The translations under genes and the position numbers were made by a program. Positions 1 to 64,000 of a stretch of DNA of 64,000 nucleotides are shown here, piece after piece (the first letter of the stretch is position 1; each line of letters opens with the position of its first letter). Source of the DNA: Halomonas sp. KG2 (GTDB taxonomy: Bacteria > Pseudomonadota > Gammaproteobacteria > Pseudomonadales > Halomonadaceae); the NCBI GenBank assembly GCA_030440445.1, contig CP098528.1, positions 3,658,001 to 3,722,000 of the forward strand. The letters run 5' to 3'. The notes beneath the pieces are model-generated. The model was not told the DNA's origin. It saw nothing but the letters and a program-made list of their open reading frames with translations, and ran no database searches.

Positions 1-165
1 GTGATTGCTTCTGGCGGCGTAGGAAACTTGGATCACTTAGTAGACGGCGTACTCAAAGGTGGTGCCGATGCGGTATTGGCAGCAAGCATCTTCCACTTTG
101 GTGAATATACGATACCAGAAGCAAAACGCTACATGGCGGAACGTGGCATCGAAATGCGCCTTTAA
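1..165 (+). CDS. hisF: Imidazole glycerol phosphate synthase subunit HisF, C-terminal part
   Basis: This is the last 54 codons of a gene that begins before the window. The reading frame is open from base 1 and ends in TAA. It carries the HisF C-terminal signatures [11 protein letters not shown] and [15 protein letters not shown], which form the last phosphate-binding strands and loops of the (beta/alpha)8 barrel. HisF is the cyclase half of the HisHF complex of histidine biosynthesis. It uses ammonia delivered by HisH to make imidazole glycerol phosphate and AICAR. The next gene is a separate unit 58 bases on. A second histidine gene, hisC, lies on the same strand at 6.4 kb. Confidence 0.93.
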
Positions 166-223
166 CAAAACCTCCTAGTAGCGAAACCACTTAGCAAAAA
201 GCCCTTCTCTCAGGAGCAGTGAC

Positions 224-730
224 ATGCCTCGTTATTATCAATGGGCAGGAGGGATAGCTGGGATTTGGCTGAGCACTACTGTCTCAGCCTTTTCTTTGCC
301 AGATTGGCCTCCTTCCTTAGAACTCGATCACACACTGGTGCAAACCAGTTTGCTAACGCGCCACTTCGATCCTGACCCTGACCATACCAATCAGCAAAAA
401 CTGGCAAGCGTTGAACTACATAATCCAGACCGCTGGTTAGCAGGGGCAGCATGGTTTAAAAACTCATTTGATCAACCAACCTGGTATTTTTATGCTGGGC
501 GTGAATTCCCTCTTTGGCAATTTGCCGAAGAGATCAACGTACGCGCTAAGCTAACTGGCGGGTTACTACACGGCTATAAAGGTGAATATCGCGACAAGAT
601 TCCCTTTAACCATTTAGGCACGGCGCCTGCACTGCTACCCAGCATTGGCGTGCAATGGGGGCGTGTAGAATCAGACCTTATCATCTTCGGCACCGCCGGC
701 ATGATGGTCACGGCGGGCCTGCGGTTTTAA
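224..730 (+). CDS. Predicted outer-membrane beta-barrel protein, PagP-like size, function unknown
   Basis: The 168-residue protein starts at an ATG with AGGAG 8 bases upstream. The first 22 or so residues form a Sec signal peptide with a hydrophobic core and a likely cut after VSA. The mature part has alternating aromatic and polar strands (for example WYFYAGREF and IIFGTAGMMVTAGLRF) and ends in a terminal Phe, as expected of an outer-membrane barrel. I recall similar proteins in Pseudomonas with a conserved HFDPDPDH..NQQKL stretch that are often labelled glycerol-3-phosphate transporter. Nothing visible here supports that label. The size and the C-terminal pattern resemble PagP-type small barrels, but no catalytic residue can be assigned. 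It appears to be a single-gene unit. Confidence 0.6.
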   Translation: MPRYYQWAGGIAGIWLSTTVSAFSLPDWPPSLELDHTLVQTSLLTRHFDPDPDHTNQQKLASVELHNPDRWLAGAAWFKNSFDQPTWYFYAGREFPLWQFAEEINVRAKLTGGLLHGYKGEYRDKIPFNHLGTAPALLPSIGVQWGRVESDLIIFGTAGMMVTAGLRF

Positions 731-743
731 CCAGCTTCGACCG

Positions 744-1346
744 TTACTCCTCGCCCTCGTCTAAGGTTAAACCAAGATTACTAATGCCGTTATTACGCCC
801 TAGCTGACGAATTTCTTTTAGGGAGGTTTTATTAATTGGCTCGCTCACGGCGTCCAAAACAGCGTCCTGGAAATCATTTTCGTCGGCCATCAAGGGATGG
901 TCGCGAATGATCAGCGCAAGCGCCTGGGCATCTTCTTCACCTTCCGTTAGCTCGATAAAAGCGCGAACGCCCGCTCGCGAGGTGCGACTGACATCTAACA
1001 CGGCTTCAGGCGACTCCCCTAGCAGCGTATCCAGCAGCGCGGATACAGACACAACAGCATCTAACGCTCGGCGCGCGCCAAAGCTCTCATCATCTTCAGG
1101 AGGTTCGCACTCAGCCAGTTTTTCCGCTTGCCGAGCAAAGTCAATGCTCGCATTCGAAACGCTCAGACGCTCCCACACCAGGCTCAGTACAGTCTGCAGT
1201 GTATGCTCGTCACCTAACCCCGTGGTTTGTTGATAAAGCGCGTAGTTAGGTAGCAGACGTTCACACAAAGCTGCCATAAACGCTTGCTGAGCGGGCAACG
1301 GCAACTGTTGAAGCCGCTGGTAAAATCCTAGGGGTTTAGCCACCAT
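744..1346 (-). CDS. yjaG: YjaG family (DUF416) protein
   Basis: The 200-residue protein matches the remembered pattern of E. coli YjaG: an early CERLLPNYALYQQTTGLGD (YjaG has CERMYPNYAMFCQQTGFGD), a central LDAVVSVSALLDTLLG, and a C-terminal IRQLGRNNGISNLG. The family is small, soluble and helical with no settled function. An open frame runs upstream to 1460. The start at 1346 is preferred because AGGAAATC lies just before it and family similarity begins there. The gene is divergent from the amidotransferase-like gene at 1459. Confidence 0.8.
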   Translation of the reverse strand: MVAKPLGFYQRLQQLPLPAQQAFMAALCERLLPNYALYQQTTGLGDEHTLQTVLSLVWERLSVSNASIDFARQAEKLAECEPPEDDESFGARRALDAVVSVSALLDTLLGESPEAVLDVSRTSRAGVRAFIELTEGEEDAQALALIIRDHPLMADENDFQDAVLDAVSEPINKTSLKEIRQLGRNNGISNLGLTLDEGEE

Positions 1347-1458
1347 GCTGATTTCCTGGGTCACAATATTGGTGAAATGAACGCGATACGTTATCGTCGC
1401 ACAAACGCGGCAGGAGATCCCTATCGCGTTATTAACATCGGCCGGCGAGGAGATTACC

Positions 1459-2151
1459 ATGCATATCCATCTGCTACAGCACGGCCCTGACCATGGCCCC
1501 GCTCGTCTAACTGACTGGCTTGAAAGTATGGGCCATAGTTACACCGTTTTTCATCTTTATGCGGGCGAGCTAACCCCACGACCAGGTGAGTGCGACGCGC
1601 TAATTATACTGGATGGCCCTGAACGTCTAGTAAATGATCCGCCCGATTGGTTTAAAGCCGAACGCAAGCTGATTAACCGCTATCTGGATGGGCAGAAACC
1701 ATTATTGGGTATTGGCTTGGGCGCACTGTGGATAGCGGAGGCGCTGGATGCCGTTATTGCACCAGGCACCTACCCTGAAATTGGCTGGCACCAAATAACA
1801 CTTGCCCCAGAAAGCACCTTTGACCTACCCGAACAATTTGAGGCATTTATGAGGCACCGCCTCGTGTTTAGCTTACCGGAAAGCGCACTACCGCTAGGCG
1901 GCAGTGCAGCAGCACCACTGCAAGGTTTTTCGTGGGACGCCGGGCGTGTCGTCGGTTTACTGTGTCATTTCGAAGCGACGGCTTCCAGCGTATCACCACT
2001 GCTCAATGCCGATGAGTGGCCACAGCCAAAAACTGCCTCAGCAGGACGTTTTATACAAACCAGTGAACAGATCCTAGAAGATGCTGGACGCTTTCATCAG
2101 TTAGCCCCACTGCTAGACCGCGTGATGACCCAATGGCTGAAAGCGGCATAA
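1459..2151 (+). CDS. Class I glutamine amidotransferase-like protein lacking the catalytic cysteine
   Basis: The 230-residue protein has a class I glutamine amidotransferase (GuaA-like) fold. Visible signs are the N-terminal strand and DALIILDGPE turn, the nucleophile-elbow region PLLGIGLGALWIAEALDA (about residues 81-98), and a C-terminal LLCHFEAT that matches the usual QFHPEAT catalytic His-x-Glu. The family normally has GxCxGxQ at the elbow. Here residue 86 is Gly (codon GGC at 1714-1716) instead of Cys, and the Gln two residues after the second Gly is Leu. Glutamine hydrolysis is therefore unlikely, and a binding or regulatory role is possible. It is a single gene, divergent from yjaG and convergent with mnmH. 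Confidence 0.75.
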   Translation: MHIHLLQHGPDHGPARLTDWLESMGHSYTVFHLYAGELTPRPGECDALIILDGPERLVNDPPDWFKAERKLINRYLDGQKPLLGIGLGALWIAEALDAVIAPGTYPEIGWHQITLAPESTFDLPEQFEAFMRHRLVFSLPESALPLGGSAAAPLQGFSWDAGRVVGLLCHFEATASSVSPLLNADEWPQPKTASAGRFIQTSEQILEDAGRFHQLAPLLDRVMTQWLKAA

Positions 2152-2173
2152 GCTATAGATGAATACAACGCCG

Positions 2174-3262
2174 CTAAGCGCTCCACTGCCTAGCGGCTTC
2201 TAAGCAGCTTTCCCAATCGCCAACATGCAGTTCCACAGGACGGTTATCTCGCTGCTTTTCAAGATGATAGCGATAAAGTGGGTCGTAATATTCGGTCAAC
2301 AGTGGCGCAAGCCATGCTTCGTGGGCTTGAATATTCCCTAGTGCATGGGCATCAAAAGCCATACCTTGTAATCGCTGTAGACGCTGCAATCGGGCATTGC
2401 CTAAGCGTTTCGCCAAACGCTCCAGGGCATTGGCTAATTGGAGTCGCATACGTTGCCAGCCCTCTTGCTGGCCGTAACGGGCAGTGTAGCGCTGTTCAAG
2501 TGCTTCAATATAGTCGCGACGCAACTGCTCTAAACGCCAATCCAAGGGCATCTCAATGCGTATTCGCGGCGCACGTTGCAGAGCATGCCAAAAGGTAAGC
2601 GGAATATTGGCGTTACCGATTTGCCGCGACTCATCTTCTACCACTAAGCTTCCCGTCAGCCCAATTAAGCGCTTGGCTAAGGCATGCTCAAAATCAATTT
2701 GTGTTGTCGGCTCTTCTGGCTGCCTCCCAAAAGCCGATCCTTTATGGTTGGCAAACGCCTCCAGATCAATGCCGTTACTCAATTGATTAATTAGCGTCGT
2801 TTTCGCGCAACCCGTCAGCCCCGCCACGACCAGCATCGGCTGGCTGGCAGCCTCATCGATGCGCTGACATAGCCGTTGCCGCATCGCTTTCCAGCCATCG
2901 TCAATGCGCGGCCGATTGATGCCTCCATCAGCAAGCCATTGCTGTGCAATTTGCGAACGAAGCCCTCCGCGAAAACAGTAGATAATGGCGTCTGGTTGAC
3001 GCGCTACGTACTCCAGCCACCCGTCAACGCGTGCTCGCTTAGTGTCACCGCTGACTAAACGTTCACCTAAACCGATTGCCGCCTGCTGTCCGTGCTGTTT
3101 ATAAGCAATACCAACTTGATGGCGCTCATCATCAACCATTAACGGTAAGTTAACCGCGCCAGGCAAACTGCCTTGCACAAATTCAACCGGGGCGCGCACA
3201 TCAATCAGCGGTGTTGTTTGCGCGATTAAGTTCAATGATGCCGGAACAGTGGCTAGCGTCAT
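2174..3262 (-). CDS. mnmH: tRNA 2-selenouridine synthase
   Basis: MnmH (SelU/YbbB) replaces the sulfur of 2-thiouridine at the wobble position (U34) of Lys, Glu and Gln tRNAs with selenium, via a geranylated intermediate and using selenophosphate. The 362-residue protein has the expected two parts. The N-terminal rhodanese domain carries the active-site loop YCFRGGLRSQ with Cys96. The P-loop domain begins with GLTGCAKTT at residues 148-156. The start overlaps the selD stop by four bases (ATGA), so the two genes are translationally coupled. selD supplies its selenophosphate substrate. No selA, selB or selC was seen nearby, so selenium use in this strain may be limited to tRNA. Confidence 0.93.
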   Translation of the reverse strand: MTLATVPASLNLIAQTTPLIDVRAPVEFVQGSLPGAVNLPLMVDDERHQVGIAYKQHGQQAAIGLGERLVSGDTKRARVDGWLEYVARQPDAIIYCFRGGLRSQIAQQWLADGGINRPRIDDGWKAMRQRLCQRIDEAASQPMLVVAGLTGCAKTTLINQLSNGIDLEAFANHKGSAFGRQPEEPTTQIDFEHALAKRLIGLTGSLVVEDESRQIGNANIPLTFWHALQRAPRIRIEMPLDWRLEQLRRDYIEALEQRYTARYGQQEGWQRMRLQLANALERLAKRLGNARLQRLQRLQGMAFDAHALGNIQAHEAWLAPLLTEYYDPLYRYHLEKQRDNRPVELHVGDWESCLEAARQWSA

Positions 3263-4296
3263 CCAATGACCTCAATCAAAACGTCGCCTTGAGCTGCCTT
3301 CATGGTACCAAACGGTACCAAGGTAAGGCTGTGCTCACGACCAATACGCTCTACATCATCTTCCCAGGCAGGGTCGACACTGACCAGCAAACCGCCTGAC
3401 GTCTGAGGATCACACAGCCATTGCCAGTGAGCGTCGTCCATCACTGGCAACGCTTTACCAAGGGCTTCGCGGTTGCGCAGCGAACCTCCGGGGACAGCGC
3501 CCTGCCGACGGTAAGCTTCGGCTTCGGCTAAACGGGGTAAGCGGCGAAAATCGATCTGCGCCATCACACCGCTTGCGCTGCACATTTCAGCTAAGTGCCC
3601 AGCAAGGCCAAACCCGGTGACATCCGTCATAGCGTTAACGCCCTTCACCTTAGCTAACTCAACACCGATATGGTTGGGCTTGAGCATCGTTTCACGGGCA
3701 AGGCCGTGGTGCCCAGCCTCTAACAAACCACGTTTTTCGGCTGTGGTTAGTAGCCCTACGCCAAGTGGTTTGGTTAGAAATAACAGGTCACCAGACTTTG
3801 CTTGGCTGTTGAGCTTTAACTGCGCTAAATCGACTAACCCGTTGACCGCCAAACCAAACATCGGCTCAGGAGCGTCGATCGAGTGACCGCCCGCTAACGC
3901 TACCCCTAGCTCACGACAAACAGCCTGGGCACCGGCAACAACATCTCCCGCGATTTCTGCGCTGAGTTTATCCAGCGGCCAACCTAAAATCCCTAATGCC
4001 ATAACCGGCGTGCCACCCATGGCATACACATCGCTAATCGCGTTAGTGGCAGCAATACGACCAAAATCAAAGGGGTCATCAACAATCGGCATAAAGAAAT
4101 CGGTGGTCGCAATCATGCCGCGGCCATCACCCAAATCATACACCGCTGCGTCTTCGCGTCCTTTGTTACCGACAATGAGCCGCTTATGGCCCGCGGCGGG
4201 CCCCGCTTTAGCAAGAATCCCATCCAGCACATCTGGTGCAATTTTGCAGCCGCAACCCGCTCCGTGACTATATTGGGTTAACCGAATTGCACTCAT
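3259..4296 (-). CDS. selD: Selenide, water dikinase (selenophosphate synthase)
   Basis: SelD makes selenophosphate from selenide and ATP. The 345-residue protein begins with the glycine-rich loop YSHGAGCGCKI. Cys15 and Lys18 correspond to the catalytic Cys17 and Lys20 of the E. coli enzyme, so the active site uses cysteine and not selenocysteine. Other family signatures are TTDFFMPIVDDPFDFG, AMGGTPVMALGILGWP, AGGHSIDAPEP and the C-terminal DPQTSGGLL. The ATG is preceded by GGAGAGGTGCC. It is the first gene of a two-gene operon with mnmH. Confidence 0.95.
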   Translation of the reverse strand: MSAIRLTQYSHGAGCGCKIAPDVLDGILAKAGPAAGHKRLIVGNKGREDAAVYDLGDGRGMIATTDFFMPIVDDPFDFGRIAATNAISDVYAMGGTPVMALGILGWPLDKLSAEIAGDVVAGAQAVCRELGVALAGGHSIDAPEPMFGLAVNGLVDLAQLKLNSQAKSGDLLFLTKPLGVGLLTTAEKRGLLEAGHHGLARETMLKPNHIGVELAKVKGVNAMTDVTGFGLAGHLAEMCSASGVMAQIDFRRLPRLAEAEAYRRQGAVPGGSLRNREALGKALPVMDDAHWQWLCDPQTSGGLLVSVDPAWEDDVERIGREHSLTLVPFGTMKAAQGDVLIEVIG

Positions 4297-4341
4297 GGCA
4301 CCTCTCCTTAGTCTTAATGCTTTTCCTTAGCATAGCTTACG

Positions 4342-5718
4342 CTACAGCGCTTCCAGGGCATCGCTCAATTTATCGACAGGGATAACCTCCATTCCCTTCG
4401 GAGCCTGCTTAGGTGCGTTGCCGCGCGGAACAATTGCTCTTAGAAAACCGTGCTTAGCCGCTTCGGCAATGCGTTCTTGCCCACTGGGCACCGGCCGAAT
4501 TTCTCCTGAAAGCCCCACTTCGCCAAACACCACTAGCTCTTTTGGCAGTGCGCGATTTTGTAGACTGGACACCACGGCTAACAGCACCGCTAAGTCAGCA
4601 CTGGTTTCGAGCACTTTCACCCCACCCACTACGTTAAGGAAGACATCTTGATCACCGGTAAATAGACCACCGTGGCGATTTAACACGGCTAGCAGCATGG
4701 CAAGCCGGTTTTGATCGACGCCCACGGCAACCCGACGAGGATTACCCAGGGCGGACTCATCCACCAATGCCTGCACTTCCACTAGAATTGGCCGAGTGCC
4801 TTCCCACACCACCATGACCAAGCTACCAGGTGCCTGCTCTTCTTGGCGTGAGAGGAAAATCGCGCTGGGGTTTTTAACCTCTTTCAAACCTTGCTCGAGC
4901 ATTGCAAACACACCCAGCTCATTCACCGCGCCGAAGCGGTTTTTCTGGCCGCGGAGCGTTCTAAATCGAGAATCAGCTCCGCCCTCTAATAGCAACGAAG
5001 CATCAATCATGTGCTCCAGCACTTTAGGGCCCGCCAGCGTGCCATCTTTGGTCACATGTCCAACCAGCAAAAGAACCGTGTTCGTTTGCTTAGCGAAGCG
5101 TGTCAGCGCTGCCGCAGATTCCCGCACCTGGGCAACGCCACCCGGCGCAGAGCTGATATCTTCCAGATGCATGGTCTGGATGGAGTCAATCACCAGAATC
5201 TCTGGCTTCTCTCGTTCAGACACCGCCAAGATGGTTTCCACGCTGGTCTCGGCCAACATTTTCAAGCCATTAGTAGGCAGCTGTAAGCGGTGGGCGCGCA
5301 TGGCGACTTGGGAAAGCGACTCCTCCCCAGTGACATATAGAATACGCCGCTGCTGAGCGAGCTTGCAGGCAGTTTGTAGAAGCAGTGTAGATTTACCAGC
5401 GCCTGGATTCCCCCCCAGTAACACAGCAGAACCCGGCACTAAGCCACCACCCAGCACACGGTCAAACTCGGCAAAGGTCGAGGTAAGGCGAGGAACCTCA
5501 CTGAGATCCACATTGCCAAGATCCACTACATCTCTCGACAGGTCTCCAGCATAGCCCGCCCGTCCCGTCGCAGCACCACCTCCAGGTCGCGCACTGGCCA
5601 AACGAATCTCACTTAGCGTGTTCCACTCCTGGCAGCTGGAGCACTGGCCTTGCCACTTTCGATACTCTGCACCGCACTCGGTACATACAAAGGCACTTTT
5701 CGCTTTCGCCACCGCCAT
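4342..5718 (-). CDS. radA: DNA repair protein RadA
   Basis: RadA (Sms) is a RecA-like ATPase that drives branch migration in recombination. The 458-residue protein has the N-terminal C4 zinc finger (Cys12, Cys15, Cys26, Cys29), a Walker A motif at residues 102-110 (GGNPGAGKS), the RadA-specific KNRFG motif at 260-264, and a C-terminal Lon-like domain with GEVGLSGEIRPV. The length is close to the 460 residues of E. coli RadA. The open frame extends upstream to 5793. The start at 5718 is chosen because CAGGAGCAAC precedes it and the zinc finger follows at the usual distance. Confidence 0.96.
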   Translation of the reverse strand: MAVAKAKSAFVCTECGAEYRKWQGQCSSCQEWNTLSEIRLASARPGGGAATGRAGYAGDLSRDVVDLGNVDLSEVPRLTSTFAEFDRVLGGGLVPGSAVLLGGNPGAGKSTLLLQTACKLAQQRRILYVTGEESLSQVAMRAHRLQLPTNGLKMLAETSVETILAVSEREKPEILVIDSIQTMHLEDISSAPGGVAQVRESAAALTRFAKQTNTVLLLVGHVTKDGTLAGPKVLEHMIDASLLLEGGADSRFRTLRGQKNRFGAVNELGVFAMLEQGLKEVKNPSAIFLSRQEEQAPGSLVMVVWEGTRPILVEVQALVDESALGNPRRVAVGVDQNRLAMLLAVLNRHGGLFTGDQDVFLNVVGGVKVLETSADLAVLLAVVSSLQNRALPKELVVFGEVGLSGEIRPVPSGQERIAEAAKHGFLRAIVPRGNAPKQAPKGMEVIPVDKLSDALEAL

Positions 5719-5781
5719 GTTGCTCCTGTAGATATCTTGATGTCGCCACTGAGATTTATGCATCAGATCGCTAGAAATGCA

Positions 5782-5804
5782 AAAGGCGGCCAATGGCCGC
5801 CTTT
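5782..5804 (-). terminator. Hairpin downstream of the NlpE-like lipoprotein gene
   Basis: A perfect 10-bp stem (AAAGGCGGCC / GGCCGCCTTT) with a three-base loop lies 18 bases after the stop of the lipoprotein gene and before radA, both on the minus strand. The stem itself ends in TTT but no longer T tract follows. Confidence 0.65.
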
Positions 5805-5821
5805 GAGCGTCGCTTCACACT

Positions 5822-6271
5822 TTATTGACGCTGTAACTGCAGCATTTCGCCGTTCTCGAAACGACGACGCTCTGGGTCAATCAGCTCCAACGTGCGCTCA
5901 CTGATACGCTGGAAGTAGTAAATCTGACCATCGCCATTCGGCGTTAATTCATAGACAGTAGCATCTGGATCAGACGGCGTGCCTGTCAACACTTCCCAGT
6001 TACCTGCGTAGTTTTCGTCTGGTGGTGTTTGTGGATGATTACGATACGTGGCGTTTAACGTGAACGTCCGTTCTTCAGGAGCACTCATTTCTTCGCCTAT
6101 CATCGTCACATCCAAGTCGATACCATCGCAGTTGCGGCAAGGCAGCGTACCTTGGTAATTGACTTGAGAAGCAGTCATTCCTGCATCTTCACCCTGGCCA
6201 GTCGGGCCAGCTGCACAGCCCGCCAGCAGTGCCAACATAGCCGAGCCGGCTAGCAAACTCCTAAATTGCAT
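5822..6271 (-). CDS. NlpE-like copper-homeostasis/envelope-stress lipoprotein
   Basis: The 149-residue protein has a lipoprotein signal peptide ending in the lipobox LLAGC. It is followed by a region like the N-terminal domain of NlpE, with the motif NYQGTLPCRNCDGID that includes a CxxC pair. In E. coli, NlpE is an outer-membrane lipoprotein that senses surface contact and lipoprotein-trafficking stress for the Cpx system and influences copper tolerance. Here only the N-terminal-type domain is present, as in many shorter homologues. An open frame continues upstream to 6352, but the start at 6271 has AAGGAG upstream and puts the signal peptide at the N terminus. It is divergent from hisC. Confidence 0.75.
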   Translation of the reverse strand: MQFRSLLAGSAMLALLAGCAAGPTGQGEDAGMTASQVNYQGTLPCRNCDGIDLDVTMIGEEMSAPEERTFTLNATYRNHPQTPPDENYAGNWEVLTGTPSDPDATVYELTPNGDGQIYYFQRISERTLELIDPERRRFENGEMLQLQRQ

Positions 6272-6435
6272 TGAGTGTCTCCTTATCGTGTTGGACATAC
6301 ATTTCTTTCGCGCGCTTATGACAGCATAACCGCTACAAGGTGCGACGCCCACCCCCTTACTGACTTGAATGCTTGCGCTTGGGCGGCCACCGGGTGACCA
6401 TGGGGTATTAACATTAGGATAATCAGGTTACCCGC

Positions 6436-7497
6436 ATGAGCCAATACTGGAGTCCAGCTGTTCGGGAGCTTACCCCCTATGTGCCAGGTGAGCAGCCCCG
6501 TGAACAGGTTATTAAACTCAACACTAATGAAAACCCTTACCCACCTGCGCCAGGGGTGAGCAAGGCGCTGCGCAATTATGCCACCGATCATTTGCGCCTG
6601 TATCCTGACCCTACCTCTCATGCCCTGCGTACAGCGCTGGCAGAAAGCTATGGGGTTAGCGTCGCCGAGACCTTCGTCGGCAATGGGTCCGATGAAGTGC
6701 TAGCGTTTGCGTTTCAGGCTTTCTTCTGCCATGACGCACCGCTGGATGTCCCCTCAATCACCTATAGCTTCTATCCTGTTTACGCCAATCTTTATGGCGT
6801 CACGCTTCGCAAACACCCACTAAATGCCCAGTGGGAAGTTGATATTGATGCCCTGGCGAGCACCTCAGAGCGCAGCGGCGTTATTTTTGCCAACCCAAAC
6901 GCGCCGACTGGACACGCGCACTCCCTCGAAACCATTGAGGCTCTGCTTAAGCGCGTGACAAACCGGGTTGTATTAATTGATGAGGCTTATGTTGATTTCG
7001 GCGCAGAAAGCGCTGTCGCCTTAGTTAAGCGCTACCCTAATCTGCTCGTCACGGGAACGTTCTCTAAATCACGTAGCTTGGCTGGGTTGCGCTTGGGCTA
7101 TGCCATTGGCTCCCCTGAGCTGATTGATGGCCTTCAGCGGGTCAAAGACTCGTTTAACTCCTATCCCGTCGATAGTCTAGCGAGCCTCATCGGCATTGAA
7201 GCCCTTAAGGATGAAGAACATTTTAACGCCTGCCGAAATAATGTGATCACGACTCGAGAGCGCACACGTCAGCGTCTTGAGCAGCTAGGCTTTGAAGTAC
7301 TGCCATCAAAAGCCAACTTCGTGCTTGCTCAACACCCTAACATTGAAGGTGCTCAGCTGTTTGCAGGCCTCCGCGAGCGAGGAGTTTTGGTACGTCACTT
7401 TAATACTGACGCGCTCAACAACTTCTTGCGCATCACCATCGGCACAGATGATGAAATGGATAGTTTAATAGAGGCACTGGAAGCAATCTGCCGCTAA
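6436..7497 (+). CDS. hisC: Histidinol-phosphate aminotransferase
   Basis: HisC is a fold-type I PLP enzyme that transfers an amino group from glutamate to imidazole-acetol phosphate in histidine biosynthesis. The 353-residue protein shows LNTNENPYPP near the N terminus, NPNAPTGH (Asn157 region), Asp182 and Tyr185 in IDEAYVDF, the PLP lysine Lys211 in GTFSKSRSLAGLRLG, and a C-terminal LRITIGT phosphate-binding arginine. The start has a CAGGT ribosome-binding site. It is transcribed alone and is separated from hisF by about 6 kb. Confidence 0.95.
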   Translation: MSQYWSPAVRELTPYVPGEQPREQVIKLNTNENPYPPAPGVSKALRNYATDHLRLYPDPTSHALRTALAESYGVSVAETFVGNGSDEVLAFAFQAFFCHDAPLDVPSITYSFYPVYANLYGVTLRKHPLNAQWEVDIDALASTSERSGVIFANPNAPTGHAHSLETIEALLKRVTNRVVLIDEAYVDFGAESAVALVKRYPNLLVTGTFSKSRSLAGLRLGYAIGSPELIDGLQRVKDSFNSYPVDSLASLIGIEALKDEEHFNACRNNVITTRERTRQRLEQLGFEVLPSKANFVLAQHPNIEGAQLFAGLRERGVLVRHFNTDALNNFLRITIGTDDEMDSLIEALEAICR

Positions 7498-7580
7498 TTT
7501 TCACCGTTCCATGCATAAAAATCCTCAGTGCACGAGGCTCTGAGGGATTTTTCAGACAGTCCATAACCAATAGCACCAAC

Positions 7581-7614
7581 AAAAACCCCAGCTTCAGTTG
7601 AAGCTGGGGTTTTT
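7581..7614. terminator. Strong bidirectional hairpin between hisC and the rrn operon
   Basis: A 16-bp stem (AAAAACCCCAGCTTCA paired with TGAAGCTGGGGTTTTT) has a very short loop and runs of A on one side and T on the other, so it works as an intrinsic terminator in both directions. On the plus strand it follows hisC. On the minus strand it follows a copy of the 5S rRNA tail (7618-7637). Confidence 0.85.
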
Positions 7615-7617
7615 GTT

Positions 7618-7637
7618 AATAAGTGCCTGACGATGAC
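7618..7637 (-). repeat. Second copy of the 5S rRNA 3' tail
   Basis: The 20 bases AATAAGTGCCTGACGATGAC (plus strand) occur here and again at 7906-7925, where they are the 3' end of the 5S rRNA gene and its immediate flank. Each copy is followed, in the direction of rrn transcription, by a terminator hairpin with a similar CCCAGC core. This looks like a remnant of a second 5S gene or of recombination between rrn operon ends. Confidence 0.8.
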
Positions 7638-7690
7638 GCCCCCCCAGCCCTCCACGCCGCCCTTGTTGTCATTCCCGCAGGCCCTGCCCT

Positions 7691-7800
7691 TGTCATTCCC
7701 GCAGGCTCTTAGCGGGAATCCATGTTGAGCTGGGGTTTCGGGCTGCAGGTCAAGGTCAAGGCCAAGGTGGATTCCCGATAACCCCACTCGGGAATGACAG
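7691..7800. repeat. REP/BIME-like double hairpin
   Basis: Two hairpins are arranged in mirror image. The first is TGTCATTCCCGC (7691-7702) paired with GCGGGAATCCA (7712-7722). The second is TGGATTCCCGA (7768-7778) paired with TCGGGAATGACA (7788-7799). Each hairpin is an inverted repeat, and the pair is also an inverted repeat. An extra half copy, ATTCCCGCAGGC, occurs at 7671-7682. The ATTCCCGC/GCGGGAAT core is typical of extragenic palindromic elements in several proteobacteria. No coding potential is seen in this stretch. Confidence 0.6.
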
Positions 7801-7870
7801 TGCGGTAAACGCTTCGGCAGGTGGCCGCTTTGTGATAGGGGGCAGAGGGTGCTTTTTTCTTCCGCGCAAA

Positions 7871-7903
7871 CAAAAAACCCAGCCGGTTGGCTGGGTTCTT
7901 TGT
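7871..7903 (-). terminator. rRNA operon terminator
   Basis: On the minus strand the stem AACCCAGCC / GGCTGGGTT is followed by TTTTTG. It starts about 10 bases after the 5S rRNA 3' end. Confidence 0.85.
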
Positions 7904-7911
7904 TCAATAAG

Positions 7912-8030
7912 TGCCTGACGATGACCTACTCTCGCATGGGGAGACCCCACACTACCATCGGCGCTAAGCGGTTTCACTTCTGAGTTCGGCATGGGATCAG
8001 GTGGTTCACGCGTGCTATGGTCGTCAGGCG
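7912..8030 (-). rRNA. rrf: 5S ribosomal RNA
   Basis: The minus strand reads GCCTGACGACCATAGC at the 5' side, contains the conserved loop CCATGCCGAACTCAGAAGTG and AGCGCCGATGGTAGTGTGGG, and ends GTCATCGTCAGGCA, which pairs with the 5' end. Length of about 118 nt matches gammaproteobacterial 5S rRNA. The exact ends are estimated to within two bases. Confidence 0.97.
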
Positions 8031-8148
8031 TAACTTGTAATGCATATCATGCTGATCTGTTTTGTGGCGTCTCTCGTCTCCTGTCACCGACAGGAAGCGC
8101 GTATCCGGTTTTCGTTATCACTGCGACCAGACCCCTTGGGTGTTATAG

Positions 8149-11039
<2,891 letters not shown>

Positions 11040-11360
11040 CTATAACCCGAAGGAGTCTGGTGTCTCGCAATGATAACGATTGCCGGATACGCTTGAGACG
11101 TATCACAAAACAATTACGTATAAACGTTTTAAAACGTTTATGTCAGCATGATATACATTGTTAAAGAGCGACTGCTATGCGCAGTGATAAGCGAGTGCTT
11201 TTTTCACATTAAAAGGAAAAGAAAGGTCTTTTAAATAAGATCTTAAAAAAGGTCTTTTCTCTTCTTTCAATATGAAGAAAACGCTTATCACTGCGTATCA
11301 ACAGCATTCTGATCAGGTAATTCATTGTGAGCGCTTACCGCGAGGAGTGATGCATCGTTT
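11040..11360 (-). other. 16S-23S spacer without tRNA genes
   Basis: This 321-base transcribed spacer holds none of the tRNA landmarks (T-loop GGTTCGAATCC or CCA ends) on the minus strand. It contains a boxA antitermination element (minus-strand GCTCTTTAACA at 11159-11169). A perfect 13-bp inverted repeat (11181-11193 with 11282-11294) with 88 bases between could form a long processing stem. A perfect 20-bp palindrome of A/T-rich sequence lies at 11121-11140. Confidence 0.85.
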
Positions 11361-12894
<1,534 letters not shown>

Positions 12895-13079
12895 AAAATC
12901 ATTGTGATGCTTACTCGTCACCCGAAAACGTAATGTTTACGAACAACAAAAAGCGCATCAAACTTGGCTCAAGGTTCAAACGAATTCATTCAAACTTTCG
13001 TTTTCATGACCGCTTGCCTTGATATTTGGTGATTTATCACCCTCATCGGCAAGCGCCCACATGAATTACCTGATCAAAT

Positions 13080-13090
13080 TGTTAAAGAGC
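13080..13090 (-). promoter_or_regulatory. boxA antitermination element in the rrn leader
   Basis: Minus-strand GCTCTTTAACA lies about 190 bases upstream of the 16S gene and is repeated in the spacer at 11159-11169. BoxA is bound by NusB-NusE (S10) during rRNA antitermination. Confidence 0.75.
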
Positions 13091-13163
13091 TGTTTTCGCT
13101 GCTGAACTTCCGAAGAAGTAACTGGCTAACCGATAAACTAGCTTGCCTCAGCGAGGAAGGCGT

Positions 13164-13191
13164 ATTCTACGCATTTCCTGGTGTTTGTCAA
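13164..13191 (-). promoter_or_regulatory. rrn operon promoter
   Basis: On the minus strand TTGACA (13186-13191) and TAGAAT (13164-13169) are separated by 16 bases, the usual rRNA spacing. An AT-containing stretch lies upstream. The leader from here to the 16S gene is about 260 bases and contains boxA. I see no gene in the rest of the 12895-13443 interval. Confidence 0.8.
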
Positions 13192-13443
13192 TCACTGTTT
13201 TGAGTGAATGAAGCGAGTGAGCGAAGAAAGCGAGATAACGATGCTTTCTGGCGTGGCTCGTTTCAAAAAGGGTTGGAAAACATCACAGCGTATTGCTGCT
13301 GAGTTCTTCTAACTCTCTGACAAACCGAAGGTTTTCACCTTCAATCACCGCTGGTAACGCTGTGCGTCCCCGGCAGCGGATGCGTACTTTACGGATTCGC
13401 TGCCGTCTTGGCAAGTGGTTTTTTGAGAAAATGTGAATAAACT

Positions 13444-14376
13444 TTAGCTTTTAGGCTTGGCCTTGCGCATAACGGCTAATACAGGGCCTGAGCACACATA
13501 AGCACCAAAAAGCAGTAGCAGCATTACAGATGGTTCCACTGAGATCATGACGAACCCTAGCACTACCGCTAGCAGCACAACAAAAGGCACAGGCTTTTTG
13601 AAATCGAGGTCTTTAAAGCTGTAATAACGAATATTGCTAACCATAAGCACCCCCGCAGCCCCCACTACAAACAGCATTAGCAGCTTAAAACCTACCGCAT
13701 CTGCATCAAAACTATGGAAGGTCCATACACTTGCAGCCACTAAAGCGGCAGCGGATGGGCTTGGCAAGCCGATAAACCATTTCTTATCAACACTACCAAT
13801 CTGCACATTAAAGCGCGCCAGGCGCAGTGCAGCACAAGCCACATAAAGAAATGCCACGACCCAACCAGTTTTACCGATGTCTTGTAAAATCCAGGTAAAG
13901 GCCACCAATGCAGGCGCCATACCGAACGAGATCATGTCGGAAAGGCTATCGTACTCGGCGCCAAACTCGCTTTGAGTATTGGTCATACGGGCAACACGGC
14001 CATCAAGCCCATCAAGCACCATGGCGATAAAAATTGCCACTGCTGCCGAAGTGAATTCTCCGTTAATGCCAGCTACCACTGCGAAGAACCCTGAAAACAG
14101 CGCAGACGTAGTAAACAAGTTAGGTAATAAGTAAATGCCTTTTCGGCGAATCTTCTTACCGTCTTCAACCGCTTCTTCAACCACCTCGGTTTCGCGCAAA
14201 AAAACGCTAGCAAGGTCTTCATTACTTACGTTGTCATAACTTGCGCTGCCATTACTTACCTTTTCGTGACTAGCGTCTTCTTGTTCTCCAGCACCATTAG
14301 CTTCTGTTTTCTGGCCTTCTTGAGACACTGACTGCGGGGCCTGTTTACGCTCTTGATCGCGAGCATCCTGGGTCAT
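13444..14376 (-). CDS. pssA: CDP-diacylglycerol--serine O-phosphatidyltransferase
   Basis: PssA makes phosphatidylserine, the precursor of phosphatidylethanolamine, from CDP-diacylglycerol and serine at the inner membrane. The protein has the CDP-alcohol phosphotransferase motif DG..AR........G...D...D in DGLDGRVARMTNTQSEFGAEY followed by DSLSD, and about eight hydrophobic segments. It is the integral-membrane (Bacillus-type) enzyme, not the E. coli PLD-like type. The first 75 residues or so are hydrophilic, rich in Glu, Ser and Asn, and contain an imperfect internal repeat (SHEKVSNG / SYDNVSNED). A start three codons upstream (14385) is also open. 14376 is preferred because CGGAT lies at a better distance from it. 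Confidence 0.9.
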   Translation of the reverse strand: MTQDARDQERKQAPQSVSQEGQKTEANGAGEQEDASHEKVSNGSASYDNVSNEDLASVFLRETEVVEEAVEDGKKIRRKGIYLLPNLFTTSALFSGFFAVVAGINGEFTSAAVAIFIAMVLDGLDGRVARMTNTQSEFGAEYDSLSDMISFGMAPALVAFTWILQDIGKTGWVVAFLYVACAALRLARFNVQIGSVDKKWFIGLPSPSAAALVAASVWTFHSFDADAVGFKLLMLFVVGAAGVLMVSNIRYYSFKDLDFKKPVPFVVLLAVVLGFVMISVEPSVMLLLLFGAYVCSGPVLAVMRKAKPKS

Positions 14377-14479
14377 AAATATCATCCGTTTGAAGTGAAG
14401 TCACAAGAACAGTGATCCCTTTTCATTCTACACGGTGACGCTAACTCAGCCAGTCAATTGCAGTATGCAACGCCAAACG

Positions 14480-14509
14480 CCTCGGGGCGCGACAATGCGC
14501 GCCCCGAGG
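14480..14509 (-). terminator. GC-rich hairpin downstream of ilvC
   Basis: A perfect 12-bp stem (CCTCGGGGCGCG / CGCGCCCCGAGG) with a six-base loop follows the ilvC stop by 30 bases. There is no T tract, so it may act as a transcript-end stabiliser and not a full terminator. Confidence 0.55.
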
Positions 14510-14539
14510 CTCTAACTAGCGTACCAGCACGCTAACCGC

Positions 14540-15625
<1,086 letters not shown>

Positions 15626-15716
15626 TCAGCGTTGATGGCCACCCGTGCCGTCTTTTGCAGCACTGGGCTTTGGCGTTGAGATCACTCTACGCCACCGCCA
15701 CCATTGCGTAAAACGC

Positions 15717-15731
15717 TATATTTGCAACATA
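15717..15731. promoter_or_regulatory. Candidate IlvY operator in the ilvC-ilvY intergenic region
   Basis: The near-palindrome TATATTTGCAACATA fits the LysR-type T-N11-A pattern and contains the TTGCAA core reported for IlvY sites. It lies 44 bases before the ilvY start. A related TTGCG half-site lies just upstream (15704-15708). This is pattern-based inference only. Confidence 0.4.
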
Positions 15732-15774
15732 CTATTTCTAATTATGAAACATCGATTTTAACAGTGGGCTTCCT

Positions 15775-16662
15775 ATGGATTTTCGCTTATTAAAGCATGT
15801 GGTAACGCTGGCCGAGACGCTGCACTTTGGCCGCGCCAGCGAGCTTTGTCATATCAGTCCATCCACCCTAAGCCGCTCAATTCAGCAGGTTGAAGGCGAG
15901 CTAGGCACGCAACTATTTGAGCGCGACAATCGCCATGTCACGCTAACCCCTCAAGGCTTAGCGTTTCAGCGCTATGCAAAAGAGACCTTAGAGCAATGGG
16001 AAATGCAGAAGCGAACACTGGCCGCCACGGTGGCACAGCTGAGCGGCGAAATAAGCATTTACTGCTCGGTAACCGCCAGCTATAGCTTTCTCTACGAACT
16101 ACTGAGTGATGTGCGTACTCGGCACCCCGGCATCGAATTAAAGCTGCATACCGGTGACCCCGCCGATGCCATGTCGCGGGTGCTGGAAGGCGCAGACGAT
16201 ATGGCCATCACCCCCCGCCCACGGATTCCCCCCAGCGCCCTGGCCTTTAAATCGCTTACCCGCTCACCGCTGCTATTTATTGCACCTACAGAAGCCCATG
16301 ACTGGCTGCCAAGTCAGCCGGAAAGCTCAACAGCCGAGCAGTGGCGTGATGTCCCGATGATTCTTTCAGAGGCTGGGCTTTCAAGGGAGTACGCCAATAC
16401 GTGGTTTAAAGCGATGGGCATTACGCCGCGCATTTATGCCCAAGTAGCTGGGCATGAAGCGATCGTGAGCATGGTGGGGCTGGGATTTGGCGTGGGAGTG
16501 GTACCTAAAATCGTACTAGATAACAGCCCGCTGTCCGAACGTGTGCAAGTGCTCAGCGTAAAACCCGAGCTCCCCCACTACGATGTCGGAGTTTGCGTGC
16601 TTAACCGACGCCTCAAAAATCCGATGATTGACGCGTTTTGGGCGACGGTGACGCCACGTTAA
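15775..16662 (+). CDS. ilvY: LysR-family activator IlvY
   Basis: The 295-residue LysR-type regulator has an N-terminal winged helix-turn-helix (LHFGRASELCHISPSTLSRSI, followed by QQVEGELGTQLFERDNR) and a C-terminal inducer-binding domain. Its divergence from ilvC, with a 218-base shared regulatory region, and its overall similarity identify it as IlvY. IlvY activates ilvC in response to acetolactate or acetohydroxybutyrate. A terminator hairpin follows. Confidence 0.9.
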   Translation: MDFRLLKHVVTLAETLHFGRASELCHISPSTLSRSIQQVEGELGTQLFERDNRHVTLTPQGLAFQRYAKETLEQWEMQKRTLAATVAQLSGEISIYCSVTASYSFLYELLSDVRTRHPGIELKLHTGDPADAMSRVLEGADDMAITPRPRIPPSALAFKSLTRSPLLFIAPTEAHDWLPSQPESSTAEQWRDVPMILSEAGLSREYANTWFKAMGITPRIYAQVAGHEAIVSMVGLGFGVGVVPKIVLDNSPLSERVQVLSVKPELPHYDVGVCVLNRRLKNPMIDAFWATVTPR

Positions 16663-16681
16663 CGCGTGCTTATATGAATAC

Positions 16682-16712
16682 AAAAAAAGCCGCCCTGATA
16701 AGGACGGCTTTT
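16682..16712. terminator. Bidirectional terminator between ilvY and ilvH
   Basis: The stem AAAAGCCGCCCT / AGGACGGCTTTT has one mismatch and A/T runs on both sides. It lies between the converging genes ilvY and ilvH. Confidence 0.8.
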
Positions 16713-16742
16713 CCAACGACTTACTCAGCTAGCATGCCGCGT

Positions 16743-17234
16743 TTACAACGATAGAACTTTATCGCCGCGAGCGATACCGGACACCCCAGTACGCGCCACT
16801 TCGAGAATGCCTACCGGCGCCATGGCCTGTAGAAATGCATCCAACTTAGCGGCGTCACCGGTAATCTGAACGGTATAAAGGCTTGGCGTTACGTCGACGA
16901 TCTGCGCCCGGAAAATATCCACCGTACGCTTCACTTCATCGCGGGCAGCGCCTAACGCTTTTACTTTCACCAACATCAGCTCACGCTCAATGTGGTTACC
17001 TTCCGTCAGGTCGACCAGCTTCACCACATCAATCAGCTTATTAAGATGCTTGGTGATTTGCTCAATCACTCGGTCATCACCCACGGTGGTCACCGTCAGG
17101 CGTGACAGCGACGGGTCTTCGGTCGGTGCAACGTTCAGCGTTTCAATGTTGAAGTTACGCTGGGAGAACAGCCCGACCACACGTGACAGCGCACCCGGTT
17201 CGTTTTCCATCAGAATCGAGATGATATGACGCAT
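16743..17234 (-). CDS. ilvH: Acetolactate synthase small (regulatory) subunit
   Basis: IlvH is the regulatory subunit of acetohydroxyacid synthase III, needed for full activity and for feedback inhibition by valine. The 163 residues equal the E. coli IlvH length. The N-terminal ACT domain starts MRHIISILMENEPGALSRVV and contains FSQRNFNIETLNVAPTEDP. The C-terminal half has REIMLVK-like RELMLVK and DVTPSLYTVQ. The start overlaps the ilvI stop by one base (TGATG), so the subunits are coupled. Confidence 0.95.
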   Translation of the reverse strand: MRHIISILMENEPGALSRVVGLFSQRNFNIETLNVAPTEDPSLSRLTVTTVGDDRVIEQITKHLNKLIDVVKLVDLTEGNHIERELMLVKVKALGAARDEVKRTVDIFRAQIVDVTPSLYTVQITGDAAKLDAFLQAMAPVGILEVARTGVSGIARGDKVLSL

Positions 17235-18958
17235 CAGGTACGCTCCGTTTTAGACAGCAGCATGTCACGCATGGCACCCAACGGCACCTGCATCGGATAG
17301 ACGTGCTCAAAGGGATCAACCTTCACATCCAGGAACACCAGCTCATGCTTGTCGGCAAAGGCGCGCTCTAGCGCCGGTTCCAACTCATCAAGGGTATTCA
17401 CGGTGATTGCGGTAAATCCGTAAGCCTCAATTAGCATGTGAAAGTCTGGCAGCGACTCCATATAGGAGTGCGCATGACGGGACTTGTAGTTCAAATCCTG
17501 CCACTGCCTAACCATGCCCAGCGATGCATTGTTGAGGTTTACAATTTTGACGCCCACGCCGTACTGCTTACAGGTAGAGAGCTCCTGCATCATCATCTGG
17601 AAGCTGCCTTCCCCAGTCACACACACGACGTCGTCGTCAGGGAAGTTCTGTTTGATACCCATGGCAGCCGGGAAGCCAAAGCCCATGGTGCCCAAGCCAC
17701 CCGAGGTGATCAGACGGTTAGGCTTATCAAACTTGTAGTACTGAGCAGCAAACATCTGGTGCTGGCCAACATCCGTCGTCACGTAGGCTTCACCGCGAGT
17801 AACACGGCATAGCGCTTCGATAACTTCCTGCGGCTTCAACACTTCGCCTGGCTTAGAAGGCTCATATAGCTTGCCTTCACGCTCGGCGCGCCAGCCGTCA
17901 ATCTTTTGCCACCACTCGGTTAGCGCTTCAGGCTGCGAAATTGACTGACCTTGAACCAGGCTGATCATTTCATTAATAACGCTAGACGCTGGTCCAACGA
18001 TGGGCACATCTGCGCGTACGGTTTTAGATACCGAACTTGGGTCCACATCCACGTGAATGATTTTTGCCGTGGGGCAGAACTTCGATGTGTTGTTGGTCAC
18101 TCGGTCATCAAAACGCGCGCCAATAGCGATAATCAAATCCGCATGGTGCATGGCCATATTGGACTCATACGAGCCGTGCATCCCTAACCAGCCCAGGCAC
18201 TGCCGATCACTTTGCGGATAGGCGCCAATGCCCATCAGCGTTGTGGTAATGGGGAAGCCGAGCTGTTTGACCAAATCGGTCAACCCTTCGCTTGCCTTGC
18301 CAGTTACCACGCCACCGCCGGTATAGAACACCGGACGTTTGGCTTTCAGCATCATCTCAACGGCTTTTTTAATTTGACCCGTATGCCCCCGGGTAACCGG
18401 GTTATAGGAGCGCATCTTGACCTTTTTCGGGTAGACGTACTCATAGCGCTCGGTCGGTGCCGTCATATCTTTAGGAATATCGACCACGACCGGACCCGGG
18501 CGACCAGTCGCCGCGAGATAGAAGGCTTTTTTCAGCACTTCTGGAATCTCAGACGGATGCCGAATTGAGAAGCTGTGCTTCACGATGGGGCGAGTCACAC
18601 CCACAATATCGGTTTCCTGGAAGGCATCGTCACCAATCAGGTGGCTCATGACCTGACCGCACAGCACGACCATTGGAATCGAATCCATATAGGCAGTCGC
18701 AATGCCGGTAACCGCATTGGTAGCACCAGGACCGGAGGTGACTAGCACCACGCCTGGCTTACCCGCCGCACGGGCATAGCCATCTGCTGCGTGAGTTGCA
18801 GCCTGTTCGTGACGCACGAGAATGTGCTTCACCTTGTCCTGGCGGAACAGCGCATCGTAAATGTGCAGCGCCGCGCCGCCGGGATAACCATAAATGTACT
18901 CAACGCCCTCATCCTGCAAGAAGCGGGCGATCATATCTGCGCCGGAAAGCAGTTCCAC
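17234..18958 (-). CDS. ilvI: Acetolactate synthase large (catalytic) subunit
   Basis: This ThDP- and FAD-dependent enzyme condenses pyruvate with pyruvate or 2-ketobutyrate, the first common step of branched-chain amino acid synthesis. Visible parts are GYPGGAALHIYDAL, the catalytic Glu region VRHEQAATHAADGYARA, FQETDIVGVTRPIVKHS, and the ThDP-binding GEGSFQMMMQELSTCKQY. The start is a GTG at 18958 with GGGGAG 7 bases upstream, giving 574 residues, exactly the E. coli IlvI length. The frame stays open upstream to 19060, but family similarity starts at VELLSGADMI. It is the first gene of the ilvI-ilvH operon, behind a long structured leader. Confidence 0.95.
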   Translation of the reverse strand: MELLSGADMIARFLQDEGVEYIYGYPGGAALHIYDALFRQDKVKHILVRHEQAATHAADGYARAAGKPGVVLVTSGPGATNAVTGIATAYMDSIPMVVLCGQVMSHLIGDDAFQETDIVGVTRPIVKHSFSIRHPSEIPEVLKKAFYLAATGRPGPVVVDIPKDMTAPTERYEYVYPKKVKMRSYNPVTRGHTGQIKKAVEMMLKAKRPVFYTGGGVVTGKASEGLTDLVKQLGFPITTTLMGIGAYPQSDRQCLGWLGMHGSYESNMAMHHADLIIAIGARFDDRVTNNTSKFCPTAKIIHVDVDPSSVSKTVRADVPIVGPASSVINEMISLVQGQSISQPEALTEWWQKIDGWRAEREGKLYEPSKPGEVLKPQEVIEALCRVTRGEAYVTTDVGQHQMFAAQYYKFDKPNRLITSGGLGTMGFGFPAAMGIKQNFPDDDVVCVTGEGSFQMMMQELSTCKQYGVGVKIVNLNNASLGMVRQWQDLNYKSRHAHSYMESLPDFHMLIEAYGFTAITVNTLDELEPALERAFADKHELVFLDVKVDPFEHVYPMQVPLGAMRDMLLSKTERT

Positions 18959-19299
18959 TGTGTTTCTCCCCTGGAGGTCTCGAGTGCGATCCGCAGGACA
19001 TCCTGCGGTGTCGAGTGCGGCGGTATGCCGCTGCCGGCCCATGCCGGCACCTGATGCCAAACCCTGGCATATGGCCCGGTTAGGGCCTGCACTCTCATCG
19101 GAAGCACCGGTATATCATCAAATACGCCAGTAGCTACCTTACACGACGGTTTGCCGTGTCGGGGCGTTGGCCAGGTCGGACGGTTAGCCCAAGCCCGGAA
19201 GTCCTTCGGCGGGTAAAGGCTTTCGCCTACCCTTCGCGCGGGGATTAGGGGTTGCCCGTTGGTTCCGCGCCCGCAAATCAGGAACACACAAGATTCCAT
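18959..19299 (-). promoter_or_regulatory. Structured leader of the ilvI-ilvH operon
   Basis: The 340 bases before ilvI can fold into a chain of stems on the minus strand: a GAAA-loop stem (19211-19232), GGCCC/GGGCC (19073-19087), ATGCCA/TGGCAT (19054-19070), GCCGGC/GCCGGC (19033-19048), GCGGC/GCCGC (19017-19031) and CCGCAGGA/TCCTGCGG (18991-19008). The last is flanked by direct repeats TCGAGTGCG (18980-18988 and 19011-19019). A TTGACA hexamer occurs at 19314-19319 without a convincing -10 box. An upstream ORF could start at ATG 19299 (after GAGGG), begin with Val, Leu and Ile codons, and run 122 codons past the ilvI start in another frame. No T tract marks a classical attenuator. Confidence 0.55.
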
Positions 19300-19362
19300 T
19301 AGCGCCCTCAGCCTGTCAACCTCCGATCAGGACAAACGCAACAAACGTCGCAGTTAGCCATT

Positions 19363-19397
19363 AAAAAAGCCCCGCTAGCAGAGCTAACGAGGCTTTT
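19363..19397 (-). terminator. clpB terminator
   Basis: On the minus strand AAAAGCCTCGTTAGC pairs with GCTAGCGGGGCTTTT and is followed by a T tract (TTTTTT in total). It lies about 80 bases after the clpB stop. Confidence 0.85.
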
Positions 19398-19474
19398 GCC
19401 ATATTTCATTGCGCAGGCTTGCTGAGGATCACTGCGCAGACGCGTTGAGAACGTAGGCGTTTTAATTACCCACC

Positions 19475-22054
19475 TTACTCAAATACCAGCTTGCCTTCAC
19501 TCGCACTGATATGAATAGTGTCGCCAGGGGCGTACTTGCCCGCCAGCAGGTCTTGAGCCAATGGGTTCTCGATGCGGCTTTGGATCGCCCGCTTCAGCGG
19601 CCTTGCGCCATACACCGGGTCGAAACCGACCACCGCCAGCTGAGCCATGGCGTCATCGCTAATTTCCAGGCTCAGGTCATGCTCAGCCAAGCGAGCTTTC
19701 AAACGCGCTAACTGAATACCGGCAATCGCCTGAATTTGCTCTTGGCCAAGGGCGTGGAACACCACCACCTCATCAATGCGGTTAATCAATTCAGGGCGGA
19801 AATGGTTACCCACCACTTCCATCACTGCATTTTTCATGACTTCGTAGTCGCTATCATCTCCCCCCATGCGCTGGATGATGTCCGAGCCCATGTTAGAAGT
19901 CATCACGATTACCGTGTTACGGAAATCGACTGTGCGACCTTGCCCATCAGTTAGACGACCATCCTCCAGCACTTGCAGCAGGATATTGAACACATCCGGA
20001 TGCGCCTTTTCCACTTCGTCTAGTAACAGCACCGAGTAGGGCTTACGACGCACCGCCTCAGTTAAGTAACCACCCTCTTCATAACCTACATAGCCAGGAG
20101 GCGCACCAATCAAGCGAGCCACGGAGTGCTTCTCCATAAACTCCGACATGTCGATACGCACCATCGCCTCTTCAGTATCGAACAAGAAGTTAGCCAGCGA
20201 CTTACATAGCTCTGTTTTACCCACCCCGGTTGGGCCGAGGAACAGGAACGAGCCGTTGGGTCGATTGGGGTCAGACAGCCCTGCCCGCGAGCGGCGAACG
20301 GCGTTAGCCACGGCCTCTACCGCTTCATGCTGGCCAATCACTCGCTCATGTAGCGCTTCTTCCATACGCAGCAGCTTGTCTCGCTCGCCTTCCAGCATTT
20401 TGGAGACCGGTATGCCTGTCCAGCGAGAAACCACCTCGGCAATCTCTTCTTCGGTAACGTTTGAGCGCAGCAGCTGGTGGCTGGCAATATCAGCTTCGCC
20501 TTCACCCGCTTCGCTGATTTTCTTCTCAAGCGCCGGAATTTTGCCGTACTGAATCTCGGACATACGACCTAGGTCGCCCTGGCGACGCGCTTGTTCAAGG
20601 TCAATGCGCGCCTGCTCAAGCTCTGCTTTAAATTGGGCTGCGCCTTGAATACTGGCTTTTTCAGCTTTCCAGATTTCATCCAAGTCAGCGTATTCGCGCT
20701 CCAGCTCATGAATCTGGTTGTTCAGCGCCTCAAGGCGTTTCTTAGTGGCCTCATCGGTCTCTTTCTTAAGCGCTTCGCGCTCCATTTTCAGCTGGATTAG
20801 GCGACGATCCAGCCTATCCATCTCTTCAGGCTTAGAGTCCAGCTCCATGCGGATACGTGACGCTGCCTCATCAATCAGGTCAATGGCTTTGTCGGGCAAC
20901 TGCCTATCAGTGATATAGCGGGTAGAGAGCTTAGCCGCGGCGATAATCGCCGAGTCGGTAATATCCACGCCGTGGTGGACTTCATAGCGCTCTTTTAAGC
21001 CACGCAGAATAGCCACCGTGTCCTCTTCAGAGGGCTCATCGACCAACACCTTCTGGAAGCGACGTTCCAGCGCGGCGTCTTTTTCAATGTATTTGCGGTA
21101 CTCATCCAGGGTGGTCGCGCCCACACAGTGCAGCTCGCCACGCGCCAGCGCAGGCTTAAGCATGTTGCCTGCATCCATCGCGCCTTCAGCCTTACCTGCG
21201 CCCACCATGGTGTGCAGCTCATCAATAAACAGGATGACCCGGCCTTCTTCCTGGGAAAGCTCTTTGAGCACCGCTTTCAGACGCTCTTCAAATTCACCAC
21301 GGAATTTGGCACCCGCCAGCAGCGAGCCCATATCCAAGGAAAGGACACGCTTCTCTTTCAAGCCTTCAGGCACTTCGCCATTCACAATGCGCTGGGCCAG
21401 CCCTTCGACAATGGCGGTTTTACCCACCCCTGGCTCACCGATCAGTACCGGATTATTTTTGGTACGACGCTGCAGCACCTGAATCGTGCGGCGAATTTCA
21501 TCATCACGGCCAATTACGGGGTCCAGCTTGCCGTCTAAGGCACGCTGGGTTAGGTCCATGGTGTATTTGCTAAGTGCTTCACGCTGATCTTCGGCATTCG
21601 GGTCGTCGACCTTAGCACCACCGCGTAAACTATTGATTGCGGCTTCCAAGGCTTTGCGGCTGAGCCCTGCCTCTTTCATCAGTTTGGTGATCGCACTGTT
21701 CATTTCCAGTGCAGCCAGAAGTACTAATTCACTGGCAATGAACTGGTCGCCACGCTTCTGCGCTTCCCGGTCAGTTAGATTGAATAATTTAATGAAGTCG
21801 CGGGATGGCTGAACGTCACCGTCGAATTGGCTTACCTTAGGTAAGTCATCTAGCTGCTTCTGCAAACCGTCGCGCAGGCGCGAGCTGCTGCCCCCAGCTT
21901 TTTCAACCAGGGCTTTGATGCCAGTGTCTTTGGTATCGAGTAACGCAAGCAATAAGTGCGCGGGATCAAGCTGATTATGGCCGTGCCCAACCGCAAGGGA
22001 TTGCGCCTCAGAAATAGCGGCCTGTAATTTGGCAGTAAATTTATCGAATCGCAT
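19475..22054 (-). CDS. clpB: ATP-dependent disaggregase chaperone ClpB
   Basis: ClpB is a hexameric AAA+ machine that, with DnaK, resolubilises aggregated proteins after heat stress. The 859-residue protein has the N-terminal Clp repeats (residues about 1-145), the first AAA+ domain with Walker [16 protein letters not shown], a long coiled-coil middle domain (about 400-530) that separates it from ClpA, and the second AAA+ domain with [15 protein letters not shown] and the pore motif GYVGYEEGG. The ATG is preceded by GGAGGAA. A sigma-32 type promoter lies upstream at 22164-22191. Confidence 0.97.
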
Positions 22055-22163
22055 GGAGTTCCTCCTGGGGGTGCCGTGCGTTTGGACCCACGGTGTTTCC
22101 CAATAACTTGTCTTTAATATGCTAGAAACGTTGACGTACTAAAAACGTTTAGCTTGACAAGTT

Positions 22164-22191
22164 TAATGGAGTCAGTTCCACATATTTCAAG
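22164..22191 (-). promoter_or_regulatory. Heat-shock (sigma-32) promoter of clpB
   Basis: On the minus strand CTTGAAA (22185-22191) is followed after 13 bases by CTCCATTA (22164-22171). The consensus is CTTGAAA-N11-16-CCCCATNT. The predicted transcript start is about 105 bases before the clpB ATG. Confidence 0.75.
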
Positions 22192-22226
22192 AGCTGTGCA
22201 TAACAAGCGCGAAGGAATAACACTAC

Positions 22227-22982
22227 TTAATTGATCCAGATCACACTTGCCATGCGTCCAGTGTTGCCATTGTCTCGGCGGTAGGAGTAAAAACGCGACT
22301 CGCAGGCAGTGCAGAAGTGGCCGCCACTGATGTGATGGATCCCCAGCGCTTCTAAACGAAAGCGCGCCAAGCGATAAAGATCCGCCATATAGTGACCAAG
22401 ACGATAAGGGCTGTGATCAAACGCTTCGGCGGTCTCCGGGTGTACCGCAACAAAGGCACCATAGACTTCGGGCCCTACTTCAAACTGGGCATTCGAAATA
22501 GCCGGGCCTAACCACACCAAAATGTCGTCAGAATCGCAGTTCATCGCGGCGACGGTCGCTTCCAACACGCCACCCGCCAGCCCGCGCCAGCCAGCATGGG
22601 CAACGGCTACCTGTGTCCCTTGGCGATTGCAGAACATCACCGGCAAGCAGTCTGCGGTTAGCACCACACAGGCATAGTCGTTGCTGTTGGCAACCGAGGC
22701 GTCTGCTTCCGGTGTATCGTCTTGATACGCCTGCTGAACGCGTGCGCCGTGGGTTTGGTTAAGCCACAGCAGCGGTCGATCATCGCCGATTTCTTTGTGC
22801 AACAAACGCCGACATAGCGCGACATGATCAGCATTATCGCCGACGTGGCTCGCTGGATTGAAAGCGGCAAAATCATCCTGGCTCGGCCCTGTTTCCCGAG
22901 TGGTCACAAACGCCCGCACATTTGCGGGAGCTGGCCAATCAGGTAACAGCAGCGTGGGCTTTAGATCAATCGCATCGCTCAT
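22227..22982 (-). CDS. pgeF: YfiH/PgeF family multicopper-like (laccase-domain) protein
   Basis: The 251-residue protein belongs to the DUF152/YfiH family, also called peptidoglycan editing factor or, for homologues, purine nucleoside phosphorylase with polyphenol-oxidase activity. The family metal ligands are visible in NQTHGARVQ, VVLTADCLPV, VAHAGWRGLAGGV and the C-terminal CTACESRFYSYRRDNGNTGR. In E. coli the factor prevents misincorporation of serine in peptidoglycan. Its start overlaps the rluD stop by four bases (ATGA), the same pairing with rluD as in E. coli. clpB lies downstream on the same strand but has its own heat-shock promoter. Confidence 0.9.
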   Translation of the reverse strand: MSDAIDLKPTLLLPDWPAPANVRAFVTTRETGPSQDDFAAFNPASHVGDNADHVALCRRLLHKEIGDDRPLLWLNQTHGARVQQAYQDDTPEADASVANSNDYACVVLTADCLPVMFCNRQGTQVAVAHAGWRGLAGGVLEATVAAMNCDSDDILVWLGPAISNAQFEVGPEVYGAFVAVHPETAEAFDHSPYRLGHYMADLYRLARFRLEALGIHHISGGHFCTACESRFYSYRRDNGNTGRMASVIWIN

Positions 22983-23938
22983 CTCATGGTCTCACTATCT
23001 TCGCGCAGGTAATCCAACAACATCAGTAGATCATCGGGCAAGTCAGCATGAAAAGTAAGCGTTTCACCACTCACCGGATGCACAAAGCTGAGCTTCCGAG
23101 CATGCAGTGCCTGACGCGGAAATTCACGCAAAATCTCTTTTAACGGCGCGGCAGCACCCGGCGGCAGCTTAGCACGGCCACTATAGAGCGGATCGCCAAT
23201 CAATGGGTAGCGGGCATGAGCCATATGAACGCGAATTTGATGGGTACGCCCGGTTTCCAACTGGCAACGCACATGGGTATGCGCGCGAAAGCGCTCAACT
23301 ACCCGAAAGTGAGTCACTGCCGGTTTTCCGGAAGCCGTGACCGCTTGGCGCTTGCGGTCTTTTGGGTGTCGACCAATGGGCGCATCGATAGTGCTGCCCG
23401 ACACGGGCTTGCCAATCACCACTGCATCATATTGACGAGAAACGCTGCGCGCCTGCAACTGCTCAACCAGCGTCGTTTGAGCGGGCAATGTTTTCGCCAC
23501 CATCATTAGACCAGTGGTGTCTTTATCCAGGCGATGGACTATGCCCGCCCGGGGCACTTCTGCCAGGGCAGGATGATGATGGAGCAACGCATTCAACAAC
23601 GTGCCATCAGGGTTGCCCGCGGCGGGATGAACCACCATGCCCGCGGCCTTGTTGATGACTATCACCGCGTCGTCTTCATAAACGATATCAAGCGGAATAT
23701 CTTGGGGCTCAAAACGAGTATCGTCTTCAATAGTCGCTTTTAGCGCTAATGTTTCGTGGCCGTGAAGCTTGGCCTTCGGTTTTACTTTAGCGCCGTCGAC
23801 GGTGAGCTCACCGGCGTTGATCCACGCTTTCAAACGCTCGCGGGAATAATCGCTGAACAACTCAGCGGCGGCTTGGTCTAAACGCGCGCCAGCTAATGTC
23901 GCGGGTACTCGCTGCGTGGCTTCAACAATACGAGACAT
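22979..23938 (-). CDS. rluD: 23S rRNA pseudouridine synthase D
   Basis: RluD converts U1911, U1915 and U1917 of helix 69 of 23S rRNA to pseudouridine. The 319-residue protein has an N-terminal S4-like RNA-binding domain (LDQAAAELFSDYSRERLKAW), then the RluA-family catalytic motif with its aspartate in GIVHRLDKDTTGLMMVAK, and the C-terminal GRTHQIRVHMAH. The ATG at 23938 has GAGG at the right distance. An in-frame TTG two codons upstream is less likely. It is divergent from bamD, a common gammaproteobacterial arrangement. Confidence 0.94.
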   Translation of the reverse strand: MSRIVEATQRVPATLAGARLDQAAAELFSDYSRERLKAWINAGELTVDGAKVKPKAKLHGHETLALKATIEDDTRFEPQDIPLDIVYEDDAVIVINKAAGMVVHPAAGNPDGTLLNALLHHHPALAEVPRAGIVHRLDKDTTGLMMVAKTLPAQTTLVEQLQARSVSRQYDAVVIGKPVSGSTIDAPIGRHPKDRKRQAVTASGKPAVTHFRVVERFRAHTHVRCQLETGRTHQIRVHMAHARYPLIGDPLYSGRAKLPPGAAAPLKEILREFPRQALHARKLSFVHPVSGETLTFHADLPDDLLMLLDYLREDSETMR

Positions 23939-24136
23939 GAACAACCTCTTTAAGACGCAAACTCCGCGGCTACCCTATAATGCTTTTTAACTCTTCACAC
24001 GGCATTAGAGTGTCGCTAAGCCTGCGTTTTGCGTCTAGGTGATTTATAGTGGGCGAACTGCGACCTATTCTACCATTTCTACTTATGGCCATCGTCGCTT
24101 TTCGGTGATTGAGGCTTGTTTGCAACGAGGATGATG

Positions 24137-24940
24137 ATGCGCGCTTTTTCCGCTGCCAACCGCTTTGGCGTTCTAGCCTTAAGCCTTGCCCTTTTGGCAG
24201 GCTGTGCCAGTAACGACACCACACCTGAAGAAGAGGATGAATTCTCAGGTGTGCAAGAACGCGAGCTCTATGAACTTGCCCGCACAGCGCTGGATAGCAA
24301 CCGTTTCCCAATTGCCATTGAGCGACTGGAAGCGCTTGATACCCGCTACCCATTTGGCCCCCATGCCGAACAAGCTCAGCTTGAGCTAATTTACGCTTAC
24401 TACGAAAACAGCAACTGGGAAGAGGCACGCGCCGCTGCCAGCCGCTTTATTCGCTTGCACCCAGATCACCCTCAAGTGGATTACGCCTACTACCTGCGCG
24501 GCCTTTCCGCTTGGCAGGCAGGGCGATTTAGCCTTGAACGCTTGCGCCTGATTGATATTTCTAAGCGTGACTTGGGTGCTTCACGGGATGCTTACAACGA
24601 CTTCCGCGAATTAATTCAGCGCTTCCCTCAAAGCGAATATGCCCCGGATGCCCAGCAACGCATTGTGTATCTACGTGAGTTGCTGGCACGTCATGAACTG
24701 CACGTTGCCGATTACTACTTGCGTCGCGGTGCCTTCCTGGCCGCCGTTGAACGAGGTCGCTGGGTGATTGAAAACTATCCGGAGTCCAACGCAACGCGTG
24801 ACGCGCTGGCAACCATGGTAGAAGGCTATCAAGGACTTGGCATGGACGATCGCGCCAACGAAGTGCTTACCGTGCTGCGCGAAAATGCGCCAAACCATGA
24901 GCAGCTTAGCAATGGTCGTTTCAAGCCTAAGCACTTATGA
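24137..24940 (+). CDS. bamD: Outer-membrane protein assembly factor BamD
   Basis: BamD is the essential lipoprotein of the BAM complex that inserts beta-barrel proteins into the outer membrane. The 267-residue protein has a lipobox LLAGC with the acylated Cys23, then five TPR-like helical pairs including ERELYELARTALDSNRF and YPFGPHAEQAQLELIYAYY. Three ATG codons lie in a row (24131, 24134, 24137). The last is best spaced from ACGAGG. The final codons (KHL and TGA) lie inside the first unit of a 14-bp tandem repeat. Confidence 0.94.
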   Translation: MRAFSAANRFGVLALSLALLAGCASNDTTPEEEDEFSGVQERELYELARTALDSNRFPIAIERLEALDTRYPFGPHAEQAQLELIYAYYENSNWEEARAAASRFIRLHPDHPQVDYAYYLRGLSAWQAGRFSLERLRLIDISKRDLGASRDAYNDFRELIQRFPQSEYAPDAQQRIVYLRELLARHELHVADYYLRRGAFLAAVERGRWVIENYPESNATRDALATMVEGYQGLGMDDRANEVLTVLRENAPNHEQLSNGRFKPKHL

Positions 24941-25000
24941 ATAGGCACTTATGAATAGGCACTTATGAACCAGCACCTGTGAATAAGCGCCTGTAAAATA
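24931..25000 (+). repeat. 14-bp tandem repeat spanning the bamD stop codon
   Basis: Five head-to-tail units start at 24931, 24945, 24959, 24973 and 24987. They read GCACTTATGAATAG twice, then GCACTTATGAACCA, GCACCTGTGAATAA and GCGCCTGTAAAATA. The first unit contains the last codons and the TGA stop of bamD, and the first four units keep that TGA. The later units are progressively diverged. Confidence 0.9.
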
Positions 25001-25044
25001 ACAGGTTGGTCCAATGGCCTCACAGGATTAGCTAGGTGTACACC

Positions 25045-25082
25045 GCCCTAAATCATGCAGAAGCACGATTTAGGGCGTTTTT
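25045..25082 (+). terminator. bamD terminator
   Basis: The perfect stem GCCCTAAATC / GATTTAGGGC with a 12-base loop is followed by GTTTTTG on the plus strand. The nadE gene converges from the other side. Confidence 0.88.
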
Positions 25083-25087
25083 GATGC

Positions 25088-26722
25088 TTAATCGCCAGGC
25101 TGCCAACCATTAACAATCGGGTAGCGCCGGTCGCGCCCAAACCCTCGGGGCGTCACCCGCACTCCGACCGGGGCTTGGCGGCGCTTATATTCGCAGCGAT
25201 CAACAAGCTTCACTACTTTATAAACATCTTCCTCATCAAACCCAGCGGCGATAATTGCCTCAGCACTCATATCGCCTTCAATGTAGCTCACCAGAATGGC
25301 GTCTAGCACATCGTAATCAGGCAATGAGTCACTATCTTGCTGGTCGGGCGCCAGCTCCGCACTGGGCGGACGCTCAATCACTCGCTCTGGAATAGCGGGC
25401 GATTGGGTATTGCGCCAGCGGGCTAAGCGATACACCCAGGTTTTATAGACGTCTTTGATGGCGTTATAGCCACCCACCATGTCGCCATAAAGCGTGGCGT
25501 AACCCACGGCCATTTCGCTTTTATTGCCGGTCGTAAGCACCATCAGGCCTTTCTTATTGGAGATCGCCATCAGCAGAACGCCGCGACAGCGCGACTGCAG
25601 GTTCTCTTCCGTAGTATCCCGCTCGGTGCCCGCGAAACTTTCTGCCAACGTGCCCATAAACGCTTCGACCATCGGCTCGATAGGCATTACGTCATAATGA
25701 ACGCCCAGCATGTCAGCCTGTTCGGCAGCGTCCTGTTTCGAGATATCCGCCGTATAGTGATAAGGCATCATCACTGCTTGCACACGCTGAGGGCCCAACG
25801 CATCGACGGCAATCGCTAAGGAAAGAGCAGAATCGATACCACCGGAAAGCCCCAGAACAACGCCTTGAAAACCACTTTTGTTGACGTAGTCGCGCAGTCC
25901 TGTCACCAAGGCACAGTAAAGGCTCTCTTCAGGCTCAACCTCTGGCTCAATTTCACCTACTTGGGGTTCCCACGTATCAGCGCTCGTTTGCAGCAGTTGA
26001 ACGGGCATTAAGCCTGCTTGCCAAGAAGGCGCCAGCACTTTGAGTTCGCCTTGGGCGTCTACACAGCTAGAGCCACCGTCGAAAACCAGCTCGTCCTGCC
26101 CACCGATCGTGTTCACATACACAATCGGGCGATTTACATCCTGGGCACGCTGCTCTAACAGGCGCAAGCGCTCGCTGGGCTTATCCTGATGATAGGGCGA
26201 GGCGTTTAAGCTGATCAGCACTTCTGCGCCCGCTTCACGGGCAGCATTGACCGGAGTGCCTTCCCAAAGGTCTTCACAAATCAGCAGCCCTAGCTTGGCG
26301 CCTTTGTGTTCGTAAACCAGCGGTTTGGTGCCCGGCGTAAAGTAGCGCTGCTCATCAAACACCTGATAGTTCGGCAGTGCCTGCTTGGCATACTCCGCTT
26401 CCCATTGGCCGTTATACAGCACACCCGCCAGGTTATACCGCTTCCCTTCACGAACGCCCGGATAGCCAATAATCACCAGCACATCGCGGGCGATTTTTTC
26501 TGCCATCTTCGCCCGCGCTTCACGCAAGCGAGCTTCCATCGATGGGCGAAGTAGCAGATCTTCTGGTGGATAACCAGACAAGAAAAGCTCTGGGAAGACA
26601 ACAATATCCGCCCCATGCTCGATCCTTGCTTCGCGCACCGCTTCAATGGCGCGTGCAGCATTGCCGGGAATATCTCCCACTAAAGGGTCGAGTTGGGCCA
26701 TTACCAGCGTTAAGTCTTGCAT
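25088..26722 (-). CDS. nadE: Glutamine-dependent NAD+ synthetase
   Basis: NadE amidates nicotinic acid adenine dinucleotide to NAD+. The 544-residue protein is the two-domain type. An N-terminal nitrilase-like glutaminase domain has Glu in VVFPELFLSGYPPEDLL, Lys in the YAKQALPNYQVFDEQRYF stretch, and Cys in LGLLICEDLWEG. The C-terminal synthetase domain has the pyrophosphatase P-loop LGLSGGIDSALSLAIA and TTGNKSEMAVGYATLYGD. It therefore uses glutamine, not only free ammonia. It is a single gene, converging with bamD. Confidence 0.95.
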   Translation of the reverse strand: MQDLTLVMAQLDPLVGDIPGNAARAIEAVREARIEHGADIVVFPELFLSGYPPEDLLLRPSMEARLREARAKMAEKIARDVLVIIGYPGVREGKRYNLAGVLYNGQWEAEYAKQALPNYQVFDEQRYFTPGTKPLVYEHKGAKLGLLICEDLWEGTPVNAAREAGAEVLISLNASPYHQDKPSERLRLLEQRAQDVNRPIVYVNTIGGQDELVFDGGSSCVDAQGELKVLAPSWQAGLMPVQLLQTSADTWEPQVGEIEPEVEPEESLYCALVTGLRDYVNKSGFQGVVLGLSGGIDSALSLAIAVDALGPQRVQAVMMPYHYTADISKQDAAEQADMLGVHYDVMPIEPMVEAFMGTLAESFAGTERDTTEENLQSRCRGVLLMAISNKKGLMVLTTGNKSEMAVGYATLYGDMVGGYNAIKDVYKTWVYRLARWRNTQSPAIPERVIERPPSAELAPDQQDSDSLPDYDVLDAILVSYIEGDMSAEAIIAAGFDEEDVYKVVKLVDRCEYKRRQAPVGVRVTPRGFGRDRRYPIVNGWQPGD

Positions 26723-26867
26723 GGGCGTTAAAATCTCTTGAGAATCTTTAGAACACGTTGCCGCTCACCTAAGTACATTGTCCCGCAAGGGCTGCCAACT
26801 GGCAAAGGTTAGCCGGCGCTCATGTTACTCTAGCTATTATTACATCCCACCATGGGAGTCATAGAGG

Positions 26868-27134
26868 ATGAACCTTTTGATCATTCGGCTGATTATTTTT
26901 GCCGTGCTGTTCTATGTGGGCCTGAAACTTTATGGTCTCTACCGAGAGCGCAAACTTTCCCACCAACAGAGTGAACCCGAACGCCATGAAGGCGGACAAA
27001 TGGTGCGCTGCCGCTGGTGCGATGTCCATGTTCCGGAAGAGGAAGCCCTACGCGATAGCGAACAGTGGTTTTGCTCAAGCGCTCATCGGGATCGTTTTTT
27101 GCAAGAGCAACAAGATAAGCAGAACCGCGATTAA
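26868..27134 (+). CDS. PP0621-family small membrane-anchored zinc-ribbon-like protein
   Basis: The 88-residue protein has one N-terminal membrane segment (about residues 3-24), a short charged linker, and a C-terminal Cys pattern MVRCRWCDVHVPEEEAL with WFCSSAHRDRFL. The Cys-x2-Cys and Cys/His residues could bind a metal. I recognise the pattern as the uncharacterised PP0621 family of Pseudomonas-like bacteria. The start has GGGAG 9 bases upstream. It converges with thiO. Confidence 0.75.
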   Translation: MNLLIIRLIIFAVLFYVGLKLYGLYRERKLSHQQSEPERHEGGQMVRCRWCDVHVPEEEALRDSEQWFCSSAHRDRFLQEQQDKQNRD

Positions 27135-27166
27135 AGCCGCTACCGATAGACAGTGTCAGCCATCAG

Positions 27167-28276
27167 CTATGCCAAATCCGTGATTAATCGATCTACTGTC
27201 GGCTGAAAGGGTGCTGGGTCGATAAGTGGCTCACGCCCTAATAGCTGATCAACCAATACATGGGTAGACGCCGGTGCAAGCACTAACCCATTGCGGTAAT
27301 GGCCCGCATTGACGTACACATCAGACCACCCTGGCAGCGCCCCAATAAATGGAATACCGTCCGGCGAGCCTGGGCGTAACCCTGCCCAATGATAAGCAAC
27401 CGGTTGATCTGACAGCGCAGGCACAATGCTTTCAGCGGTCCGTTTGAGTGACGCCAGTGCTTCACTATCGGTCGTTTTATCAAAACCCGCTTCTTCTAAG
27501 GTTGAGCCTACCAACAGCAACCCATCACTACGCGGGATAATATAGCGACCATCCTTCAATACCACGCGCTGCACCAATCCTGGCGGCGCTTGATAAGCAA
27601 TCATTTGGCCTTTGACGGGGCGTACCGGCAGGCGAATCGTTAAGCTTTCTAACAGCTTGGCTGTCCAGGCGCCACCGCATACCACCACCCTTTCAGCGCG
27701 CAGCTCCCCTTGCGCGGTCGCAACACCCAACACCTGTTGGTCGTGCGTTATAAAACTATTTACCTCACAGCCTTCATTAAGCACAACGTTCGGCATTGCC
27801 AGCAGCCGAGCGCGCAACGCCTGCCCAAGGCGTGGGTTGCGCACACTGCCAAGTGTCGGCATCCACAACGCACTCTCCTGCGCGGATGCCACCATGGGCT
27901 CCTTCTGACGCACAAACTCAGCGCTAACACGCTCCAGCGGCTTGGCTAAACCTCTCGCCCAACCAAGCGCGGTGTCTGCATCGTCAACGTTGAGATAGAG
28001 CAGCCCTTTTTGGCGATATTCAGGATCAATGCCGGTTTCTTCCAACAAGCGTAGCGACAGCGTGGGATACACGCCCTCTGACCAGCGCGAAAGCTGCGAG
28101 ATTGGCGGCGCATACCGCCACGGGTAAAGCGGCGAGACAATGCCGCCACCCGCCCAAGAAGACTCCTGCCCGCAAATGCCGCGCTCCACTACAGTAACCT
28201 GCTGGCCAGCATCTGCTAGCTGCAGTGCCGTCATCATACCGATCACGCCACCGCCAATAATTAAGAAATTGCTCAC
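27167..28276 (-). CDS. thiO: Glycine oxidase ThiO (FAD-dependent)
   Basis: ThiO oxidises glycine to the imine used for the thiazole ring of thiamine. The 369-residue DAO-family protein starts with the FAD-binding VSNFLIIGGGVIGMMTALQL and contains GQESSWAGGGIVSPLYPW and the C-terminal GLRPGSPDGIPFIG and AGHYRNGLVLAPAS. The frame is open to 28396. A GTG start at 28276 puts the dinucleotide-binding fold at the N terminus, as in the family. No other thi gene is in the window. It is divergent from the FimT-like gene. Confidence 0.85.
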   Translation of the reverse strand: MSNFLIIGGGVIGMMTALQLADAGQQVTVVERGICGQESSWAGGGIVSPLYPWRYAPPISQLSRWSEGVYPTLSLRLLEETGIDPEYRQKGLLYLNVDDADTALGWARGLAKPLERVSAEFVRQKEPMVASAQESALWMPTLGSVRNPRLGQALRARLLAMPNVVLNEGCEVNSFITHDQQVLGVATAQGELRAERVVVCGGAWTAKLLESLTIRLPVRPVKGQMIAYQAPPGLVQRVVLKDGRYIIPRSDGLLLVGSTLEEAGFDKTTDSEALASLKRTAESIVPALSDQPVAYHWAGLRPGSPDGIPFIGALPGWSDVYVNAGHYRNGLVLAPASTHVLVDQLLGREPLIDPAPFQPTVDRLITDLA

Positions 28277-28354
28277 AACGTTTGTCCGCTTTGGCTTACA
28301 TAAAAAACGATCACCGCGAGGTAGGCTGTAGAAAAACACACGCCTGGAGCCACC

Positions 28355-28879
28355 ATGCCAGCTAACAATAACGGCGTTCCACACACGCGTATCCAAGGCT
28401 TTACCCTGATCGAACTTATTATTGCTCTTCTGCTTATTTCAGCCTTAGCCGCCTGGGGAGTGCCAAATTTTCAAGCACTTGGCCGAAGCACTGCCGTTAC
28501 CGCCGATATTAACAGATTGCAGTCTGCCTTTTCGCTGGCTCGTAACACAGCGATTACGCAGCGTAAAACGGCCACGGTTTGCCCAACCAATCAGCAAAGA
28601 AACACCTGCACCAGTGACTGGAGTAACGCGCTACTGGTCATCAAGGGGGACGCGATAAATCAAATAACCAGCAGCGATGTCGTTCGTGTCTTTCCTAAGG
28701 AGCAGGCAACTACCGTCACTTATAATCGTAACAGGCGGCGTGTGAGCTATAACACGCTTGGCCACGCAAACGGCTTCAACGGGCGTTTTTATATATGTGC
28801 GGCAAGCGCTCCAGGAAAAGTGCTCGTGCTCAGCCGACTGGGTCGCCTGCGCATCGATGAAACGCCCGCCGATTGTTGA
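28355..28879 (+). CDS. GspH/FimT-type pseudopilin
   Basis: The 174-residue protein has a short leader ending RIQG, then FTLIELIIALLLISALAAWG. This is the type IV prepilin cleavage site followed by the hydrophobic N-terminal helix. The rest is a GspH/FimT-like domain (FSLARNTAITQRKTATVCPT, two Cys pairs, C-terminal Cys). Such minor pseudopilins prime type IV pilus assembly and act in DNA uptake. The GGAG ribosome-binding site lies 7 bases before the ATG. The other minor pilins of this window are 9 kb away on the opposite strand. Confidence 0.85.
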   Translation: MPANNNGVPHTRIQGFTLIELIIALLLISALAAWGVPNFQALGRSTAVTADINRLQSAFSLARNTAITQRKTATVCPTNQQRNTCTSDWSNALLVIKGDAINQITSSDVVRVFPKEQATTVTYNRNRRRVSYNTLGHANGFNGRFYICAASAPGKVLVLSRLGRLRIDETPADC

Positions 28880-28907
28880 TCGCGACAGGCGTTTAACCAC
28901 GACTAAC

Positions 28908-29933
<1,026 letters not shown>

Positions 29934-30129
29934 TTACAAGGGTTAGCCTTCGCTATTAGGCGAAGACGCCTTGAAAGCCGGGGGTGAAACACCCATGTGC
30001 TATTAACAAGATAAGCCATACTGGGGATAAGCCACATTAAAGCAAAGCAGTGACCGTCGCGCCTAAGCATTGCGATCAGCAAATTGTGATCAGCATTCGT
30101 TTAAGGCCAAGCAATCAAAGGAGAGACCA

Positions 30130-32862
30130 ATGGGCAAGATACCCGATACGCTCACCACGCTAGAAGTAGGCAACCAGCAGTATCATTACTATAGCCTGCC
30201 AAAAGCCGCCGACGCGCTCGGCAACATTGACCGGCTACCCAAAACGCTCAAAATTCTGCTCGAAAACCAACTGCGCTTTGGCGATGACGAAAGTGTTGAT
30301 CAAGAGGACATTCAGGCGCTAGTGGACTGGCAAAAAGAGGGCAAATCAAGCCGTGAAATAGGCTACCGCCCCGCCCGTGTGCTCATGCAAGATTTCACCG
30401 GCGTGCCCGGGGTTGTAGATCTTGCCTCTATGCGCGCTGCCGTTGAGAGGCTCGGCGAAGATCCCGCCCGTATTAACCCGCTTTCTCCTGTTGATCTGGT
30501 TATTGACCACTCGGTGATGGTCGACAAATTCGGCAATGCTGCCGCGTTTCAAGAAAACGTCGATATCGAAATGCAGCGCAACCGTGAGCGCTACGAGTTT
30601 CTGCGTTGGGGCCAGCAAGCGTTCGATAACTTTAGCGTTGTACCCCCCGGCACCGGCATTTGCCACCAGGTTAACTTAGAGTACCTGGGGCGCGCAGTGT
30701 GGACAAAAGAGCAAGATGGCCAGACGTTTGCCTACCCCGACACCTTAGTCGGTACCGACTCCCACACTACTATGATCAACGGCCTGGGCGTACTTGGCTG
30801 GGGCGTCGGCGGTATCGAAGCCGAAGCCGCCATGCTTGGCCAGCCGGTCTCGATGCTGATTCCGGAAGTCGTTGGCTTCAAGCTTAGCGGCAAGCTACGC
30901 GAAGGCATTACCGCCACCGATTTAGTACTTACTGTTACTGAAATGCTGCGTAAAAAAGGCGTGGTAGGTAAGTTTGTTGAATTCTACGGTGACGGCCTTA
31001 AAGACTTGCCGTTGGCTGACCGTGCCACTATTGCCAATATGGCACCGGAATATGGCGCGACCTGTGGCTTTTTCCCAGTCGACGACGAAACGCTCAACTA
31101 CATGCGTCTTACCGGCCGTGAAGATGGCCAAATTGCGTTGGTAGAGGCCTATAGCAAGGCACAGGGGTTATGGCGCGAACCGGGCGATGAACCGATCTTT
31201 ACCGACTCTCTCAGCCTCAATATGGACGAGGTAGAAGCGAGTCTTGCCGGCCCGAAACGCCCCCAAGACCGCGTGGCGCTAAAAGACATGGCCGCCGCCT
31301 TTGACAAGTTCATGCAAGAGGACACTAGCGCAGACACAACCGCAAAAGGAAAGCTCTCCTCGGAAGGCGGCCAAACAGCGGTGGGGGCTGAGCGTAGCTT
31401 TAAACATGACACCAGCCAAGCCGTTAAACTTAACGACAAGGATTTCAGCCTCGATCCAGGTGCCGTGGTAATTGCCGCTATCACCTCATGTACCAACACC
31501 TCCAACCCCAGCGTCATGATGGCCGCCGGACTGCTGGCACGTAATGCACGCCAAAAGGGACTCGCCACGAAACCTTGGGTTAAAACCTCGCTTGCTCCCG
31601 GTTCAAAAGTGGTGACCGATTACTTAGCAGCCGCGAACTTAAGCGATGACCTGAATGCACTAGGCTTTAACTTGGTGGGTTATGGCTGCACGACGTGTAT
31701 CGGTAACTCCGGCCCGCTGCCCGATGAGATCGAAAAAGCGATCAACAGCGGCGACCTTGCCGTGGCATCGGTGCTTTCAGGCAACCGCAACTTTGAAGGC
31801 CGCGTTCATCCGCTAGTCAAAACAAACTGGCTCGCCTCCCCGCCCTTGGTGGTCGCCTATGCGTTAGCCGGTAACGTGCAGTGCAACTTAACGTCCGATC
31901 CACTTGGCCAGGACGATGAAGGCAACCCGGTTTATCTCAAAGACATCTGGCCTTCTCAAGCAGATATCGCCACTGCCGTTGAACAGGTCAACACTGAGAT
32001 GTTCCGCAAAGAGTATGGTGCGGTATTTGAAGGCGACGATACCTGGAAAGCCATCAACGTTCCTGAAAGCAAAGTTTACCAGTGGCCTGAATCGACCTAC
32101 ATTCAGCACCCACCGTTTTTCGAAGGCATGGAGCGTGAGCCGGACGCCATTGAAGATGTTGAAAACGCTCGTGTGTTAGCCCTGCTAGGCGACTCGGTGA
32201 CGACCGACCATATCTCCCCAGCGGGCTCTATCAAGCCCGACAGCCCTGCGGGTCGTTACCTGCAAGAGCACGGCGTTAAGCCCGTCGACTTCAACTCCTA
32301 CGGCTCACGTCGAGGTAACCATGAAGTGATGATGCGCGGCACCTTTGCCAACGTGCGCATTAAAAATGAAATGCTGGATGGGGTTGTTGGGGGTGAGACC
32401 CGCCACGTTCCCAGCGGCGAGCAAATGGCGATTTACGATGCCGCCATGAAATATAAGGAGGAAGGCACTCCCCTAGTGGTGATTGCTGGTAAAGAGTATG
32501 GCACCGGCTCTTCACGGGACTGGGCCGCAAAAGGCACCCGCTTATTAGGTGTGCGCGCGGTTATTGCCGAGTCCTATGAACGTATACACCGCTCAAACCT
32601 AATTGGCATGGGCGTGGTACCGCTGCAGTTCCCTGAAGGCGAAAGCCGTGCAACGCTGGGTTTGACTGGCGATGAAGAGATATCAATTGCTGGCTTAAGC
32701 GATTTAAGCCCAGGCGGCAGCGTGAAAATTGTCATCAAAAATGACGATGGCGAGCGCACCGTTGATGCCAAGTGCCGAATTGATACCGTCAATGAGCTGG
32801 CTTACTACCGCCACGGTGGTATCCTTCACTACGTGTTGCGCAAAATGATCGGCGCAGCCTAG
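30130..32862 (+). CDS. acnA: Aconitate hydratase A
   Basis: AcnA interconverts citrate and isocitrate in the TCA cycle. The 910-residue protein is of the AcnA/IRP type. The [4Fe-4S] ligands are Cys454 ([10 protein letters not shown]), Cys520 and Cys523 ([14 protein letters not shown]). Other signatures are [35 protein letters not shown], and the swivel-domain [16 protein letters not shown]. The start at 30130 has AAAGGAGAGACC upstream. The twenty in-frame codons before it are not conserved. A strong terminator follows. Confidence 0.96.
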
Positions 32863-32888
32863 AGGTAAAACCTACCAATGCTTGCATA

Positions 32889-32915
32889 GCCCCCACCATG
32901 GTGGGGGCTTTTTTT
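32889..32915 (+). terminator. acnA terminator
   Basis: The perfect 20-bp palindrome 32889-32908 (GCCCCCACCATGGTGGGGGC) is followed by seven T on the plus strand. Confidence 0.93.
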
Positions 32916-32945
32916 ACGTTCTGGTTTGGTTTCTCGTGATTAAGC

Positions 32946-34625
32946 TTAGAAAGCTCTGCGGCGATAAGCACGATACTCAGGCGACCAGCACGCTCTCTCA
33001 ATACGCTCACGTAGTTCGGTACCGCTTGTTTTAAGCGCCACGCCGTTTTGTTGCGCCTGGGCAGCTACTTCAAAGGCAATCGATTTACTAATATCGCGAA
33101 TCCGCGATAACGGCGGTAGCAGTGCGCCCTTGCCCTCCTTAACCAGCGGCGCTTCACGCGCCAGTGCCCGAGAGGCGCTCATCAACATTTCATCTGTCAC
33201 GCGATTAGCGTTCGCGGCTATCACGCCTAACCCAATACCGGGGAAAATATAGGCATTGTTGCACTGGGCAATTGGATAGGTGCGGCCGTTATACACCACC
33301 GGTGCAAAGGGGCTACCAGTCGCGACTAGCGCTTGGCCGTCGGTCCAGCGAATCATATCTTCAGGTATCGCTTCTGCCTGAGAAGTAGGGTTAGATAGCG
33401 GCATAATCACCGGATGCTCGCAGCCCGCGTGCATGGTGCGCACCACTTGTTCGGTGAAAATACCGCGCTTGCCGCACACACCAATCAATATCGTTGGTTT
33501 CATTTGGGCAATGGTCTCTTCAAGCCCCTGACCATTCCAGTTAGCCACCAGCTCAGAATCGTGGGCCAAACGGCGCTGGAAATCCCGCTGCCAAGGCTGA
33601 TCCGTGGTCATCAGCCCATCTCGGTCGACAATGAATATTCGCGCCCGTGCTTCGCTCTCAGTCAGACCCTCTGCCTGCATGGCCACGACCACCTGCTCAG
33701 CAATACCACAGCCTGCCGAACCGCCACCAACAAACACTACGCGCTGCTGGGCAATCGTTTCATCGCGAGCCTGGCACGCCGCCATTAAGGTGCCAACCAC
33801 CACTGATGCGGTACCTTGCACATCGTCATTAAAGCAGCACAAATCGTCACGGTAGCGCTCTAAGAGTGGCACCGCATTGGCCTGGGCAAAGTCTTCGAAC
33901 TGCAGCAGAACGTTCGGCCAGCGACGTTTTACAGCGGCAATAAATTCCCCCATAAACGCATCGTACTCTTCCTGGCTAACCCGCTCATGACGCCAGCCCA
34001 TGTACATAGGGTCTTCCAGCAATGCCTGATTATTAGTGCCCACATCAATCATAATCGGCAACGTGTAGGCGGGGCTAATACCACCACAAGCGGTATAAAG
34101 TGCCAGCTTACCGATGGGAATACCCATCCCACCAATCCCCTGATCACCCAGCCCTAAAATCCGCTCGCCATCGGTGACAACAATCACCTTAACGTTATCT
34201 TTGGTGGCACTGCGCAGGATATCGTCCATATGCTCGCGATCCGGATAGCTGATGAACAGCCCCCGGTGATTGCGATAAATATTAGAGAACTCCTGACATG
34301 CCTGCCCAACCGTAGGGGTATAAATAATCGGTAGCATCTCTTCTAGATGCTGAGAGACCAAGCGAAAGTAAAGCGTTTCATTGTCGTCTTGGATGGCACG
34401 CAGATGAATATGCTTCTCTAAATCACTATGACACTGTTGATACTGGCGATATGCCCTCGACAACTGCTCGTCAATGGTCTCCACTTTTTGCGGCAACAAA
34501 CCAATCAAGTTAAACGCTAGCCGCTCCTCTTGAGTAAACGCGCTGCCTTTGTTCAATAGCGGCATTTCAAGCAAAGAAGGACCGGCGTAAGGAATGTACA
34601 GGGGGCGTTTACTCTTCGTAGACAT
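32946..34625 (-). CDS. maeA: NAD-dependent malic enzyme
   Basis: This enzyme decarboxylates malate to pyruvate, linking the TCA cycle to pyruvate pools. The 559-residue protein matches the large, E. coli SfcA/MaeA type. It has the N-terminal [38 protein letters not shown], the metal-binding [12 protein letters not shown] and [15 protein letters not shown], and the NAD motif [16 protein letters not shown]. The frame is open upstream to 34787. The start at 34625 is chosen because similarity starts at [19 protein letters not shown]. It converges with acnA. Confidence 0.93.
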
Positions 34626-34741
34626 AGGCACTCTCTTTTTATGTCGATTGCTATTGCAATGCAGCAACGCTGGGCGTTGGCGGCGTTTCGCATAATGTAA
34701 CATGCTAGTACGACAAAGGTGGGAGGGACATAAATAATGGC

Positions 34742-34776
34742 AATAAAAAAACGCCTTGGTGGCTACCAAGGCGTTC
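34742..34776 (-). terminator. Terminator of the YeeE/YedE transporter gene
   Basis: On the minus strand AACGCCTTGG pairs with CCAAGGCGTT (loop six bases) followed by TTTTTATTG, 28 bases after the stop of the transporter gene. Confidence 0.88.
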
Positions 34777-34803
34777 TCAAAAAGCATTAAAGCTGGTCAA
34801 CCA

Positions 34804-36015
34804 CTAGCAGCTTTTAGCAACAGGTTTGCGACCTTCAACACCGCTAAAAAAGAACGGCCGCAGCTTAACGCCCACCATGTTGCCGGCGAACGCCGCAACC
34901 ATCCATAGCCAGCCATGCAAGCTGCCAGAGGCAATGCCGCTGAAGTAAGCGCCAATATTGCAACCAAATGCCAGCCGCGCGCCATACCCCAGCATGACGC
35001 CACCAATGACAGCTGCTAATAGGGATTTAAACGGGATGCGGAAGTTGGGAGCAAAGCGCCCAGCTAGGCTCGCGGCGGCAAGCGCACCCAACATGATGCC
35101 AACATTCATTACCGTCGTAATGTCACTCCATACACTCGCCTCTAATGCCGCCGCATTACCCGGCGCTTGCCAATAGCCCCACTGACTGACATCACCACCA
35201 ACGAGCTCAAACCCTTTCGCCCCCCACAGCGCGAACGCAGAGGTAATGCCCCAAGGGCGACCAGCAAGGGCCAATGTTGCGAAATTAAGTAGCGCTAGCG
35301 CTACTGCGCCAGCAATCAACGGCCACGGCCCCGTTAACCAGCGCTGACTGCCCGGCTTATCGACCAGCGGCGCCTGCTCCAAGTGGCCATGACGACGCTT
35401 TTCCATAATCACAGTAAACGCAGTAATCGCTGCAAACAGCACCAAGCTAATCGCGATACCACCGCCAGCACCTGCCACATTCACCAGCGACACAGGCTGA
35501 AACGCGGGCAGGCTCTGCCACCAGCTAAAATGCGCCGAACCAATCACCGACCCGACAATAAAGAACAGCAGCGTAATTAACATTCGTGCATTACCACCAC
35601 CTGCAGTAAACAGCGTGCCCGAGGCACATCCGCCACCTAACTGCATGCCCACACCAAAGATAAACGCCCCCACCACAACCGAAATACCAATCGGCGCAAC
35701 AAAACCACTCACGCTGGTGCCAAACAGTGAACCAGCGCTTAACGCCGGAAAAAACAGCACCACCGCAATCGCCAGCATCACCATTTGGGCGCGCAAACCA
35801 CGCCCCCGCCGCTCGTTGATAAATACCCGCCAAGCAGCAGTAAAGCCAAATGCCGCGTGATACAGCACCAGCCCAAGCAAGCCGCCAACAATCATTAATA
35901 GACCAATATTGGCGCCAAACACGACACCGATAATCACCGCGCCCAGCACAATGGCTGCCGCTGAGAGTAATGGCACCCGGTTCTGACTAGGTGCCACTGC
36001 AGAAATCGTCGACAT
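34804..36015 (-). CDS. YeeE/YedE (TsuA-like) sulfur-compound transporter
   Basis: The 403-residue protein is almost wholly hydrophobic, with about ten membrane segments arranged in two homologous halves. Each half carries the family signature: GMQLGGGCASGTLFTAGGG in the first and RLAFGCNIGAYFSGIASGSLHGW in the second. The conserved cysteines match those that pass thiosulfate through TsuA (YeeE) by transient bonds. Some relatives are proposed to move selenium compounds, and selD-mnmH lies 30 kb away, so the substrate cannot be fixed. The usual partner (a TusA/YeeD-like protein) is not adjacent. It ends in a Cys-terminal KSC. Confidence 0.85.
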   Translation of the reverse strand: MSTISAVAPSQNRVPLLSAAAIVLGAVIIGVVFGANIGLLMIVGGLLGLVLYHAAFGFTAAWRVFINERRGRGLRAQMVMLAIAVVLFFPALSAGSLFGTSVSGFVAPIGISVVVGAFIFGVGMQLGGGCASGTLFTAGGGNARMLITLLFFIVGSVIGSAHFSWWQSLPAFQPVSLVNVAGAGGGIAISLVLFAAITAFTVIMEKRRHGHLEQAPLVDKPGSQRWLTGPWPLIAGAVALALLNFATLALAGRPWGITSAFALWGAKGFELVGGDVSQWGYWQAPGNAAALEASVWSDITTVMNVGIMLGALAAASLAGRFAPNFRIPFKSLLAAVIGGVMLGYGARLAFGCNIGAYFSGIASGSLHGWLWMVAAFAGNMVGVKLRPFFFSGVEGRKPVAKSC

Positions 36016-36036
36016 AGCTCACCTTCTAACAACGCC

Positions 36037-36063
36037 AAAAGCGCCTGTTAGAAACAGGCGCTT
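36037..36063 (-). terminator. Hairpin after trpS
   Basis: On the minus strand AAGCGCCTGTT pairs with AACAGGCGCTT (three-base loop) followed by TTGG. It lies 90 bases after the trpS stop and 22 bases before the transporter start. It is a likely weak terminator and could also affect the transporter mRNA. Confidence 0.6.
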
Positions 36064-36152
36064 GGCTGAGTTGGACAATACAGATAAGACTAACGATAGC
36101 TGTAGAACGCTGAAAATTCTTTATCCAGCAGTGCATATGCTTTTAAAGAATA

Positions 36153-37175
36153 TTAAACAAAGCGTCCTAAACCTACCGCAGAACGTAAGCGATCCATGGT
36201 GACGGCGGCTTCTTCTCTGGCGCGATCGGCACCTTTTTGCAGCACCGCTTCAATATGCGCGGGGTCTTCCATAAGCGCGATGTAACGCTCGCGGGGCGCG
36301 GTTAAGTGCGCATTCAAGTAATCAAACACGTGGTTCTTAGCGTCGCCCCAGCCAATGCCTGCCACGTACTGCTCGCGTAGTGCAGCGGCTTCCTCATTGC
36401 TGGCAAACGCTGAGAATATCTGGAACAGCGTGCAGGTGTCTGGATCTTTGGACTCACCGGGTTCCAGTGAGTTGGTTTTGATTTTGCGCACCAGCTTCTG
36501 CAGCTTTTTCTCGCTGGAGAAAAGCGGGATCGTATTGTTATAGCTTTTAGACATTTTACGACCGTCTAAGCCCTTCAACACTTCGCCTTTTTCATCCACA
36601 ACGGCTTCAGGCTGAGTGAAATACTGGCCTTTAAACATGTGATTGAAACGTCCGGCGATATCACGCGCCATTTCAATGTGCTGAATTTGGTCGCGCCCTA
36701 CCGGCACTTTATTGGCATTAAACATTAAGATGTCGGCGGCCATTAACACCGGGTAACCGAACAAGCCCATGGTGACGCCTTTATCAGGGTCTTGGTCACC
36801 GGCCTCTTCATTTTCAGCGACCGCTGCTTTGTATGCGTGGGCGCGGTTCATCAGCCCCTTGGCGCATACACAAGACAGCATCCACATTAATTCGGGAATT
36901 TCAGCGATATCCGACTGACGATAAAAAATGGCGTTATCGGTATCTAACCCTAGCGCAAGCCACGTGGCGGCAATTTCCAGACGCGACTCTTGCACACGCT
37001 TCGGATCTTGGCATTTGATCAGCGCGTGATAGTCAGCAAGAAAGTAAAACGACTGTACGTTGGGGTCTTGGCTTGCCTCAATGGCAGGCTTAATAGCCCC
37101 GACATAGTTACCAAGGTGTGGCGTTCCGGTCGTGGTAATCCCGGTCAGCACGCGGGTTTTGGCTGTCTGACTCAT
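36153..37175 (-). CDS. trpS: Tryptophanyl-tRNA synthetase
   Basis: This class I synthetase charges tRNA-Trp. The 340-residue protein has the HIGH-type motif in TGTPHLGNYVGA (residues about 15-26) and the KMSKS loop in GRKMSKSYNN. The central MAADILMFNANKVPVGRDQIQH forms part of the active site. The length matches the compact bacterial type. It is downstream of the minor pilin genes on the same strand, with a 49-base gap. Confidence 0.95.
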   Translation of the reverse strand: MSQTAKTRVLTGITTTGTPHLGNYVGAIKPAIEASQDPNVQSFYFLADYHALIKCQDPKRVQESRLEIAATWLALGLDTDNAIFYRQSDIAEIPELMWMLSCVCAKGLMNRAHAYKAAVAENEEAGDQDPDKGVTMGLFGYPVLMAADILMFNANKVPVGRDQIQHIEMARDIAGRFNHMFKGQYFTQPEAVVDEKGEVLKGLDGRKMSKSYNNTIPLFSSEKKLQKLVRKIKTNSLEPGESKDPDTCTLFQIFSAFASNEEAAALREQYVAGIGWGDAKNHVFDYLNAHLTAPRERYIALMEDPAHIEAVLQKGADRAREEAAVTMDRLRSAVGLGRFV

Positions 37176-37224
37176 AGTGTGGATCCAGCTGGATAAAGGT
37201 CAAAAAAGGTAAGTCATTGTACAC

Positions 37225-37707
37225 TTAATGCCAAACCACCGTCGCCTGTGTCTGATGGCTTTCCTCTCCTTCTTCTACTTTGATAAACACAGGTAGGCTC
37301 TGTGCTAGTAATGTTTCACTATCGGCATCGCTAACAACCGCACCTAACGCCACTACCCAAGGTTGGCTATCACGTTCAACGGGCGTAAATAAACAACTAT
37401 TGTGTTCGCAGTCATCGCCCAGCAGCGTGGTTAATGGGTGCGCTACGACATCTTCCCAGCGGAGAGTTTGATCGCTATTGATGGTGAGCACGTTGCCTTC
37501 CCACTCCAATTCACTAAATGATGCCACTGCTTGCGAGGCGGCTATTTCAGCGCGCATTTGCGCTAACGTCGATGCCCGGTAATTACTCGCTAAGCGTTCA
37601 TCCACAAACGCAGATTGAACGCAGATAACGCCAATAATCAACGCGCTAGCTAGTAGCGCCATCACCACAACGAGCGCAGCGCCCTGCTCCTGCGGTCTAA
37701 GCTGCAT
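37225..37707 (-). CDS. pilX: PilX-like minor type IV pilus protein
   Basis: The 160-residue protein begins with a short basic leader (QLRPQEQG) and a hydrophobic helix AALVVVMALLASALIIGVIC, followed by SAFVDERLASNYRAS, the hallmark of PilX N-terminal domains. Unlike classical pilins it has Gln-Gly-Ala at the cleavage region. PilX belongs to the priming subcomplex of the pilus. The start at 37707 has AAGGAGG 5 bases upstream. An in-frame ATG eleven codons earlier is less likely. It is the last gene of the pilE-V-W-X run. Confidence 0.8.
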   Translation of the reverse strand: MQLRPQEQGAALVVVMALLASALIIGVICVQSAFVDERLASNYRASTLAQMRAEIAASQAVASFSELEWEGNVLTINSDQTLRWEDVVAHPLTTLLGDDCEHNSCLFTPVERDSQPWVVALGAVVSDADSETLLAQSLPVFIKVEEGEESHQTQATVVWH

Positions 37708-37736
37708 ATCGCCTCCTTGTGCACACTCCACACCGT

Positions 37737-38210
37737 TCATGGACTAGCCGAAAACGCAGACTGCAGAGCAGCCTCTCGATGGGTAACGTGGAAATCGATA
37801 TTGGCCCCTTGCCGACCTAATGGCAGTGACACTACGCTAACCCCATTGCTGGCGGGCGCTCCAAGCGGTTCGTCCCGCTCACAGCTAGCGCCAGCGTCAT
37901 AATCAAAGGTGACCAGCGGTTGAGCCTCCTGCATATCCTGAACCGTGCAGCGACAGTCAGCTTCAATCACCACGCACTGCAGGCGAAAAAAAGGCGCTCC
38001 GTTTGAGTCGGTAGCGCCGTGTCTGCGTAGGGTGTCGGTAATCGATGTCGCCGCGTAAAGAAGCGCTTCCTGATGACGCCCCAATTGATCTACCTGCTTA
38101 AACGTATGAAAGGTGCTCAAGAAAAGCTGTCCAGCACCCAGAATCACCACCGTCCCAATGACCATGGCGACCAGTAGCTCTGTTAACGTAAAACCGCGCT
38201 GCACATCCAT
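37737..38210 (-). CDS. pilW: PilW-like minor pilin
   Basis: The 157-residue protein has the prepilin site MDVQRG/FTLTELLVAMVIG followed by the hydrophobic helix TVVILGAGQLFLSTF. The C-terminal part contains six cysteines in DCRCTV- and ASCERD-type segments. It is shorter than many PilW proteins. Starting at 38210 puts the cleavage site five residues in. The frame is open further upstream inside pilV but lacks pilin character. It is co-transcribed with pilV and pilX. Confidence 0.78.
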   Translation of the reverse strand: MDVQRGFTLTELLVAMVIGTVVILGAGQLFLSTFHTFKQVDQLGRHQEALLYAATSITDTLRRHGATDSNGAPFFRLQCVVIEADCRCTVQDMQEAQPLVTFDYDAGASCERDEPLGAPASNGVSVVSLPLGRQGANIDFHVTHREAALQSAFSASP

Positions 38211-38223
38211 GGCAGGCCTACCT

Positions 38224-38631
38224 TTACGGCTGATTGGGAAGTTGGAACACGTAGTTGAAGATATCGTCGGACTCATTAGGCTCAGTCCGCAGGCGCACCA
38301 CCACATCAAACCGGCAGCCTTGGCGCTCAATACGACTCTGTTGCCCCTGGGCATAGCCTAGCGCCGCTTGCTGGCCTGCAAACCAATGGCTATGCCATGC
38401 GGACTCAATAGTGGTTAACGGAATCGTGCCACAGTCTTGGTACGAGGAAAGCGCTGCCCATATCCGCTCTTGGGCATCTACCGCTGCGACGTTCGCTAGC
38501 GACTGCGTGTAGCCTGCACTAGCGCTTTGCAGTGCTGTTACCTGCATCGCGGCGACACCTATCAGCCCAAACGCTAAAATCACCAGCGCGATAAGCGCTT
38601 CAATTAGCGAAAAGCCATTTTGCCTAACCAT
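38224..38631 (-). CDS. pilV: PilV-like minor pilin
   Basis: The 135-residue protein has the prepilin motif MVRQNG/FSLIEALIALVILAFG, then LIGVAAMQVTALQSA, as in PilV type IV pilus modification proteins. Its ATG follows the stop of the upstream pilE-like gene immediately (TAAATG), so the genes are coupled. It contains two cysteines in the globular part. Confidence 0.82.
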   Translation of the reverse strand: MVRQNGFSLIEALIALVILAFGLIGVAAMQVTALQSASAGYTQSLANVAAVDAQERIWAALSSYQDCGTIPLTTIESAWHSHWFAGQQAALGYAQGQQSRIERQGCRFDVVVRLRTEPNESDDIFNYVFQLPNQP

Positions 38632-39033
38632 TTACCAGCACGCCTCAGGCAGGCGCTCACCTCGCGCATTAAATTGAATATCGCTGTGACAACCGTCAGT
38701 TTGTGATGTTGCCGCCGTCAGTAAAAACCCGCCATTGTCTTCACTGCCGTCATCGGCTGTAATCGTGTAATTACCATCGGGAGAAGAGGGAGTAAAGGAG
38801 CAGTCGGCATACGTGTATTGGCGAGAGTAACAGCGCTCAAGCTCGGCGGCGGCCTGCAACAGGCCAGCATGGGCATCTGTGCGTAGTGAACGCTCAACAT
38901 AGCGGGTGTAACTGGGGTAGGCAATGCCCGCCACTATGCCGATGATAGCGACGACAATCAGCATTTCAATGAGCGTAAAACCGTGCTGACGAGCTTCCTG
39001 GCGCCCAGCACGGTTAGCAAAAGGCAAAGGCAC
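38632..39033 (-). CDS. pilE: PilE-like minor pilin
   Basis: The 133-residue protein has a 17-residue leader, the prepilin site [21 protein letters not shown], and [23 protein letters not shown], typical of PilE-type minor pilins. The disulfide-loop cysteines [13 protein letters not shown] and C-terminal EACW are present. It is first in the minor pilin run and lies directly downstream of ispH, the order known from Pseudomonas aeruginosa. Confidence 0.82.
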
Positions 39034-39096
39034 TGAACGCGCTCCTGTATCAGTTAGCCCATACCCTGAGTATGTCGCAAACCGATATGCTTTGCA

Positions 39097-40077
39097 TCAG
39101 TCGCTTACAATCACTTGCTCACGCAGTTCTTTCGGCATAGAAAAGGTAATATTCTCTTCGCGGCCCTGCAGTTCAACAGGCACCTCTGCGCCAAAGGTCT
39201 GCAGCTTGTCGATAACACCTTTCACCAGCACTTCTGGCGCACTGGCTCCGGCAGTGACACCAATGCGGCTGACACCTTCCAGCCACGTTGGCGCAATTTG
39301 GTCGGCATTATCGATCAAATAGGCAGGCGTGCCCATCCGCTCGGAAAGTTCGCGCAGGCGATTAGAGTTGGAACTATTGGGGCTGCCGACGACCAATACC
39401 AAGTCGCTATCTGCCGCTAGCTCACGCACCGCATCCTGGCGGTTTTGAGTGGCATAACAGATATCATCTTTGCGTGGCCCCTGAATCTCTGGGAACTTCT
39501 CACGCAGCGCATCAATTACCTTAGCGGTGTCATCCATCGAAAGCGTGGTTTGGGTCACAAATGCCAGCGCTGACGGGTCGTTGACGGCTAACTTGGCCAC
39601 GTCCTGCTCATCTTCGACCAGGTAAATCTGGCCACCATGGGAAGTGTCATAACGCCCCATGGTGCCTTCGACTTCCGGATGGCCTTCGTGACCAATCAAA
39701 ATGCACTCTTGGCCGCGCTTAGCATAACGCAACACTTCCAAATGCACTTTGGTGACCAATGGGCAGGTCGCATCGAAGACTTTGAGACCGCGCTGCTCGG
39801 CTTCTTGTTGCACGGCACGGGAGACACCGTGAGCCGAGAAAATCACGATCACGTCGTCAGGCACTTCATGCAGCTCTTCAACAAACACCGCGCCACGTTC
39901 ACGCAATGTCTCCACCACAAAGCGGTTATGTACCACCTCGTGGCGCACGTAAATGGGCGGGCCGAAGACATCTAGCGCGCGGTTGACGATGTCGATCGCG
40001 CGATCCACGCCAGCACAAAAACCGCGCGGGTTCGCCAGCTTGATCTGTATTGGCTGAGAGGACTCTGATGACTGCAT
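39097..40077 (-). CDS. ispH: 4-hydroxy-3-methylbut-2-enyl diphosphate reductase
   Basis: IspH (LytB) is the last enzyme of the MEP isoprenoid pathway and yields IPP and DMAPP. The 326-residue protein has the three Fe-S cysteines in [12 protein letters not shown] (Cys21), [12 protein letters not shown] and [12 protein letters not shown], plus [12 protein letters not shown] for substrate binding. The ATG at 40077 follows AAGG. A TTG six codons upstream is unlikely. It belongs to the fkpB-ispH end of the rpsT-side cluster. Confidence 0.95.
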
Positions 40078-40132
40078 AAAAGCGCCTTGATGCAACTTGC
40101 ATCGCCGGTTAAATGAAAACGAGTGCTTAAAA

Positions 40133-40576
40133 TCAGTGTTTGGTGATGGGCGTTACGTTCAGCACATCGACTTCAAACGTCAACGTGCGACCTGCTAGCG
40201 GATGGTTAAAATCCACTTCCACACGGTCGCCGTCTATGGTTTTGACCACGCCGGGCAGTTCCGTTCCCGCTTTATCGGCAAATGACATCACCATACCGAT
40301 TTCTGGCGCTTCATCACCGAAATCGGCGCGCTTCAGCGTTTGAATATTTTGCGGGTTATGCTGCCCAAAGGAGTGCTCAGGCGTGATTTGAAACGACCCG
40401 CTCTGGCCTGCGGCCATGCCTTTAATCGGGTGTTCGAAACCAGGGGGCAAGTTACCGTCGCCATACTGGAACGTCGCCGGGGCTTTCTCTTTGGTGGAAT
40501 CGACTACCGTGCCATCCTCCAGCTTCAGCGTGAAGTGCAGGGTAATTTCCATACCATCGTCAATTAGGTAGTCCAT
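40133..40576 (-). CDS. fkpB: FKBP-type peptidyl-prolyl isomerase (FkpB/SlpA)
   Basis: The 147-residue protein is of the SlyD/FkpB group. It has an FKBP core split by an insert-in-flap domain ([21 protein letters not shown]). The start [20 protein letters not shown] resembles FkpB. It lacks the His-rich tail of SlyD. Its position between lspA and ispH is the usual one for fkpB in gammaproteobacteria. It acts as a folding helper in the cytoplasm. GAGGAACC precedes the ATG. Confidence 0.9.
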
Positions 40577-40603
40577 GGTTCCTCACTCGTCACTCTATGG
40601 CTT

Positions 40604-41152
40604 TCAATCACGCTGCTGTAGCGCGGCTTTCTTACGACGTCGATCACCCATTATCGACTCCCAAATTAACCCCACCGCCCCCAGCGTAATACCGATATCC
40701 GCCACATTAAAGGCAGGATAGTACCAACCAGCGGCATGGAACGATAAAAAGTCCACCACATAGCCATGTACTAAACGGTCATACAGATTACCCAGGGCAC
40801 CGCCAATAATCAGTGGCAACGCCACGGCCAGCAGTTTTTCGTCAGCCTTAACGCGGGAAAGCCAGACGGTTAAGCCAATGCTGGCACCAATGGCAATCAG
40901 CGCAAAAAACCAGCGCTGCCAGCCGGGATGGTCCGCTAAAAAGCTGAACGCAGCGCCAGTATTGTGCAGTAGCGTTAGGTTGAAAAACGGCAGCACCTCA
41001 ACGGGCTGGGCATAATTCAACAAATGGCTGGCGGTATATTTGGTCAGCAAATCTAACACGATGATCGCCACCGCTAGCCACAGCCAGCGTAGCGGCCGCC
41101 GCATCGGCGGCCGCTGGTGTGGATCATTGGTGGTTGACGCAGTGCTAGGCAT
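40604..41152 (-). CDS. lspA: Lipoprotein signal peptidase
   Basis: LspA is the inner-membrane aspartyl protease that removes signal peptides from prolipoproteins. The 182-residue protein has four membrane segments and the catalytic aspartates in [18 protein letters not shown] and [11 protein letters not shown]. The extra N-terminal 20 residues are hydrophilic. The start at 41152 lies within the last codons of ileS (8-base overlap). The longer open frame upstream is the ileS gene in another frame. NlpE-like and BamD lipoproteins of this window are among its clients. Confidence 0.94.
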
Positions 41153-43976
41153 AGTAACGAATCTCGCCGCTGCCCTCTGGAAGATTGCTGATACAGCGAC
41201 CACACAGGTCGGCATGCTCAGCATGGGTGCCTACATCAGCACGATGGTGCCAGCAGCGCTCGCACTTCTGGTGCTCGCTTCCGCTAACCGCCACTTTCAA
41301 GCCTTCAAGCTCGGTGCTTTCTGCGTTAGCAGCATCCGCTAGCGGTGCTAGATGGACTTCACTGGTGAGCATCACGAAGCGCAGCTCGTCGCCCAATTTG
41401 GACAGCGTAGCGTTCAGTTCATCGCTCACGTAAAGCGTAACTTCCGCCGCCAAGCTGCCTTTGATGACTTTGGCATTACGGGCGTCTTCCAGGCACTTAT
41501 TCACCGAATGCTTCACTTCCAGCACTTGCTCCCAGAAGGCACGGCCCAGCTCAGCGCCATCCTCTAAGGTGCCAAGCCTGGTGTAGTAAGTTTCCAGCAG
41601 TACGCTGTCGCCACGCTTGCCAGGAATATGCTCGTAGATCTCCTCGGCGGTAAACGACAAGATCGGTGCAATCCAGCGGCTCAGCGCTTCAACCACATGA
41701 TAAAGCGCGGTTTGCGCGCTACGGCGGGCGAGTGAATCCGTTTGAGTGGTGTACTGGCGATCTTTGATGACATCCAGGTAGAAGCCGCCTAATTCCCGTG
41801 CGCAGAAACCGTGTACCTGCTGATACACATCCAGGAAACGGTACTCTTCATAGGCTTTTTCGATACGCCCTTGCAGCTGTGCCGCACGGTCAACCACCCA
41901 CTGATCCAGTGCCAGCATATCGCCAAAGGCCACCTGATCGTTAGCCGGATCAAAACCGTTCAAGTTAGAAAGCAAAAAGCGTGCAGTGTTGCGGATACGA
42001 CGATACACATCGGCGGTACGCTTCAAGATTTCGTCGGACACCGCCATTTCACCGGAGTAGTCGGTAGATGCGACCCAAAGGCGCAAAATATCAGCGCCCA
42101 ACTTATCCATCACACTTTGCGGCGCGACCACATTGCCCAGCGATTTGGACTGCTTACGGCCCTGTGAATCGACGGTAAAGCCATGGGTTAGCAGTTGACG
42201 ATAGGGCGCATGACCATCAATCGCCGAACCGGTTAACAGCGACGAGTGGAACCAGCCACGGTGCTGGTCCGAGCCTTCCAGGTACAAATCAGCACGCGGG
42301 CCGCTTTCATGGCCATGAGGATGCGAGCCACGCAGCACATGACGGTGCGTGGAGCCGGAGTCAAACCAGACATCCAATGTATCGGTGACTTTGTCGTACT
42401 CAGCAGCTTCGGCACCGAGTAGCTCAGCGGGGTCGAGTTTAAACCACGCCTCGATACCCTCTTGCTCGACGCGCTTAGCCGCCTCTCCCATCAACTCAAC
42501 CGTTTTGGGGTGCAGCTCGCCGGTTTGCTTATGCAAGAAGAACGGAATCGGCACGCCCCAGTTACGCTGGCGAGAGATACACCAATCCGGACGATTAGCG
42601 ATCATGCTATGCAAACGCGCCTTGCCCCACGCGGGAGTAAATTCGGTGGCTTCGATGCCCTCCAACGCCCGCTCACGCAGCGTTTTACCGTCTTTACCTT
42701 TGATATCCATGCCCACAAACCACTGGGCAGTGGCACGATAAATCACCGGGGACTTATGGCGCCAGCAGTGCATATAGCTGTGCTTGATAGTCATGTGCGC
42801 CATTAGCGCATTAACCTCGCGCAGCTTCTCAACGATATGCGGGTTGGCTTTCCAGATCATCTGGCCGCCGAAGAACGGCAGATCATCGGCGTAGACACCG
42901 TTCCCCTGCACTGGGTTAAGCATGTCGTCAAAGCTCATGCCATGCTCACGGCAGGTGATAAAGTCATCCATACCGTAAGAAGGCGCTGAGTGAACGATGC
43001 CTGTGCTACCCACGTCGGACTCAACGTAATCCGCTAGGTAAACCGGCGAGAGACGGTCATAGAACGGATGACGGAAATTGATCAGATCCAGCGCAGCACC
43101 TTGTGCGGTAGCGATTACGCTGCCCGTCAGCTCAAAACGCTCTAAACAGCTTTCTACCAGCTCTTCTGCGAGCAGCAGCAGGCGTTCGCCGGTATCCACA
43201 AGCGCATAGGTAAACTCAGGGTGAACGTTCAGCGCCTGGTTAGCGGGGATTGTCCAAGGCGTGGTGGTCCAGATCACCACCGCCGCCGGCTTGGGCAATT
43301 CGCTTAGACCAAAGGCCGCCGCTAGCTTGTCGGCATCTTCTACCGGGAAAGCGACATCGATAGCGTCGGATTTTTTATCGGCATATTCAACTTCCGCTTC
43401 AGCCAAGGCCGAACCACAATCAAAGCACCAGTTAACCGGCTTTAAGCCTTTGAACACATAGCCCGCATCCACCATTTCCGCCAAGGCACGGATTTCGCCT
43501 GCTTCATTAGCGTAATCCATCGTGCGGTAGGGGTGGTCCCAGTCACCGATGATGCCCAGGCGAACAAAGTCAGCTAGCTGCGTTTCAATCTGCGCACCGG
43601 CATATTCACGGCACAGCTCGCGGGCTTTATCCGCGGCCAAATGTTTGCCGTGGGTGGTTTCTACCTTGTGCTCAATAGGCAGACCGTGGCAATCCCAGCC
43701 TGGCACGTAAGGGGCATCAAAACCCGCCAGATTCTTCGACTTAACAATAATGTCTTTAAGGATTTTATTGAGAGCGTGACCAATATGGATGCTGCCGTTG
43801 GCGTAGGGAGGGCCATCGTGCAGAACAAACAGCGGCGCACCCGCGCGGGCATCGCGCAGGCGCTGGTATAGGTTCATATCCTGCCATTTAGAAACGCGCC
43901 CTGGCTCCTGCTTCGGCAGCATGCCGCGCATAGGAAAGTCGGTTTCTGGCAAGTTTAGCGTGTGCTTATAATCCAT
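41145..43976 (-). CDS. ileS: Isoleucyl-tRNA synthetase
   Basis: The 943-residue class I synthetase has the HIGH motif in [27 protein letters not shown], the editing (CP1) domain with [19 protein letters not shown], the KMSKS-type loop [10 protein letters not shown], and a C-terminal zinc finger ([12 protein letters not shown] and LCGRCI). The length matches E. coli IleS (938). The start at 43976 is chosen because it gives the standard N terminus [18 protein letters not shown]. ribF ends 7 bases upstream. Confidence 0.96.
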
Positions 43977-43983
43977 AGTCCGG

Positions 43984-45021
43984 TCAGCCGTCGTTAGCAT
44001 CGGCGGCGTTATCCGCCGAAGAGAAATCAGAAGAAGCGGTCTCACGCCCAAGCGGGGCCGAGGCCAGCGGAAGAGAATTCATGCAGCCAGCACCCGCTGC
44101 TGCAAAGTAGCGGCGCGCTCTGGCTTGATCGTGTTCAATTTGCGTTTTTAGCGCATCAAAGTCATCAAACTTCACTTCCCCACGCAAACGCGCGCAGGGG
44201 TAAACCGTCAGTCGCTGACCATAGAGGTCGCCTGAAAAATCCAACAGATGAACTTCCAGCGTGGGGCGTTTAGATCCCACCGTTGGCCGAAAGCCAACAT
44301 TCGCCACGGCGGGATAACGCTGACCATTAGCCAGCTCGGCCACCACAGCAAACACGCCGCGCAGCGTTAATGGCTGAGGCAACAGCGGCAGGTTAGCGGT
44401 GGGCACACCAATGGTGCGCCCTAGCTGCTGGTCGCGTACCACACGGCCATGCAGCGAATACGACCTGCCAAGCAGGCGTGCAGCGACCTCAAAGTTACCG
44501 CTGGCCAGCAAGGTACGTACGCGCGAACTGGATACCCGTTCGTCATCAACTTTAAAGGTACGCGTGTGTTCGACACCAAATCCTTCCACCTGCCCGACAG
44601 TTTCAAGCAAGGTGAAATCGCCACGGCGGTCGCAACCAAAGCGGAAGTCGTCGCCCACCACCAGATGCTTCACCCCCAAGCCCTCAATGAGCACTTGATC
44701 GATAAACTCGCGCCCGGTCAGGCTGCGCAAGGCATCATTGAAAGGCAGGCACAGCACCTGTTCGGCACCATGATCACGCAGCAAGCGAACTTTTTCACGC
44801 AGACGGGTAAGCCGCGGCGGCGCTTGATCACCGGCAAAAAACTCCCGCGGCTGAGGCTCAAACACCACCACGGTCAACGGCACCTTCAAGCGCGCCGCAT
44901 GCTCACGGCACTGCTGCAGGATCGCCTGATGGCCGCGATGCACACCATCAAAATTACCGATGGTAGCAACGCAGCCCCGATGAGCCGCTGTCAGATTGTG
45001 CAGACCTCGAATGACGTGCAT
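43984..45021 (-). CDS. ribF: Bifunctional riboflavin kinase/FAD synthetase
   Basis: RibF phosphorylates riboflavin to FMN and adenylates it to FAD. The 345-residue protein has the N-terminal nucleotidyltransferase domain ([32 protein letters not shown]) and the C-terminal kinase domain ([36 protein letters not shown]). The last 40 residues are a low-complexity Ala/Ser/Asp tail not seen in E. coli. GAGGTGCC precedes the ATG. It sits upstream of ileS, as in E. coli and Pseudomonas. Confidence 0.95.
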
Positions 45022-45167
45022 GGCACCTCTTTTTTAAAAGCCTTTTTTAAAAGCGTTTGCCGTCTAAAAGCGTTTGATTATAACCAACGCGTTGATCAGG
45101 TGCAGGGGAAGATTACGTTCGCCCTGGCATCACCTTCTTTATCACCCTAACGCTGCCTGTTTGCGCA

Positions 45168-46745
45168 TTAGCTATTCATCTTAAAGTGACGCAGCCGCAG
45201 GCCAAACGCGGTCAGCCAGGCAAAATAAAGCCCACCACCCAGCACCACTAACCCTGCTACCCAGCGAATACGCTGCCACAGTTCAAAATCAAGCCACTCC
45301 TGCCAGTCGGGGGCAGCCAGGTAAAGCGCAATACTCATCAACGCGCTACCGCCCACCAGTTGGACTGCGTAGCGCCCCCACCCCGGCTGAAAGATCAACA
45401 CCTTCTGGCGATAGAGCAGATACCCCAGCAGCCCAGCGTTTAAAAATGCCGACAGCGCGGTTGCCAATGCCAAGCCTGCGTGAGCAAGCGGCCAAATTAA
45501 CAGCAGGTTAAACACCATGTTAGCCACCATGGCGATAATGCCCACTTTGACCGGTGTTTTCGTATCCTGGCGGGCAAAGAAGCCCGGTGCTAACACCTTG
45601 ATCAGCATAAACGCCACCAATCCAAAGGCGTAAGCGCGTAGGCTCATGGCGGCCATTTGAATATCGGTATCGGTCATTGCCCCGTAGTGGAACAAGGTAA
45701 TCAAAAACGGTTCTGCCAGCACGGCCAGTGCCAGCGCAGCGGGCACTCCCAACAGCAGCACGACGCGAATGGCCCAGTCTAGCATCGCTGAAAAGTGTTC
45801 GGTGGACTGCTCCGCATGACGCTTCGAAAGCGCCGGCAGAATAATCGTGCCAATCGCCACACCGAAGACCCCAAGCGGAAGTTCGACCAACCTATCCGAA
45901 TAGTACAGCCAAGACACACTGCCCGCCGTTAACAACGAGGCCAGTACCGTATCCAGCAGCAAGTTAATTTGCGATACCGATACGCCAAACAGCGCGGGAG
46001 CCATGAGCTTCAGGATGCGCTTCACGCCTTCGTGGGCAAAATTTGGCCACGGGGTCGGCAACAACCCAAGGCGCAGCAAAAACGGCACCTGAAATGCTAA
46101 CTGGGCAGCACCCGCAATCAACACTCCCCAGGCCAGCGCCATGGCGGGTTCTTCCATTAACGGCATTAACAGTAGCGCCGCGCCAATCAGCGAAATATTC
46201 AGCAGCACGGGGGTGAACGCGGGCACCGCAAAGCGGTTCCAGGTATTCAGCACGCTTCCCGAAAAAGCGGTTAACGAAATCAGTAGCAAATAGGGAAACG
46301 TCAGACGTAGCATGTCGGCTGTCATGGCCAGCTTTTCGGGGTCGCGCCCAAAGCCGGGGGCAAATACCCACACCAACCACGGAGCGCCCAGCATCGCCAA
46401 CGCTGTTATTAGCGCCAAAATAGCCGTCAGACTGCCCGCTACCGCATTCAGTAGCTCGCGAATTTCCTGCTTACTGCGCTGGGTTGAGTACTCTGAAAGC
46501 ACCGGCACAAAGGCTTGGTTAAACGCCCCTTCGGCAAACAAACGGCGCAGAAAGTTAGGGATTTTAAACGCAACGAAGAACGCATCCGAGCCGTTGCCTG
46601 CCCCCAAGAAGGTGGCAACCACCACATCGCGCACCAACCCCATCACACGCGACAACATGGTCATGGCACTGACCACTAACCCAGAGCGCATCAACCCGCG
46701 GCGCGGGGGCGACATATTTGCTTGCGGTGGCGTGTTGGCGGTCAT
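45168..46745 (-). CDS. murJ: Lipid II flippase MurJ
   Basis: MurJ (MviN) flips lipid-linked peptidoglycan precursors across the inner membrane. The 525-residue protein has about 14 membrane segments. Family motifs are SAMTMLSRVMGLVRDVVVATFLGAG near the start, with the essential Arg residues, and DAFFVAFKIPNFLRRLFAEGAFNQAFVPV. The ATG at 46745 directly follows a GTG codon and either could be used. It lies between ribF and rpsT, the conserved order. Confidence 0.95.
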   Translation of the reverse strand: MTANTPPQANMSPPRRGLMRSGLVVSAMTMLSRVMGLVRDVVVATFLGAGNGSDAFFVAFKIPNFLRRLFAEGAFNQAFVPVLSEYSTQRSKQEIRELLNAVAGSLTAILALITALAMLGAPWLVWVFAPGFGRDPEKLAMTADMLRLTFPYLLLISLTAFSGSVLNTWNRFAVPAFTPVLLNISLIGAALLLMPLMEEPAMALAWGVLIAGAAQLAFQVPFLLRLGLLPTPWPNFAHEGVKRILKLMAPALFGVSVSQINLLLDTVLASLLTAGSVSWLYYSDRLVELPLGVFGVAIGTIILPALSKRHAEQSTEHFSAMLDWAIRVVLLLGVPAALALAVLAEPFLITLFHYGAMTDTDIQMAAMSLRAYAFGLVAFMLIKVLAPGFFARQDTKTPVKVGIIAMVANMVFNLLLIWPLAHAGLALATALSAFLNAGLLGYLLYRQKVLIFQPGWGRYAVQLVGGSALMSIALYLAAPDWQEWLDFELWQRIRWVAGLVVLGGGLYFAWLTAFGLRLRHFKMNS

Positions 46746-46811
46746 CACTCAATCCATAGCGACTAAAACAAGAGACCCAAAGTCGCCGCGGGCAACGCGA
46801 CGTATAGACAC

Positions 46812-46840
46812 AAAAAAACCGGCCGCAGCCGGTTTTTTTT
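46812..46840. terminator. Terminator between rpsT and murJ
   Basis: The stem AACCGGC / GCCGGTT with a four-base loop is flanked by seven A and eight T, so it can terminate in both directions. On the minus strand it follows rpsT by 16 bases. Confidence 0.88.
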
Positions 46841-46855
46841 ATGGCGCCTGCCGGC

Positions 46856-47122
46856 TTACGCCGCCAGAGCCTTAATGCGCTTGTTCAAGCGGCTTTTCAG
46901 ACGTGCAGCTTTCTTCTTAGAAAGAACGTCTTTATCAGCGATGCGGTCGACAACCGGCTGCATTGCCCGGAACTCTTCCATCGCTTTGCCATGATCGCCG
47001 GTGCTGATCGCTTTGATCACACGCTTGATGTAGGTGCGGACCATGCTGCGCTGGCTGGCTTTCAGGACGCGACGAGTCTCGGCCTGGCGGGCGCGCTTGC
47101 GTGCTTGCTTGCTGTTCGCCAC
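46856..47122 (-). CDS. rpsT: 30S ribosomal protein S20
   Basis: The 88-residue, very basic protein begins ANSKQARKRARQAETRR and contains RSMVRTYIKRV, as S20 does. It binds the 5' domain of 16S rRNA. The start codon is GTG, with AAGGAG six bases upstream. In E. coli rpsT a weak UUG start is part of autoregulation, so a non-ATG start here may serve the same end. It is transcribed alone, opposite in role but on the same strand as murJ downstream. Confidence 0.95.
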   Translation of the reverse strand: MANSKQARKRARQAETRRVLKASQRSMVRTYIKRVIKAISTGDHGKAMEEFRAMQPVVDRIADKDVLSKKKAARLKSRLNKRIKALAA

Positions 47123-47395
47123 AGGTATCTCCTTGGAGAATAAAGGTTGCCAATAAACGGCAACGGATTAACTATGTGTTTGTCGGTCGGCTTTCACCAC
47201 GACATTTCCGTCAGAATCTTTCCACAATAACCAATTGATTTGGAAGCAATTAAAATACTGCCAAATGATGTAACGAGCAGTTCAAAATCTGCCCGTCCAC
47301 GGGTCTTGTCTGAGAGGATGGCATAGTCTATCACGCGTTAAGCGGGCTTGCTAGCGCTTGTCAATGCTTTTCCCGCACGGATTGCCACTGACCCG

Positions 47396-48151
47396 TTATG
47401 GCAATACCTGCCCCGTTGGCGCCAGAATTTTGCGCAGAAAACGCCGCGTCCGCTCATCTTGAGGATTGGTGAACAGCGCTTCGGGCGGCCCTTGCTCGAC
47501 AATTTGCCCTTCATCCATAAACACCACCCGGTCGGCGACGTCTCTGGCGAACTGCATTTCGTGGGTCACCACAATCATGGTTTGCTGCTCGGCGGCGAGC
47601 TGTTTCATTAAGCTCAGCACCTCTTCCACCCATTGCGGATCCAGCGATGAGGTTGGCTCGTCAAATAGGATCACATCGGCATTCGCGGCCATCGCACGCC
47701 CAATGCCTACCCGCTGCTGTTGGCCACCGGAAAGTGATGCTGGATAAGCATCTGCCTTATCGGCCAAGCCAATGCGCTCTAAAATCTCCCTTGCCCGAGC
47801 GTGCGCCTGAGCCTTAGGCAGCTTATCTACGACAATCATGCCTTCGCTGATATTTTCTAACGCCGTCTTGTTAGCAAACAGCCCATAGTTCTGAAATACG
47901 AAAGCGGTTCGTCGGCGTAGCGCCAGAATATCGGCACGACTAGCACGCCGGGCATCGACTCTTAAATCGCCTACCGTGATGTGTCCCGCTTCTGGGCGTT
48001 CTAGAAAGTTAATACAGCGCAGCAGGGTTGATTTACCAGTACCCGAGGGGCCAATAATGACGATGATTTCACCCTGTTCCAGGTGCAAATCAACGTCGGT
48101 AAATACTGGCTGCTGGCCAAAACGCTTACTGACAGATTCGAGGGTGATCAT
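47396..48151 (-). CDS. Polar amino acid ABC transporter, ATP-binding protein
   Basis: The 251-residue ATPase has Walker A GPSGTGKSTLLRCINFLERPE, the Q-loop FVFQNYGLF, the ABC signature LSGGQQQRVGIGRAMA, Walker B VILFDEPTSSLD, and the H-loop VVTHEM. It is of the GlnQ/TcyN (PAAT) subfamily. Its start overlaps the permease stop by four bases (ATGA). It energises import by the binding protein and permease encoded just upstream. Confidence 0.92.
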   Translation of the reverse strand: MITLESVSKRFGQQPVFTDVDLHLEQGEIIVIIGPSGTGKSTLLRCINFLERPEAGHITVGDLRVDARRASRADILALRRRTAFVFQNYGLFANKTALENISEGMIVVDKLPKAQAHARAREILERIGLADKADAYPASLSGGQQQRVGIGRAMAANADVILFDEPTSSLDPQWVEEVLSLMKQLAAEQQTMIVVTHEMQFARDVADRVVFMDEGQIVEQGPPEALFTNPQDERTRRFLRKILAPTGQVLP

Positions 48152-48816
48152 CGCTGGTACGCCTTATTCAGATACGTTTCCAGACGGCGCTGGCCCCAGG
48201 AAAGCGCTTCCACCACCACCCAGTAAATAATCGCCACCAGCAGAAATGCTTCCAGATAGAGAAAGCTTCCAGAAGCCTCTTTTTGGGTAGCGCCCATCAT
48301 TTCGGTGACACCCAGGGTAAACGCCAGGGAAGTCGCTTTAATCATATCGATGAAGTAGTTCATCAGCGTTGGCGTTGCCACGCGGGTGGCTTGAGGCAGA
48401 ATAATCCGCCGCATCAATTGAGACTGGGTCATGCCGATGGACAGCGCCGCTTCAGTTTGGCTACGGTCAATACCGACAATTGCCGCGCGAATGGATTCCG
48501 CCATGTAGGCCGAAAAGTGCAGCGTTAAGCCAAGCACCGCAGCAGTCACTCCGTTGATGGAAATCAGCGCGTTAATCAACTGAGGCAAGCCGTAATAAAA
48601 CAAAAATAGCTGTACTAACAGCGGCGTTCCGCGAAAAAACGAGATAAACAGCAGCGCCGCGCCGTTCAACACCGGCACTCGCGATACCCGAATGACCGCC
48701 AACAGGCAGGCAATGATCAGCGCAAACAGCATGGCGATGCTCGCCATTTGCAGCGTTAACGGTAAATAGCTCAGTAGGACCGGCAACAGGTCCCACATAT
48801 ACTCCACATTCAGCAT
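48148..48816 (-). CDS. Polar amino acid ABC transporter, permease
   Basis: The 222-residue permease has about five membrane segments and the HisM/GlnP-type coupling loop ESIRAAIVGIDRSQTEAALS followed by IGMTQSQLMRRIILPQA. A single permease gene implies a homodimeric channel, as in cystine-type systems. It is 102 bases downstream of the binding-protein gene, with a strong hairpin in between. Confidence 0.9.
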   Translation of the reverse strand: MLNVEYMWDLLPVLLSYLPLTLQMASIAMLFALIIACLLAVIRVSRVPVLNGAALLFISFFRGTPLLVQLFLFYYGLPQLINALISINGVTAAVLGLTLHFSAYMAESIRAAIVGIDRSQTEAALSIGMTQSQLMRRIILPQATRVATPTLMNYFIDMIKATSLAFTLGVTEMMGATQKEASGSFLYLEAFLLVAIIYWVVVEALSWGQRRLETYLNKAYQR

Positions 48817-48858
48817 GGTTATTCCAAGGTCAGTTTCGCAACGTCGCTATAAGCGAAA

Positions 48859-48881
48859 CGGCCGTGGCAGTGCCACGGCCG
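48859..48881 (-). terminator. Intercistronic hairpin between binding-protein and permease genes
   Basis: The stem CGGCCGTGGCA / TGCCACGGCCG is 11 bp with a minimal loop and no T tract. Such hairpins after periplasmic binding-protein genes protect the upstream mRNA or reduce read-through, raising the binding protein relative to the permease. Confidence 0.7.
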
Positions 48882-48918
48882 CAATCAGTTGCTGGTCGTC
48901 TAAAGGTAAACGCCGCGA

Positions 48919-49695
48919 TTATGGCTGGGTGATATCAGTATCGAACCATTTTTGCGATATTTCACCTAATGTACCGTTTTCACGCAGCTCTTCCAGGGCG
49001 GCATCTACGCGGTCACGCTGCGCACGGCCCTCTTCATCATCACGAAACGGCAGCGCGTTTTCTATGATGGTGAACGGCTGGCCGGCCAATGCAAGCGGCA
49101 AGCCGCGCTCGCTGATCACTTGGCTGGCGCTAACGCGATCCATCACAAATGCATCGATACGGCCAAGCGCCACATCCTGCTCGACGTTGGATTCGTAGGT
49201 ACGGATATCGATCTCATCAGCATTAGGCTGTTCACGCAGCAGCTGCTCATAGTTAGAGCCTAGATTGACCGCAACGCTTTTGCCGGATAAATCTTCAACA
49301 CCTTGAATAGTGTCATTACCTGCCCGCACAACGACCTGGGCACCATCGTAAACATACGGTGCGGTGAAGGCGTACTTCGCTTTGCGCTCATCGGTGATGG
49401 TAATTTGGTTAGCAATGGTATCAATGCGCCCCGATTCCAACATGCCCGCCAAGCCAGAGAAACTCGCTGTCACGAATTCAATCTCATCGCCAGTCACATC
49501 ACCAACGGCGTTCATGACATCCACTTCAAAGCCTTTAAGCTCATCACGCTCAACGTATGTAAAGGGGAAATACCCCCCAGACATGCCGACGCGCAGCGTA
49601 TCCGCGTAAGCAGCGGCAGACAGCACACCACCCACAACGCTAAGCGAAAGAACGGCAACGGCTTTTTTCCAACGGCTCACATTCGCCATATTCAT
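48919..49695 (-). CDS. Polar amino acid (possibly cystine) ABC transporter, substrate-binding protein
   Basis: The 258-residue periplasmic binding protein has a signal peptide ending near SAAAYA, then LRVGMSGGYFPFTYVERDELKGFEVD and IDTIANQITITDERKAKYAF. The ANQI..TDERK..Y.F.PY pattern resembles cystine-binding proteins (TcyJ/FliY type), so cystine or a related amino acid is the best guess. Two ATG codons are possible (49695 and 49689) behind AGAGGGG. The second is better spaced. It is the first gene of the SBP-permease-ATPase operon. Confidence 0.88.
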   Translation of the reverse strand: MNMANVSRWKKAVAVLSLSVVGGVLSAAAYADTLRVGMSGGYFPFTYVERDELKGFEVDVMNAVGDVTGDEIEFVTASFSGLAGMLESGRIDTIANQITITDERKAKYAFTAPYVYDGAQVVVRAGNDTIQGVEDLSGKSVAVNLGSNYEQLLREQPNADEIDIRTYESNVEQDVALGRIDAFVMDRVSASQVISERGLPLALAGQPFTIIENALPFRDDEEGRAQRDRVDAALEELRENGTLGEISQKWFDTDITQP

Positions 49696-49972
49696 TTTCC
49701 CCTCTAGGGCACCTAAGCGCCCTACTTTAAACGTGGGCACTGGTTGCGACGTTAGTCGAACATCTACCAGTGCAATGAGGCCAAGATACCAGCAAAAAAG
49801 AAATAATAAACCTATTCTTTAGTTCTTTTTGGAATTTAGGGGCAACTGGTGGTGCTATAGTGATGATGGCGTGTTCGCGCTATTAAAAGGCTCCGGTCTC
49901 CCAAATTGATTGTAAACATTGCTCGACTACTACCATTCAACGTTTAAAAAAATGAGGAAGCCCATGCTTTCA

Positions 49973-50470
49973 TTAGGCATCACTTCCATCAATTTTTTTA
50001 ATAATTTTAGCAGGATGACCCGACATAATAGTGTTAGGCGGAACATCACCAACAACTAAACTGCCCGCTGCGACAACAGCATTTTCCCCTATCACGGCAG
50101 GCCCAAGCACAGTGACACCAGAACCTAGCCACACCCCCTGTTTGATGTGAATATCTCGGCCGCTATCAGGGACAGCTGTTAATCTTTCTAAGCCGGTTTT
50201 TTCGTAATCATGCGTTCCCGTCAGCAACATGCAACGATGACCAAAAAAGCAATCTTTTTCGATTGTAATATGACCTGAACGTGTATTAAGCAAAAGGTCA
50301 TTCAAAGGAATCGTAATATTATCTAGGTGCAGACGACTACGATCTCCCCATACTTTTGTCTGGCGAAGCTCTATTTCGGCCAAATATGGGCTTAAAAGTT
50401 TTGCCAAAATCTGCAAATCACTTTTACTTGCGGTTCTTAGCAAGCTCAGGAACTGCGTTTCCTGTGTCAT
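49973..50470 (-). CDS. Hexapeptide-repeat acyltransferase
   Basis: The 165-residue protein has left-handed beta-helix repeats (ITIEKDCFFGHRCMLLTG, IHIKQGVWLGSGVTVLG, AVIGENAVVAAGSLVVG) and the C-terminal PPNTIMSGHPAKIIKKI of maltose/galactoside-type O-acetyltransferases. The catalytic His is likely in TGTHDYEK. It starts three bases after the stop of the FkbM-containing gene, so both are one transcription unit. Together with the glycosyltransferase next to flagellin it could acetylate a sugar placed on flagellin. That role is inferred. Confidence 0.8.
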   Translation of the reverse strand: MTQETQFLSLLRTASKSDLQILAKLLSPYLAEIELRQTKVWGDRSRLHLDNITIPLNDLLLNTRSGHITIEKDCFFGHRCMLLTGTHDYEKTGLERLTAVPDSGRDIHIKQGVWLGSGVTVLGPAVIGENAVVAAGSLVVGDVPPNTIMSGHPAKIIKKIDGSDA

Positions 50471-50473
50471 TTT

Positions 50474-51984
50474 TTAATCCACTGAAATAGCGTTAATTTT
50501 TTTTCCGACAACTTTATTGAAAAAGCTCTTTTCACTACAACCCTCTTCATTCATCAATAAGCGGTAAGCTAAATCGAAGCTTCCGTATGCTTTGCTCAAA
50601 ATAATCGCCAATTTTTTACGCTGCTCTACAGAAGTCTCCTGCAAAGCATTAATATCTCTGACATATACTGCGTCAGCAGTAGTTAGCTGATTTATACCCT
50701 GATGAATCCCGCCATTGATTTTCATCGGTGCGTAAATTCGTTTTCTTTGCTCCAAAAGCGTATGCAGCATAAATCCATGCGCCCTCATCCATTGATCAAT
50801 CTCAGCAAAGAGCGGTTGATTTTCATAGAGCTGAATAAAGTTAACCTCTGTCTGAATCACCAAGGTATCTTTCAGCTTTTTTTCGCCGTTTCTGAAAACG
50901 TTAAGCTCACCGCCTTGGATATCAATTTTCAACCAGTCTATTTTTTCTATTTGGTCAATATCATCTAATCGTACGGTCTCAATTTCCTCGATCGACTTCA
51001 CTTTGCCCCAGATCGGATACCCTTGAAAGTGGTTAAGCACAAGGGTGTTCGGCTTTAACGTTGAGGTCATGCCCGAGGCTTGACAAATGTAAAGCTTGGC
51101 ATGCTCGCCAGTACCGACAGCATGTGGTAAATATGTCTCATTAGCCCCTTTCATAGTTTGCAATTTTTGCAATGCTTCTTTCTGTGGCTCGAAACCAACC
51201 AACGTTACTAGCCCCTGTTTGAGCATTTCTGCATAAGGAGGCGTCCCATCGATAGGATTGGCACCAACATCTACCACGCTGATTGGCTCGTCGAGTTCCC
51301 ACAAGCTTGTAGACTTATTCTTTGTACGTGGCTTTTCAAACTCGGAGGACTGAGATGCAACATTACTACTAGCCGCATCTTGGGTAGTATTATCGCTCTG
51401 TAATTCAATATGACGCTTTAATAATGCGTCAATATCTTGAGAAATATTGTCTGCTACTGCTTGATTAACTACGGGCAACTCAGATGCTTGCTTAGGCGTT
51501 ACCACGTTATCATTATCAAACTCATTTACCAGGGCTTTCACCATTCCTTCTGAAATTAAATACTCTTCCGCCTCTTCTTTATCTACACCGACCAAGAGTT
51601 CGTAACTCATATCGCGGATGCCGTAAATAGTATGTAACAGAAAAGCAAGCTTGATGCGCTGATTATTACTTAAGTTAGCCATACGTTCATGGCTGGGCAG
51701 GAAAACCGCATCAGCACTTGTTAGTTCAGTGGCTTGGCGCTGCTTGTCAGGTACGCTTTCTGGCAGATGGCTGCGGTGTTGCTCATTGTTAAAGCGGTAG
51801 AAACGGAAGCCGTGGCGACTCATCCAATGCTGCACTTCCGCGAGGTTAGATTGGCGTTGGTGCGTCGGCTGAAAGGCAATACGCACTTGAATAATAAGCG
51901 TATCCTTAAGGGCTTTTTCGCCATTTTCAAGAATTGCAGTGGAATCGCTTAGATGATCAAGAATTAACCAATCCAAGCTTTCAA
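50474..51984 (-). pseudogene. 3' part of an IS-interrupted GT41-FkbM-FkbM gene
   Basis: This is the downstream part of the gene that continues at 53671. It encodes the second half of a first FkbM-type domain (LDWLILDHLSDSTAILENGEK and following), a linker rich in Gln and Ser, and a complete second FkbM methyltransferase domain. The second domain has the SAM motif VVDVGANPIDGTPPY, then GFEPQ and IDWLKIDIQGGELNVF. The first copy lacks the KIDIQGGEL acidic motif (ILDHLSDST instead) and is probably non-catalytic. The open frame runs into the IS up to 52147 and could start there on IS-derived codons. The IS has removed its native start, so any product would be partial. Confidence 0.85.
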
Positions 51985-51989
51985 GCCCT
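51985..51989. repeat. Target-site duplication of the IS3-family element, left copy
   Basis: GCCCT here is repeated directly at 53671-53675. Joining the flanks through one copy restores a continuous reading frame. Confidence 0.75.
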
Positions 51990-52025
51990 CGGTGATTTTC
52001 AACCCAGTTGTCCAAATGGCTGCGC

Positions 52026-53141
52026 TTAAGCAGCCTGTTGATTACGCTCGATTTCGTGCATTTTTCCCGGGTTAAGCGAGACTGGGCCGGTGACTTCCCA
52101 GTTTCGAGTGTGGCCCGACCAGCGTTGCGGATGTCGCTGCTTCGCACGTTGGTATACCGCGTTCCGGCGTTCCAGGCGCTCTTGGTCTACGCCGCGATGA
52201 CGGTCCGCTGGCGTGACATACTGGATGCCACTGTGCAGGTGCTGTTCGTTGTAAGCCCGCTCGAACGCTAGCATCCATTCTCGTACCGCGCCCAGCGATG
52301 CGAAGCCCTTGGTGGGCCACGCTGGACAGTATTTGACGGTACGGAACAGCGCTTCCGAGTAAGGGTTATCATTGCTTACTCTCGGCCGACTGTAAGACAT
52401 CAACATGCCCAGCTCTGTTAGCCTCGCTTTGAGCGTATAGGAGGTCATCGGTGCTCCGTTATCAGAGTGCAGTACTGGCGGCTGATGCCAGCAACCTTCT
52501 CGCAGCAAGGCACGTTCCAAAAGCTGTTTAGCCAACTCGCCCGATTCCGTGTCGTGGACTTCCCAAGCAATGATTTTGCGGCTGTAGATATCCATGATCA
52601 GGTAAAGATACCAGTGCTGACCTCGCACAACGGAGGCACAATAACTGATGTCCCAGCTCCAGACCTGGTTTGGCCCTGTAGCCGTAAAGCTAGTCGGCTC
52701 GGGGACTGAACGACGTGGTTTCATACGGCCACGATGGTGCTGCTGATGATGCTTTTTCAAGACCCGATAAAACGACGATTCGGAGGCCAGATAGACGCCT
52801 TCGTCGGCCAATAAAGGAACGATTTGAGACGGCGGCAAGCTCTGATACTCGGGGCGATGGCACGTGTTCAAAATGGCTTGCTCTTCCTCATGCGTCAGCT
52901 GATGCGGCTGCCTGTGTTGCCCTGCATGTGGACGCTGATCCTCGACAATAGCGCCGCGCTCAGATCGCCACCGCTTCAGTGTGCGTTCGCTTATGCCGAT
53001 CACGGCAGCCGCTTGATAACGGGACGCGCCACCCATAACCGCTTCGTCAAATAGCGCGATGAGCCTTGCACGTTCCTTTAGAGGCGTTAGTCGTCCTCGC
53101 CGCTGTCCGGATCCTCGCCGTACAAGGCTTCGAGCTTTTTT
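52026..53141 (-). CDS. IS3-family transposase OrfB (DDE integrase)
   Basis: The frame encodes the catalytic half of the transposase. The DD(35)E triad is seen as Asp in QVWSWDISYC, Asp in VLHSDNGAPM, and Glu in NDNPYSEALFRTVKY 36 residues later. A helix-turn-helix-like segment (YQAAAVIGISERTLKRWRSE) precedes it. The frame is -1 relative to OrfA and is entered at the slippery heptamer 53135-53141, so no independent start is needed. It appears intact. Confidence 0.88.
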   Translation of the reverse strand, partial: KKARSLVRRGSGQRRGRLTPLKERARLIALFDEAVMGGASRYQAAAVIGISERTLKRWRSERGAIVEDQRPHAGQHRQPHQLTHEEEQAILNTCHRPEYQSLPPSQIVPLLADEGVYLASESSFYRVLKKHHQQHHRGRMKPRRSVPEPTSFTATGPNQVWSWDISYCASVVRGQHWYLYLIMDIYSRKIIAWEVHDTESGELAKQLLERALLREGCWHQPPVLHSDNGAPMTSYTLKARLTELGMLMSYSRPRVSNDNPYSEALFRTVKYCPAWPTKGFASLGAVREWMLAFERAYNEQHLHSGIQYVTPADRHRGVDQERLERRNAVYQRAKQRHPQRWSGHTRNWEVTGPVSLNPGKMHEIERNQQAA

Positions 53142-53596
53142 GAAAGCACCAGCAACGACGTTGTTTCTGCCAGCACCTTGTCTTTGCGCCGTACTTCCGC
53201 TTTGAGCTGCTTGATGGTCTTTCGGTCTTCTTTGCGCTGTTTCTGCGCTGCTTTTGCCTGCTCTTCTTGCCGACCAGCTCCTTCGAGACAAGCGGCTTTC
53301 CATTGCTGGATTTGCTCGGGATAAAGGCCTTTTTCACGACAGTAAGCGCCAAGCTCTGTTTCTGACATCGTCGCGGTTTCGATGACAACGGCTAGCTTGG
53401 CGTCAGGTGACCATTCGTTGTCGCCTTGGGTGTAACCCGGCACAGGCACTCCTTTTTCTCGACACTGTTTTAACCAACTATACAGCGTCGCGTTGGAGAT
53501 GCCTTCTTCCGTTGCTACCGACGCCACACTGCGATTGTGGGGCGGCAATAACTTTTTCAGGATGGCGGCTTTACGCTCTTCAGAATAACGTGGCAC
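53087..53596 (-). CDS. IS3-family transposase OrfA
   Basis: The protein of about 169 residues has an N-terminal helix-turn-helix (NRSVASVATEEGISNATLYSWLKQ), a second one, and a C-terminal coiled coil (KTIKQLKAEVRRKDKVLAE). The frame is open to 53653. A GTG at 53596 is a plausible start. It overlaps OrfB and ends in GEDD. Most of its length is also the N-terminal part of the frameshifted OrfAB transposase. Confidence 0.82.
   Translation of the reverse strand: MPRYSEERKAAILKKLLPPHNRSVASVATEEGISNATLYSWLKQCREKGVPVPGYTQGDNEWSPDAKLAVVIETATMSETELGAYCREKGLYPEQIQQWKAACLEGAGRQEEQAKAAQKQRKEDRKTIKQLKAEVRRKDKVLAETTSLLVLSKKLEALYGEDPDSGEDD
53135..53141 (-). promoter_or_regulatory. Programmed -1 frameshift site of the IS3 transposase
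   Basis: The minus strand has A AAA AAG with OrfA codons TCA-AAA-AAG. This is the standard X XXY YYZ slippery heptamer, and slipping by -1 enters the OrfB frame (KKARSLVRRG) directly. Confidence 0.82.
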
Positions 53597-53670
53597 ATGA
53601 ATTCCATACCGCTCCCTCTGGACTGAGTTTAGGCGATATCGCCAACCGGACAACTAGGCTGACAGAGGGG

Positions 53671-55960
53671 GCCCTTCGATGGCATCTAACGCAATAGTAT
53701 TGATCGGCAGCTTGGCAAGCACCTTAGTACCCGCCGGGCTAACACCGTGTTGCTCTCCGATGGGCAGCGGTTCCAAGATGCTGCTCATTGTTGGATCTAA
53801 GCACGAATAAAGCGTTGCTTGATTGCCATCGCCTAAAACAGCATGGGTAAAAACTTGCACATCATTGCTGCCTTCAAACCGCTCGGGATTTGTTACTTGG
53901 CTTGCTGGATCGAAGGTCACTATGCCAAATGAATTTAGTTGCCTAAGGGTATCAATGCCTTTATCAACAACTAATTTTGAACCATTATCCAGCGCTATAA
54001 TCTTGCTAGATAGCGACCAGTTAAACACAGCCGCCTCAGAGTCCATACTTTCTGCATAGACAATATCAACAGGTGTTTCTTCATCCACAAACTGTGCCTG
54101 CCCAGTTTTACCGAACGTTAAAGCGGCAGGCTGCTTTCCTTCACAATGGCGTTGCCAAATGGCACGCATCGCCAAGGTAAAGTGATTGGCAAAACGCGGG
54201 GCGTCACAAACTGGTGACTGTAGCAGTACATCCCGCAGCTGGGAACGAATAGCACTCAGGCTATCTAAGTCGCTGGCAAGCTCAATGACACGTTCGTGAT
54301 ACTCACGCCAATTATTAACGACTAACTCAGGCATGCCAACATTGACTAGATGAGTTGCCGAGTGCCGTCCAGCAAAGGTTGGCCCAGGCAAGCTAATAAC
54401 TGGCACTCCCATCAGTAACGCTTCACAAGTAGTTAACCCACCTGAGTAAGGCCATGGATCTAAAGCAATATCTACTTTGTTATAGCTTTCCAATAATTGT
54501 TGATGGGCAGAAGGCCCTTCAATTATAATCCTTTCCTTATCTACACCATTTCCTTCAAAAAGTGTTTGCACACGAATTTGTAAGCTTTCGCTACTAAACT
54601 GCATTCCTTTTAAAAAAAAGCGCGAATTTGGAATCGCTAGCAGTATTTTAGACCAACAAGCCACTATTTCTGAGTTTATCTTCGTTGGATTATTAAAACA
54701 CCCAAATGTTATATACCCATTTCCTAAAGCAGGTAATGATGCAATATTAGGCGCATAAACTGGTGGATCATAACAAATGTAATCATCAGGCATTCGAATA
54801 AGTTTTTCTGTATAGTAGTCATCAACCAAGCAAGGGGTTTCAACTGAATCACTAATCAAATAATCAATAGCTTTAACACCTGTTGTATTAATCAAACCAC
54901 CAACCCACTTCACTACAATAGGAGATGGTTTTTTAGCAATCGCCATCATGCGATTCCCAGAATTATGTCCAGCCAAGTCAATCAAAATATCAACTTTATC
55001 ACTTTTAATCAAATTTGCTGTTTGCTCTATACCTAACTGTGATATCACTTGCCATTTTTTCGCTGTTTTTTTTAGTCGCTCTGTTATCGAATCAGAGTCG
55101 TAGTTTGTCGTATAAAAGAAAAGCTCAAAATTATATTTTTTTAACTCTTCAATGGTAGATGTGATCATGTATCCAACGGGATGTCGACGAAAACCGTCAG
55201 ATATCATACCAATTCTTAATTTTCTATCTTTTTCAGTTTCACTAATTTTTGGGCACTCAAATCTTTCACTACTGAAATAATCATCCCAAACTTTGCACTC
55301 TTCTACAATTTTATCGAGAGAGATATTAGGAATATAGTGAAGTGCCGTTATTTTATTTGAAAAAGAAACATCCGACTTCGGATTCACCTTAAATGCTTGA
55401 TCATAATAGTATAGTGAATCTTCCATTTTACCTAGCTGCTTAAAAAGATTTCCCAAATTATTCCAGGCATAATATTTGTCAGGCTCGATAGCTAAGGAAG
55501 CACTTAACTTCTCTACAGCCTCTTCGTAGCGGTGTAATGCTTCTAAAATATTACCATAGGTTATCAGATAACCTGCATGACGTGGCTGTTGCCTACATGC
55601 TTCTTCAATATGACACAGAGCTTCTTTCGGATTATTACTTTTATAAAGAAGATAAGAAAGGTAATGTTCTGATTTATGAAAACCAGGCTTTATCTCTAGC
55701 GATTTTTGTAATTTATTTATTGCCCCAACATAGTCGCCTAAGTTGTATAACACCTTACCCAATACAGAATAGGCCTCATAATTATCTTCTTTTAACTCAA
55801 TTGCTTCTTCAAGCTCTTTTTTCGCACTTTCAAACAATCTTTGGTCCGTGAGTAAAACACCAAGTTTCAGTCTATAACTAGCATTATTTGGATTTTTTCT
55901 AGCCATTTTTTCAACATTTTTCAGCTGCTTATTAGCGCTATGCACCTGAGATTTTTTCAT
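53671..55960 (-). pseudogene. 5' part of an IS-interrupted TPR-GT41 glycosyltransferase fused to FkbM domains
   Basis: The visible 763 codons encode TPR repeats (about residues 28-200) and a GT41 (OGT/SPINDLY-like) glycosyltransferase domain (about 247-610). The latter has LRIGMISDGFRRHPVGYM, ILIDLAGHNSGNRMM, FGCFNNPTKI and LDPWPYSGGLTTCEALLMG. After it comes the first half of an FkbM-like domain that lacks a SAM motif. The reading frame continues only into the IS (stop at 53654). Joined to 50474-51984 through one GCCCT copy it gives 1267 codons. The GT41 catalytic domain itself is complete and might still act. The segment is clearly richer in A/T than its neighbours, which suggests transfer. 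It lies downstream of flagellin on the same strand. Confidence 0.88.
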
Positions 55961-55982
55961 CACGGCTATCTCTCACTCTAAA

Positions 55983-56009
55983 ATAAAAAGGCTGCCATAT
56001 GGCAGCCTT
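55983..56009 (-). terminator. Flagellin gene terminator
   Basis: A perfect 22-bp palindrome (stem AAGGCTGCCAT, 55988-56009) is followed on the minus strand by TTTTATTT. It lies 35 bases after the flagellin stop and 22 bases before the glycosyltransferase start. Confidence 0.9.
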
Positions 56010-56044
56010 ATGTAGTACAAAATCTCACTAATCGCTAATTAATA

Positions 56045-57232
56045 TTAGCCTAACAGTGAGAGAACGTTCTGAGGGATTTGGTTAGCCTGCGCTAATACCG
56101 AGGTTCCAGCCTGCTGAAGAATTTGAGCACGAGTCATATCAGCAACTTCAGTCGCATAATCAGCATCTTCGATACGCGAACGCGCAGCTGAAAGATTTGT
56201 TTCATTCGTATTCAAATTAGTAATAGCAGATTCAAAGCGGTTTTGAATAGCACCAAGGTCAGACCTCAATACATCAACATCTGACAAAGCAGCATCAAGC
56301 TGCTCCAAGGGGTTATTACTAGCTCCAGTCAAAAGGCTGGCTGCGGTTAGGTCAGCCCCATCTACAGTAAAGCTTGCTGTAGTGTCTGTTGTAACGTCGG
56401 CATCTTGAGGATCAAGCGCAACATTGAAAGTTACAGATGAGCCACTAGCAATATTGATACCTTGAGCCGCCAACGTTCTTGACTCAGCTTCAGTCGCAGC
56501 ACTCACCTGGACTTGAGCATACCAGTTACCATTTTCATCGACATAGGCATTAGCTGTATCAGCGGTAACTGAACCAGTAGCAATACCTAAACTAGTTGCC
56601 AAATCGTCACCAAAATCATTAACATCTGAGTCTGCGATTGAAGTGGAATCGCCATAAGCAGTTTCGAAGTTAGCAGTTGCTGCTGCAGCTACAGTTCCTT
56701 GCGCACCATTAACATTAAAACTATCTAACCCGAGCGTAGCAGCATTAATTTCTTTCAAATCTACTTCGATGGTTTGACCATCATCAGCACCAACCTGAAT
56801 AGAGATCTTTTGATCTTTTTCCAGTACTTTCGTGCCGTTGAAGTCAGTTTCCTCAGCGATACGATTTACTTCTGTCAAACGCTGGTCTATCTCAGCTTGA
56901 ATTGAGTTTAAATCTTCTTGACTATTAGTTCCGTTTTGCGCCTGAACTGTCAGTTCACGAACACGCTGTAAGTTGTCATTGACCTGATTCAGAGCACCTT
57001 CAGCTGTTTGTGAAATCGAGATACCGTCGTTGGCATTACGCTGAGCCTGTGATAAACCAGTAATCTGGCTGCTCATACGGTTGGCGATGGCTTGGCCAGC
57101 TGCGTCGTCTTTAGCGCTGTTGATACGCAGACCAGAGCTCAGACGCTCCATAGACGTGGTCAGGGCATTTTGTGATTTGGACAGGTTGGACTGGCCAATC
57201 ATGGAAGTAATGTTGGTATTGATCACTGACAT
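56045..57232 (-). CDS. fliC: Flagellin
   Basis: This is the flagellar filament protein. The 395 residues comprise the conserved D0/D1 N-terminal region (INTNITSMIGQSNLSKSQNAL, MERLSSGLRINSAKDDAAGQ), a variable centre rich in Asp, Ala, Thr and Ser (about 175-300), and the conserved C-terminal D1/D0 region (SRIEDADYATEVADMTRAQI and LAQANQIPQNVLSLLG). The surface-exposed centre offers many Ser and Thr residues for O-glycosylation. AAGGAG precedes the ATG, and a sigma-28 promoter lies 73 bases upstream. Confidence 0.96.
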   Translation of the reverse strand: MSVINTNITSMIGQSNLSKSQNALTTSMERLSSGLRINSAKDDAAGQAIANRMSSQITGLSQAQRNANDGISISQTAEGALNQVNDNLQRVRELTVQAQNGTNSQEDLNSIQAEIDQRLTEVNRIAEETDFNGTKVLEKDQKISIQVGADDGQTIEVDLKEINAATLGLDSFNVNGAQGTVAAAATANFETAYGDSTSIADSDVNDFGDDLATSLGIATGSVTADTANAYVDENGNWYAQVQVSAATEAESRTLAAQGINIASGSSVTFNVALDPQDADVTTDTTASFTVDGADLTAASLLTGASNNPLEQLDAALSDVDVLRSDLGAIQNRFESAITNLNTNETNLSAARSRIEDADYATEVADMTRAQILQQAGTSVLAQANQIPQNVLSLLG

Positions 57233-57304
57233 GGTGTGATTCTCCTTGCATGAACACTGGCCGGAAGGCCTGCTATTCGGCCACTTTGTGCGCCGTTATT
57301 AGAA

Positions 57305-57331
57305 TTAACGGCACGGCGAGAGGAATCTTTA
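57305..57331 (-). promoter_or_regulatory. Sigma-28 (FliA) promoter of fliC
   Basis: On the minus strand TAAAGATT (57324-57331) and GCCGTTAA (57305-57312) are separated by 11 bases. The consensus is TAAAGTTT-N11-GCCGATAA. Confidence 0.85.
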
Positions 57332-57401
57332 GGGCGGTTAGTAAAAAAAGATGTAATGTTTGGTAACTGTAGGGTGAGAGGCTTACTTTTCCGCGGGCAA
57401 C

Positions 57402-57423
57402 AAAAGGGCGGCTTGCGCCGCCC
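57402..57423 (-). terminator. Terminator of the downstream fliD gene
   Basis: The stem GGGCGGC / GCCGCCC with a four-base loop is followed by TTTTG on the minus strand, 24 bases after the fliD stop. Confidence 0.75.
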
Positions 57424-57447
57424 ATTGCGGGTGCCTCGCTTCGCTGG

Positions 57448-58839
57448 TTATTTCTTACGACCTAGCTGATTATCCAGGGCGTCGAATTGCTGGGTGAGGT
57501 AGGAACTCATACTATTCATCTGGGCAATCATCGCATCTAGCTGGCCGAACTGGGTGCGGTAGCGGGAGATGGTGCCTTCAATGGTTTTTTCCATACGTTC
57601 GAAACGGTCATCCAAGCTTTTAACACGGTTTTCCGCACCACTAATCGCCAGTTTGACCACGCCGTTGTTGCCCAGCATCTGTTCGATAGTGGTGTTTAGC
57701 CTACCCGCCATGCCGTCGCCCTCGTTTTCACCGGCAAAAAAGTCATTGAGGGCCTGGGGGTTATTGGCAACCAAGTCATCTAACGTCTCCTCATCGACCT
57801 TGAGCTTGCCATCTCGTTGCAGAGTGATGCCTAGCTGATTAAGCGTCGATAACTCACCGCCTTCTACGCCACCGGTTAATACACTGCGCAGCCGGGATTC
57901 GATGGTGCGCACGGTGTTATCGCCCAATAGCTCGCCAGCGGTTTCGCTATCGCCGGTAAAGCTGGTGAGTTTGCCAATAGTGCCTTTTAAGTCATTAAAC
58001 GCTTTTACAAAGCCATTAATCGCTTCGCGCTGCTTTAGCGTGTCGCGCTCAATATTAATGGTACTGGAAGCCGTTTCTCCGTCCACGATATCAAGCTCAG
58101 TAAGGTTAAGCGTTACCCCCTGAATCGCACCTTCAATACTGTTTTCCGCACTGCTAATCGCAATGCCATTAACCGTAAGCGCGGCATTCTCCCCTGAGCG
58201 CTTCGTTGCCGCATCTTCGGCAAAGGGGCCAGGCACTACGGTGCCACCGGCATCAACAAAACTAAAATTTTCAACAGAAGCGTCTGCGCCGGTCGTTTTA
58301 GAACTCAGTGCCAGCCGGTAGCCCGTGCCATCGTTGATAATCGTGGCGTTAACACCTGCATCTTTATCAGCGTTAATGGCATCACGAATATCCGCAAGGC
58401 TACTGCCTTCTGCGATGTTGATAGCGACGCTCTCGCCATCGCCAAAGGTTAGCTGCAGCACAGTTGCCCCTTGTAGATCCATGGCTGCGTCCCGCTCTCC
58501 CACGCGATTCGAGGCCAGCGTGCCAGAAGTGGCCAATTGGCTGACCTCTACCCGGTAGCTGCCCGGCAGCGCATCAGCGGCGGCAGTCGCTTTAATGGCA
58601 TCGCCACGCACATTGGCGGAAAGGCTTTGGTAGAGCTTGGGGTCATTGATTTTGGCGACCGCATCTTGAAACGAGTTCAGCGACGTTTGAAGTTGACCGA
58701 AAGCAGAAATTTTCGCCTGCTGCTGTTTCTTTTGAAGCGTAATTGGCGCGAGTTTGCCCCGCTCAGCCGCTTGAAGCTGATCAAGCAAACCAGTGAGATC
58801 AAGGCCGGAACCAACGCCAAGAGAGGTTATCGTCGCCAT
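57448..58839 (-). CDS. fliD: Flagellar hook-associated protein 2 (filament cap), copy 1
   Basis: FliD caps the growing filament and helps flagellin monomers fold into place. The 463-residue protein has the N-terminal MATITSLGVGSGLDLTGLLDQL and the C-terminal coiled-coil region ending in SYLTQQFDALDNQLGRK. The central part has the FliD domain repeats (INADKDAGVNATIINDGTGY). It is clearly homologous along its whole length to the next gene upstream. The frame is open to 58941. The start at 58839 gives the family N terminus. It has its own sigma-28 promoter. Confidence 0.93.
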   Translation of the reverse strand: MATITSLGVGSGLDLTGLLDQLQAAERGKLAPITLQKKQQQAKISAFGQLQTSLNSFQDAVAKINDPKLYQSLSANVRGDAIKATAAADALPGSYRVEVSQLATSGTLASNRVGERDAAMDLQGATVLQLTFGDGESVAINIAEGSSLADIRDAINADKDAGVNATIINDGTGYRLALSSKTTGADASVENFSFVDAGGTVVPGPFAEDAATKRSGENAALTVNGIAISSAENSIEGAIQGVTLNLTELDIVDGETASSTINIERDTLKQREAINGFVKAFNDLKGTIGKLTSFTGDSETAGELLGDNTVRTIESRLRSVLTGGVEGGELSTLNQLGITLQRDGKLKVDEETLDDLVANNPQALNDFFAGENEGDGMAGRLNTTIEQMLGNNGVVKLAISGAENRVKSLDDRFERMEKTIEGTISRYRTQFGQLDAMIAQMNSMSSYLTQQFDALDNQLGRKK

Positions 58840-58919
58840 GCGGGGGTATTCCTCAGTGCAAAAGGCTAAACCACAAGACCCAGGCGCGCATGCGCACGCC
58901 CGTTTATTTAATAGCACTG

Positions 58920-58946
58920 CTATCGGCAGAAAAGCGCACAACTTTA
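58920..58946 (-). promoter_or_regulatory. Sigma-28 (FliA) promoter of fliD copy 1
   Basis: On the minus strand TAAAGTTG (58939-58946) and GCCGATAG (58920-58927) are separated by 11 bases, nearly the consensus. Confidence 0.87.
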
Positions 58947-59007
58947 GCGCCTTTTCGCGCTTTCGCCGCTTTTCATACTTTTTTACTAGAAATGAGAATG
59001 TTCTAAT

Positions 59008-59033
59008 GAAAACGCCTGCAGGAAGCAGGCGTT
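59008..59033 (-). terminator. Terminator of fliD copy 2
   Basis: On the minus strand AACGCCTGC pairs with GCAGGCGTT (five-base loop) followed by TTC, 38 bases after the stop of the upstream fliD gene. Confidence 0.78.
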
Positions 59034-59071
59034 AGCGTAGGCGTTCAGTAACCACCCAATCACTTTAGCGG

Positions 59072-60418
59072 TTATTTACGCCCAAGCTGAGCATCGAGGG
59101 CATCAAACTGCTGGGTTAGATAGCTGCTGGTTTGGTTCATCTGGGCAATCATGCTATCTAACTGGCCGAACTGGGTACGGTAGCGTGAAATGGTCTGCTC
59201 AATGGTTTGTTCTGTTCGGGTGTAGCGCTCCACTAGGGACTCCACACGATTTTCCGCCCCGGTAATGGCTCCCTTCACTGCTCCGTTAGTACCCAATAAC
59301 TGGTCTAGGCCTTGATTTAACTGGCCAGCCATACCTGAATCGTCGGCGTCACCGGCGAAGAACGTCGACAGCGCATCCTGGTTATTGACAATGGCGTTAT
59401 CCAGCTCGCTTTCATCAATAGAAAGCGTGCCGTCCCGCTGTAGCGAAATACCAATATCACTAAGCATCGAGAACTCACCTTCGATACCGCCACTTAATAT
59501 GCTGCGCATGCGTGACTCCACAGTGCGCACCGTATTGTCGCCGTTCAGCTCGCCTGCCACGCCGGTTTCCGCATTGAAACTGGTCAGCTCGCCGATGGTG
59601 CCCTTAAGCTCGTTATAGGCATCGACAAAGCCCGTAATCGCTTCACGAACAGCGCGTGTATTCTGCTCGACTGCCACGGTGCTATCACCCTCTTCTTGAA
59701 GATTAAGCGTCACGCCTTGAATCGCCCCTTCAACCTGATTGGTAGGGCTGGTAATGGCAATGCCATTCACCGTCAACGCGGCATCGGTGCCTGCTTGCAG
59801 GGTGTTATCGGTATCCGCAGCGAAGGGCTCGGTGCCTGAAAAGCTAAAGCCGGTAATAGAGGCATCCGCACCGGTTTCGCTGGAACTAAGCGCCAGCCGG
59901 TAGTTGGTGCCGTCGTTCACAATGGTGGCGTTAACGCCTGAATCTTCATTGGCGTTAATCGCGTCACGAATATCTTCCAGGCTGCTATTCGCACCGATAG
60001 TGACCTCTTTACTGGCCCCATCACCGAATGTGAAGGTTAACGTTTGCTCAGCGGTCGTTAGCGGCGCGTCCAGTTCAGCAACGCCTTCAGAGGCCAGCGT
60101 GCCACGGGTAGCGAGTGTATCAACGGTGACGTTATAACTACCGGGCTGCGCTTCGTCATCTGCCGTGGCAGTAATGGCATCGCCCCCCACATTCGTGGAA
60201 AGGCTTTCATACAGCGCACTGTCGTTTAGCTCAGCTGATGCAGTTTGAAATTGGGAGAGCGCACTTTGCAGCTGACCATAAGCAGAAATCTTGGTCTGCT
60301 GGGTTTCCAGTTGACGCTCTATAGGCTTCAGCTTCCCTCTCTCAGCGTCTTGCAGTTGATCCAGCAAGCCATTGAGGTCGAGCCCTGAGCCAATTCCGAG
60401 TGATGAAATGGAAGCCAT
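59072..60418 (-). CDS. fliD: Flagellar hook-associated protein 2 (filament cap), copy 2
   Basis: The 448-residue FliD has the N terminus MASISSLGIGSGLDLNGLLDQL and the C terminus SSYLTQQFDALDAQLGRK, almost identical to copy 1, while the middle is more divergent (TFTFGDGASKEVTIGANSSLED against LQLTFGDGESVAINIAEGSSLAD). The two genes therefore arose by tandem duplication. Each has its own sigma-28 promoter and terminator, so both are probably expressed. No fliS or fliT was recognised beside them. Confidence 0.93.
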   Translation of the reverse strand: MASISSLGIGSGLDLNGLLDQLQDAERGKLKPIERQLETQQTKISAYGQLQSALSQFQTASAELNDSALYESLSTNVGGDAITATADDEAQPGSYNVTVDTLATRGTLASEGVAELDAPLTTAEQTLTFTFGDGASKEVTIGANSSLEDIRDAINANEDSGVNATIVNDGTNYRLALSSSETGADASITGFSFSGTEPFAADTDNTLQAGTDAALTVNGIAITSPTNQVEGAIQGVTLNLQEEGDSTVAVEQNTRAVREAITGFVDAYNELKGTIGELTSFNAETGVAGELNGDNTVRTVESRMRSILSGGIEGEFSMLSDIGISLQRDGTLSIDESELDNAIVNNQDALSTFFAGDADDSGMAGQLNQGLDQLLGTNGAVKGAITGAENRVESLVERYTRTEQTIEQTISRYRTQFGQLDSMIAQMNQTSSYLTQQFDALDAQLGRK

Positions 60419-60495
60419 AAGTTACTGCCCTTTTTTTAAATAACGCCCAACACGCTGGCGCTGCTCATACGTAAGAATGTGATTTATATTTAATA

Positions 60496-60522
60496 CTATC
60501 GACCATTAAAGCTTAGACTTGA
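60496..60522 (-). promoter_or_regulatory. Sigma-28 (FliA) promoter of fliD copy 2
   Basis: On the minus strand TCAAGTCT (60515-60522) and GTCGATAG (60496-60503) are separated by 11 bases. It matches 12 of 16 consensus positions, weaker than the other two. The rest of the A/T-rich gap up to the divergent gene at 60799 shows only that gene's promoter. Confidence 0.7.
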
Positions 60523-60723
60523 GCCTATTTGGCTTTTTTTACGTACTAAAAAGTAATGAATTGTAAAAGATGACGCTTACATAACACTAAAAAGGCATAA
60601 CACCATCAATTTTAATTAATACTTTTTGCTTTTCTCCTAGCGCCCACATGCTGAATTATCTAGATGACAGAAATATGTCAGAAAAAGGTCGGTGGTTTCT
60701 TTGACACCAACCCACCATAGACC

Positions 60724-60752
60724 TTGGTCTAATACCCGCATTGCTTTATAAT
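60724..60752 (+). promoter_or_regulatory. Promoter of the 109-residue protein gene
   Basis: TTGGTC (60724-60729) and a perfect TATAAT (60747-60752) are separated by 17 bases. The -35 box lies inside the inverted repeat TAGACC-TT-GGTCTA (60718-60731), which might be an operator. Confidence 0.65.
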
Positions 60753-60798
60753 GCGCTGCAACAAGCCCATTTTGGGGCTATTTGCAGGAGAACGACTT

Positions 60799-61128
60799 AT
60801 GCCTTCCGAGGTGTCACAACCCGCATCCAGCGTAGCGTCTGCCGCTTATCATGTGCAGCGCAGCCTACGCCACTGCCTTTCTAGCGTTGCCGAGCTGCTT
60901 TACGATAACGGCCATGTGCTCGAAACCATTACCTTGCCGCAACGCGGTCTTGCCCGGCGTGAGCTGGCTCATTTGAAGGGGCATTGCCCTAGTTGGAAAA
61001 CATGCCAACGGGTGCTCGAAGAGAGCGGTGCCGCTGAATTTAATGATTACGACCGTTTCGTACTGACGTCTATGGGACGGGAGCTAATGTTTGATATGTT
61101 TGGCCAGGGCGCTGCTGACTGCGCGTAA
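60799..61128 (+). CDS. Hypothetical protein, 109 residues
   Basis: I do not recognise this protein. It is soluble and mostly helical, with no signal peptide or membrane segment. Residues 15-55 (AAYHVQRSLRHCLSSVAELLYD and then ETITLPQRGLARRELAHLK) look like two amphipathic helices, and residues 60-100 are rich in aromatic and acidic residues. The start has AGGAG 8 bases upstream. It has its own consensus-type promoter and a strong terminator, so it is very likely real. It is divergent from fliD copy 2, which hints at, but does not show, a flagellar link. Confidence 0.8.
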   Translation: MPSEVSQPASSVASAAYHVQRSLRHCLSSVAELLYDNGHVLETITLPQRGLARRELAHLKGHCPSWKTCQRVLEESGAAEFNDYDRFVLTSMGRELMFDMFGQGAADCA

Positions 61129-61184
61129 TCGCGTTTGCTTTGTTTTGCTTTGCACGTTCTAACTACGACGCTCTAAATACAAAG

Positions 61185-61223
61185 CGCCCGCAGCCCCTTG
61201 AAAAAAGGCTGCGGGCGTTTTTC
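61185..61223 (+). terminator. Terminator after the 109-residue protein gene
   Basis: The stem CGCCCGCAGCC / GGCTGCGGGCG is 11 bp and is followed by TTTTTC on the plus strand. Confidence 0.9.
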
Positions 61224-61239
61224 TATTGGCGCGGTGTGC

Positions 61240-61314
61240 TTAACGCAGTCCAAGTAGCGATAGAATAAACAGCACAACAACGATTAGACCAATAATATAG
61301 ATAATGTTACGCAT
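61240..61314 (-). CDS. 24-residue single-pass membrane peptide
   Basis: The small ORF MRNIIYIIGLIVVVLFILSL plus LGLR has GGAG 7 bases before its ATG, a single membrane helix covering nearly all of it, and a basic residue at each end (Arg2 and Arg24). I recall very similar short proteins in many proteobacteria, but no function. It lies between the terminator of the gene on its left and the IS30 element, whose end is 42 bases before its ATG. Confidence 0.7.
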   Translation of the reverse strand: MRNIIYIIGLIVVVLFILSLLGLR

Positions 61315-61355
61315 AACGGCACTCCTTGCTTTTGCGTTTATAGGCTTGCTTCAAA

Positions 61356-62457
61356 CCTGGATTCATAGAATAACCGCAGCACTTTGGACACCACGGTGGA
61401 GGCAGGAGGGTCAGCGCCGGTACCCTTCTCGGCTCACCGACCAAAGTGAAGCAGAGCATGGGATACCGACAGCTGACCCAGACCCAACGATACCAGATCC
61501 ACGCCCGCTATGACTTGGGCGTGAGCCAGCGTCAAATCGGCAGAGAGCTAGGAATCCACAGCAGCACGGTCAGCCGTGAGCTGCGTCGTAACGCCACTTC
61601 TGGTGGCTACGACCCCGAGCAGGCCCAGTCCCTCAGTGATCACCGCCGCCGCACCGCCTGGAAGTGGACGAAGCGCTTGCCCAGCCTGATCACCGCCGTT
61701 GCCGACCGGCTGCGAGAGGAGTGGAGTCCGGAGCAGATCAGCGGCTTCATGGCACCGTTGGCCGGCATAGGCGTCAGTCACCAGTGGATCTACTCCTTGA
61801 TCTGGGATGACAGAGCGCAAGGTGGCGATCTATGGCGGCACCTCCGCCAACCGAAGCGTCGCAGCAAGCATCGGGCTCAGGCCAAGAGCGCTGGGCTTGG
61901 CAAGATCCCCAGCCGCGTGGGCATTGAGCATCGCCCGGCAGAGGTCGATGCCAGGCTCGTCATCGGGCACTGGGAAGGCGACACCGTCATTCAGGGGCAT
62001 AAGCAATCGGGGCTGGTGACGCTGGTAGAGCGCCGTAGCGGCTATCTGCTGGCGGCGAGGTTGCCCAGGGTCTCAGCGGAGCTGACGCAAGCGGCCATGA
62101 TCCGGCTGTTGAAGCCTCGCCGGGGTGCTGTGAAGACCATCACCCTAGACAACGGCTCGGAGTTCGCCGGCCACATAGCCGTAGGCAAGGCGGTGACCGC
62201 AAAGACCTACTTTTGCGATCCCTACTGCTCTGGCCAGCGTGGGAGCAACGAGAATACCAATGGCTTGATACGGCAGTACTTCCCCAAGGGAACAGACTTC
62301 CGCCAGGTCACCGATGCCGAGCTGCGCAAGGTGGTCGAGAAACTAAACGACCGCCCTCGAAAGCGACTCGGTTACCGGACACCGGCACAGGTGTTTCTGG
62401 GGGAGTACTCAGGAGCCCTGGACACAGCAGGTGCTGCACTTATTGCTTGAATTCAGG
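61356..62457 (+). mobile_element. IS30-family insertion sequence (about 1.1 kb)
   Basis: Inverted repeats of 27 bp flank one transposase gene. The left one (61356-61382, starting CCTGGATTCA) and the right one (62431-62457, inward CCTGAATTCA) match at 21 of 27 positions. The direct repeat AAA at 61353-61355 and 62458-62460 is a plausible 3-bp target duplication. The element sits in the intergenic region upstream of the 24-residue peptide gene. Confidence 0.85.
61446..62450 (+). CDS. IS30-family transposase
   Basis: The protein of up to 334 residues has an N-terminal helix-turn-helix (YRQLTQTQRYQIHARYDLGV then SQRQIGRELGIHSSTVSREL) and a DD(33)E catalytic core. The first Asp is in GHWEGDTVIQG, the second in TLDNGSEFAGH, and Glu in GSNENTNGLIRQYFPKGTDF. 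The length is typical for IS30 enzymes. The start could be the GTG at 61446 or the ATG at 61458. There is no stop or frameshift, so the element may still move. Confidence 0.9.
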   Translation: MKQSMGYRQLTQTQRYQIHARYDLGVSQRQIGRELGIHSSTVSRELRRNATSGGYDPEQAQSLSDHRRRTAWKWTKRLPSLITAVADRLREEWSPEQISGFMAPLAGIGVSHQWIYSLIWDDRAQGGDLWRHLRQPKRRSKHRAQAKSAGLGKIPSRVGIEHRPAEVDARLVIGHWEGDTVIQGHKQSGLVTLVERRSGYLLAARLPRVSAELTQAAMIRLLKPRRGAVKTITLDNGSEFAGHIAVGKAVTAKTYFCDPYCSGQRGSNENTNGLIRQYFPKGTDFRQVTDAELRKVVEKLNDRPRKRLGYRTPAQVFLGEYSGALDTAGAALIA

Positions 62458-62574
62458 AAAGAAAGCAACACCGTGAAATAACACCTCTAGCCTAGCAGTG
62501 ATTGGTTAGGTTTGCGTAATTTACCCTCGGTGGGTATTAAATTGCTCTCTTAAGAGAAAATACGACGATTCGTC

Positions 62575-63173
62575 TCACTCCCCCTTATGCCCTAGGCTCA
62601 TCAGATAAAGCGCTGCGGCCAGCGCCAGCACCGAAAGCGCGAGGTAGATAGCTTCCAGTGGCGTTGTGAAACGGATATCCACCACGGCGCGGAAAAACTC
62701 AATAATCACCGCCAAAATCACCACGCGGGCAATCTTGTCCTTGAGCTGATCCAGCGAGCCTACGTTAAACGGATGTTTGGGATAACGCACTTCCGCCTGA
62801 TCGATACGGGAAACAAACAGCCGATAGATCCCTAGCCCAAAGATCAGCAGCACAATCGCTATTAAATAAACATCAACGGCGATGATGATGTCCGGCACCA
62901 GGGTATCGTGGATATCTTGAGAACTATCCACCAGATAGTAACGCAGTACGTCGCCCACCACGGTTAAGATATCCAGCGTACCCACAATAAACAGCATCAG
63001 TGAAACAGGCTCGGCACTACCGCCAGCATTACTAGAAAGCGAGAATTCCACAGCACCGTTTCAATTCGCCGCTCCCAGGGGGATTGCTCACGGGGCGTTT
63101 TGGGCGCAGGCGGCAGTGCTGAATGTGGCGATGGTGAATTCGATGATGACTCAGACGGTGCTGGATCAGACAT
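62575..63173 (-). pseudogene. UPF0114 (YqhA-like) membrane protein gene with a one-base frameshift
   Basis: The reading frame from ATG 63173 (after AAAGGAG) encodes a Pro/Ser-rich N terminus and then WERRIETVLWNSRFLVMLAV plus VPSLF, and stops at TGA (62995-62997). The -1 frame continues with SLMLFIVGTLDILTVVG and three more membrane segments, including AVDVYLIAIVLLIFGLGIYR and the LFVSRID motif of the UPF0114 family. The break is at a TTT run (63003-63005). Adding one base gives a normal protein of about 199 residues. The downstream half has a GTG (63051) that could start a shortened product. It may be a real mutation, a frameshifting event or a sequencing error. Confidence 0.8.
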
Positions 63174-63237
63174 GGTGCGTGCTTGCTCCTTTAAACAGCC
63201 ACCAGCTTAGGCGACATTAGGATGATCGTACGCGAAT

Positions 63238-63831
63238 TTATAGCACGTTGATCAGCACAACCGTAAACGTCACCCCGGTGAGTAGAAAACCCAGCGAGAG
63301 CATAATGCCGTCTCTAGCGACTAAGCCTAAACCAAACAGGGTAAGCGCTAAGCCCGCACCGTTGGCGCTAAACGGAATAAACTCCATCGGCGGCATGGCT
63401 AACGCGATAAGCAAGCACATCACGGCGGTGACGCGTATCCCGATATAGCCGGTCATCCACGCTAGGCGCACACCTAGTAAGCTATCCACCCACCTGGCAG
63501 GCTTCTTCATGTAGTGAATAGCTTTATCGAATTTGTTGCGGGAAAGCGAACGGCTTAATAACCATTTGGGTAGCCAGAACGTCTCTCTTCCCAGCAATAA
63601 TTGTACCGACGTGAGCAACACCAACGCCGCCATAAGCGTTGGCATGCCGGGGATATCACCAATAATGGGTGCAAGTGTGATTAGCCCAGCAAGCAACAAG
63701 AGTGGCCCAAATGAACGCCTGCCCACCGCGTGAACCACGTCGTCTACGCTTACCTTGGCTTTTTCACGCTCCATTCGCTCCATGGTGTTAATCAGTTCGG
63801 TTAAGTTCGATGCATCCTGCATATCACTCAT
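63238..63831 (-). CDS. ExoD-family membrane protein
   Basis: The 197-residue protein belongs to the ExoD family. It has a hydrophilic N-terminal helix (LTELINTMERMEREKAKVSV), the signature GRRSFGPLLLLAGLITLAPI with IPGMPTLMAALVLLTSVQLL, and a hydrophobic C-terminal half. ExoD was named for effects on exopolysaccharide synthesis in rhizobia. Its mechanism is not known. It is on the same strand as the UPF0114 gene downstream, with a 64-base gap. Confidence 0.88.
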   Translation of the reverse strand: MSDMQDASNLTELINTMERMEREKAKVSVDDVVHAVGRRSFGPLLLLAGLITLAPIIGDIPGMPTLMAALVLLTSVQLLLGRETFWLPKWLLSRSLSRNKFDKAIHYMKKPARWVDSLLGVRLAWMTGYIGIRVTAVMCLLIALAMPPMEFIPFSANGAGLALTLFGLGLVARDGIMLSLGFLLTGVTFTVVLINVL

Positions 63832-63909
63832 TGGCGTTTCGGCGCTCCGAGTCCTTTATCAATGGCTATGTCGACGGCTGGGGTTTTCTGCTGAGCCGGG
63901 AGGGAGCCG

Positions 63910-64000
63910 CTAAACCTGAGGCGTGCTGGCAAGCTTGCTGCGAATAAAGTCGCTATGGCTAACGTGTAAAAGATCTGCCAGCCGCCGGATACGGTGCTCT
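63910..64000 (-). CDS. C-terminal end of an unidentified protein (cut by the window edge)
   Basis: On the minus strand an open frame enters from the right edge and ends in TAG at 63910-63912. The 29 visible residues read EHRIRRLADLLHVSHSDFIR and then SKLASTPQV. The helix-turn-helix-like look of RIRRLADLLHVSHSDF is suggestive only. The segment is too short to identify. Confidence 0.35.
   Translation of the reverse strand, partial: EHRIRRLADLLHVSHSDFIRSKLASTPQV

What the first reader, a model, noticed from the sequence alone, without database searches (positions are those of the whole stretch)
50474..55960. A 1266-residue TPR-GT41-FkbM-FkbM protein gene split by an IS3 element, with exactly recoverable ancestral frame
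The two ORFs flanking the IS are halves of one gene. Removing 51985-53670 (the IS plus one GCCCT copy) joins 53671-55960 (2290 bases) to 50474-51984 (1511 bases). This gives 3801 bases, or 1267 codons, in frame. The joined residues read ALDAIEGLESLDWLILD, which aligns residue for residue with RLDDIDQIEKIDWLKID of the second FkbM domain. One polypeptide combining an OGT-like glycosyltransferase with two FkbM-type domains beside flagellin is not a standard architecture I know.
Basis: partly seen in the sequence, partly recalled or inferred. Interest (0 to 1): 0.75.

Follow-up and report, generated by a model that had tools for sequence, protein, structure and literature searches.

The report
IS-split, tail-swapping flagellin-modifying enzyme gene
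A jumping element has cut in two the gene for a large multi-part enzyme that very probably decorates the flagellum protein with sugars, and intact relatives show that this gene family keeps one altered methyltransferase domain in the middle while exchanging the working parts at its ends.

Summary
A 1,682-bp IS3-family element (51990-53671; 4-bp duplication CCCT, not 5-bp GCCCT) interrupts one gene; its flanks join in frame to 1,266 codons. The split point is continuous in 80 of 80 named relatives. Five of the 80 carry TPR-GT41-FkbM-FkbM unbroken; Halomonas sp. EAR18 also keeps the downstream acyltransferase gene.

The relatives show more. The 'first FkbM domain' (F1) has a methyltransferase fold but lacks FkbM's K..D..G.E motif. 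F1, not GT41, is the family's constant part. Flagellin lies upstream in 76 of 80 named loci; the other four end within 1.3 kb. The N-terminal partner is mostly TPR-GT41, otherwise GT4, sulfotransferase-like, another TPR type or nothing. The C-terminal partner (methyltransferases, sulfotransferase, GT2, others, none) changes 45 times on an F1 tree of 80. The window gene is itself a mosaic inside flanks 95-98% identical to Vreelandella alkaliphila.

Best reading: a flagellin-modifying enzyme with exchangeable end modules, broken here by a recently active IS. GT41-methyltransferase fusions in flagellin islands are already in print; I found no account of the F1 hub or the tail exchange. Function is inferred, not shown.

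The parts
56045..57232 (-). Flagellin gene (FliC/FljB family), immediately upstream; presumed substrate
   Evidence: NF005294, 466.9 bits, cut-off 387; adjacency in relatives
55319..55963 (-). TPR region of the split gene (joined residues about 1-215; ATG at 55960)
   Evidence: Pfam TPR models
54044..55318 (-). GT41 (SPINDLY/OGT-like) glycosyltransferase domain (joined residues about 216-640)
   Evidence: PF13844, 153.2 bits, cut-off 25; 7y4i, 5djs
53672..54043 (-). First part of F1, the altered FkbM-type domain, up to the IS junction
53672..53675 (.). Target duplication CCCT, one copy
51990..53671 (-). IS3-family insertion sequence, 1,682 bp, transposase ORFs read in the same direction as the split gene; 5 identical copies in the genome
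53087..53653 (-). IS orfA (HTH_Tnp_1)
52026..53303 (-). IS orfB (rve integrase core; NF033516 IS3 family transposase, 190 bits, cut-off 160)
51999..52020 (.). Left arm of the imperfect inverted repeat of the IS; partner 53641-53662, 77% complementary
51986..51989 (.). Target duplication CCCT, other copy
51566..51985 (-). Second part of F1 (joined residues about 765-904)
50477..51330 (-). F2, FkbM methyltransferase domain with its motifs kept (Pfam match at about 50771-51271)
   Evidence: PF05050, 93.3 bits, cut-off 22.7
49973..50470 (-). Hexapeptide-repeat acyltransferase gene, directly downstream (3 bases between stop and start)
   Evidence: PF00132, 40.3 bits; relatives

Best explanation
Shown: the window holds a flagellin-linked gene for one polypeptide, TPR - SPINDLY-like GT41 - altered FkbM-type domain (F1) - FkbM methyltransferase (F2), followed by an acyltransferase gene, and an IS3-family element present in five identical copies has cut it inside F1. 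Shown by comparison: F1 is the constant part of a Halomonadaceae-centred family whose other parts change, the C-terminal part most often. Inferred: the intact protein modifies flagellin in the cytoplasm before export. The TPR region holds flagellin, as in Caulobacter FlmG; GT41 attaches the first sugar; F2 methylates, and the downstream enzyme acylates, the glycan. F1 keeps a methyltransferase fold but probably not FkbM chemistry and is the hub onto which different finishing enzymes are recombined. In this strain the IS leaves TPR-GT41 with a cut F1 and five foreign residues, and severs F2 from its start, so flagellin is probably unmodified or lacks the finishing steps.
Against: No biochemical evidence. 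That F1 is a hub rather than an enzyme is a guess: D-N of motif I (D 79, N 76 of 80), F-D-P and the L-G-x-G stretch stay almost invariant, which suits a working pocket, and the Gly of motif I remains in 43 of 80. Tails are not fully scrambled: among the 8 multi-member classes 36 changes against a shuffled mean of 43.5, as low in 0 of 200 shuffles. The tree is a quick one with 19 open forks. Flagellin divergence does not clearly track either TPR or F1 over 49 loci (Spearman 0.10 and 0.12; Mantel 40 and 43 of 500). 34 of 82 same-genus genomes have no F1 match, so the gene is dispensable. The TPR-GT41 part is whole after the insertion and might still work alone.
Confidence: 0.7

Rival explanations
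1. Nothing beyond an ordinary IS hit in a known kind of gene: a GT41-methyltransferase fusion of a flagellin glycosylation island as described in Enterobacteriaceae, F1 being simply the methyltransferase domain already noted there.
For: De Maayer and Cowan report that all their GT41 enzymes except eight GT41-11 also contain AdoMet_MTases domains (PMC4875605, sections 8 and 9). The commonest C-part here (20 of 80) reads like a class I methyltransferase. C. difficile GT2 also joins a glycosyltransferase to a methyltransferase domain (PMC5207246, passages).
Against: F1 occurs without GT41 in 25 of 80 named loci, alone beside flagellin in L183 and L190, and shares its motif changes across the 80. 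F1-like matches appeared in 4 of 369 evenly drawn Gammaproteobacteria, two of them the window's genus and two weak. Whether the enterobacterial proteins carry F1 was not tested.
Confidence: 0.3
2. F1 is still an enzyme: a methyltransferase or other transferase of changed chemistry that acts on the glycan common to all these flagellins, and it is conserved for that reaction rather than as a hub.
For: 11 invariant and 34 nearly invariant columns in 68 F1 rows, many at positions of the old SAM pocket; D-N and F-D-P kept in nearly all of 80; stand-alone F1 genes exist.
Against: The K and the second G of the FkbM motif are gone in 80 of 80, and the E position is A, S, N or G in at least 76 of 80; partner enzymes of many kinds change while F1 stays.
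Confidence: 0.3
3. F1 itself is the flagellin-docking domain, doing for this family what TPR repeats do in FlmG, so that any enzyme fused to it is brought to flagellin.
For: F1 is the one part shared by TPR-GT41, GT4, sulfotransferase-like and stand-alone forms beside flagellin; in L190 the stand-alone F1 is followed by a separate TPR-LicD gene.
Against: In the window the flagellin gene changed donor together with TPR and the GT41 N-half while F1 stayed V. alkaliphila-like; flagellin-F1 covariation was not clear.
Confidence: 0.25
4. The varied tails come from old fusions and losses sorted along lineages, not from exchange of cassettes.
For: N-terminal types follow the F1 tree well (6 changes, least 4), and some C classes do too (C4 and C5 need 3 and 2 changes).
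Against: F2-type tails sit in 6 rows that need 6 changes and are up to 81% identical where F1 is 50%; the window differs from V. alkaliphila in its tail inside flanks 95-98% identical.
Confidence: 0.15

Closest known systems
FlmG of Caulobacter crescentus (flagellin O-glycosyltransferase)
   Same: N-terminal TPR region and a GT-B glycosyltransferase domain in one protein; dedicated to flagellin (PMC7591256, passages).
   Different: 596 residues with no FkbM, sulfotransferase or other finishing module described in the passages seen; here F1 and a variable tail follow and the gene abuts flagellin.
GT41 enzymes with methyltransferase domains in flagellin glycosylation islands of Enterobacteriaceae
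   Same: SPINDLY-type GT41 fused to a methyltransferase domain beside flagellin (PMC4875605, sections 8 and 9).
   Different: F1, two FkbM-type domains in tandem, sulfotransferase or GT2 tails and tail exchange are not described in the sections read; whether F1 is present there was not tested.
FkbM-family methyltransferases (PF05050, TIGR01444)
   Same: F2 is a member by score and motif; F1 is of the same descent and fold.
   Different: F1 lacks the K..D..G.E motif and does not reach the Pfam cut-off in the 16 relatives scanned.
C. difficile type B flagellin GT2
   Same: One protein with glycosyltransferase and methyltransferase domains in a flagellin locus (PMC5207246, passages).
   Different: GT2-family, Pfam 08241 methyltransferase, no TPR, no F1.
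Polymorphic toxins (recalled as an analogy; only a search listing with the start of an abstract seen, PMC3482391)
   Same: Constant protein with C-terminal domains replaced by recombination.
   Different: Here the exchanged parts look like carbohydrate-modifying enzymes, not toxins; no immunity genes were looked for.

Membership tests
IS3 family insertion sequence | IS3-type DDE transposase | tested here: met
   NF033516, 190 bits, cut-off 160
IS3 family insertion sequence | short target duplication (3-5 bp, recalled) and terminal inverted repeats | tested here: met
   4-bp duplication at 5 of 5 copies; imperfect 22-nt inverted repeat near the ends, 77% complementary
GT41 glycosyltransferase | Pfam Glyco_transf_41 over its cut-off, preceded by TPR repeats | tested here: met
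   153.2 bits, cut-off 25; TPR models over their cut-offs
GT41 glycosyltransferase | sugar transfer to protein | not testable with these tools
   needs enzyme assay or flagellin mass spectrometry
FkbM methyltransferase: F2 | PF05050 over its cut-off and K-x-D-x-x-G-x-E motif | tested here: met
   93.3 bits, cut-off 22.7; motif kept in 7 of 7 F2-type domains, the window's among them
FkbM methyltransferase: F1 | PF05050 over its cut-off | tested here: not met
   16 relatives' F1 scanned: 2 match at E <= 1, best E 0.016; L088/L190 F1 protein no Pfam match
FkbM methyltransferase: F1 | K-x-D-x-x-G-x-E motif | tested here: not met
   K 0 of 80, second G 0 of 80, E position A/S/N/G in at least 76 of 80
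FkbM methyltransferase: F1 | FkbM-type fold | tested here: met
FlmG-like flagellin glycosyltransferase | TPR plus glycosyltransferase in one protein, linked to flagellin | tested here: met
   76 of 80 named loci
FlmG-like flagellin glycosyltransferase | TPR domain binds flagellin | not testable with these tools
   covariation test inconclusive
Enterobacterial GT41-methyltransferase island enzymes | same domain set | not tested
   their sequences were not in reach; (a search centred on the Pantoea locus) was not accepted

The most novel reading that the evidence does not exclude
A combinatorial flagellin-glycan writer: one gene beside flagellin in Halomonadaceae and some other Gammaproteobacteria keeps an enzymatically altered FkbM domain as a fixed hub and exchanges, by recombination, the enzyme modules fused to either side of it (methyltransferases, sulfotransferases, glycosyltransferases, glycerophosphotransferase-like), so that strains change flagellar surface chemistry in single steps, plausibly under phage or grazer pressure; the flagellin gene can travel with the N-terminal half.
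Probability: 0.45. Interest if true: 0.75.

Novelty: new variant of a known kind. Interest (0 to 1): 0.55.

Why it matters
If right, flagellar surface chemistry in a large group of halophiles is diversified by swapping whole enzyme modules inside a single gene, rather than by gaining and losing separate island genes. The system makes testable what an altered methyltransferase domain does when it is the only fixed part of a varying enzyme, and it offers natural fusions of protein-glycosylating and glycan-finishing domains. The IS insertion gives a natural break in a strain closely related to V. alkaliphila.

Tried and rejected
Considered and rejected: a 5-bp GCCCT duplication (fails at 2 of 5 copies). 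Two separate genes brought side by side by the IS: rejected, because 80 of 80 relatives are continuous across the split. Chance open frame: the other two frames hold 98 and 149 stops. A phage- or plasmid-borne F1: no match in the phage collection, only 5 weak FkbM matches (33% identity or less) among plasmids. A structured RNA at the locus: none over Rfam gathering scores in 47000-61000. F1 in solved structures by sequence: none at E <= 1; F2: none at E <= 0.1.

Led nowhere or stayed unclear: covariation of flagellin with TPR, GT41 or F1 over 49 loci. The AlphaFold model of TPR-GT41-F1 of L122 (pLDDT 89.3, pTM 0.68, weak linker at 639-644) does not fix how F1 sits against GT41. Ten paper searches gave no account of this gene in Halomonas or of F1; the one Halomonas paper opened (PMC9232590, passages) was not about it. 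Only open-licence papers are held. Scripts stopped with errors and were run again mended. In notebook entry 4 I wrote that the E of the FkbM motif is absent in 80 of 80 F1 and that motif I is lost in 80 of 80; the output bears out only at least 76 of 80 for the E position, and the Gly of motif I remains in 43 of 80. This report uses the corrected figures. Rows dropped: the window's own F1 is not in the tree of 80; A3 used 68 of the 80 F1 domains and A4 35 loci picked by hand among GT41-type loci; L059 is in the same-genus set as a weaker match without flagellin nearby. The genome-contig scan kept 80 of 89 relatives. N-terminal classes were assigned by hand from blastp hits; of the five sulfotransferase-like N-parts only L170 (the same protein as L087) has a Pfam match to support it, and L168 (same as L085) had none there.
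Full report
WHAT IS THERE. The window lies in a 4.57-Mb genome, G000:C1:3658001-3722000. On the minus strand flagellin (56045-57232) is followed by an ORF with TPR repeats and a GT41 domain (53654-55963), an IS3-family element, an ORF ending in an FkbM methyltransferase domain (50474-52147) and a hexapeptide-repeat acyltransferase gene (49973-50470). Five copies of the IS in the genome, with 0 mismatches over 1,681 compared bases, define its ends: 51990-53671, 1,682 bp, with a 4-bp duplication at 5 of 5 copies. Joined at the empty site the flanks give one open frame of 1,266 aa from ATG 55960.

UNBROKEN RELATIVES. A search of 82 same-genus genomes with the GT41 half found long open frames running past the split in 17 other genomes for which most or much of the TPR-GT41 part matches (L012-L028), one of them (L028, G075) with a stop in the N-terminal half, and about as many again or more in which only residues around 640-766 matched. 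Fetched in 20-kb pieces, 46 of 48 F1-bearing ORFs are continuous across the split and the other two are truncated. One scan of named genomes with a profile of this shared stretch (A1) gave 89 relatives, 80 kept; all 80 are continuous at the split. Six of the 80 have an F2-type module directly behind F1 (L121, L129, L131, L133, L143, L153). L121 (V. titanicae) is itself interrupted in its N-terminal half; the other five are unbroken, L131 and L133 ending after F2 and L129, L143 and L153 running on. L133 (Halomonas sp. EAR18) is the fullest match: flagellin 91 bp upstream, 1,300 aa, acyltransferase gene 2 bp downstream, 85% identical to the window's.

FLAGELLIN LINKAGE. Flagellin lies upstream in 76 of 80 named loci: 68 within 500 bp on the same strand, 4 at 501-1700 bp, 3 within 500 bp on the other strand, 1 at 3.8 kb. 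The four without it end within 1.3 kb. In the same-genus set it is 46 of 49; two of the three misses are contig ends, the third (L059) a weaker match with 9 kb to look at.

PARTNERS. N-terminal partners in the 80: TPR-GT41 55, GT4-type 15, sulfotransferase-like 5, none 3, another TPR protein 2; these need 6 changes on the F1 tree, least 4, shuffled mean 23.7. C-terminal parts: a class I methyltransferase of about 190 aa without Pfam match 20, none 19, sulfotransferase-type 7, FkbM F2-type 6, two further sets of 6 (one of them GT2), 5 with TPR and methyltransferase, 2, and nine singletons; they need 45 changes. Pfam over 61 C-parts: Sulfotransfer_3 in 14, Glycos_transf_2 in 13, FkbM in 9, Methyltransf_23 in 6, GT56 in 1. 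The tails are not wholly scrambled: for the 8 classes with more than one member 36 changes against a shuffled mean of 43.5, as low in 0 of 200. Tree-free: 170 of 219 pairs with F1 at least 60% identical differ in C-class, and in 52 of 267 pairs with homologous tails the tail is at least 15 points more alike than F1.

THE WINDOW GENE IS A MOSAIC. Against V. alkaliphila the flanks are 98 and 95% (fliD genes) and 97% (ABC substrate-binding gene) identical, but flagellin is 71, TPR 33, GT41 N-half 53, GT41 C-half 86, F1 first part 90, and neither F2 nor the acyltransferase has a counterpart there. Flagellin (87), TPR (73) and GT41 N-half (72) are nearest H. salicampi; F2 (75-78) and acyltransferase (85) are nearest L133 and others. 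Synonymous differences agree: 0.32-0.44 in the retained core against V. alkaliphila, 0.84-0.89 for the other blocks against their nearest relatives. So two blocks, flagellin with the N-terminal half and F2 with the acyltransferase, look replaced around a retained GT41-end/F1 core. dN/dS of 0.21 and 0.12 in that core says the gene was under purifying selection; the IS, identical in five copies, came later.

HOW IT MOST LIKELY WORKS. In FlmG the TPR domain binds flagellin and the GT domain glycosylates it (PMC7591256, passages). By analogy TPR holds flagellin, GT41 starts the glycan, and F2 and the acyltransferase finish it; in 9 of 80 named loci a homologue of this acyltransferase follows within 50 bp on the same strand, and 8 of those 9 lack a C-terminal module, as if a separate gene took its place. 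The role of F1 is open: hub, altered enzyme, or docking domain. The co-replacement of flagellin with the TPR half in the window favours TPR as the substrate reader, but a covariation test over 49 loci was inconclusive. The insertion leaves TPR-GT41 whole, so residual activity cannot be excluded.

WHAT IS KNOWN. GT41 enzymes with methyltransferase domains in flagellin islands are in print for Enterobacteriaceae (PMC4875605, sections 8 and 9), and a GT2-methyltransferase for C. difficile (PMC5207246, passages). Ten searches of the open-licence library showed nothing on F1, on this locus in Halomonas, or on exchange of its tails.

Noticed in passing
57448-58941 and 59072-60418: Two fliD-like genes in tandem upstream of flagellin; pairs of this kind appear in many, not all, of the same-genus loci.
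   Followed up: no
61446-62450: A second mobile element: a transposase ORF that reads like the IS30 family (named from memory, not scanned).
   Followed up: no
L190 5959-8071, L183 5968-8050: Stand-alone F1 genes beside flagellin, each followed directly by a separate gene with TPR repeats; in L190 it also matches LicD, and the L183 neighbour reads alike.
   Followed up: partly
L120 6901-7473 and 19 other named loci: A conserved C-terminal module of about 190 aa (YFEFGSGGSTVWA ... VDGRFRVAC ... IHDFWNRP) that looks like a class I methyltransferase but has no Pfam match in L120 at E <= 0.01.
   Followed up: partly
L128, L133, L140, L152, L167, L176, L179, L193, L197: The acyltransferase gene follows the F1 gene within 50 bp on the same strand in 9 of 80 named loci, 8 of them without a C-terminal module.
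   Followed up: partly
L057 8753-13307 (same record as L121, V. titanicae BH1): The same kind of gene is split by a stop in the GT41 region in a draft genome; G074 and G021 also show stops, both in less complete genomes, so sequencing error is possible.
   Followed up: no
G000:C1:4253519-4254316 (L207, L208): A second, shorter flagellin gene elsewhere in the window's genome; no F1 match in that genome outside the split gene.
   Followed up: no
G000:C2:5307-5911 and G000:C1:1401142-1401270 (L008-L010): Partial, diverged relatives of the IS (79-86% identical) in the same genome.
   Followed up: no
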